This document shows, piece after piece, positions 1-32,439 of a stretch of DNA of 32,439 bases (its first letter is position 1; each line of letters opens with the position of its first letter). Source of the DNA: a virus; the IMG/VR virus record IMGVR_UViG_3300013101_000052, positions 1 through 32,439 of that record. One strand, written 5' to 3'. The notes beneath the pieces are model-generated. The model searched no databases and had not been told where the DNA came from. It saw only the letters and a list, made by a program, of their open reading frames with translations. Both the position numbers and the translations under genes were made by a program.

Positions 1-236
1 AATACAACAAGATCAGATAAATTATCTACAAAGATTGACCCACTACCATACTTTCCAGCAATACCATTGGAGGGCATTGCTCCATACCCATCAGCACGGC
101 AGTCGTAATAACCAGCCTTTTTTTTCACATCAAAAACTGTCTTATGTTTGGCTTTACCTCCACCCATTAAGTTTGGGAACTTGAAGCATCCGTGATCGTG
201 AAAAATGTTTGTCCCTATTTTAATTCTTGCTCTCAT
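1..236 (-). CDS. Hypothetical protein, partial (runs off the left edge)
   Basis: An open frame of 78 complete codons runs leftward from an ATG at 236 to the window edge without a stop. A good ribosome site (GGAG, about 7 nt upstream) supports this start. The visible N-terminal part is basic and rich in Gly and Lys, with a GGGKAKHK stretch near residues 25 to 32 and a YYDCRADGYG stretch near residues 43 to 52. No family is recognised. It overlaps the 3' end of the upstream gene (220..528) by 17 nt and belongs to the same minus-strand operon downstream of the helicase. In N4-type genomes this area leads toward the DNA polymerase genes. The C-terminus is not visible. Confidence 0.6.
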   Translation of the reverse strand, partial: MRARIKIGTNIFHDHGCFKFPNLMGGGKAKHKTVFDVKKKAGYYDCRADGYGAMPSNGIAGKYGSGSIFVDNLSDLVV

Positions 237-528
237 CACTCACTCCTTTGTTTAGCAGTTCGGTGAGTTTGCAGGTGCATATCTCCCTGTTAACACTCAT
301 TGGGCAATTACCAGCATGACTTACATACTCCCGCAACGCATCATTCTCCCTCTCAGCATCGGCAAGCAGGGTGCGTAACTCAGCGCGGTGGTGGTGTGAC
401 TTATTTTCAGCACCAGCAGGGCTTTGCCAGTGCTCGCGTTCTTTATCCGCCTTGGCGTAATGCTGTGTTAACTCATCATGCGCCTTCTGAATCCTTGCCG
501 CTGCCTTCAATCGTTCGGTCTTATTCAT
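220..528 (-). CDS. Hypothetical coiled-coil protein with C-terminal Cys cluster
   Basis: A 102-residue protein. Residues 1 to 70 are charged and heptad-like, with many Lys, Glu, Ala and Arg, so probably alpha-helical or coiled coil. Near residues 74 to 87 there is a short Cys-rich segment, C-P-M-S-V-N-R-E-I-C-T-C, that could bind a metal, although only three Cys are present. The start ATG overlaps the stop of the preceding gene (525..1100) as ATGA, which suggests translational coupling. No family is recognised. It sits in the operon downstream of the helicase, so a role in DNA metabolism is possible but unproven. Confidence 0.6.
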   Translation of the reverse strand: MNKTERLKAAARIQKAHDELTQHYAKADKEREHWQSPAGAENKSHHHRAELRTLLADAERENDALREYVSHAGNCPMSVNREICTCKLTELLNKGVSDESKN

Positions 529-1100
529 CGTAATACATCCGTCATTAAAAAATTAACTATTACACGTTTTTGCATGTGTTCCAGTATTTTATTGTGTTGT
601 AACAGAAAGTCCTTAAGAGGTATTGGCTGGAAGATCTCTCCACTATCAGAGAATAAGCTATCTGCATTTTTTGAGATAAGTTTGTATAAATTATCTCCAA
701 GAATTTTATGTAGCTGATTTCCTGATAAGCCATACATATTTAAACTGGACATGAATCTATCAGACTCATACCGCTCACGCTTGATTTTTTGCATTTCATG
801 GGTGACTTTCCCAAGACGTTCCTGGAGTTCAGGATCTCCATCAAATAATGGAAAGTGATAATCAGGCGGTATGGTTCTGTCAGCTAACCAATTGAGGGGC
901 ATGGCTGCCCAGCTTTTATTTTTATACTGGATGGCTGCTCGACGTGATTGGGGTATTGAAAGTGTAGTTCCTAAATGTTGAGCATTTCTTTGAATAATCG
1001 TAGCAAGCTTGGTATTCCAATGACTAATTTGAGTGTTATAGAGTCCATTGAGCATATCTGCTTTGATAATTAACCATGGGTTATAAGAGGTGCTCAACAT
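525..1100 (-). CDS. Hypothetical protein downstream of helicase
   Basis: A 191-residue protein. The frame stays open further upstream, to 1184, but the ATG at 1100 is preferred. It has a GGAGAG ribosome site about 8 nt upstream, and it cuts the overlap with the end of the helicase gene to 20 nt. The protein is mixed alpha with a basic, charged central helix near residues 110 to 135 (KVTHEMQKIKRERYES). No signal peptide, membrane segment or known motif is visible. The position directly after the helicase suggests a replication-associated role, but this is inference only. Confidence 0.6.
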   Translation of the reverse strand: MLSTSYNPWLIIKADMLNGLYNTQISHWNTKLATIIQRNAQHLGTTLSIPQSRRAAIQYKNKSWAAMPLNWLADRTIPPDYHFPLFDGDPELQERLGKVTHEMQKIKRERYESDRFMSSLNMYGLSGNQLHKILGDNLYKLISKNADSLFSDSGEIFQPIPLKDFLLQHNKILEHMQKRVIVNFLMTDVLR

Positions 1101-2433
1101 TTTTAAATCTCTCCAATACAGTATTTTTCTGTTTTGTTGTGGAATGATCGGTAGAGATACTGCCATAAATATGTAGGCGGTCACTTGCCCGGGTTATTGC
1201 CACATAGGCTAACCGCGCAGTTTCTTGCCAGCGTGTATTTAAACCAATATCTTTAAGATCTACAAACACTTCTTTGTAGGTACTGCCTTGAGACTTGTGC
1301 ACTGTAAGTGCATGGATAGGCCTGAGATCAGCCCACTGTTCTTTAATATAATAATAAGCTTGCCAATTCTTATCATTTGCAAATGCATTAGACAGTGGCT
1401 TTACCTTTTTCCAGTCAGCTGGTTGAAATATTTTGAGATGAGGTAATGAACGGTTTACTGCAGAAATAAGTAGCATGTAACCTTTTATTCCTGATGCTTC
1501 ATGTTCTTCAATATCTTCAATGCGTACGAGACTATCAGTGGGTGCCCATATCTGGTTACCCGATATGATAGGTTTATTGGTCATGAACACTTCATTCAAC
1601 TCGAATGGTTCAGTGTACCCATGCATTTTACGTAGCCAGGTATTGTAGTCACGTACTGTGTCATTTTTCCAAGCCAGTACTTTGTGCTGTTGGGGATCAT
1701 GTGTCTTACCCATCCTGGTGGCTATTGCAACATCAAAGTCTATTTTTTTGTCATAGAAGAAGATGTGCTCGCCATCAGACTCAATACGGGGCCATGGTAG
1801 CTCAGGCTTGTCGAGTACTTCCCGATACTTAGCAGAGAGCTGGATGATAGGGCTGCCGGCAACTTGTCGCTGGATCTTATCCAGGAAGAAGTGATGCTCC
1901 GGTGCGTTGAACACATTACAGGGATCCTCTTTAACTGGGGGCAGTTGATAGGGATCGCCTATGAATACAATCTTGCAACCCTTGTTACTTTCCTGGTATT
2001 TCTTGATGTAATGCATGAGCTCACGATTGATCATACTGGCTTCATCAATGAAGATAATACTGTTGGCTGTGGCACGTACTTTACGACCTTTCTTACGCAC
2101 TAAACGTTGTTTCCCAGTGTCGTAGTTGGTCGTTAGTTTAAGTCCCAAAAGGGAGTGGATAGTACGGGCTTCTTGCCCCAGCATTTGAGTGAGTACAGCT
2201 GCAGCTTTGTTAGTAGTGGCAGTGAAGTGAAATACAGGAGCTTTGTATGCAACACTGAGGTGTTGTTGTAATTTTAAGACGTTATCTGCTACTTCAGTCA
2301 TGTACTCTACGAGGAAAGACTTACCAGAACCAGCAAAGCCGGAAATAATCATCCAGGGATCCGGCGAATCGATGAAATCGATGAAGCCGTCTAAGGCTTC
2401 TTGTTGGCAATTAGAGAGAATTACTTTGGACAT
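1081..2433 (-). CDS. SF1 DNA helicase, Dda/RecD-like
   Basis: A 450-residue ATP-dependent DNA helicase of superfamily 1B, expected to unwind DNA during phage replication. Visible motifs in order are Walker A GFAGSGKS (residues 32 to 39), motif Ia TATTNKAAAVL (71 to 81), Walker B DEAS (130 to 133), motif III GDPYQLPPV (159 to 167), motif V TVHKSQGS (377 to 384) and motif VI YVAITRA (410 to 416). All are intact and length is normal for Dda-like phage helicases. An AAGGAACAG ribosome site precedes the ATG at 2433. An N4-like phage is expected to carry such a helicase between the VWA gene and the DNA polymerase, which is the order seen here. The downstream gene begins inside its last codons. Confidence 0.93.
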   Translation of the reverse strand: MSKVILSNCQQEALDGFIDFIDSPDPWMIISGFAGSGKSFLVEYMTEVADNVLKLQQHLSVAYKAPVFHFTATTNKAAAVLTQMLGQEARTIHSLLGLKLTTNYDTGKQRLVRKKGRKVRATANSIIFIDEASMINRELMHYIKKYQESNKGCKIVFIGDPYQLPPVKEDPCNVFNAPEHHFFLDKIQRQVAGSPIIQLSAKYREVLDKPELPWPRIESDGEHIFFYDKKIDFDVAIATRMGKTHDPQQHKVLAWKNDTVRDYNTWLRKMHGYTEPFELNEVFMTNKPIISGNQIWAPTDSLVRIEDIEEHEASGIKGYMLLISAVNRSLPHLKIFQPADWKKVKPLSNAFANDKNWQAYYYIKEQWADLRPIHALTVHKSQGSTYKEVFVDLKDIGLNTRWQETARLAYVAITRASDRLHIYGSISTDHSTTKQKNTVLERFKNVEHLL

Positions 2434-2441
2434 ACTGTTCC

Positions 2442-2693
2442 TTAAAAGTCTACGTCAGGAAATCCCAGAGATATCTGGGCTGAGTTAATTTGGTGTTGTG
2501 CATATTCTTCTTCAAACCATATTTTACGTAACTCAGCATTGATATATTCTGTGTAATGTATACGTAGCATAGTATTGAGTAATGATTCGTTATAAGCAGG
2601 GCCTCCAATTTTCCATTCAATATGTCCGCCTTCATACACTGTGTAACGAAGAGTGAGGGCGAACCCTAAAATACTTATGGTTGTTTCTCTCAT
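2442..2693 (-). CDS. Hypothetical protein upstream of helicase
   Basis: An 83-residue protein whose ATG overlaps the stop of the upstream gene as ATGA, typical of translational coupling. The N-terminal 30 residues look like a small beta hairpin (alternating hydrophobics, ALTLRYTVYEGGHIEWKIGG) and the rest is helical and acidic. No family is recognised. It ends 8 nt before the helicase ATG, so the two are very likely co-transcribed. Confidence 0.6.
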   Translation of the reverse strand: MRETTISILGFALTLRYTVYEGGHIEWKIGGPAYNESLLNTMLRIHYTEYINAELRKIWFEEEYAQHQINSAQISLGFPDVDF

Positions 2694-2965
2694 ATCGGTG
2701 GGTCATCTTCAGGTTGTAACGCACTCTCTATCCTTATGATGTTTAAATCAGTCTCGGTCATGTATTCAATTTCAAATTTTCTTACACGGGAGAGTCGTTT
2801 AGGTTTTTGGTAGTCAGTATGTAACTGTATTCCTCCAGCCAACATAGCAACTATTTTCATTCCATCTTCTATAGGCAAAATGTATTGGGCATTGTATCCA
2901 AGATGTAATAAAATAAGTGAACAAGGTTCGAGATCATCTTGATTATCTTTAGCTTTGTTACTCAT
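2690..2965 (-). CDS. Hypothetical protein
   Basis: A 91-residue protein. The frame could begin at a GTG at 2974, but the ATG at 2965 has a suitable AGGTG ribosome site and overlaps the preceding stop by only 8 nt, so it is preferred. The N-terminus is acidic (KDNQDDLEP), followed by a hydrophobic mixed region and an acidic C-terminus ending in DDPP. No membrane segment is convincing. Function is unknown. It is chained by overlaps to both neighbours in the small-gene group between the VWA and helicase genes. Confidence 0.6.
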   Translation of the reverse strand: MSNKAKDNQDDLEPCSLILLHLGYNAQYILPIEDGMKIVAMLAGGIQLHTDYQKPKRLSRVRKFEIEYMTETDLNIIRIESALQPEDDPPI

Positions 2966-3179
2966 CGTTATCACCTACAGGAGATTTAATATGTTCGAAT
3001 TGTTTCTTCAATTCTGTATAGAGTTTTTCAAGTACTTCCTCGGGGCTTTGGTTGCTACCGTCATTGCTCCTAGATTGGGATTGGAACTCCCTGAACTGGT
3101 CTTGTAAAAACTTACTGGCTGAGGGGTCTTTAGCAATTCTCTCAGCCAGTCCTTCTAAATCTTTAAACATGTTTTTCAT
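2958..3179 (-). CDS. Hypothetical small helical protein
   Basis: A 73-residue charged protein predicted to be alpha-helical. Two amphipathic helices (about residues 3 to 33 and 46 to 63) are separated by a Ser/Asn/Gln-rich linker, and the C-terminus is acidic (GDNDE). The start ATG overlaps the upstream stop as ATGA; an internal Met at position 4 is an alternative. No family is recognised. It could be a small adaptor or inhibitor, but there is no direct evidence. Confidence 0.55.
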   Translation of the reverse strand: MKNMFKDLEGLAERIAKDPSASKFLQDQFREFQSQSRSNDGSNQSPEEVLEKLYTELKKQFEHIKSPVGDNDE

Positions 3180-3361
3180 TGGCTTTCTCGATCTACTTCT
3201 GGCATTTTTTTATAATCAGAAGGGACGGCTTTTCGAAGCTTAATCCATCCAATACCAACCCATTCTTTTAACATACCTGTATCAATTACAATTCTGTACA
3301 GTTTCTCATTTCCATTAACCATGGCAATGTTGGTGAATTCTTTTGCAGCAATTTTAGTCAT
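3176..3361 (-). CDS. Hypothetical small basic protein
   Basis: A 61-residue basic protein with a probable short beta-rich core (LYRIVIDTG ... EWVGIGWIKL). It overlaps the upstream gene by 8 nt and the downstream gene by an ATGA. It carries no Cys motif or membrane segment. Function is unknown. Its position in a run of short coupled genes between the VWA protein and the helicase is the only context. Confidence 0.55.
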   Translation of the reverse strand: MTKIAAKEFTNIAMVNGNEKLYRIVIDTGMLKEWVGIGWIKLRKAVPSDYKKMPEVDRESQ

Positions 3362-3581
3362 TATCTACTGCTTCTACTTTAGTGAGTGTTACTAGACCTT
3401 CGTTCTTGTCGTGTATAAAATCAGCATACATAGCAAGGATTTTTCCATCACTACTCCATCTTTCAGTTTTTTGTGTGAGGTGCTTTATACGACACTTTTT
3501 ATAAACAACTTCACCATCTGTAATTTTATGAGGTATCAATACCCACATAGTTTGTGCATCTTGAAGTGTGATTTCAGTCAT
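3354..3581 (-). CDS. Hypothetical small protein
   Basis: A 75-residue protein. The ATG at 3581 is chosen because an AAAGGA ribosome site lies about 5 nt upstream; a start six codons earlier would overlap the VWA gene and has no clear ribosome site. Alternating hydrophobic residues (WVLIPHKI, VVYKKCRIKHL, LVTLTKVEAV) suggest a small beta-barrel or OB-like fold, but this is only a reading of the pattern. Function is unknown. It begins 1 nt after the VWA gene ends and is probably translated together with it. Confidence 0.6.
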   Translation of the reverse strand: MTEITLQDAQTMWVLIPHKITDGEVVYKKCRIKHLTQKTERWSSDGKILAMYADFIHDKNEGLVTLTKVEAVDND

Positions 3582-3582
3582 G

Positions 3583-4731
3583 TTATTCCTTTGTATCAAA
3601 ATGAATTACTGTGCCATACGGTGCTTTGAAGTCTGGATGATCAACAATTACCCAGAGAAGATCTGTGTAAAGGTTTGATAGGTCAGGCATATCGAAATCA
3701 CCATCTGAGAAGATAACAGCTATCTCTGGGCTTTCTGCTCTGATCATTTCAATAATAGGTGTGACGTCTGTTCCACCACCTCCAAATAGCTCGAGAGGTG
3801 CAAACTCATCACCAATGGCATATACCTCATCTCTGTGAACTTCAACATCGAAATCAGTGACCCTTAATTGTATAGGTTTCAGCACATCCCAAACATATTG
3901 CATTTCACATGTGATGGCTTCAAGCCAAGGTATGGTCATGCTTGCACTCACATCTCTGGAGAAAAAGATCGCATTAAGTGAATCGCTCTTCATAATTGGC
4001 ATATACAGGTCAGGCATGAAGCGTCGGTTTGGACGAGCCCAGCTGTAATCATCTTTAGCATGTTGGCTCATATGGTTCTGGAAGATGGCTTCCCAAGGAA
4101 GTTTGGGATCTAAACGCTCTTCCAGGAGCAGTCTTATGTCTGCAGGTACTGAGCCTGGCTTACCAGCCATGTCGGCCTGAATAACTGCTTTGGTGACATT
4201 TGTGATGGCCATTTCCTCAAGCTCATCTTTTTCAGCCTCTGAAAGATCGCCTTTGTCTCCGATGAGTACTAAATCTAATCGGAATTTTTCCTGCTCGGGT
4301 GGAAGATTCTTCAATAATTCATCATAGATTTGTATGGCAGACAATCCTGCAAAATTGTGGTCAATTAATGCATCAGGTATTTTATATCCAAGACTTGTCA
4401 GATACATGTCGATGTAATAGTCACATGCATAGTTCCAAATCCGGGCATCTAAATTCTGTAGAGTTCGCCGGGACATATGTTGTAAGGCTACATGCATCAC
4501 CTCGTGAAGAAGTAGACCTAACATGTGGGGAGCATCCCACTGCATTACATATGCCGGCCCGAACCATAAGTGCACTCCATCTGTGGCAGCTGTTTTACAG
4601 TCGGGGGTAATTATGAGCTTGAGGTTTGCCAGTAATGAACAGAAGAAGACAGTGGACGTGTCCAGCATGAGAGATAGCTTGGCTTTACGTATTCTGTCTT
4701 CAACTTCAGCAAGCAGTTCTTCAGGAGTCAT
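3583..4731 (-). CDS. VWA domain protein with HExxH metallopeptidase-like N-terminus (N4 gp25 type)
   Basis: A 382-residue protein of the putative metallopeptidase plus VWA-like family (DUF2201-type). An N-terminal HEVMH zinc motif lies at residues 76 to 80. The C-terminal VWA-like domain shows a MIDAS DVSAS (260 to 264), the loop GGGGTD (317 to 322) and FSDGDF (341 to 346). It lies directly downstream of a MoxR-type AAA ATPase, the classic MoxR-VWA pairing in which the ATPase remodels a partner held by the VWA protein. In N4 the equivalent pair is gp24-gp25; its exact job in infection is not established. The start overlaps the upstream stop as ATGA. All visible motif residues are intact. Confidence 0.88.
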   Translation of the reverse strand: MTPEELLAEVEDRIRKAKLSLMLDTSTVFFCSLLANLKLIITPDCKTAATDGVHLWFGPAYVMQWDAPHMLGLLLHEVMHVALQHMSRRTLQNLDARIWNYACDYYIDMYLTSLGYKIPDALIDHNFAGLSAIQIYDELLKNLPPEQEKFRLDLVLIGDKGDLSEAEKDELEEMAITNVTKAVIQADMAGKPGSVPADIRLLLEERLDPKLPWEAIFQNHMSQHAKDDYSWARPNRRFMPDLYMPIMKSDSLNAIFFSRDVSASMTIPWLEAITCEMQYVWDVLKPIQLRVTDFDVEVHRDEVYAIGDEFAPLELFGGGGTDVTPIIEMIRAESPEIAVIFSDGDFDMPDLSNLYTDLLWVIVDHPDFKAPYGTVIHFDTKE

Positions 4732-4916
4732 CCTTTATCCTTATGAATTGCTTGACGTTGTTGTAAGCCACAGATACAACAAGAGCGCTTTTGCCAATGT
4801 TCTGTATATGACAGACCAACGTTCTGTTTACCATGTGCCCATTGTGTAGTGGTCATTTTACGTTCGTAAGGTTCCCATGGATCCCATGTATGGAATACTG
4901 CTCCGTTACAAAACAT
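4728..4916 (-). CDS. Small Cys-containing protein between AAA and VWA genes
   Basis: A 62-residue protein. The ATG at 4916 is chosen because a GAGGT ribosome site lies about 6 nt upstream and it falls just past the ATPase stop; the frame continues upstream to 4943. The N-terminus holds an aromatic HTWDPWEPYE stretch and the C-terminal part a CCIC motif near residues 46 to 49, suggesting a small metal-binding fold, although not enough ligands are obvious. Its position between two partner genes hints that it acts with the MoxR-VWA pair, but this is inference. Confidence 0.6.
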   Translation of the reverse strand: MFCNGAVFHTWDPWEPYERKMTTTQWAHGKQNVGLSYTEHWQKRSCCICGLQQRQAIHKDKG

Positions 4917-4917
4917 T

Positions 4918-5988
4918 TTAATACCTCGCAAGTTCTTGAGCATGTTTCTTGACCCATGCTTTTACTGCTTGGGAGTCGAGCATGCGGGTGTCTTTGGCAA
5001 TAGCAGCACGAAGTACTATGCCTTGGAAATCAATCTCAAGACGATTAACAAACTTCATGAGGTCAGCTACATTGTCCAGACTCATATGGTGAGCTATCAG
5101 CCCTGCCATGGCATGCTGGAGACTGGGATCTCGGGATAGTGAAACAGCCATGGGATGATCAATGATCTGTTGAATGGTTGGAATTTTTTTATAAACCTTG
5201 GTAAATGCCCAGAACTCTCTACCCATACCCTCGCCTATTGTGCCGGCAAGGAGTGGGAGCTTATCGATAGGGATCTCTGTCCCAGGTAGTAAGGAAACTA
5301 TCTTACTGAGGAATTCCCAGGTACGGGGACAAGGAAAGGTGTGTTCATTATGGTTTGGGTCGAATTTGTGGATCGCATCAGGTTTAAAATTAATGAAAGA
5401 TTTTATACGATGATCAATATTATTATTATCTGCCCATTTCTTCCAAGCTTTGACACAAACTTTAATCTCAAGCCAGATTAACCTGGATTGCATTGCAGTA
5501 CCTACACGGTTCACAATTGCTTTATCTGTGCTGAGATTACCAGCGCTTATTACATGACATTTGGGGTGCATTTTGTACATGCCCACCATACGATCTAATA
5601 TTACTTTGTATGCTGCAGCCTGTACTGAGAGGGGAGCTGAGTTGAACTCATCTAATAGGACGAGCCAGCCTGCCATAACGTTACCGTTAGCATCCAAAGG
5701 AAGCGAATCGGTTTCGATAGGAAAGATGTCCATGGGCACATAACCTGCTTTAGCAGGAGCTTCAGTGCCATCCTGATTCAGTGCTCTTTGTAGGAAGGGG
5801 AACCCATTCAGATCGGACGGATCCATTTGACTTAATCGAATATCGATTAATTTCATATTGTGCTTTGCTGCAATGGATTTAGCCAAGGCAGACTTACCAA
5901 TACCAGGACTGGAGATCAAACTGGGTACCAGTCTGGCATTTAGAATGTTCATCGTTAAGGCTTCAGCTGAAGCCATTGTTATTTGCAT
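4918..5988 (-). CDS. MoxR-like AAA+ ATPase (N4 gp24 type)
   Basis: A 356-residue AAA+ ATPase. Visible elements are Walker A SSPGIGKSA (residues 26 to 34), Walker B with LLDEFN (111 to 116), and a sensor-1-like ISAGN (147 to 151) followed by an SRL arginine motif near 168 to 170. This layout matches MoxR/dynein-type ATPases. It is followed by a VWA protein, the usual MoxR partner, and the pair occurs in N4-like phages as gp24 and gp25. The first ATG (5988) has an AGGTG ribosome site about 6 nt upstream; an ATG five codons in lacks one. The 194-nt gap upstream holds a terminator and two further hairpins, so this gene probably begins a separately controlled transcript. Confidence 0.9.
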   Translation of the reverse strand: MQITMASAEALTMNILNARLVPSLISSPGIGKSALAKSIAAKHNMKLIDIRLSQMDPSDLNGFPFLQRALNQDGTEAPAKAGYVPMDIFPIETDSLPLDANGNVMAGWLVLLDEFNSAPLSVQAAAYKVILDRMVGMYKMHPKCHVISAGNLSTDKAIVNRVGTAMQSRLIWLEIKVCVKAWKKWADNNNIDHRIKSFINFKPDAIHKFDPNHNEHTFPCPRTWEFLSKIVSLLPGTEIPIDKLPLLAGTIGEGMGREFWAFTKVYKKIPTIQQIIDHPMAVSLSRDPSLQHAMAGLIAHHMSLDNVADLMKFVNRLEIDFQGIVLRAAIAKDTRMLDSQAVKAWVKKHAQELARY

Positions 5989-6013
5989 GCATTACACCTG
6001 TGTAACTACTTAC

Positions 6014-6032
6014 AGGATATGTGGCATATCCT
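6014..6032. promoter_or_regulatory. Perfect 8-bp hairpin with 3-nt loop in the AAA ATPase leader
   Basis: The arms AGGATATG (6014..6021) and CATATCCT (6025..6032) are perfectly complementary and enclose a 3-nt loop (TGG on the plus strand). The hairpin ends about 26 nt before the ATPase ATG on the minus strand. Seen directly. It could be a transcript-end or translation-control structure, or a hairpin-type promoter; the loop does not match the GRA loops found elsewhere in this window. Confidence 0.5.
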
Positions 6033-6066
6033 ACAAATTGTTATTGATCAACTACTTATGTTTTAT

Positions 6067-6126
6067 AAAAAAAGTGCCCATTTCTACAGAAAAGCTCGCT
6101 AGAGCTATCTATAAAAACAGGCACTT
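6067..6126 (-). terminator. Long rho-independent terminator after RNAP2
   Basis: On the minus strand an outer 7-bp stem (AAGTGCC/GGCACTT, 6120..6126 with 6072..6078) continues through about 12 mostly A-T and wobble pairs to an inner 5-bp stem (AGCTC/GAGCT, 6102..6106 with 6093..6097) and a 4-nt loop. Seven T residues follow on the minus strand (6067..6073, two of them within the stem). The plus-strand reading has no T tract, so it should stop minus-strand transcripts coming out of RNAP2. Confidence 0.75.
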
Positions 6127-6135
6127 ACCAACGTA

Positions 6136-6150
6136 TGGCGCGGAGCGCCA
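6136..6150 (-). promoter_or_regulatory. Candidate N4-type early promoter hairpin (GGA loop)
   Basis: TGGCGC (6136..6141), loop GGA and GCGCCA (6145..6150) form a perfect 6-bp stem with a C(GGA)G loop on the plus strand, which is the template strand for the early genes. N4 virion RNA polymerase recognises template-strand hairpins with a 5 to 7 bp stem and a 3-nt purine-containing loop, about 11 nt from the start site. That would place a start near 6132, just before the terminator at 6126..6067. The hairpin is seen directly; promoter function is inferred. Confidence 0.55.
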
Positions 6151-6182
6151 ATTGTAGATCTGTAAGTAATTGATCAATAGCT

Positions 6183-7175
6183 CTAAGACAGAGCGTAATT
6201 AGACTGGAGTATGGCTTCAGATAGGTTATTTGAGGCCTTGCGGATACTTACTGGAGACTTACTTATATTACGTAAGATGTTTTCCAATATGTTTTCATCT
6301 GCAATCCAGGCTAACAAGACTCTGTAGTTACGCCGAACTTCGTTCATATATTTTGGAGAGGTATAGAAGCAATCATGGATAGGTGCAAGCCAGAAGCCTT
6401 GCTTTTGAGCCATGATTACCATTTGCCGGCAGACCCAGCCATCAACAGAATGTACTACATTTGCAGCGAGTGCTCTGCTTTGACTGCGTGTTCCCAACAC
6501 CTGGGTACGATAGGCCATACGTAGATGATCAAGCTCATCGATTTCAAGGTTCTTCTCATCTGTGCCCACAACCGGTACAAAGGCTGTGTGCCCATCAGGT
6601 AGAGTCCATTCATGATGCGTTACTGTTGGGTCCCAGAACTGTTGTATTACTTTCAATACACGTACTGCACCCGGTAAACGTTCATTCAAGACTCCATAGA
6701 AGGCCTTTAACTCTTCTGTTCCTTCTCCAAAGATCTTCTTAGGCTGTGCTGTAGAACCGTAGAAGGTAGTCATGATTGGATCTTTCATATCATCACGTTG
6801 GTATCGTTGTATACCCATAACGGTATTCATGTACGTGCCAATGGAACTGTATAAATCCTTTCGTATACCTTCATCGATCAGGTTCACTTCAGAAGCTGTC
6901 TTATGACAGCCACTCATTGCAGCCATGATCTGTATACCAGAGGCTGTAGCATCCAGCCCCATGATATGGTTGGTGGGCTTACCTATATCCACCAGTTGAA
7001 GCGCTCGTATAGCTTTGCGAAACAATACAGGTGACTTAGCTGTACTTGCTAGATCTACCAAGTCGTGTATATGTGATTCTGACCAAATTACTCGGGCTTC
7101 CCAACTGAGGCGGTCAAAGCCATAACAGTTAGCAATATCAATTAACAGGTACTCCCTTCCCGTGAATGTATCCAT
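6183..7175 (-). CDS. RNAP2: N4-type RNA polymerase II, catalytic subunit (RNAP2)
   Basis: A 330-residue C-terminal half of a T7-like single-subunit RNA polymerase. Catalytic motifs are intact: motif A GLDATASGIQ with Asp75, motif B from Lys131 through Tyr139-Gly140 (KDPIMTTFYGS), a NVVHSVDGW segment near 239 to 247 that matches the T7 region before the last catalytic Asp, and motif C PIHDCF with Asp268. The start region (YLLIDIANCYGFDR) resembles T7 sequence just after the DxxGR motif, so the split between the two halves falls there. With RNAP1 it should form the heterodimer that transcribes middle genes. Its start overlaps the stop of the macro-domain gene as TAATG. In N4 the two halves are adjacent genes; here three genes lie between them. 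Confidence 0.93.
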   Translation of the reverse strand: MDTFTGREYLLIDIANCYGFDRLSWEARVIWSESHIHDLVDLASTAKSPVLFRKAIRALQLVDIGKPTNHIMGLDATASGIQIMAAMSGCHKTASEVNLIDEGIRKDLYSSIGTYMNTVMGIQRYQRDDMKDPIMTTFYGSTAQPKKIFGEGTEELKAFYGVLNERLPGAVRVLKVIQQFWDPTVTHHEWTLPDGHTAFVPVVGTDEKNLEIDELDHLRMAYRTQVLGTRSQSRALAANVVHSVDGWVCRQMVIMAQKQGFWLAPIHDCFYTSPKYMNEVRRNYRVLLAWIADENILENILRNISKSPVSIRKASNNLSEAILQSNYALS

Positions 7176-7624
7176 TACGTGTCCTTCCTGTATAACAATA
7201 CGTTATCGGGGAGTGACTCAAGTAATGGCGCTACTGCAGATATATTGAGTTTTCCATTACCTACGCCTGGGTAGTTCATATGGAAGCGTAAGTCAGTGCG
7301 GTCCAATGCAAGAGTTGTAAGCTTTGTAACAGATTCAGCAATCAAAGAAAGCTGTGCTGGTTCTTTCCAGTGTTCCTTTACTTTAAACCAGCCAAGTCGT
7401 CTTTTACCTTTGCCTAAGATCAAAATATTAAGATGAGGATCTTTACTAAGCTCATCACCAAAGATTTTGTCTATGCCTGGGTAACAGTCCCTTACCTGTT
7501 TCGCGGCACCCCTGCCCATAACAATGGCGCCATTCTTTTTAATGACAGGATTGCCTGTAAATAGATATACATCGGGCAATTCCCAAGGGTCCCTGAAATC
7601 AAGGAGACTGTTTATCAGTTTCAT
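7175..7624 (-). CDS. Macro-domain protein (ADP-ribose-binding type)
   Basis: A 149-residue single-domain protein. The macro-domain signature is clear: FTGNPVIKKNGAIVMGRGAA (about residues 22 to 41), in which the TxN and GxxVMGRGxAKQ parts form the ADP-ribose site, and later NYPGVGNGKL (117 to 126), the substrate-loop region, followed by VAPLLESLPDNVLLY. Macro domains bind or hydrolyse ADP-ribose derivatives, including protein- or DNA-linked ADP-ribose. The ATG at 7624 is chosen for its GGGAG ribosome site; the frame is open to 7642. It overlaps the upstream gene by 26 nt and RNAP2 by TAATG, so it is expressed together with the polymerase. A role in NAD metabolism or in countering ADP-ribosylating host defence is possible but unproven. 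Confidence 0.8.
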   Translation of the reverse strand: MKLINSLLDFRDPWELPDVYLFTGNPVIKKNGAIVMGRGAAKQVRDCYPGIDKIFGDELSKDPHLNILILGKGKRRLGWFKVKEHWKEPAQLSLIAESVTKLTTLALDRTDLRFHMNYPGVGNGKLNISAVAPLLESLPDNVLLYRKDT

Positions 7625-7922
7625 GAGAATCTCCCTGTGCACTTATCTTAGCCATGGTTCGTAAAACTTCCTTCATGCCAGGAGGTAAATCACCTTCAAG
7701 ATTCTTAACAATGTTCATGATTCTATTTCGGTTATTGGAAGCTCCATCACGCTTATCCTGCATTAACATGATTAAGCCATGATTGGCTTGTACCATGTTG
7801 TGCAATGCCTTAGCGTTCTTTTCATTATTACGACACCAGCCAATGGCTTTATTAACACGCCAATTGGTTAGTACGATGGCTGCGAGCAGCCCAATATAGA
7901 GCCAGAATGTCATTGTGGTCAT
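7599..7922 (-). CDS. Hypothetical N-terminal membrane-anchored protein
   Basis: A 107-residue protein with one hydrophobic segment near residues 5 to 19 (TFWLYIGLLAAIVLT) and a polar, charged remainder, so probably a signal anchor with a cytoplasmic or periplasmic tail. There is no cleavage site or lipobox. The start overlaps the upstream stop as ATGA, and its last codons overlap the macro-domain gene by 26 nt. No family is recognised. It is one of three genes lying between the two RNA polymerase halves. Confidence 0.65.
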   Translation of the reverse strand: MTTMTFWLYIGLLAAIVLTNWRVNKAIGWCRNNEKNAKALHNMVQANHGLIMLMQDKRDGASNNRNRIMNIVKNLEGDLPPGMKEVLRTMAKISAQGDSHETDKQSP

Positions 7923-8293
7923 GTTGCTTCTCCTTCCTTGTTACCGTAAACAAACTCGTTAAGTTTGTATAAAATTTCATCATCAACAAAACAGATACCT
8001 TCAGTTGGGGGATCAGGATTAAACATCCTTACCCAGGCACGTTCCATTAAGAAGCCTACATTTCCAGTACGGAACATCCCGTCATGATTTACATAACTGT
8101 CCTCTTCTGGCTTGTTGCTCTTCTCTGGATCTATACCAATCATGGCAATGAATCCTTCGAGACGTTTCTTAGCACAAATAGGGCAAATGCCCTGCTCTAC
8201 TAATCGACAAGCTGTGAATGGAGACTTCCCATGTTGGACATCTTTCCCGGGAGTGTAAGTATCTAAGCATATGGCACATCGTTTAATTTTCAT
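7919..8293 (-). CDS. Zinc-ribbon-like hypothetical protein
   Basis: A 124-residue protein with an N-terminal Cys cluster: CAIC (residues 6 to 9), Cys29 and CPIC (37 to 40). The two CxxC knuckles suggest a treble-clef or zinc-ribbon metal site. The C-terminal half is acidic with no recognised domain. The ATG overlaps the RNAP1 stop as ATGA and the gene also overlaps its downstream neighbour, so it is translated with the polymerase operon. Such small zinc proteins in phages are often host-takeover factors, but nothing here assigns a target. Confidence 0.65.
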   Translation of the reverse strand: MKIKRCAICLDTYTPGKDVQHGKSPFTACRLVEQGICPICAKKRLEGFIAMIGIDPEKSNKPEEDSYVNHDGMFRTGNVGFLMERAWVRMFNPDPPTEGICFVDDEILYKLNEFVYGNKEGEAT

Positions 8294-9240
8294 GTTAAAT
8301 ACTCATATTTGTTGAATGAAAGCATTGCTTTACGATATTCGTATGACTGGAAATTGACGTGGTAGCCATGGCTATACATCCTTCCGCGTGAGTCATACTG
8401 CCAAGCGAGCCAGAAGGGCATGTCTCCGAGTATCTCTTGAACATGCCCACATTCACGCAAGTATTCATCCCTGGTTTGCTGACCGCTGTAATTAAAATCC
8501 GGTGGCACCATGTCTTCCTCTTTCAGTACCTCTGGATCAAGCACCCATTGAATCCCGTTTAATATGTTTATAGCCGGATAATTCAATGGCATGTTGTGCT
8601 TAGTAAACTTACCAAGCAGTAAAGGCTCATCAAGCGTGTGATATCCACAGTTACGTGGACTGGTCACTGGTAATGGTTGTTCCACCAATGGTGGGTTAAA
8701 GCCTGTACTATTTATCCAATCCACAGCTGGAGCTAATGCAGCTTCAATCTGAGGAGTGGTACTGACCCGTATCTGGGTCATGAGGCCTGCCCCTCGCTTC
8801 TCAATGCCATAGATATATGTATTGGAAGCACCTATGGCGAGTAATTCAGCTGCTGTCTTTGCAGCATCAAATGGATCGTCATGAGGCATGTGCGGTGCCA
8901 GGTAACCAACTGCTTGTTGATAGGTACAGAGTCTTGTGCCCATCTTGGTTGGTATTAATACAGCAGCGAGAACGAGCAACAACAGCTCATCAAGCCCATG
9001 TTCTTCAAGCCATGGTTTAAGAGCTTTGATTCTCTTGATCTTGGATATGTAGTGCTCTTTATCCGGTGCTGTAGTGGTCCATTTGTTAAACCATATGTCA
9101 AAGCGTGATGACATAAATAGTGTCCAATCAAATAGAGTGTCATCGAGCTCATGCTCGAGTGCATTGGCAAGTATCCAATGAATATTTCGACGTGAGACTA
9201 AAGTCTCCAGAGTCGATTGGCTACGCAACGAGAGTGTCAT
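8290..9240 (-). CDS. RNAP1: N4-type RNA polymerase II, N-terminal subunit (RNAP1)
   Basis: A 316-residue N-terminal half of a T7-like single-subunit RNA polymerase. The C-terminal part carries the DxxGR motif (AWQYDSRGRMY, Asp283 to Arg287) that in T7 RNA polymerase contacts the template and hybrid. The protein ends about 30 residues later, exactly where RNAP2 homology begins, so the two make one polymerase split into two chains. The N-terminal 270 residues are helical and diverge strongly, as expected. An AGGAG ribosome site lies about 7 nt before the ATG at 9240, which overlaps the upstream gene by 20 nt. It is predicted to be an early gene whose product, with RNAP2, transcribes the middle genes. 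Confidence 0.9.
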   Translation of the reverse strand: MTLSLRSQSTLETLVSRRNIHWILANALEHELDDTLFDWTLFMSSRFDIWFNKWTTTAPDKEHYISKIKRIKALKPWLEEHGLDELLLLVLAAVLIPTKMGTRLCTYQQAVGYLAPHMPHDDPFDAAKTAAELLAIGASNTYIYGIEKRGAGLMTQIRVSTTPQIEAALAPAVDWINSTGFNPPLVEQPLPVTSPRNCGYHTLDEPLLLGKFTKHNMPLNYPAINILNGIQWVLDPEVLKEEDMVPPDFNYSGQQTRDEYLRECGHVQEILGDMPFWLAWQYDSRGRMYSHGYHVNFQSYEYRKAMLSFNKYEYLT

Positions 9241-9469
9241 GTAAGTTCTCCTGTTTTAAGAAGCCGGTTGACTCAATCAATAGTGATTCTATTGCTTGAA
9301 AAAGCAGAGTCTTATTCTCTGGATGATCAGTCAGTAGCGCAAATAATGTGGCACAGATTAATGCTGCACCTGCGTTATAAGCAGCTTCTGGTGACATAGT
9401 TGGATGGGCTTTACTTGTGTTTGTCCAAGCCAATTTTATAAATGGATAACGTTCTCTATCTTTAACCAT
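9221..9469 (-). CDS. Hypothetical protein upstream of RNAP1
   Basis: An 82-residue mostly alpha-helical protein with a hydrophobic central helix (GAALICATLFALL, near residues 34 to 46) that could be buried or membrane-associated. The ribosome site AGGAGATAGCTC before the ATG is almost identical to that of the gene starting at 10020. The 3' end overlaps the RNAP1 start by 20 nt. No family is recognised. Confidence 0.6.
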   Translation of the reverse strand: MVKDRERYPFIKLAWTNTSKAHPTMSPEAAYNAGAALICATLFALLTDHPENKTLLFQAIESLLIESTGFLKQENLHDTLVA

Positions 9470-9479
9470 GAGCTATCTC

Positions 9480-9617
9480 CTATAGTTTTTGATTAAGGGT
9501 GATATATACACCGGTGAGTATGATTACTGCACATAGATAATTATGTTCAGACGCGTAAGCTGCAATACACATTAGTGATATCACAGCAATGTTTAGTAAC
9601 AGTATGCTAAGTTTCAT
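9480..9617 (-). CDS. Small two-helix membrane protein
   Basis: A 45-residue hydrophobic protein with two probable membrane helices (about residues 3 to 20 and 28 to 41). The ATG at 9617 is chosen because a strong AAGGAG site lies 5 nt upstream and it overlaps only 11 nt of the preceding gene; the longer reading to 9722 is mostly out-of-frame coverage of that gene. It is a typical tiny early membrane protein of unknown role. Possibilities include altering the host membrane or signalling, with no direct evidence. Confidence 0.55.
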   Translation of the reverse strand: MKLSILLLNIAVISLMCIAAYASEHNYLCAVIILTGVYITLNQKL

Positions 9618-9801
9618 TATCTCCTTCCTCGTATTTAAGATGAACAACTTCACAGTTGTGACGGTTACACCAGACTTGTATACCTTCATCGGTAAAGCCT
9701 GCTTGTGTTCTGCTGTACTCATGCATTGACTGACCTACTGGTAATTGGTCAAAGCATTTTTGGCAGTTGAAGAACAGTTTGACTTGGAGTTTAGGTTTCA
9801 T
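9607..9801 (-). CDS. Small zinc-finger-like protein
   Basis: A 64-residue protein with CQKC (Cys13, Cys16) and WCNRHNC (Cys45, His48, Cys50), the ligand set expected of a small zinc ribbon. The N-terminus is basic and the C-terminus acidic. A GGTGA ribosome site precedes the ATG. It is followed immediately by an overlapping membrane protein gene. Function is unknown; a nucleic-acid or protein-binding role is plausible. Confidence 0.65.
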   Translation of the reverse strand: MKPKLQVKLFFNCQKCFDQLPVGQSMHEYSRTQAGFTDEGIQVWCNRHNCEVVHLKYEEGDNET

Positions 9802-9804
9802 GCT

Positions 9805-10020
9805 TCACCAGTCCTGTTTTTCAGCTTGGTGCTTAAACTCAATCACGCCATCTTCATTAATGTCTCCATGGATGTAGATCTTTAAGCCGTGTTGAGGGAA
9901 CAGAGAAGCTATCTCTGAGGTCATAGCAAATTGCCCCATGTATGACTGGTCTTCGTTATAAATCAAGACCTGTGTATCAGCTTCTGTGGTAACAATAGAG
10001 CGTTGTAGTTTGAATATCAT
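9805..10020 (-). CDS. Hypothetical small protein
   Basis: A 71-residue protein with alternating hydrophobic residues (IFKLQRSIV, TQVLIYN, LKIYIHGDI, GVIEFKH), probably beta-rich. A GGAGATAGCTT ribosome site lies just before the ATG at 10020. A perfect hairpin terminator candidate sits upstream (10040..10063), so it may start a new transcript or receive reduced read-through. No family is recognised. Confidence 0.6.
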   Translation of the reverse strand: MIFKLQRSIVTTEADTQVLIYNEDQSYMGQFAMTSEIASLFPQHGLKIYIHGDINEDGVIEFKHQAEKQDW

Positions 10021-10039
10021 AAGCTATCTCCAGATACAA

Positions 10040-10063
10040 CAAAGCCCGCGTGAGCAGGCTTTG
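10040..10063 (-). terminator. Intrinsic terminator or attenuator hairpin
   Basis: On the minus strand a 10-bp stem (CAAAGCCTGC paired with GCGGGCTTTG, one T-G wobble) encloses a 4-nt TCAC loop. The 3' arm runs into TTTGTTGT, a short imperfect T tract. It lies between the genes ending at 10090 and starting at 10020. The structure is seen directly; partial termination is the likely effect. The plus-strand reading lacks a T tract. Confidence 0.5.
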
Positions 10064-10089
10064 AGGTACTTTTTGGTGGCGACGTTATA

Positions 10090-10365
10090 CTATACCCAGC
10101 ACTCCGGATTAATACATTTGTGTTCCTGCATCTGGCGAACGCGACGAGCACGTTCCTGGTTACCGTGGTGAGGTGTATGATTACCAAATCCTAAGAGGTA
10201 CGCAGCGCGAACAGCTTTGGGAGTCATCCAATACTGACCCTTACGGTTAGTAGGACCTGACGCCATGGCTATAGCCTTCTTAATGGCTTTAAGCCCTTGT
10301 TTCAGGTAGTTCTTCTGACCCTTAGATGGCTTATGCATCTTAGGTCTACGAATTGCTGTCTTCAT
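10090..10365 (-). CDS. Hypothetical basic protein
   Basis: A 91-residue strongly basic protein (many Lys and Arg throughout, for example KPSKGQKNYLKQGLKAIKK), with paired Cys at the C-terminus (CINPEC) and a cluster of His near residues 63 to 67 (HTPHH). The charge suggests nucleic-acid binding. An AAGGAAA ribosome site precedes the ATG. It is transcribed with the acidic protein gene just upstream (10393..10869). No family is recognised. Confidence 0.65.
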   Translation of the reverse strand: MKTAIRRPKMHKPSKGQKNYLKQGLKAIKKAIAMASGPTNRKGQYWMTPKAVRAAYLLGFGNHTPHHGNQERARRVRQMQEHKCINPECWV

Positions 10366-10392
10366 ATATATGTTTCCTTGTTAAGTTGTATA

Positions 10393-10869
10393 TCAGTGTA
10401 TGACTTTTGAAGTAGTACCATTAGAACAACTAATGGCTTCTCTACTCTTGCTTCTATCAAGCTCGTTACCATCATTATCAATGAATCCCATTTCAATGGC
10501 TTGTGCTTTGGTAAGACGTACGGACTTAATAGTGGCACCAGTATCTTTGGCATGCTTAATAGCTGCTTCAAGCTCTTTGCAGCCTTCACATTCTGGATCA
10601 CCACATGGTTCAGGTATCTCGTCCTCATTAAACTCGCCGTTTTGGAAGTCACTGACGTCCAGGAACTCTTCCCAATCTTCATGTTCATTCATGAGTTGGT
10701 TAATAGTACCCATAAGCAGAGCTATAAGGGTTATATCTGCTATTTTTGCTGTATCTTCACTTAATAATGCTGCAAGCATAGCTGGTTGCCTCATACGTGG
10801 CATCAAGCCTTTTAGTTCGTCTGGCTTTGGTAACATCTTTAATAACTTCATCTTATGATTGGGCTTCAT
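10393..10869 (-). CDS. Hypothetical acidic protein with Cys motif
   Basis: A 158-residue protein. The N-terminal 30 residues are basic and the middle acidic (EHEDWEEFLDVSDF, then EFNEDEIPEP), followed by a CGDPECEGC cluster (Cys89, Cys94, Cys97) that may bind metal together with a residue elsewhere. A strong AAGGAG ribosome site before the ATG at 10869 supports this frame over a competing minus-strand frame at 10362..10688. It precedes a basic protein, so the two could form a complex, but this is speculation. No family is recognised. Confidence 0.65.
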   Translation of the reverse strand: MKPNHKMKLLKMLPKPDELKGLMPRMRQPAMLAALLSEDTAKIADITLIALLMGTINQLMNEHEDWEEFLDVSDFQNGEFNEDEIPEPCGDPECEGCKELEAAIKHAKDTGATIKSVRLTKAQAIEMGFIDNDGNELDRSKSREAISCSNGTTSKVIH

Positions 10870-10952
10870 TTCTTACTCCTTCCTACGTTGGTGGTGGTGG
10901 TTAATGAATATTAGTCAATCACCTATCTCATAACTAAGTGACTGAGTAATGC

Positions 10953-11234
10953 TCAAGAACGATGTTCTTCCGGGATCAAGCCAACGATACTATCTGCTGC
11001 TTGAATCTTAAGAGCTCGTACAATACTACCTGAGTCCTTCCTGGCTGCTGCAGTAACAGCTGAGAGCTGTGCAATACGATACTCTCTGTATTGTCTCATT
11101 GCATTGATGTGAATAGGACTGGCCTGTTTCACAGGTGGTGCCAGTAAGGGACATACCTCATCAAATGTAGATGCGGAGACAAATGTCTCTTCATCCTCAT
11201 TTGGTAATACGTTTGGCGGTGTTCTTTCTACCAT
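10953..11234 (-). CDS. Hypothetical early protein behind a hairpin promoter candidate
   Basis: A 93-residue protein with an acidic, proline-containing N-terminus and a helical, basic C-terminal half (MRQYREYRIAQLSAVTAAAR, near residues 46 to 65). A strong AAGGAG site precedes the ATG at 11234. A perfect GAA-loop hairpin at 11275..11289 lies about 40 nt upstream, fitting an N4-type early promoter with a start near 11271. No family is recognised. Confidence 0.65.
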   Translation of the reverse strand: MVERTPPNVLPNEDEETFVSASTFDEVCPLLAPPVKQASPIHINAMRQYREYRIAQLSAVTAAARKDSGSIVRALKIQAADSIVGLIPEEHRS

Positions 11235-11274
11235 GATTTACTCCTTGTTGCGTGGTGGTGATTGCCCCTATTCA

Positions 11275-11289
11275 CTGCGCGAAGCGCAG
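11275..11289 (-). promoter_or_regulatory. Candidate N4-type early promoter hairpin (GAA loop)
   Basis: CTGCGC (11275..11280), loop GAA and GCGCAG (11284..11289) form a perfect 6-bp stem closed as C(GAA)G, an unusually stable DNA mini-hairpin. It is on the plus strand, the template for early genes, as N4 virion RNA polymerase requires. The predicted start, 11 nt from the loop centre, is near 11271, giving a leader of about 37 nt before the ATG at 11234. This is the best positioned of the candidates. The hairpin is seen; promoter function is inferred. Confidence 0.65.
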
Positions 11290-11301
11290 ACGGGAACGGT
11301 T

Positions 11302-11517
11302 CTATCTCTTGGGTTTAACTGAGTATTTAACATTGAACAGTGGTGCTGTTTTAAGCAGCTTTTGATTATGAAGAGCTGTTGCCTGGAACTGAGTGATGTA
11401 TCGAACATAACGTGCAGTTACAGTGCACTCCTGCTGAAAGCAGAAGGGACCTTCATCAGGCCCCTGCTCATGCATAGAATGGTTAGGACATAAGAATAGA
11501 TAGCATTCAATGGTCAT
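11302..11517 (-). CDS. Small Cys/His protein
   Basis: A 71-residue protein with C-P-N-H near residues 10 to 13 and two later Cys (CFQQEC, near 26 to 31), a possible zinc site. The C-terminal half is basic. The ATG at 11517 is preferred over the longer frame to 11541: it has a GGAGG ribosome site 5 nt upstream and overlaps the upstream stop as ATGA. The gene ends just before the candidate promoter hairpin at 11289. Function unknown. Confidence 0.6.
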   Translation of the reverse strand: MTIECYLFLCPNHSMHEQGPDEGPFCFQQECTVTARYVRYITQFQATALHNQKLLKTAPLFNVKYSVKPKR

Positions 11518-11729
11518 GGTGCCTCCACTACGTAGGAGCATTTGTGAACATACTCTGCAATCTCAATGCAACGTGTGCATTGCACTGCATTGGTGGTTGG
11601 ATGGCCCATAACCATCTGTCCTATACCACAAAGTGTCTGGTAGTTGAGATGACTATCTGGAGACGTGTAATGAACACAGCGCTCTTCTATTAATATCTTA
11701 GGGATGAAGTGATCAACGATGAGTTTCAT
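11514..11729 (-). CDS. Small Cys-rich protein
   Basis: A 71-residue protein with five Cys: Cys18, Cys34, CTRC (near 51 to 54) and Cys64. The CxxC plus neighbours suggest a zinc-binding module. Its ATG overlaps the upstream stop (ATGA) and its stop overlaps the next start (ATGA), so the three genes are coupled. No family is recognised. Confidence 0.6.
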   Translation of the reverse strand: MKLIVDHFIPKILIEERCVHYTSPDSHLNYQTLCGIGQMVMGHPTTNAVQCTRCIEIAEYVHKCSYVVEAP

Positions 11730-12178
11730 ATCTTGTAATCCAAGCCTGGTTTCATACGTGTAACAGTGCAGTCTTCTTTGGATGGCAGCCTATTAATATT
11801 ATCAGAGTGATAAATACCTGTTCTCTTATCAGGATCACCGAAGTGTTCTTTCTCGAGTCGTGAGATCTCATCTGCATGATCATTATCATCTTGAAGATTG
11901 CCAGTGCTTTTAAATGGTTTGCGTTCTAACTGTTCACGAGTAGCATTGAGAGCTACATTAGGAGTGTCATCAATGGTGTCCTCAGGCTCATAACTGAGCA
12001 TATCAGACAGGACATATGGTAAGCCCATGAATAACATTGCAATGGGTATTGCTATCCAGGGATTAAGACCAAATCCATTTGTCATCCAATCATCAGCCAT
12101 TAATACAAGTATTACTGCAGATATTGTAAGCATCTGAGTACACATAGTTACTATCGTTACTTTGGTTCTGGTATTCAT
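11726..12178 (-). CDS. Hypothetical two-helix membrane protein with acidic tail
   Basis: A 150-residue protein. Two membrane helices are likely at about residues 7 to 27 and 39 to 57 (WIAIPIAMLFMGLPYVL), leaving a long polar, acidic tail of about 90 residues that should be cytoplasmic if the short N-terminus is inside. The ATG overlaps the upstream stop as ATGA. No family is recognised. It is the second gene of the leftmost-reading early operon, a position often used for host-takeover functions. Confidence 0.6.
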   Translation of the reverse strand: MNTRTKVTIVTMCTQMLTISAVILVLMADDWMTNGFGLNPWIAIPIAMLFMGLPYVLSDMLSYEPEDTIDDTPNVALNATREQLERKPFKSTGNLQDDNDHADEISRLEKEHFGDPDKRTGIYHSDNINRLPSKEDCTVTRMKPGLDYKI

Positions 12179-12345
12179 AGTGATGTGATCCTTATGGTTA
12201 TAGGCTTAGTGAAATCAAATATTGGAGTGAGTGATGCGATGACAGCTTGTAATTCATCATCAGGATATTCACCACCAGCTGTAACTATCTGACCGTCTTT
12301 GATACGTGTTCCTGTCATTTCGACAGTAAAGCCTTTGACTTTCAT
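12175..12345 (-). CDS. Short hypothetical protein, first gene of the early operon
   Basis: A 56-residue open frame with a textbook AAAGGAG ribosome site 8 to 9 nt before the ATG at 12345; its TGA overlaps the next ATG as ATGA. The protein starts MKVKGFTVEMTGTRIKDG and ends in a beta-like ITIRITSL. Length, ribosome site and coupling make it a convincing gene despite its size. No family is recognised. It is probably the first translated product of the early leftward transcript that starts within the gene-free stretch upstream. Confidence 0.65.
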   Translation of the reverse strand: MKVKGFTVEMTGTRIKDGQIVTAGGEYPDDELQAVIASLTPIFDFTKPITIRITSL

Positions 12346-12413
12346 TTGTGTTTCTCCTTTATATATTTAGGGTATTTATATGTTTAAACGTACTATCTAT
12401 AATTACTATTAAT

Positions 12414-12471
12414 AAGCACTTCGCACTTCCGTCTTGCGCTGTCGCGCCGACGTCGTGCTCGTGCTTGACGG
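12414..12471. repeat. GC-rich island with nested and crossing inverted repeats
   Basis: Inside AT-rich DNA, this segment contains AAGCAC (12414..12419) paired with GTGCTT (12461..12466), CCGTC (12429..12433) paired with GACGG (12467..12471), a GTCG-CGC-CGAC mini-hairpin, and the palindrome CGACGTCG. The two long-range pairings cross each other, so they are alternatives or a pseudoknot. The composition break and structure suggest a replication, packaging or promoter element; no function can be assigned. Confidence 0.45.
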
Positions 12472-12496
12472 ATGATATAAGTGGTAGTTATAATCC

Positions 12497-12509
12497 TGTC
12501 TGGAAGACA
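12497..12509 (-). promoter_or_regulatory. Candidate N4-type early promoter hairpin (GGA loop)
   Basis: TGTCT (12497..12501), loop GGA and AGACA (12505..12509) form a perfect 5-bp stem on the plus strand, the early-gene template. The predicted start, 11 nt from the loop centre, is near 12492, about 147 nt before the first early gene ATG at 12345. Stem length and loop fit the N4 virion RNA polymerase rule. The stem has more A-T pairs than the other candidates, so confidence is lower. Confidence 0.45.
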
Positions 12510-12725
12510 AATAGAGTAGTACTATCTATTACTATAAATACATACAGTACCCTTAAGATACTTATGTTGATTAATATATACAGTAAAGCACTAATCTCAT
12601 CCTTAATCACTAGTCTCATATGTATAGGGACAGCTTCCTTCCACACTATCTATCTGCATTAATCCCCAGGCACAGAGACAAGGAGTGTTACCACAGCCCG
12701 TTGTTGAGAGTTGTTGGGCTCGTAT

Positions 12726-12762
12726 AAAAAAGGGAGCAGTAACCAGACCGGTTACCACTCCC
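12726..12762 (-). terminator. Rho-independent terminator of the two-gene unit
   Basis: On the minus strand a 13-bp stem (arms 12750..12762 and 12732..12744, two wobble pairs) with a 5-nt loop is followed by six T residues (12731..12726). It lies 28 nt after the stop of the gene at 12790..13062, so it should end that transcript before it reaches the early operon. The plus-strand reading has no T tract. Confidence 0.85.
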
Positions 12763-12770
12763 CTGTTAGA

Positions 12771-12802
12771 ACACTAGCTGGTGATGACACTAGCTGGTGA
12801 TG
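12771..12802. repeat. Perfect 16-bp tandem duplication over a stop codon
   Basis: The 16-bp unit ACACTAGCTGGTGATG occurs twice back to back (12771..12786 and 12787..12802). The right copy contains the last codons and TAG stop (12790..12792) of the minus-strand gene; the left copy repeats that end just past the gene. It looks like a recent slippage or end-joining event. Confidence 0.8.
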
Positions 12803-13062
12803 GATGCCTCAAACGCCTCGAGGTCAAGTTCATGAGCCCGACGACGCTTACGCATATCGAGGTCAATTTCATCAGCAGCGATTGCAAGTCCAGCCGAAGC
12901 TTTAAGCTTTTGCTTTTCCTTGAATCCACCAGACCAATGACAGCCACCTTCGGCTACATCAGCCACGAACGTCAAGCCACTGATAGCAAAGGAGCCACCC
13001 TTCACGATTAGTGCTTCACCTGTGTCGGTTGCCACGTTGGCAATGCGGTTGAGGCGGTTCAT
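12790..13062 (-). CDS. Hypothetical protein, second gene of an isolated two-gene unit
   Basis: A 90-residue protein. Its ATG overlaps the upstream stop (TGATG). The middle is Gly- and Ala-rich with a hydrophobic stretch (GGSFAISGLTFVADVAEGG), and the C-terminal third is a strongly charged helix (EIDLDMRKRRRAHELDLEAFE). No signal peptide is clear. It shares higher GC content with its partner gene, and both differ from the AT-richer early operon to the left. Together with its own terminator this suggests a separately controlled unit. Function unknown; a virion or packaged protein is one possibility. Confidence 0.65.
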   Translation of the reverse strand: MNRLNRIANVATDTGEALIVKGGSFAISGLTFVADVAEGGCHWSGGFKEKQKLKASAGLAIAADEIDLDMRKRRRAHELDLEAFEASITS

Positions 13063-13502
13063 CAGAGCTGCGTACGCGTGAAGGTGGAACCATTACCAGC
13101 TTGGGTGCTGGGACGTGCTGTAGACACTTCAACACCGCACACTGTACGCTTGGAAGCCTCGGCATCAGCCTTCTCTTTGCCTACGCACAACTTGTAGGTT
13201 GTAGGCTGCTCATCGAAGTCGACATCGGCAACGGTCTTCGGATCCATGATGGCACCCTCGAGGTTTTCGATAAGGTTAAGCGCTTCCCAGTTCTTCTGGT
13301 AACGCAAGGTGTCCTTACGTATTGCGATTTCAACACCGGCAACGATGACGATGAAGTAACCATTGGCACCGGACTGCAGTGCTACTTGCTCCACGGTCAG
13401 TTCGACGGATGGCTCGGTTGAACCCTGTGCTGCCTGCAGTTCAGCGATCAACTGGTTGGCTGCTTCGAGTTCGGCTGCTACTTTCTGTGCTTTAGTGGTC
13501 AT
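13062..13502 (-). CDS. Hypothetical protein, first gene of an isolated two-gene unit
   Basis: A 146-residue protein. The frame is open to 13610, but the ATG at 13502 has a strong GGAGGG ribosome site 6 nt upstream and is preferred. Residues 1 to 30 form an Ala/Glu/Leu-rich coiled coil (AAELEAANQLIAELQAA). A beta-rich core follows with YFIVIVAGVEIAIRKDTLRY near residues 60 to 79, and the tail is Thr/Ser-rich. No family is recognised. Strong ribosome site, high GC content and a strong terminator point to good expression. A GGA-loop hairpin 80 to 95 nt upstream is the likely promoter. Confidence 0.7.
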   Translation of the reverse strand: MTTKAQKVAAELEAANQLIAELQAAQGSTEPSVELTVEQVALQSGANGYFIVIVAGVEIAIRKDTLRYQKNWEALNLIENLEGAIMDPKTVADVDFDEQPTTYKLCVGKEKADAEASKRTVCGVEVSTARPSTQAGNGSTFTRTQL

Positions 13503-13584
13503 GTTAGACCCTCCATGATGTCCGTTAGATACATACACCATCAGTCTGCGCAGCTGAACGGACAGCAGTGCGCATGGCGTTGAG

Positions 13585-13597
13585 CAGTAGGATACTG
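13585..13597 (-). promoter_or_regulatory. Candidate N4-type early promoter hairpin (GGA loop)
   Basis: CAGTA (13585..13589), loop GGA and TACTG (13593..13597) form a perfect 5-bp stem on the plus strand; a G-T wobble and an A-T pair extend it to 7 bp. The predicted start, 11 nt from the loop centre, is near 13580, about 78 nt before the ATG at 13502. It is the only hairpin of this type upstream of the two-gene unit. The loop is closed by A-T rather than C-G. An overlapping longer stem with a one-base bulge (GCGTTG...CAACGC) also exists here. Confidence 0.5.
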
Positions 13598-13610
13598 TTC
13601 GTTGCTCCAA

Positions 13611-13669
13611 CGCTCTTGGTGTGTCCAGTGTGTGTGGTGTGTCCTGTGTGTCCTGTGTGTCGCTCTTGG
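13611..13669. repeat. GT-rich tandem repeats flanked by a 9-bp direct repeat
   Basis: CGCTCTTGG occurs at 13611..13619 and again at 13661..13669, exactly 50 nt apart. Between them lie GTGTGTCC-type units, including two perfect adjacent copies of GTGTGTCCT and degenerate ones beside them. It looks like a tandem-repeat array or a duplicated boundary. A packaging or end-formation role is possible given its location. Confidence 0.6.
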
Positions 13670-13765
13670 ATGGTACGGGGGGGTATGTTGCTTCGGGATG
13701 ACTTGACTTGAGAGTACTACATCGATACCCAGATTAGATATTTCCTCAAAACCTGTTTTCTAAAA

Positions 13766-13794
13766 TTGAGTAGTAGTTGGTATTAAGTTATAGT
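13766..13794 (+). promoter_or_regulatory. Sigma70-type late promoter
   Basis: TTGAGT (13766..13771), a 17-nt spacer and TATAGT (13789..13794) differ from the TTGACA/TATAAT consensus at two and one positions. It reads right, with a start expected near 13801 and a first gene ATG at 13836 behind an AAGGAG site. In N4, late genes are transcribed by host sigma70 polymerase helped by the phage SSB, so a host-type promoter at the head of the late block fits well. Confidence 0.7.
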
Positions 13795-13835
13795 CACGCT
13801 TAGTAATTAACTTACCTACTGCCAAGGAGTACCGC

Positions 13836-14018
13836 ATGGCTAAGAAAACCCCTGCTACTAAAGCTGTTAAGAAAGCTGTCAAAACTAATATCAAAGTGTC
13901 TACTAAAGCTGCAGGTAAATCTGCGGAGCAGATCGCCAGGAAAGCTTATCGTAATACTGCGAAGACTCCCAAGGTACAGAAATTTGCCAGGAATCTTCAA
14001 GTCCCTCAGGAGAAATAA
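13836..14018 (+). CDS. Very basic Lys/Ala-rich small protein
   Basis: A 60-residue protein rich in Lys, Ala and Thr (for example AKKTPATKAVKKAVK), similar in composition to the tails of histone H1-like proteins. The charge suggests DNA binding, perhaps with packaged DNA or the terminase complex. It is the first gene of the late block, with an AAGGAG ribosome site, and its stop directly abuts the next ATG (TAAATG). No homology is claimed; composition alone can mislead. Confidence 0.7.
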   Translation: MAKKTPATKAVKKAVKTNIKVSTKAAGKSAEQIARKAYRNTAKTPKVQKFARNLQVPQEK

Positions 14019-14258
14019 ATGGCTAAGTTCAAAACAGCCAAAGATAGTATTCGTGCTCAAAAAAATAAACTGAAGCGCTTTGATCGTGTTGGTGCTTCTG
14101 GTGTAAATCGTCAGGATGCCCGTGCGAGGGCTGCCGGCGAAGCCGGAGCAGCGCGAGAAGCGGTGAAACGTGTTGGTGAATATAAGCGTGGTAGAGTTGA
14201 TCCTGCAGATGGGAATAACGATACCATTAACCGGAAGTCTCAGGAGAATCTGAAATGA
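14019..14258 (+). CDS. Basic Arg/Ala-rich small protein
   Basis: A 79-residue basic protein, helical in its central Arg/Ala-rich part (RQDARARAAGEAGAAREAVK, residues 31 to 50). Start abuts the previous stop and its own TGA overlaps the next micro-ORF as ATGA. Like its neighbour it may bind nucleic acid. It is placed immediately ahead of the terminase genes, so a packaging accessory role is a reasonable guess only. Confidence 0.65.
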   Translation: MAKFKTAKDSIRAQKNKLKRFDRVGASGVNRQDARARAAGEAGAAREAVKRVGEYKRGRVDPADGNNDTINRKSQENLK

Positions 14259-14302
14259 TTTGTCCATTTGAACGTCCAATTCATTACGGTAATCCCAAGT
14301 AA
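14255..14302 (+). CDS. Coupled micro-ORF of 15 codons
   Basis: ATG at 14255 overlaps the stop of the upstream basic-protein gene (ATGA). The frame encodes 15 residues beginning MICPFERP, and its TAA overlaps the next ATG (TAATG). A CAGGAG ribosome site lies 8 to 9 nt upstream inside the previous gene. This chain of overlaps fits translational coupling. The peptide may be functional, or the frame may only carry ribosomes across the gap to the next gene. Confidence 0.4.
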   Translation: MICPFERPIHYGNPK

Positions 14303-14364
14303 TGTACCCTTGCCCTCAACCTTGTTATCCTGCTTCTCGGTATAACCCGTATGGATGCGACTAA
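14302..14364 (+). CDS. Coupled micro-ORF of 20 codons, Cys/Pro/Tyr-rich
   Basis: ATG at 14302 overlaps the previous TAA, and its own TAA overlaps the ATG at 14364 of the large downstream gene (both TAATG). The 20-residue product has three Cys, four Pro and four Tyr (it begins MYPCPQPCYP), an unusual composition for spacer DNA. It may only couple translation, or encode a tiny peptide. Confidence 0.4.
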   Translation: MYPCPQPCYPASRYNPYGCD

Positions 14365-15101
14365 TGTCTAATGTTCTTACAATGCCACAGTCTGACCTGG
14401 AACAGATGGACACTCCCCTTGGCTTAGATACTGTCAAGGCCTCTGTACCGAAGGGTCGCCGCCATATTATTACTCAAAGCTTAGTAGATACGATTAATGG
14501 TGTGGTGGAGGATCCGGAGGTTCGAGATGCATTTCGTAATAATCTGATTGGTTTTACCGACGTTCTACAAGATTCTAAGATAACCATGACGGCCTATATT
14601 CAGGCTGTCCGATTTGTCAGTTATAGACTGATGGGTTACAAGGACCTTGAGAGCTATATTAAAACTTTTCCTGACCGTTATGAGCGAATGATTGCTGACG
14701 GTAAGTCTATTGAGCATATCCGGGCAATTGTCAGCCAGTACGCTGGCGGGAAGACAGTCAATTTACTCAATGAACAAGTCATGGTTCCAACCCATGTACT
14801 GAATTATGATATTTACCAGAAAGCGATCAATACTCAGGCTCAATTAATGATGGATCCAAAGGTGAGTGATAAGGTGCGGTCAGATGCTGCACACAGTCTC
14901 ATGACCACATTGAAGCAGCCTGAAGTTACCAAGTTAAAGATTGATCTCCACCCAGTGGAGAATGACAGTATCAGGGAGCTTAGAGAAGTTACTACTGAGT
15001 TGGCCAAGAAACAGATTGAATTGATTGAGGGAGGCATTTCAAACGCAAAAGAAATTGCTGAGAGCTCTATAATCCCTGGCACCGCTAAAAGGATTGAATG
15101 A
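14364..15101 (+). CDS. Candidate small terminase subunit (N4 gp69-like position)
   Basis: A 245-residue mainly alpha-helical protein. The ATG at 14364 is preferred because it overlaps the upstream micro-ORF stop (TAATG); the frame extends to 14355. Residues 70 to 110 resemble a helix-turn-helix-like segment (MTAYIQAVRFVSYRLMGYKD), and the C-terminal 50 residues are a charged helix suited to oligomerisation. It lies one gene ahead of TerL, where a small terminase or N4 gp69-type protein is expected. No specific domain could be confirmed, so the role is inferred from position and helical layout. Confidence 0.6.
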   Translation: MSNVLTMPQSDLEQMDTPLGLDTVKASVPKGRRHIITQSLVDTINGVVEDPEVRDAFRNNLIGFTDVLQDSKITMTAYIQAVRFVSYRLMGYKDLESYIKTFPDRYERMIADGKSIEHIRAIVSQYAGGKTVNLLNEQVMVPTHVLNYDIYQKAINTQAQLMMDPKVSDKVRSDAAHSLMTTLKQPEVTKLKIDLHPVENDSIRELREVTTELAKKQIELIEGGISNAKEIAESSIIPGTAKRIE

Positions 15102-15601
15102 TGGCAGAACAATACCAGAATCCTCAGTTAACCCCATGGGTCGACTTTCAGGCTTATATGGATCGGCAGAATTACCAAAATAATGTACAGAACGCACAGC
15201 AGAACAATGCTGGCTTTGGCGCCATGACGGGAAGACAAAACCATTACCCGCAGGTAGGGGCACAGGCCTCGCGCCCGGGACAGGTGATATATAATCCAGA
15301 TGGTTCAGAATCTTCAGAGAAGTCATTCAGTGTTGGTATGGATTTTGGTACTGGTGGAGAGAAGACTGCACTATTGCGTAGTATCATGCCTAATGCCCAA
15401 GGCAATCTTCAGCAATACAGCCCAGCTGGAGCTTTAAACATGTTCCGTAATGGTACAAATCCTGCAATAGGTATGTTTGATAATCAATCTCAAGCAGACG
15501 CTGCTGCTCAGTTTAGATCTCAGAATGGTGGAAGAAATTTTGAGGAGAGACAGCGAAAAAGATTTGACCGTACAGAAATGCGTAACTGGCAGATGCGATA
15601 A
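15098..15601 (+). CDS. Gln/Asn-rich hypothetical protein next to TerL
   Basis: A 167-residue protein with a low-complexity Gln/Asn/Tyr-rich N-terminal half (QNYQNNVQNAQQNNAGFG, near residues 24 to 41) and a basic C-terminal tail (EERQRKRFDRTEMR). Start overlaps the upstream TGA (ATGATGG, so Met1 or Met2 could be used) and the stop overlaps TerL (TAATG). Coupling on both sides suggests a DNA-packaging or virion role. No family is recognised. Confidence 0.65.
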   Translation: MMAEQYQNPQLTPWVDFQAYMDRQNYQNNVQNAQQNNAGFGAMTGRQNHYPQVGAQASRPGQVIYNPDGSESSEKSFSVGMDFGTGGEKTALLRSIMPNAQGNLQQYSPAGALNMFRNGTNPAIGMFDNQSQADAAAQFRSQNGGRNFEERQRKRFDRTEMRNWQMR

Positions 15602-17208
15602 TGTTAGACATTGGTGGTGACGAAACCAAAGTTTCTAAGGCGGTTGAAGACTACCTCGTAGGTATCAGTTACAAGGTCGACCCCAATTACGTTCCAAGTG
15701 AGTTCGCATTAAATTACATTAACTTCATCAAGATGGTTAATGGCGATGCTGGCGAAGAACACATGACTCCAGTGATGCATTATCACATGTTGGATCAGGC
15801 CATTCATGGTGGACCTAACATTTGTAACATGTGCGCCCGTGGTACAGCTAAAACTACACTACTGGGTGAGTATCTCTTCCTGTACCTGGCGGTATATGGC
15901 GAGCTGCCTGAGTTTGGTAAAATCAATTTGGCTCTATACGTATCCGACTCCATTGAGAATGGTGTCAAGAACATGCGTAAGAATCTCGAGTACCGTTGGG
16001 AGAATTCAGATTTCCTTCGGAAGTACATCCCCAAGACCCGTTTCACCGATATCAGGTGGGAATTTACAAACATTGCCGGCACCACTTTCATTGTAAAAGG
16101 CTACGGCGCCAAAACCGGCGTCCGTGGTGCAAAAGAAATGGGCGTCCGGCCCCAGCTGGCCATTCTGGATGATCTGGTATCTGATGAAGATGCACGGTCT
16201 GACACAGTAATTGCTAGTATCGAAGATACTGTATATAAGGCGGTTGACTATGCATTACACCCTACCCACAACAAGATTATCTGGTCAGGCACACCATTTA
16301 ACGCAAAAGATCCTCTGTACAAAGCCGTTGAATCCGGAGCTTGGGCAGTCAATGTCTACCCAATATGTGAAGCCTTTCCCGTCCCTGAAGAAGAATTCCT
16401 TAGTTGTTGGGGTGACCGGTTTACCTATCAGTACGTTCTAAAGCAATACAATAAGGCAATACTGTCCGGTAAAATTGATACGTTTAACCAAGAGCTTATG
16501 CTGCGGATCATGTCTGAAGAAGATCGGCTCATCCAGGATAATGAAATTGTGTGGTATAAAAGAGACAAGGTACTCACGAACAAGGATGCCTTCAACTTTT
16601 ATATCACAACTGACTTTGCTACCTCAGATAAGTCTGCAGCTGACTTCTCAGTTATCTCTGTGTGGGCTTATAACAACAATGGTGACTGGTTATGGGTCGA
16701 CGGGATCTGTAAGAAGCAGTTGATGGATAAAAATATCGATGATCTCTTCCGTTTGTGTCAGGAATATGGCCCACTTTCAGTTGGTGTGGAAATTACAGGT
16801 CAACAAAAGGGCTTTATCCGGTGGATTCAGACCCAGATGATGGAAAGGAATATCTTTTTCCCTCTTGCAGGTGAGAAGAATTCATCAGAACTTGGTTTAA
16901 GACCTAATACAAACAAACTTCAACGCTTCAACGTGATGGTTCCAATGTTCAAGTTGCATAAAATCTGGTTCCCGGAGGAATGTAAAACAGATCCCACCAT
17001 GATTGAGGCGTTAGATGAGCTCACCAAGGCTGCCAAAGCCAAATTTAAAAGCAAACATGATGATTTTATTGATACAATCTCTATGTTGGGATCGATTCTG
17101 GCGTGGAAGCCCAGTCAGGTGACACCAAAGCCCACAGATGACGATAAATACTGGGAGGATTGGGCCTCTCCTGACGAACCTGAGGCCCTGGACCTGTACT
17201 TAGTATGA
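15601..17208 (+). CDS. terL: Terminase large subunit (N4 gp68 type)
   Basis: A 535-residue DNA-packaging motor and nuclease. The ATPase domain shows a Walker A-like MCARGTAKTT (residues 77 to 86), Walker B AILDDLVSDED (187 to 197) and a coupling motif SGTPFN (229 to 234). The RNase H-like nuclease follows, with acidic residues in TTDFA (Asp338), GVEITG (Glu397) and KHDDFID (487 to 491), which fit the metal-binding triad of terminase nucleases. Length is normal. Start overlaps the upstream gene (TAATG) and the stop overlaps the connector-like gene (ATGA). It should dock on the portal (27212..29335) and cut concatemers at the genome ends. Confidence 0.95.
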   Translation: MLDIGGDETKVSKAVEDYLVGISYKVDPNYVPSEFALNYINFIKMVNGDAGEEHMTPVMHYHMLDQAIHGGPNICNMCARGTAKTTLLGEYLFLYLAVYGELPEFGKINLALYVSDSIENGVKNMRKNLEYRWENSDFLRKYIPKTRFTDIRWEFTNIAGTTFIVKGYGAKTGVRGAKEMGVRPQLAILDDLVSDEDARSDTVIASIEDTVYKAVDYALHPTHNKIIWSGTPFNAKDPLYKAVESGAWAVNVYPICEAFPVPEEEFLSCWGDRFTYQYVLKQYNKAILSGKIDTFNQELMLRIMSEEDRLIQDNEIVWYKRDKVLTNKDAFNFYITTDFATSDKSAADFSVISVWAYNNNGDWLWVDGICKKQLMDKNIDDLFRLCQEYGPLSVGVEITGQQKGFIRWIQTQMMERNIFFPLAGEKNSSELGLRPNTNKLQRFNVMVPMFKLHKIWFPEECKTDPTMIEALDELTKAAKAKFKSKHDDFIDTISMLGSILAWKPSQVTPKPTDDDKYWEDWASPDEPEALDLYLV

Positions 17209-17924
17209 ATTTATTGAATGTCTTCAAGGATTTAAGTTACGGGGAGTTGCGTAATAACTCAATTGGCAATCTCATTCCAGATGATAATGAATCTGAGCCA
17301 GATCCTAAAGACTATGCCCAAATTCTCTCACATCTTAATCGAGGTTTAGACCGGTTATATGGGCGATTCTTTCTGGCATCTCAGGAAATTTACATTCAAC
17401 AGCAGGAAGCTGTTGAAACATACATATTAGATAGTCTATATGCCGAAAGTAATACAGCTTCTGTTATTCCCATAGAGGACAGATATATTGCTGATAGTGT
17501 GGCCAATCCGTTTCTTGATAATGTTCTCAAAATTGAAACTTGTTTTGATGAAGAAGGCAATCTGCTGTTTTTGAATGATGCAACTGAAGTATTATCCCTG
17601 TTTACTCCTACATTCAAATCGATTCAGATGCCATGGCCCAATGAGTTTAATGCGGTAGCTATACAGTACCGTGCGAAACACATACCGGTGGTGTGGACTG
17701 CAGGGATGGATGCAGAACTTGTTGAAGTGGCGGTACCTGACAGTTTATATGAAGCATTGTTGAATTTTATTGCTTATCGTGCATCACCTAAAATGGATGG
17801 TGGAGCTGAAGCAATGGCATACCTCGCACTTTATGAGCAAATCTGTAAACAAGTTGAGAAAGAGGGTCTGTATATACAGACTGAGCCTGGGAACTGGCGC
17901 TTTGATTGTCATGGTTGGGTCTGA
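17205..17924 (+). CDS. Head-tail connector-like structural protein (N4 gp67 position)
   Basis: A 239-residue protein, mixed alpha, with no membrane segment. It is coupled to TerL by ATGA and followed by tail appendage genes. In N4, gp67 lies next to TerL and forms the head-tail connector ring. Length and position agree with this. Sequence features compatible with an adaptor are a helical N-terminal half (residues 35 to 70) and a helical C-terminus with a conserved-looking MDGGAEAMAYLALYEQICKQ stretch. The role is assigned mainly by position. Confidence 0.7.
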   Translation: MNLLNVFKDLSYGELRNNSIGNLIPDDNESEPDPKDYAQILSHLNRGLDRLYGRFFLASQEIYIQQQEAVETYILDSLYAESNTASVIPIEDRYIADSVANPFLDNVLKIETCFDEEGNLLFLNDATEVLSLFTPTFKSIQMPWPNEFNAVAIQYRAKHIPVVWTAGMDAELVEVAVPDSLYEALLNFIAYRASPKMDGGAEAMAYLALYEQICKQVEKEGLYIQTEPGNWRFDCHGWV

Positions 17925-17926
17925 TA

Positions 17927-19891
17927 ATGAGAAATTTACGTAATAAAAATGCTCCTCCTTTAGCTGGATTGGTTCAGAACTTTATAGATACTGCTTATGA
18001 TGTTGTAAAAGCTGTATATGATAATCTGGACATTATTCTTGAAGTAGGTGCAGCGCTTGAAGCAGGTGATTTAGATAGTTTCCTTGCTGACACCGATATC
18101 GATACCCTTGCCAAACTAAATGCTATTGTTGCAGACGCCACATTAGGTAGTATAGAAACGCTTGCAACTGCTGCACAGGGTGCATTGGCTGATACAGCTA
18201 TTCAAGGCCCATTTGCTACGCAAGGTGAGGCTGAGGCTGGTACCGATAATACGCATGCTATGACAGCTCTTAGAGTTGCTCAAGCAATTGCTGTACAAAG
18301 TAGCAGTAGACAGGATAAGTACGATGCCACCGTAGACCCAACGACTACGGATGACAGCGATGCCGGTTATAGTGCCGGTTCAGTCTGGATCAATGTAACT
18401 GATTCAGAATCCTTCCGTTGCGCTGACCCTTCGGTTGGTGCAGCGGTTTGGATTAAAACAACTCTTACAGCAGATGAACTGGCAACAGTAGCTTTGACAG
18501 GTAATTCAGATGATCTGACAGAAGGTGTCACCAAACTATTGATGACTACTTTAGAACGGTCACGTCTTGCTGCTATGGAAGATGCTGCAACAGCAGATCA
18601 AACTGGTGCTGAAATTAAAGTAGCATATGAAGCTGAAGCAAACACCAATGCTTTCACAGACACTGAACAAACAAAACTTGGTTTAATTGAAGATAATGCA
18701 ACTGCAGATCAAACTAATACTGAAATAGCTACTGCATACAATACACAAACACCTGTAGTTTCTCAGGTAGATGCTGAAGCAGGTACATCTACTACAGCTG
18801 AACGTTGGACTCCTGAACGTGTATCACAAGCAATTGCTGCTTTAGCTGTTGGTGGTGGAGGAGTAACACCTGAAAATGTAGATCCAATTAATGTTACAGC
18901 TTTTTGGGATTTTAATACTGCAGCAGTAGGACAGGACTTAATTGATGAAGTTGGTGGTTATAAATATAAATGCAATAACGGTGATAATAAATTACCAGGA
19001 AAAATTGGTAATGGTGAAGAAGTTAATCCAACTGGTGGTAAAAATTATGAGTCAGCTGTTGGAAATACGCCAACAGGGGAAGTTGTTACAAGGGATATTG
19101 ATGATAATCCTTGGTCACATACATTTTGGTGGGAACCTCTTAGTATTACAGCAAATGCACATATTGAAGGTCATTGGCATGAAGGTGGTCCTGTAGCTAA
19201 TTTATATTGGCAAGTTGCTATAAATGCAGCTGGAAATGGTTTCCATTTTCGAGTAGGTAATGTAGCTGGAATAAAAGTTGCTGATACAGGAGATATTAGT
19301 CTTGTTGCTGATGGGACAATTTATTTTGTATCAATAACACATAATCCTGTTTTAGATATAATAACAATAGCTGTCAATGCAGCAACACCAAGTTCAACTG
19401 CAATTGTTGGAGGAAATAATGCTACAGGAGATCTTACTCGTGGATTAGGTAAACCATTAATTGGTGGTATTCATGGACATGGTGTTATGAGTTTATGTGC
19501 ATATTATGACATTGCACTTACTACAGGACAAGAAGCTTATATTTTTAATTCTGATTTAGGTAGACTTTATACTGATTATTCTCAACCTTACGATGGCTCA
19601 TCAAATACAAGTAAGAAGCTTACAGGCACAACCCACACTATTGATATTACGGATAATGGTTATGAGTTGATCTTCACAAATGCTGCAGCTATTGCTGTGA
19701 CACTCCCTGATGGGTTACCTGAGGATTTCCATTGCGTCATCACTCAGACCACAGCAGCAGGTATCCCAACAGTTACCCCTGCCACAGATACTATTAATGG
19801 GGCTGGTACCGGTGTAGCTCCTTCAGCTCAGTGGGAGGGCATCCATATTGGCAAGTTCTCTGCTACTGAATGGATTGCGAAGGGAACCTGA
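17927..19891 (+). CDS. Tail appendage/fibre protein with LamG-like domain
   Basis: A 654-residue protein. The ATG at 17927 lies 2 nt after the previous stop; an ATG at 17906 in frame is an alternative. The N-terminal 110 residues are a helical, virion-binding type region. They are followed by tail-fibre repeats of 37 residues (ATADQTGAEI... then ATADQTNTEI...) near residues 220 to 290. A concanavalin/LamG-like jelly-roll is likely from about 318 to 555, and a beta-rich end domain follows. Such a layout fits receptor binding by N4-type appendages (gp66). The LamG part is markedly AT-richer than both ends, suggesting domain exchange. Confidence 0.75.
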   Translation: MRNLRNKNAPPLAGLVQNFIDTAYDVVKAVYDNLDIILEVGAALEAGDLDSFLADTDIDTLAKLNAIVADATLGSIETLATAAQGALADTAIQGPFATQGEAEAGTDNTHAMTALRVAQAIAVQSSSRQDKYDATVDPTTTDDSDAGYSAGSVWINVTDSESFRCADPSVGAAVWIKTTLTADELATVALTGNSDDLTEGVTKLLMTTLERSRLAAMEDAATADQTGAEIKVAYEAEANTNAFTDTEQTKLGLIEDNATADQTNTEIATAYNTQTPVVSQVDAEAGTSTTAERWTPERVSQAIAALAVGGGGVTPENVDPINVTAFWDFNTAAVGQDLIDEVGGYKYKCNNGDNKLPGKIGNGEEVNPTGGKNYESAVGNTPTGEVVTRDIDDNPWSHTFWWEPLSITANAHIEGHWHEGGPVANLYWQVAINAAGNGFHFRVGNVAGIKVADTGDISLVADGTIYFVSITHNPVLDIITIAVNAATPSSTAIVGGNNATGDLTRGLGKPLIGGIHGHGVMSLCAYYDIALTTGQEAYIFNSDLGRLYTDYSQPYDGSSNTSKKLTGTTHTIDITDNGYELIFTNAAAIAVTLPDGLPEDFHCVITQTTAAGIPTVTPATDTINGAGTGVAPSAQWEGIHIGKFSATEWIAKGT

Positions 19892-20721
19892 TGAGACTTG
19901 GATTAAATAGACAAGGAGTTATTTCTGGTGCTGGTGAAGCACCCTATGAAGTATCTGCTATTAAAGTAGAAACACCCAATAATTTAGGTGGCTTCCATCA
20001 AACTAATGGTAGTGGGGATTGGTTATCAGGTGTAAGTTTAAATGATGGATTTACATATCACTGTATGTTCAGAATGGGAGCGCATGCTAATAGTTATTCA
20101 CAAGGGGTATTGCTTGCATTTGGAGAGTATTCTAGTTCTTTCATAATTAAACATAATACTTCGAGTTGGAATAGTTATCTGAATGTTTATATACGTGACA
20201 CCAATGGTGTTTATGTATTAAACAGTGCTTGGAGCGCTGCAAATCCACAAGCAACTGCTAATTATTATGCTGGTATGACTATGAGCTGGAATCGAGCTAC
20301 GGCTCAATTTGATTGGTGGTTTTCTTATCACGATAAAGCAGAATTAAGTAGATCTCAGGCAACCGCTGCTTCAACAAATTTTGTATTCCCTGCTGATATG
20401 TACATTCCTTTTCATGGTAGTGCCCTCGGCCTTGACAACACCCAGCCTTTTGGTTGGGGTGCCATTTTTCATGAATTTTTTGATAATCAATATGTTGATT
20501 TATCTGTAGCTGCAAATAGGCGCAAATTTTGTGGAGATCAAGCAGAATGGGGAGTTGTAAATCCTGGTGCAGATGGTTCAGGATTTCTTGGCACACAACC
20601 TCTCTTCTTTTCTCATAATGGAGATCCACGGGAAAATGTAGGGAGCCTTACTGTAGATCCTTACACAGCCAACAATCCTGTAGTTGCTGACACTTCTAAT
20701 TTACCACCAGTGCTTGGATAA
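19891..20721 (+). CDS. Putative receptor-binding or tail protein, beta-sandwich
   Basis: A 276-residue protein. The ATG at 19891 overlaps the previous TGA (TGATG), so it is preferred to an upstream in-frame start at 19870. Trp-, Tyr- and Ser-rich segments with alternating strands (FTYHCMFRMGAH, SYLNVYIRDTNGVYVLNSAW, FDWWFSYHDKAEL) look like a concanavalin-like beta-sandwich. It follows directly the LamG-bearing appendage gene. Probably part of the host-recognition apparatus; carbohydrate binding is possible. No enzyme motif is visible. Confidence 0.65.
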   Translation: MRLGLNRQGVISGAGEAPYEVSAIKVETPNNLGGFHQTNGSGDWLSGVSLNDGFTYHCMFRMGAHANSYSQGVLLAFGEYSSSFIIKHNTSSWNSYLNVYIRDTNGVYVLNSAWSAANPQATANYYAGMTMSWNRATAQFDWWFSYHDKAELSRSQATAASTNFVFPADMYIPFHGSALGLDNTQPFGWGAIFHEFFDNQYVDLSVAANRRKFCGDQAEWGVVNPGADGSGFLGTQPLFFSHNGDPRENVGSLTVDPYTANNPVVADTSNLPPVLG

Positions 20722-20789
20722 TAAAGATTAACAATTAGATTTTTACAACATATTAATACATTATAGTATTTATATAAAAGGAGAATAGT

Positions 20790-21404
20790 ATGAGTACACG
20801 TTACGTTGAAGCATTACCACCAGGATATATTTATGAAGCTGAAGATATTTTTGAGAAACCATTTGGTCAACATGGAAATGAAACAGTTTATTTTGGTGAA
20901 AAAGATGCACATCCACCCGAAGTAAATCCTATTGAAATATGTGTACGTATTGTTGGTGCATTACATGTTGTAAATTCAGGTGCTTTTACAGCCTCAGATA
21001 GTGCAAATATGGGCGGTGATAGAGAACTCATTTTTGCTAAACATCCATTTGCTCAACACGGTGATGAAGGAATTATTCAACGTAGAGTATTTCTTGATGG
21101 GTCATCTGATCGCAATGTTGATACTTATACCAGTGCAGACGGTACAGACCCTACACCACCCAGAGATTCAAATGGTAATGTAGCACCCAGGCATGCTGAC
21201 TGGCATATACCTGCAGGACATATACGATACCTAACTCTCAGACGTATTAAAGAAAATCCTGATGGGACTTACTTTCCTTTTAAACTACAAAGTATTACTA
21301 CTGCTCCAGACGCAGATCAGGCATTACCTCCTGCTCCAATAGAAGAAGGTGTTGTACTTGAAATGACTATAATGGGTGTTAAAGGACAGTTTATTCCATA
21401 TTAA
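20790..21404 (+). CDS. Putative tail structural protein with repeated PFxQHGxE motif
   Basis: A 204-residue protein behind a strong AAAGGAG ribosome site. It contains two similar short motifs, KPFGQHGNE near residue 23 and HPFAQHGDE near residue 85, which suggests an internal duplication. A Thr/Pro-rich loop follows (about 118 to 130), then a beta-rich end. No family is recognised. Position among tail genes makes a virion role likely. The 68-nt gap upstream is AT-rich and holds an AATAC/GTATT stem but no convincing terminator. Confidence 0.6.
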   Translation: MSTRYVEALPPGYIYEAEDIFEKPFGQHGNETVYFGEKDAHPPEVNPIEICVRIVGALHVVNSGAFTASDSANMGGDRELIFAKHPFAQHGDEGIIQRRVFLDGSSDRNVDTYTSADGTDPTPPRDSNGNVAPRHADWHIPAGHIRYLTLRRIKENPDGTYFPFKLQSITTAPDADQALPPAPIEEGVVLEMTIMGVKGQFIPY

Positions 21405-21434
21405 GTTAATGACTGAAAATCATAGGATAAGTAA

Positions 21435-22025
21435 ATGACTCCAAGATTTGAATTAGACATGGAGCAAGGTGCAACCTTTAATTACACTTTTCATTGGTAT
21501 GCCGGCGGGAAGTTCATGGCTCCAATTGAGGAGATCATTGTTGGGTATCCAACGCGTATTAAAGTAACAGCACACGGTCTTCCAACAATATCAGATACAC
21601 CTGTAATCATTTCAGGTGTTGATGGTTGTGAGATTTTAAATAGTGAAGATCTTGGAATTGATGAAGCTATTTATGTAGATGCTGATCATTTTGATATGCC
21701 TCAAACTACTGTAGCTGATACTTGGATACCTGGTACAGGTGAAATTACATATCATAAGCCGTCTGATATCGTTGGATTTACTGCTCGTATGCATATACGA
21801 GAGAAATGGCACTCAAAAACATTTATTCATGAACTGACTACTGAAAATGGAGGCATCCTTTTAACAGTTGAAGATGCCAGTATTGAGTTAACTATTCTGC
21901 CTGTTGATACTGCATTATTTATATTTAACCAAGCTGTATATGATATTGAAATGATTTCAGCTGGTGGAGTAATTACCCGGGTTATTGAGGGCACAATTAC
22001 AAATCATAAAGAGGTCACAAAATGA
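21435..22025 (+). CDS. Phage structural protein with FCCH-like insert
   Basis: A 196-residue protein. The two ends together resemble a common phage tail module, with an N-terminal DMEQGATF stretch, then ARMHIREKW and YDIEMISAGGVITRVIEGTITN near the C-terminus. The middle (about residues 37 to 110) has the AHGL...SGVDGCEILN...DADHFDM pattern of the beta-domain inserted into many phage proteins and often labelled FCCH-like. Start has an AGGAT site; stop overlaps the next ATG (ATGA). A small tail or fibre-attachment role is likely; this rests on family resemblance. Confidence 0.6.
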   Translation: MTPRFELDMEQGATFNYTFHWYAGGKFMAPIEEIIVGYPTRIKVTAHGLPTISDTPVIISGVDGCEILNSEDLGIDEAIYVDADHFDMPQTTVADTWIPGTGEITYHKPSDIVGFTARMHIREKWHSKTFIHELTTENGGILLTVEDASIELTILPVDTALFIFNQAVYDIEMISAGGVITRVIEGTITNHKEVTK

Positions 22026-22564
22026 TTTATTTAAGACCAACTCCTTCATCAAGACCAGTTAAATATACTGAGACTATTGAGAAGGCTGGTCTTGTTGTAT
22101 CAGAAAAACATTCAATTGCTTTGTACACTTGCAAATCTGGAGCAAGACAAGGTCCAGTAGGGCCACCAGGTGAAGATGGAGAAGATCAAAATAGTTGGTA
22201 TGATTGTATTATTGCTGCTGTAACAGATAACTCTTCACCCATAGCAGTGGGTAGATTGGTAGAAACGTGGAGAGCACCATATGCTTTAGATCTCACATTA
22301 GGGTATATACGTTGTAGTCTTATTGATGCACCAACTGGTGCTGATTTTATTGTTGATGTGCACATGAATGGAGCAACTTTATTTAGTACCTTTCTACACG
22401 TAGATGCTGGTACAAAAACTACTGTTGGATCAGCTACACCTGCAGTACTCAGTGTTTTATATATTCCTGATGATGCTGAATTTGAGGTGTATGTAACACA
22501 GATTGGAACAATCATTGCAGGAGTTGGTTTAAAAGTATCTATAACTGGAATTAAAACTACCTAA
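22022..22564 (+). CDS. Tail protein with short collagen-like repeat
   Basis: A 180-residue protein. The N-terminal 40 residues are a possible attachment region. A four-triplet collagen-like run (GPVGPPGEDGED, residues 44 to 55) follows, then a beta-sandwich-like domain of about 120 residues. Collagen-like Gly-X-Y runs are common linkers in trimeric phage fibres. Start overlaps the upstream stop as ATGA and the stop overlaps the next ATG as TAATG. Probable minor fibre or spike component. Confidence 0.65.
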   Translation: MIYLRPTPSSRPVKYTETIEKAGLVVSEKHSIALYTCKSGARQGPVGPPGEDGEDQNSWYDCIIAAVTDNSSPIAVGRLVETWRAPYALDLTLGYIRCSLIDAPTGADFIVDVHMNGATLFSTFLHVDAGTKTTVGSATPAVLSVLYIPDDAEFEVYVTQIGTIIAGVGLKVSITGIKTT

Positions 22565-22989
22565 TGGCTGCAATTTATATACCGCCTTGGCCTTTAGCGG
22601 AGATATATACAACAACACTTTATCCAGTAGAAGTTGTAGATTCATTAGGGGTATCTGTAGTTTTTGAAAGTGGTGCAATGGCAATATTACCAGCATCTGA
22701 AGTTGCTACTGGACTTGGTTTGGAAAATGGTAGTTACACACAATTGCGTTGGTTTTATACAGATGGACCTTATGACAGTGATGTTGCTACCAGCATAAGT
22801 TTACATGATGGATCCTATACACAATTAAGATGGTTTTATGAAGATGGGCCATACGATAGTGAGGTTGGAACTTCTATCGCATTAATAAGTGGTTCTTTAA
22901 TTAATAAAATGGTGCATGCGGATACACCAGATGAAGAATTGCAATTATCAGCTGTAATATTGACATCTTGTTCAATGGATTTAATATGA
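22564..22989 (+). CDS. Small tail protein with two 27-residue repeats
   Basis: A 141-residue protein with a hydrophobic, Pro-rich N-terminus. Two adjacent 27-residue repeats (residues 56 to 82 and 83 to 109) each carry GSYTQLRWFY, DGPYDS and TSI. They are identical at 21 of 27 positions, yet 12 of those 21 residues use different codons, so the duplication is old and the protein sequence is under constraint. The repeat is Trp/Tyr-rich and beta-like, suitable for ligand or protein contact. Coupled to both neighbours (TAATG, ATGA). Confidence 0.65.
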   Translation: MAAIYIPPWPLAEIYTTTLYPVEVVDSLGVSVVFESGAMAILPASEVATGLGLENGSYTQLRWFYTDGPYDSDVATSISLHDGSYTQLRWFYEDGPYDSEVGTSIALISGSLINKMVHADTPDEELQLSAVILTSCSMDLI

Positions 22990-23975
22990 TTTATATACCT
23001 AAATACAAAGATATATATAGTAAAAACGATACACTTGGTATTGGTACACAAATACAAGGTGAATATCGAGTTACTCAACGTGGTGCAGATGGCCGTATTA
23101 AATACGAAACAGATTGGCTACCAAATACTATGTTGGATAATGGTTTGCAGCTTGCAAGATATAACTGGGGTGGTAATTGGTTATTGGAAATGCGATTAGG
23201 AGATTCTGATATTCCTGTAGATATTACTCAAACAGGATTGCAAGGTACTTATGCAGATAAAAGTGATAACGCAGCTGGCACATACGCATATGCCAATCAA
23301 GTTCCACCATATGAAAAAGTTACAATAAAAAGATTTACTTTTAATCCTGGAACAGCTACAGGAACGCATAAAGAATTTGTTATTGTTATGTCAACATTGG
23401 ATCACACTAATGCATGTATACGTGTTGTATTAGACGCGCCTATTATAAAAGGGGCTAGTGATTCATTAGATATTGAACACCGTTTAACTCTATATTATGA
23501 CCTTGTTGATAAAATAGGTGTTATTGATATCAGCGGTGTAGATTATGATTATGTATTACGCCATGGTCTTATTAAACATACTCCATATGGACATCCTGGT
23601 TCTTTAGCTCCTGCTTCAGGTGCGTATTGGTATGGTTGTAAAGTTGGAGCATCTGGTATTGGTACTATTGAAGAAGCTATACCTGGGCCTGAAACTGGTT
23701 CAGGAAATGCCGATAGTAATACTTTAACTGTTGGTGGTGTGCTAGGAACTTATTATGCGAATGCTGAATTGATTTGGGGAGTCACGAAAGCAAATGGCGA
23801 TATTGGTGCAATAGGATTTTCTTTAGCAGCAGGTGGAAGTGGTTATACAGGTGCTGGTCCAACTTACGCTAAATGTAGTTTAGCTAAGGTATCAGATGGA
23901 ACACCTTTAACTAAAGAATATACACATGAATTTAGAATAAATTTCCGTACATATCCACAAAGGTATGTCCCATGA
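22986..23975 (+). CDS. Putative tail protein A, paralogue of the next gene
   Basis: A 329-residue protein starting at the ATG that overlaps the upstream TGA. The N-terminal 90 residues (GEYRVTQR... DWLPNTMLDNG... NWLLEMRLG) match those of the next gene in pattern, showing a duplicated pair. The middle and end are beta-rich and Gly/Thr/Ser-rich. In N4-type phages this area encodes tail sheath and appendage proteins. No enzymatic motif is seen. Probable host-contact protein; the stop overlaps the next start as ATGA. Confidence 0.65.
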   Translation: MIYIPKYKDIYSKNDTLGIGTQIQGEYRVTQRGADGRIKYETDWLPNTMLDNGLQLARYNWGGNWLLEMRLGDSDIPVDITQTGLQGTYADKSDNAAGTYAYANQVPPYEKVTIKRFTFNPGTATGTHKEFVIVMSTLDHTNACIRVVLDAPIIKGASDSLDIEHRLTLYYDLVDKIGVIDISGVDYDYVLRHGLIKHTPYGHPGSLAPASGAYWYGCKVGASGIGTIEEAIPGPETGSGNADSNTLTVGGVLGTYYANAELIWGVTKANGDIGAIGFSLAAGGSGYTGAGPTYAKCSLAKVSDGTPLTKEYTHEFRINFRTYPQRYVP

Positions 23976-24913
23976 GTATTATTCAAACTGTTGGTTTAGA
24001 ATTTGGTATGAAAGGTTTCTTACGTTTGCGTACGCGTAATAAATTTAGTGGAAAAATTATACAAGATACTAACTGGTTTCCAAATACTATTTTGGACTCT
24101 GGACGTAATAATATGTCAGTAGAAGCCAACTGGTTACTCAGCTGTCAAGTTGGTACAGATGGTACAGCTCCAAGTCAATCAGACACAGCCTTATTAGGAC
24201 ATGTAGCAGGAACCAGTAATATTGTATCTGTTACATCTGGGAATGCACCAACTGCTCCTTATTACGGGTGGAAGCGATTAACATATCGCTTTGATGCAGG
24301 TACTGTAGCGGCTAATTTAAACGAAGCAGGTATTGGTTGGGGAGAAACAGGAAGTACGTTAATCTCCCGTGCCAGGATACTTGATCCTGTATTACAAATA
24401 CCTACTACTATTACTCCATTAATTGATGAATTATTGGAAGTACTTTATGAAATTCAATATTACCCTCCATTAGTAGATGTTGTGTTACCACAAGTAACTT
24501 TGGATGGTGTGGTGTATGACACAATTACCAGAGCTTCAGGTGTAACAGATCCTACTTGGTCAGCAAGCATTGGTCTGAAAATAGGTGTTGTAACTGATTA
24601 TCGTTATTGGGATGCTTGGGATGGTACTTTAGGTACAATTCTTCTTGCTCCAAATGGAAATTCTGCTGATTGTGATACATCAAATCAATATAATTCAAGC
24701 TATTCAAATAATTCATATGAACAACAAGTTAACTGTCCTGTTGGTTCACAAGGTTGGAATTTAGGTAGTGGAATACGTAGTGTACGTATTCGTACAACTG
24801 CAGGTGATTATCAAACGCAATTCACTGCAGCATCTGGTGGAGCTACAATACCCAAGTCAGTAGCGTATAACATGCTTATGTCTTGGAAATTAGCTTGGGT
24901 TGAAAAAGTATAA
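23972..24913 (+). CDS. Putative tail protein B, paralogue of the previous gene
   Basis: A 313-residue protein with the same N-terminal pattern as its upstream neighbour (GFLRLRTR... NWFPNTILDSG... NWLLSCQVG), then a divergent, beta-rich C-terminal region rich in Tyr, Asn and Ser (for example NQYNSSYSNNSYEQQ near residues 239 to 253). The conserved front with variable rear suggests a shared attachment domain and distinct receptor-contact domains. Start overlaps by ATGA and stop by TAATG. No family name can be given from the sequence alone. Confidence 0.65.
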   Translation: MSIIQTVGLEFGMKGFLRLRTRNKFSGKIIQDTNWFPNTILDSGRNNMSVEANWLLSCQVGTDGTAPSQSDTALLGHVAGTSNIVSVTSGNAPTAPYYGWKRLTYRFDAGTVAANLNEAGIGWGETGSTLISRARILDPVLQIPTTITPLIDELLEVLYEIQYYPPLVDVVLPQVTLDGVVYDTITRASGVTDPTWSASIGLKIGVVTDYRYWDAWDGTLGTILLAPNGNSADCDTSNQYNSSYSNNSYEQQVNCPVGSQGWNLGSGIRSVRIRTTAGDYQTQFTAASGGATIPKSVAYNMLMSWKLAWVEKV

Positions 24914-25518
24914 TGGCAATTCCACAGGGTCGATTATCAACAGTAGTAGTAGAAGGTGAATATTTACCACCAGAAGGATTACGTAAACATCCTGTAACTA
25001 CATTTGAGAAAGGTCCATTAGCTATTGAAGATACAACAAAAGGATTGTTGTATCAAAATTGGATGTTAACCTGGAATCCTAATAATGATGATTTCACAGT
25101 TACCCCTGAAGATACTGGGTCACCTGTTGTAATTTTAAATGTAGCTGATATTAAATTTGCTTCATTTACATTTGATCAATCAGCCAGAATAACTGTGTCA
25201 TATAGTACTTCTGTATCTTCATATTTATATTGGTACGACACACAGGTCGCTCAAACTGTAACTACAGATCTTGGAGCAGATATTTTTAGTCCATGTATTT
25301 ATTTAGATGATAAGCGTTCTACACAAAATGTTGTGAATGATATGCTGCTTTGGTACACACGTTCAGATGGAGCTGATAAATATAAACTATTTATGAAACG
25401 TCAAAGAGATCGTTTTGGTATAGAAACTGAAATGGCAGCAGATATGGAAGCTAATTTTATTGTTGCCTTGGGCATGACAGATGAACTTCGTATTCAATTA
25501 CACTTGAAAAGTATATGA
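24913..25518 (+). CDS. Hypothetical tail structural protein
   Basis: A 201-residue beta-rich protein with an N-terminal QGRLSTVVVEGEYLPPEG segment, a central Tyr/Trp-rich stretch (SSYLYWYDTQ near residues 102 to 111) and a charged end (LFMKRQRDRFGIETEM). Start overlaps the preceding stop (TAATG) and the TGA overlaps the endolysin start (ATGA). It is the last gene of the AT-rich tail group before the lysis cassette. Probable virion protein; no family name given. Confidence 0.6.
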   Translation: MAIPQGRLSTVVVEGEYLPPEGLRKHPVTTFEKGPLAIEDTTKGLLYQNWMLTWNPNNDDFTVTPEDTGSPVVILNVADIKFASFTFDQSARITVSYSTSVSSYLYWYDTQVAQTVTTDLGADIFSPCIYLDDKRSTQNVVNDMLLWYTRSDGADKYKLFMKRQRDRFGIETEMAADMEANFIVALGMTDELRIQLHLKSI

Positions 25519-25856
25519 CTTTAGGCCAAAAACAAGAAGCATTTTCCAGGGCAATACCTTTACTTTATTTGTATGCCCAGTATCATGGTTATCAAATACG
25601 TACAGGTGATGCTTTTCGTGATCCACGATTGCATGGTGAAATAGGTGAAAAAGAAGGTTATGGGCATAAAGATAGTTGTCATAAACTTAAATTAGCGATT
25701 GACTGTAATATCACTAAAAACGATTATTATTTACAAGGTGCTGCAGCAAAAGAAGCACATAATTTTTTACATGATTTCTGGGATATGTTAAATGGATCAA
25801 AACGTATTCCACATGATTTAAACCATTACAGTTTTGAACATCAAGGAATGAGGTAA
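25515..25856 (+). CDS. M15-type endolysin (L-Ala-D-Glu peptidase-like)
   Basis: A 113-residue protein with the metal-site pattern of M15 peptidases: SCHKLKLAIDCN gives His56 and Asp63 in the S-x-H-x(6)-D arrangement, and DLNHYSFEH near the C-terminus supplies the third ligand (His104, or His109) and a possible catalytic Glu108. GDAFRDPRLHGEIG (residues 31 to 44) is the usual front loop. T5-type endolysins cut peptidoglycan stem peptides with this fold. No signal peptide, so it needs a holin to reach the cell wall. It is coupled by ATGA to the tail gene and by TAATG to the membrane protein behind it. Confidence 0.85.
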   Translation: MTLGQKQEAFSRAIPLLYLYAQYHGYQIRTGDAFRDPRLHGEIGEKEGYGHKDSCHKLKLAIDCNITKNDYYLQGAAAKEAHNFLHDFWDMLNGSKRIPHDLNHYSFEHQGMR

Positions 25857-26239
25857 TGGCAATATCAACTGCAATGAAGAACACGCTTTATACCGTATTG
25901 GCAGCGGTGCTGATTAGTATACTTGGCGCCACAGCAACCGGGCTGGTCAAGGCACAGGCTGCGCTTAGTCAATTGTCAGTTAATACTAGCGCTTTGTCCA
26001 TCAATACCCAAGCTATTAAGAATATCGGCACGGCCATGGAGCTGCGTGGCATTGACCGCATTATCGAAAGCAAGGAGCAGGAAATACGGGCCAATGAGGT
26101 CAAAATTGCCATCAACCCCGACAACATGGTGTTGATTGAGGTGTTGAATTCTCAAAGCGCCAAATTGGAAAAGGAAATTGAAGCGCAGAAAGCCATAAGG
26201 CTGTGCGTTACAGATCCCGTAAAAGAGGTGTGCAAATGA
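25856..26239 (+). CDS. Lysis-associated membrane protein (spanin-like or holin)
   Basis: A 127-residue protein with one N-terminal membrane helix (about residues 8 to 29, TLYTVLAAVLISILGATATG), then a long Ala/Glu/Lys helix likely to be coiled coil, ending in two Cys near the C-terminus (RLCVTDPVKEVCK). This topology suits an inner-membrane spanin or a single-pass holin. Placement between endolysin and lipoprotein genes supports lysis. Base composition turns visibly GC-richer here than in the tail genes before it. It overlaps both neighbours by TAATG and ATGA. Confidence 0.65.
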   Translation: MAISTAMKNTLYTVLAAVLISILGATATGLVKAQAALSQLSVNTSALSINTQAIKNIGTAMELRGIDRIIESKEQEIRANEVKIAINPDNMVLIEVLNSQSAKLEKEIEAQKAIRLCVTDPVKEVCK

Positions 26240-26814
26240 AATTCGTACTGGTTCATGGCTTTAACGTAAAGGATGGTGGCAGACATACAGTTGATATGCT
26301 GGCGCCATACATTATCAATGCGGGACATAAAGTAGATTTGGATGAAGGCGATTACGGCTTCTTCAATATCTGGATGGTTCGCTTTAGACGCTCCCGTACG
26401 CGACAGCGAGTACTCCACCGGTTGGCAAAAGCATTTGAGACAGCTGACGTGATTATTACACACAGTAATGGTGCAAATTTCACCACTCAAGCTCTGGATA
26501 TGATGGAAAAGGAGTTCAACAATAAAGTCCTGATTATTCATATTAGTCCAGCATTGGATAGAGATACTGAAATACCGAATGCTGTAAAAAATCAGTTGGT
26601 ATTATTCACACCTCATGACAAATATGTAAAATTATCCAGTTGGTTACTATTTCATCCTTGGGGCCGTATGGGCGCTAAAGGGTATAGTGGTAACGACAAC
26701 CGCAACCTGAACATGGAAGTGAAGGCAGTTAAAGGACATTCCGCTTGGTTTAAACTCGAGCATGTAGCTCGAACCTGGAAACGCTGTACTACTTTTATCG
26801 AAGGATTCAAATGA
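26236..26814 (+). CDS. Alpha/beta-hydrolase in the lysis cassette
   Basis: A 192-residue protein with an alpha/beta-hydrolase layout: FVLVHGFNVKDGG at residues 3 to 15 (oxyanion HG region), a nucleophile elbow THSNGAN with Ser77, an acidic FTPHDKYV with Asp128, and KGHSAWF with His168. These give a plausible Ser-Asp-His triad in the right order. Substrate is unknown; an esterase or lipase acting on membrane or cell-envelope lipids would fit the neighbourhood. The ATG at 26236 is chosen because it overlaps the upstream TGA (ATGA) and has a GAGGTG site; the frame reads upstream to 26203. Confidence 0.75.
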   Translation: MKFVLVHGFNVKDGGRHTVDMLAPYIINAGHKVDLDEGDYGFFNIWMVRFRRSRTRQRVLHRLAKAFETADVIITHSNGANFTTQALDMMEKEFNNKVLIIHISPALDRDTEIPNAVKNQLVLFTPHDKYVKLSSWLLFHPWGRMGAKGYSGNDNRNLNMEVKAVKGHSAWFKLEHVARTWKRCTTFIEGFK

Positions 26815-27107
26815 GCTTACTAAAACTAAATATTTTAATGTTATTTCTCATGGCTTTAATGTTTGGCTGTGCTACTGGTGTATCCACTTATGAGTACACT
26901 CACATGGCTGATGGTTCTACACATGTGGAAGTTAAAAGCGCCAACGAAATTGAACAGATGGAAATGGGGATCAACCGCGAAACAGGTACTCTTGAAGTCA
27001 AAATTGGGGGTATGACCAAGAATAGCGACACTGTTGAAGTTGTTGGCAGTGTTGAAAGGATGATCCACGACGTATCAGCCATTGCCAAGCCCGGTAGTGG
27101 CGGATAG
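26811..27107 (+). CDS. Lipoprotein, outer-membrane spanin candidate
   Basis: A 98-residue protein with a signal sequence (about residues 1 to 19, KLNILMLFLMALMFGC) and a lipobox at LMFGC, with Cys20 as the lipidated residue. The mature part is short, polar and beta-like. The size, the lipobox and the neighbouring N-terminal membrane protein match a two-component spanin pair, but the classic Pro-rich segment is missing, so another lysis or envelope lipoprotein is possible. The start overlaps the hydrolase stop by ATGA. It is the last gene before a strong terminator. Confidence 0.7.
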   Translation: MSLLKLNILMLFLMALMFGCATGVSTYEYTHMADGSTHVEVKSANEIEQMEMGINRETGTLEVKIGGMTKNSDTVEVVGSVERMIHDVSAIAKPGSGG

Positions 27108-27139
27108 TGAACCGGGTTAACCGCCCACTGGTTCACATT

Positions 27140-27172
27140 GGGGGAGGGTACTCCTATTCCCTCCCCCTTTTT
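27140..27172 (+). terminator. Strong rho-independent terminator after the lysis cassette
   Basis: GGGGGAGGG (27140..27148) pairs perfectly with CCCTCCCCC (27159..27167) over a 10-nt loop, followed by five T (27168..27172). A 7-bp stem of GTGAACC and GGTTCAC lies just before it. It closes the tail and lysis transcript and separates it from the portal-scaffold-capsid unit. A TATACT (27180..27185) could serve as a -10 element for the next unit; the matching -35 (TTCCCT) is poor. Confidence 0.88.
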
Positions 27173-27211
27173 ATTAGCTTATACTCTTGCGGACTGTTAC
27201 AAGGATAATCC

Positions 27212-29335
27212 ATGGCTGAATCAACCAACAATTTGTTAGAAATGGTACAACCACCGATAAAACTAACTGATTGGAAAAATGAGCCCCAAGTCTCTGACTT
27301 GAAAAAAGATTTGCAAGAGGCTACGAATCACCATGATACGCATGTAAGTAAAGTCCGTACATGGTTGGATAATCTGAATGTAGTAGGTACGGCTAAAGTA
27401 GCGAAGGTTAAAGGGCGTTCTACAATTGTTCCAAAGCTTATACGTAAACAAGCTGAATGGCGTTATGCAGCTTTATCAGAAACTTTTTTAAGTAACGAGG
27501 ATTTGTATCAGACAGATCCAGTTACATTCGAAGATAAAGAAGCTGCAGTTCAAAATGGTTTAATTCTTAATAATCAATTCAATACCAAATTAGATAAAGT
27601 CAACTTCATTGATGAGTATGTACGTACTGCAGTGGATGAAGGGACAATTATTGTAAGAACAGGTTGGGACTTCGAAGAAGAAGAAGTAGAAGTTCCTAAT
27701 ATGGTGCCACAAGCAATTACTGATCCGCAGCAGCTACAACAGTTGGAAGAAGCCATGATGGCTATCCAACAGAACCCAGAGGTAGCTGCAGAAATGCCTC
27801 CTGAGCTTTTAGAAATCATCCAAACAACTGCAGAGATGGGAACGCCTGCCATGATGGTGCAAGACGGCACTAAAATGGAAATGCAGACGACTAAGAACCA
27901 ACCTACAGTGTATGTATGTGACTATCGTGCAGTCATTATGGATCCGAGCTGTAAGGGGATAGTTAAGAAGGCTGGTTTTGTTATTTATACCTTTGATACC
28001 AGTCTCAGCGATTTGAAGAAAGATGGAGATAAGTACAAGAACCTGGAACATATCCAGATTGAGACTAATGCGATCAGTGCAGTATCTGATGTATCAAACG
28101 CAGAAGATACTTCATTCAATTATCAAGATAAACCCCGAAAAAAATTTATTGCGTATGAATACTGGGGTTATTGGGATATTAATGGCACTGGCATTGTTGA
28201 GCCTTTCGTAGCTACTTGGGTAGGGGATGTAATGATCAGGATGGAGAAATCTCCATTCCCGAAATCTGAAGGCCTCCCTTTCACCCTTATTCAATATCTT
28301 CCAAAACGAAAAGAAGTCTACGGTGAGCCCGACGGTGAGCTCTTGGAAGATAACCAGAAGATCTCTGGTGCTGTAACTCGAGGCATGATGGATATTATGG
28401 GCCGGGCAGCAGCCGGCCAGAAAGGGTATAGGAAAGACGCTCTTGACGTAACTAATCGAAGGAAGTTTGAAGCAGGTAAGGACTACATGTACAACGCTCA
28501 TGTTGATCCAAATACTGCTTTTTATGATCACGTATACCCAGAAATACCTCAGTCAGCTCAATTTATCCTCCAATTACAAAACATGGAAGCCGAATCTCTC
28601 AGTGGTGTTAAAGCTTTCCATGGTGGAATTTCAGGTGAAGGACTTGGTAAATCCGCAACAGCGGCGCGGAGCGCGCTGGACGCGGCTTCTAAGAGAGAAT
28701 TAGGTATTCTTAGACGTCTTGCAGACGGTATTATTGATATTGGTCGTAAAATCATGGCAATGAATGCCATCTTCCTCTCAGAAGAAGAGGTTGTACGGAT
28801 TACTAATGAAGAATTTATCATTGTTAACCGAGATGACCTGGCAGGTGAGATAGATATACGACTACAAATCAGCACAGTAGAGACTGATAATGCTAAAGCT
28901 GAAGAATTAGCCTTTATGTTACAGACAATGGGCAATACAATGCCTCCTGAGATGTCTCAGATGGTGTTGGCTGATATTGCACGGCTTAGAAAGATGCCTG
29001 AGCTGGCTAATAACATTAAAAACTTCCAGCCACAGCCTGATCCTTTTGAAGAAGAAATGAAACAGCTGGAATTACAACAGAAGCAAGCAGATATTGAGAA
29101 AACTAAGTCAGAAGCTGCAGAAAACATGGCTGAAGCTGAACTTGACTTGGCCTCAGCTAAAGCGAAGAGGGCTGATGCTGATAGAACTGATCAAGAATTT
29201 GTTAATGATGAGGATGGCTTAACTCATGCTCGTGATATTGACAAAATGGGCGCACAAGCGGAAGCTAATGCTCAACTGGAAGCTGTGAAAGCAGCGCTTA
29301 ACCCCAAAGATGGCAATTCAACAAAGAAGAGCTGA
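27212..29335 (+). CDS. Portal protein (N4 gp59 type)
   Basis: A 707-residue protein of the size and position of the N4 portal, which forms the 12-fold ring at one capsid vertex through which DNA enters and leaves. A central GLGKSATAARSALDAASK stretch (about residues 476 to 493) leads into a long basic helix (RELGILRRLADGIIDIGRKI). The C-terminus is a charged coiled coil (EEEMKQLELQQKQADIEK, about 612 to 629). It has an AAGGAT site and follows a strong terminator, so it probably heads its own transcript with the scaffold and capsid genes. No catalytic motif is expected or seen. A GC-rich hairpin sequence lies inside the GLGKS region (see findings). Confidence 0.85.
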   Translation: MAESTNNLLEMVQPPIKLTDWKNEPQVSDLKKDLQEATNHHDTHVSKVRTWLDNLNVVGTAKVAKVKGRSTIVPKLIRKQAEWRYAALSETFLSNEDLYQTDPVTFEDKEAAVQNGLILNNQFNTKLDKVNFIDEYVRTAVDEGTIIVRTGWDFEEEEVEVPNMVPQAITDPQQLQQLEEAMMAIQQNPEVAAEMPPELLEIIQTTAEMGTPAMMVQDGTKMEMQTTKNQPTVYVCDYRAVIMDPSCKGIVKKAGFVIYTFDTSLSDLKKDGDKYKNLEHIQIETNAISAVSDVSNAEDTSFNYQDKPRKKFIAYEYWGYWDINGTGIVEPFVATWVGDVMIRMEKSPFPKSEGLPFTLIQYLPKRKEVYGEPDGELLEDNQKISGAVTRGMMDIMGRAAAGQKGYRKDALDVTNRRKFEAGKDYMYNAHVDPNTAFYDHVYPEIPQSAQFILQLQNMEAESLSGVKAFHGGISGEGLGKSATAARSALDAASKRELGILRRLADGIIDIGRKIMAMNAIFLSEEEVVRITNEEFIIVNRDDLAGEIDIRLQISTVETDNAKAEELAFMLQTMGNTMPPEMSQMVLADIARLRKMPELANNIKNFQPQPDPFEEEMKQLELQQKQADIEKTKSEAAENMAEAELDLASAKAKRADADRTDQEFVNDEDGLTHARDIDKMGAQAEANAQLEAVKAALNPKDGNSTKKS

Positions 29336-29359
29336 ACCCCTCTAATCTCGGAGTAAGAC

Positions 29360-29728
29360 ATGAACGAAGTAGAACAGAATTTACAAGAAATTGAAGTCCA
29401 CGTAGATGAGTTAACAAAACTTGTAAAGCAAGCTGAAGCTTTACAAAGATTGCATGATAATGCAGACTTTAAAGCAGTTATCCTAAGTGGCTATTTTGAA
29501 AAGGAATCACAAAGATCTGTTATGTTGAAATCTGACATTAATTTCCAAGGTGCAGATAACCAGAAACAAATTGATGACATCATCACTGGTATTGGCATGC
29601 TCGGTCAGTATTTCCATAAGATCTTTACACTGGGTGAACAGGCTGATCGAGACTTGACGGCTGATGCACATACCCGGGAAGAGCTGCTACAAGAGCAGTT
29701 AACAGACAACTCTGATTTGGTGAACTAA
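29360..29728 (+). CDS. Hypothetical coiled-coil protein between portal and scaffold
   Basis: A 122-residue acidic, helical protein, with heptad-like leucines in residues 4 to 33 and an acidic C-terminus (EQADRDLTADAHTREELLQE). A CGGAG site precedes the ATG, and it ends 1 nt before the scaffold start. In N4-like genomes a small gene sits at this place (gp58 position). Function unknown; an assembly cofactor is plausible. Confidence 0.65.
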   Translation: MNEVEQNLQEIEVHVDELTKLVKQAEALQRLHDNADFKAVILSGYFEKESQRSVMLKSDINFQGADNQKQIDDIITGIGMLGQYFHKIFTLGEQADRDLTADAHTREELLQEQLTDNSDLVN

Positions 29729-29729
29729 A

Positions 29730-30947
29730 ATGCCAGATGAAAACAAACAAGAGGAACAAAAGGAGATCAATCTGGCAGAGATGTCAGATGATCAAATCGA
29801 TAACATTGATTACACGACTTTAGGTGAAGAACCTGAAGCACAACAATCATCCCCAGAGAACGACCTTGGTGTCGACCTGGGCACAGCTGCAGCTGAGGAT
29901 GCAAACGAAGGCAACGATGAAGAAGGAACAGGTGGTGCTGCTTCTTCAGACGACCCGGGTGATGCAGATCAAGGTAGTGCAGCTTCCACCTCACCGGAAG
30001 GTGATACTGGCAAAGGCAATGTAAACTATTTTCCAGAACAACAGGACCCGGCCCCTGACGCTCACCAAGCTTCAGATAAGGACGATACTGATTCTAGGAA
30101 AGCAGAAGCGCAACCCGCGACAGTAGAACCCAAAGATGAGTTAGCCAAGATATACGCACCGTTTAAAGCAGCAAACCGGACTATTTCGGTCAATACTGCT
30201 GATGACGTACGCTCGTTGATGCAGAAAGGCGTCGACTATGCTCGCAAGATGCAAGATATGAAACCGTATATGCGGGTGCTTAAGACTTTGGAAACAAACG
30301 GCCTTCTTGATGAAGCGAAGGTCAACTTCTTGATAGATCTGGATAAGAAAGACCCAGCTGCTATTAAGAAATTCCTCAAGGATAGTGAAATTGATCCAAT
30401 GGACCTGGATCTTGAGGACGATACCAATGACTACAAACCTACTGACCACATGGTTGGTGATAAAGAGATCGCATTAAATGAGGTCTTGGACACAATCAGA
30501 GAAACGGAGACTTTTGGCCGTACTGTGAATGTCATCACTAAAGAATGGGACAGTAAGAGTAGACAAGTATTGATGGATGAACCGGAGCACATAACTTTCA
30601 TTAACGATCACATTAACAATGGTGTCTTTGACCAAATCATGGATGTTGTTGAGAATGAGAGGTTATTGGGACGTGTGCCTCCCGGCCTGTCTACCCTGGA
30701 TGCGTATAAAGCAGTCGGTAGTGCAATGGACAAAGCGGGAGCGTTTAAGCCCACTGGTTCAACATTGACCGACAGTGGCACCGGCCAGGACAAGCAGGAT
30801 TCTGGATCAGAATCTGAAGCGGAGATAAAAGCCCGCAAAAAAGCTGCAAGTTCCACTACTGGAAGTGCCGGCGCAGAGAAGCAGAAAATTGATTTAAGTC
30901 AGCTTGATGATGAAGCTGTCGAAAAACTCAATTATGCGGACCTGTAA
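29730..30947 (+). CDS. Scaffold-like protein (N4 gp57 position, sometimes called tape measure)
   Basis: A 405-residue acidic protein with a low-complexity, Asp/Glu/Gln/Ser/Gly/Ala-rich N-terminal third (about residues 35 to 130), then a helical middle and a Ser/Thr-rich region near 345 to 385. It directly precedes the major capsid gene, the usual place of a scaffold. A 17-residue motif near the N-terminus (LAEMSDDQIDNIDYTTL, 15 to 31) reappears at the very C-terminus (LSQLDDEAVEKLNYADL, 389 to 405), and it may be a capsid-binding element. Some N4 annotations call this a tape measure, but the short length and acidic disorder suit a scaffold better. Confidence 0.75.
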   Translation: MPDENKQEEQKEINLAEMSDDQIDNIDYTTLGEEPEAQQSSPENDLGVDLGTAAAEDANEGNDEEGTGGAASSDDPGDADQGSAASTSPEGDTGKGNVNYFPEQQDPAPDAHQASDKDDTDSRKAEAQPATVEPKDELAKIYAPFKAANRTISVNTADDVRSLMQKGVDYARKMQDMKPYMRVLKTLETNGLLDEAKVNFLIDLDKKDPAAIKKFLKDSEIDPMDLDLEDDTNDYKPTDHMVGDKEIALNEVLDTIRETETFGRTVNVITKEWDSKSRQVLMDEPEHITFINDHINNGVFDQIMDVVENERLLGRVPPGLSTLDAYKAVGSAMDKAGAFKPTGSTLTDSGTGQDKQDSGSESEAEIKARKKAASSTTGSAGAEKQKIDLSQLDDEAVEKLNYADL

Positions 30948-30972
30948 CCTTTAACGTAACAGGAGAGCCAAA

Positions 30973-32439
30973 ATGGCCACCTTTGAAAACCCACATGCTT
31001 ATAATGATCCACATACAACCCCATCGACAGTGGGGTCCCAAATTCGCATCGACTACTTCTACCGAAAAGCGTTAGTAGAAGCTGCGAAAGAGATGTACTT
31101 TGGCCAGATGGCCAATGTTCGAGCCATGCCTAAAAACATGGGTAAAACCATTAAACAGTACCACTACATGCCAATCCTTGATGATCGCAATATTAATGAT
31201 CAGGGCATTGACGCTGGTGGTGTTTCCACTATTGCAGCTTTTGTTGCAGATACGACCATTGTTAAATCAACGGTTGAGTGGATTGCCCCGTCTACCGAAG
31301 GTGGTCTTGCGTACTACTTCGAAGGTATGGCGACTGGCGCCGATCACGCAACAGCTCTTGCTCTTGCATTGGTTGAAGCCAAGGGTAAAGCCTGGGCGTG
31401 GTCCATTCAGATGGGCTTTGTAGCTCCTGCTACTGTTGACTATGCTGCTTCCGTTGTTATTTTGGACGGTGCTGGTTGGACTACTAATGAGATCAGCTTC
31501 TCTGGAGAAGGCACCGTTAATTACGGCAACCTGTATGGCTCCAGTAAAGATGTCGGTACGATTGCTTCGAAAATCCCAGCTCTGTCTGAGTTTGGTGGAC
31601 GTGTAAATCGTGTTGGTATGAAGCGTATTGAACTCCAGGGTACTATTGAGAAGTTCGGTTTCTTTGACGAATACACTCAGGAGTCAATGGACTTTGATTC
31701 AGATCCTGAATTGCTGATGCATATCACTGGGGAGTCTGTGAAGGCTGCTAATGAAATCACTGAAGATCAGTTGCAAATTGATCTATTGAATGGTGCTGGT
31801 ACCGTTCGTTATGCAGGTGATGCAACCAGTACAGCAACTCTGAATGGTTCTACCGCTGCTGGTGACCTGGAAGATGTGGTTGTTTACGATGATCTCGTAA
31901 AACTGTCCATTGAGTTGGATAACAACCGTACGCCTAAGAACACCAAGGTGATCACTGATTCTCGTATGATCGATACCAAAGTTGTTAACGCAGCTCGGTA
32001 TGCCTATATCGGTTCTGAACTGATTCCGGCGCTCATGCGTATGACTGATTACCACGGTGAGAAAGCGTATCTGCCAGTTGCTCAGTATGGTGCTGCTACT
32101 ACGCTTGCTCGTGGTGAGCAGGGTGCTGTTGGTGACTTCCGCTTCATCGTAGTTCCTGAGATGATGCATTGGGAAGCTGCTGGCGCAGCTGTTGTTGATA
32201 CTGCTGATGAGATCTGTAATTGGTCTGTAACTGAAGCTGGTGTTAACGCAGTAAATGTATATCCGATCCTGGTTGTAGGTGACGGGTCCTTCACGACTAT
32301 TGGTTTCCAGACCGATGGTAAGACCGTGAAGTTCAAGATCACTCACAAGAAGCCTGGTAAGGATGTTGCTGATCGTCATGATCCGTACGGCGAGATTGGA
32401 TTCTATTCAATCAAGTGGTACTACGGCTTCATGTTGCTG
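30973..32439 (+). CDS. Major capsid protein, N4-gp56 family (partial at right edge)
   Basis: The frame starts at the ATG at 30973 behind an AGGAGA ribosome site and is open to the right edge, giving 489 codons without a stop. The N-terminal ENPHAYNDPHTTPSTVGSQI and the following helix (FYRKALVEAAKEMYFGQMAN) resemble N4-gp56 major capsid proteins with an HK97-type fold. Later segments (SRMIDTKVVNAARYAYIGSE, and the end region IGFYSIKWYYGFMLL) fit the P-domain and C-terminal strand. It is longer than the roughly 400-residue N4 protein. High, even GC-rich codon use fits strong expression. The C-terminus lies just outside. Confidence 0.9.
   Translation, partial: MATFENPHAYNDPHTTPSTVGSQIRIDYFYRKALVEAAKEMYFGQMANVRAMPKNMGKTIKQYHYMPILDDRNINDQGIDAGGVSTIAAFVADTTIVKSTVEWIAPSTEGGLAYYFEGMATGADHATALALALVEAKGKAWAWSIQMGFVAPATVDYAASVVILDGAGWTTNEISFSGEGTVNYGNLYGSSKDVGTIASKIPALSEFGGRVNRVGMKRIELQGTIEKFGFFDEYTQESMDFDSDPELLMHITGESVKAANEITEDQLQIDLLNGAGTVRYAGDATSTATLNGSTAAGDLEDVVVYDDLVKLSIELDNNRTPKNTKVITDSRMIDTKVVNAARYAYIGSELIPALMRMTDYHGEKAYLPVAQYGAATTLARGEQGAVGDFRFIVVPEMMHWEAAGAAVVDTADEICNWSVTEAGVNAVNVYPILVVGDGSFTTIGFQTDGKTVKFKITHKKPGKDVADRHDPYGEIGFYSIKWYYGFMLL

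Follow-up and report, generated by a model that had tools for sequence, protein, structure and literature searches.

An alpha/beta-hydrolase gene linked to lysis genes in an N4-like phage and in several otherwise different phages

The virus record analysed here (the window, 32,439 bases in all) is a fragment of an N4-like phage in which an M15-type endolysin, a protein with one transmembrane (TM) segment, an alpha/beta-hydrolase and a lipoprotein are encoded as one tightly packed unit. The hydrolase belongs to a family that is rare, sporadic and unnamed, and its gene is lysis-linked in several otherwise different phages, where it may help to break the host envelope. From the conserved features and gene contexts described below, we give slightly less than an even chance to the reading that we favour, namely that the protein is a minimal serine esterase or lipase acting on an envelope lipid or ester at lysis.

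The cassette and its phage

A sequence-only reading of this DNA had proposed a lysis cassette at 25515-27107 in an N4-like phage, and both proposals are borne out. The Schitoviridae markers matched in the window are PHROGs for the portal, the N4-like RNA polymerase and the tape measure (the virion RNA polymerase gene may lie outside the fragment); the portal matches SU10_portal and PHROG 1216, other structural-protein PHROGs are matched too, and the closest named portals, that of Klebsiella phage Pylas (Schitoviridae) among them, are 53% identical. All four open reading frames of the cassette are present, on the + strand and with overlaps of 1-4 nt, with a series of tail-fibre genes on one side and the portal gene on the other; the proposed interval also holds an endolysin gene, which the earlier text had left unmentioned. 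The layout is as follows.

25515-25856, + strand: 113-aa endolysin of peptidase M15 type; annotated phage endolysins about 50% identical, weak Peptidase_M15_4 match
25856-26239, + strand: one-TM protein, 127 aa, TM segment from residue 13, long and probably helical C-terminal part; holin-like or i-spanin-like by architecture only
26236-26814, + strand: alpha/beta-hydrolase, 192 aa, by alignment and fold model; no TM segment or lipobox found
26811-27107, + strand: putative 98-aa lipoprotein with lipobox MFGC at residue 17; possible o-spanin
27140-27172, + strand: intrinsic terminator, 9-bp stem then five T; -20.6 kcal/mol, z -2.52

The terminator forms the end of the cassette, ahead of the portal gene; a general terminator scan missed this hairpin because its loop is longer than the scan permits. 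Promoter-like sites in the cassette region are at chance level. The 192 residues of the hydrolase are counted from the ATG at 26236, and the longest open reading frame begins at a GTG at 26203.

The product of 25515-25856 is homologous to phage M15 endolysins: it shares 50% identity over 99-100% of its length with annotated endolysins, including those of Vibrio and Aeromonas phages (318 phage records matched), and has a Peptidase_M15_4 match with an E-value of 0.039, under the Pfam cut-off. As the sequence-only reading had it, the hydrolase gene lies between those of a membrane protein, upstream, and a lipobox protein, downstream, with TM segments and lipoboxes called by a simple hydropathy and pattern scan. 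The description of the former as spanin-like draws on architecture (one TM segment at residue 13), no homology to known spanins having been found. Taken as a pair, the flanking products fit the spanin architecture (N-terminal TM segment plus helical part; small lipoprotein), and a holin or spanin identity for them is a guess from that architecture. The TM protein had no relative among 50,697 phage records, nor had the lipoprotein among the same number of named phage records; a weak relative of the lipoprotein (33% over 45 aa) is encoded downstream of the hydrolase in one IMG/VR contig, L002. The likeness to Rz/Rz1 and to the N4 spanins gp60 and gp60a, described as a one-TM protein and lipoprotein pair (PMC12642591), is that such a pair flanks the hydrolase in the window. 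The difference lies in the gene order: here the hydrolase gene separates the two, and in N4 the i-spanin gene contains the o-spanin gene within it.

A rare family with an invariant predicted triad

Of 50,697 named phages searched by tblastn, one, Shewanella phage S0112, encodes a family hydrolase (six further rows had E-values above 0.1). Together with the window and nine IMG/VR contigs this makes 11 distinct members after removal of duplicates, the count leaving out L004 (hydrolase identical to that of L005), L031 (an incomplete duplicate of L003 at 94% identity) and the repeat fetches L009, L013, L014, L016-L026, L028-L030 and L033-L037. No family member was found in plasmids, pattern scans of genome contigs gave 63 and 10 matches with 0 relatives among them, and extra viral scans from L007, L015 and L006 each found only the starting sequence. 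Two N4-like phages, Vibrio phage K479 and Klebsiella phage Pylas, have no annotated hydrolase at the corresponding place, and the gene is therefore not a general need of such phages.

The aligned members are 28-36% identical to the window protein and follow the pattern HGFNV...HSxG...D...WGxMG...HS. Invariant in 11 of 11 are V6-H7-G8-F9-N10-V11, H76-S77-x-G79, A106, V122, D128, W142-G143-x-M145-G146, G149 and H168-S169, which map to the window as follows for the main motifs.

26251-26274, + strand: VHGFNVKD motif, residues 6-13, at the end of strand 1, presumed oxyanion loop; residues 6-11 invariant in 11/11
26464-26466, + strand: Ser77 codon, in the nucleophile elbow HSNG, after strand 72-76 and before helix 79-90 in the model; H76, S77 and G79 invariant in 11/11
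26617-26619, + strand: Asp128 codon, triad acid, after strand 117-124 of the model; invariant in 11/11
26659-26673, + strand: WGxMG motif, residues 142-146, family signature; W142, G143, M145 and G146 invariant in 11/11
26737-26739, + strand: His168 codon, triad base; H168 and S169 invariant in 11/11

The Ser77-Asp128-His168 triad that had been put forward for the 192-residue protein is thus found in every aligned member, and the order of these residues along the fold model agrees with it. A chance open reading frame was rejected on the strength of the 11 aligned members, the conserved triad and a dN/dS of 0.18 (L003 versus L031, about 160 codons). A tail-spike deacetylase was likewise rejected, there being no tail or fibre domain on the hydrolase gene by Pfam or PHROGs. 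As a separate observation, a SASA-type carbohydrate esterase is encoded downstream of the hydrolase in L003, by a gene of its own.

No Pfam model scores the window hydrolase above its cut-off (DUF900 gives 13.8 bits versus a cut-off of 20.5), the cut-offs for DUF900, Ser_hydrolase and Hydrolase_4 being judged on the window protein alone, with E-values of 1e-4 or weaker for the other members. Similarly, no PHROG or NCBIfam model reaches an E-value of 0.1 with the window protein, and single other members give weak matches to these collections (best E 0.027 and 0.0029). Sequence searches of the PDB returned weak or unrelated matches only. The ten hydrolases scanned (all but that of L032) showed neither TM segment nor lipobox. 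Net charge is positive in 10 of 11 hydrolases (L032 is at -2), which is weak evidence of compatibility with anionic envelope surfaces.

An AlphaFold2 model built from nine sequences (pLDDT 84.3, pTM 0.86) shows the alternating beta/alpha core of the alpha/beta-hydrolase superfamily with serine, acid and histidine in order: Ser77 sits where a strand gives way to a helix, Asp128 follows the penultimate strand and His168 the last one. The best PDB match by Foldseek is 2qjw (E 2.4e-5), and in a second structural comparison the top matches are tied: esterase 1zoi (Z 15.3, rmsd 3.1, 163 aligned), Archaeoglobus fulgidus lipase 2zyi (Z 15.1, rmsd 2.7, 160 aligned) and Bacillus subtilis LipA 1i6w (Z 15.0, rmsd 2.6, 155 aligned). 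As modelled, the window protein is a small, lipase-shaped enzyme with a fold that does not reveal its substrate.

Linkage to lysis genes

The survey of relatives' cassettes that the sequence-only reading had recommended shows the hydrolase linked to lysis genes time and again, in phages of several different types. The neighbourhoods of the ten members other than the window are listed below.

L005: M15_3 endolysin directly upstream of the hydrolase, 4-nt overlap
L006: second gene upstream encodes an M15_3 endolysin
L007: second gene upstream encodes a phage lysozyme (GH24); the intervening gene is on the opposite strand
L032: 4-nt overlap with an M15-like gene immediately upstream (Pfam match under cut-off); immediately downstream, a TM protein called by eye
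S0112: 'putative endolysin' as next annotated gene (PHROG 3108, function-unknown class)
L002: DUF5675 gene upstream; lipoprotein-like gene downstream, missed by the lipobox pattern, with LPGC visible by eye
L003: DUF5675 gene upstream
L001 and L015: TM protein and lipoprotein genes directly upstream
L008: no lysis gene nearby, in an 8-kb fragment with 1.9 kb upstream

With the window counted, the neighbour is an endolysin by homology or annotation in 6/11, a DUF5675 protein in 2/11, a TM protein and lipoprotein only in 2/11, and none of these in 1/11. In L001, L003, L006 and L015 the gene immediately before the hydrolase encodes a TM protein or lipoprotein, and the TM protein of L015 has a weak match to an Rz-like spanin PHROG (E 0.006). 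The flanking TM proteins are mostly unrelated to one another across members; two of them, L005_TM86 and L007_TM83, fall under the TM threshold and are called by eye only.

The whole-record search for muralytic families covered 10 records for M15_3 (L032 excluded) and all 11 for GH24, M15_4 and Amidase_2. It detected such a domain in 5 of the 11 (window, G004, G005, G006 and G009), each time 12-831 nt from the hydrolase domain. If placement were uniform, the product of probabilities would be 7e-10, and 0 of 100,000 simulations were as close, in a test that is conditional on a domain having been found and that includes M15_4 matches under the cut-off (window and L032) and one record of only 14 kb. 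L001 and L015 contain none of the searched muralytic families anywhere in the record. A search with Glyco_hydro_19 was uninformative, giving 0 matches in the records and 0 in the controls. Ten members have an upstream gene on the same strand, and in all of them the hydrolase begins from 47 nt inside to 3 nt past the end of that gene, an arrangement consistent with translational coupling.

Several other genes in these neighbourhoods deserve mention in their own right. The DUF5675 genes (L002, 5493-6032; L003, 792-1214) lie beside the hydrolase in lysis-like cassettes, one of them weakly matches the Tlde1 domain, and DUF5675 may be a lysis enzyme. The lipoproteins encoded directly before the hydrolase in L001 (5569-5937) and L015 (7558-7989) are 42% identical, have a TDPKTG stretch in common and are candidates for a possible new type of o-spanin. 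In L007, the 228-aa gene between lysozyme and hydrolase (5227-5913, - strand) looks like a homing endonuclease by eye and has no meaningful Pfam match.

Comparison with known enzymes

Phage D29 gp12, which we take to be LysB, the mycolyl-arabinogalactan esterase (the record itself says endolysin), resembles the window hydrolase as a serine alpha/beta-hydrolase encoded in a lysis cassette, and the D29 order endolysin-holin-LysB-terminase parallels the order endolysin-TM protein-hydrolase-lipoprotein in the window. The two differ in length (254 versus 192 aa). LysB cuts the mycolate ester of mycolata, and in a Gram-negative host, such as the Shewanella on which S0112 grows, the substrate would need to be another. 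The mention of LysB in the sequence-only reading is apt as to gene context, which is alike; in sequence no relationship to D29 LysB was found. A simple LysB homologue was rejected: hhalign against D29 gp12, the one LysB sequence compared, gives a probability of 1.05 over 14 columns round the nucleophile. The absence of LysB among the 50 structure matches listed is no evidence of difference. LysB would be the closest functional analogue by likeness of gene context and perhaps of logic.

As minimal alpha/beta-hydrolases of similar size, Bacillus subtilis LipA (1i6w) and YdeN (1uxo; Z 14.3, rmsd 2.8, 160 aligned) are also alike, at 14-17% identity. LipA is lidless and secreted. The window hydrolase differs from this pair in its HGFNVKD and WGxMG motifs, in being phage-encoded and in having no secretion signal that was found. 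The only named relative in the same family, S0112 gene 060 (annotated alpha/beta hydrolase), is 30-32% identical to the window protein and belongs to a phage with siphovirus-type tail genes, not to an N4-like one. The S0112 paper names the hydrolase gene, beside the endolysin (PMC6893657). Apart from that gene name, our searches, most of them narrow, found no literature on an alpha/beta-hydrolase in the lysis cassette of a Gram-negative phage. LysB is described as the enzyme for the last lipid barrier: mycobacteriophages are credited with attacking the final lipid layer enzymatically by means of it, and the disruption of the Gram-negative outer membrane is ascribed mainly to spanins (PMC6116005). 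The window protein would be an accessory lysis enzyme of alpha/beta-hydrolase type, from a new sequence family and from outside the mycolata. If so, an enzymatic outer-membrane route would be added across an N4-like podovirus, a siphovirus-tailed Shewanella phage and other phage types, and the family would supply a candidate outer-membrane-active enzyme that is testable in the cultured phage S0112.

What the hydrolase may do

From the computed fold, conserved triad, operon structure and repeated lysis linkage, we infer late expression, release through holin lesions, a substrate and an effect on lysis along the following lines. The hydrolase would be translated together with the lysis genes and would accumulate in the cytoplasm. 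Since the ten hydrolases scanned carry neither TM segment nor lipobox, the simplest path would run from there to release with the endolysin at holin triggering; once the inner membrane is permeabilised, the hydrolase would be freed along with soluble endolysin, which resembles a route suggested for LysB to reach its target (PMC6116005). The freed enzyme would cut ester bonds of the envelope, most likely in membrane phospholipids or another outer-membrane lipid ester, and so help the endolysin and the flanking membrane proteins to complete lysis. The wider proposal, that lysis esterases of a new phage family let Gram-negative phages breach the outer membrane enzymatically, in parallel to LysB and with or in place of spanins, is possible and in our judgement somewhat unlikely.

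The sporadic occurrence of the gene, in 1 of 50,697 named phages and without an annotated counterpart in two N4-like relatives, is also what one might expect of an accessory 'moron' enzyme riding in a late-gene slot close to lysis and terminase genes while serving some purpose other than lysis, for instance excluding superinfecting phages, countering host defences or hydrolysing a small molecule of the host. L008, with no lysis neighbour, L007, with its insertion-like opposite-strand gene between lysozyme and hydrolase, and the shift in third-position GC (GC3) of the slot relative to the endolysin all lend themselves to that explanation. It accounts less well for muralytic genes being close in 5 of the 5 records with such a domain, with endolysin families that differ (M15, GH24), or for hydrolase start codons that overlap or abut the upstream gene where promoter-like sites are at chance level, and we hold it to be unlikely. 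In L005 and L032 the hydrolase gene overlaps an M15-type endolysin gene by 4 nt; this, and the DUF5675 neighbours with one weak Tlde1 match, could instead point towards the peptidoglycan, the hydrolase removing an ester (e.g., O-acetyl) or other bond that blocks the endolysin, or freeing a wall-linked polymer. Such a helper is rather improbable, given that the nearest folds are lipases and carboxylesterases and that in L001 and L015 the partners are TM protein and lipoprotein genes, with the searched muralytic families absent from the whole record.

There is, finally, the idea that the protein modulates lysis timing by binding or modifying some membrane component before the holin triggers. For such a role the place of the gene in the window, flanked by TM protein and lipoprotein genes, and its position directly after such genes in four other members would be fitting. 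The TM partners are, however, mostly unrelated to each other, and the strict conservation of the full triad points to catalysis and against this idea, to which we attach very little probability. An esterase or lipase that acts on the envelope at lysis is the reading that we continue to prefer.

Codon composition and gene history

GC3 is 17.5% in the endolysin gene and 55.5, 40.4 and 42.4% in the genes for the TM protein, hydrolase and lipoprotein, respectively, a jump suggesting that the endolysin and the three-gene block that follows it may have different origins. The low values extend over 17906-25856, comprising the fibre genes and the endolysin (14-23%), as compared to 33-56% for the terminase, the portal and the TM protein-hydrolase-lipoprotein block, and the fibre and endolysin stretch looks as if it had been exchanged as a unit. 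At 22968-24913 of the window, adjacent genes for proteins of 335 and 313 aa both match tail-fibre PHROG 4176, which suggests a tandem duplication.
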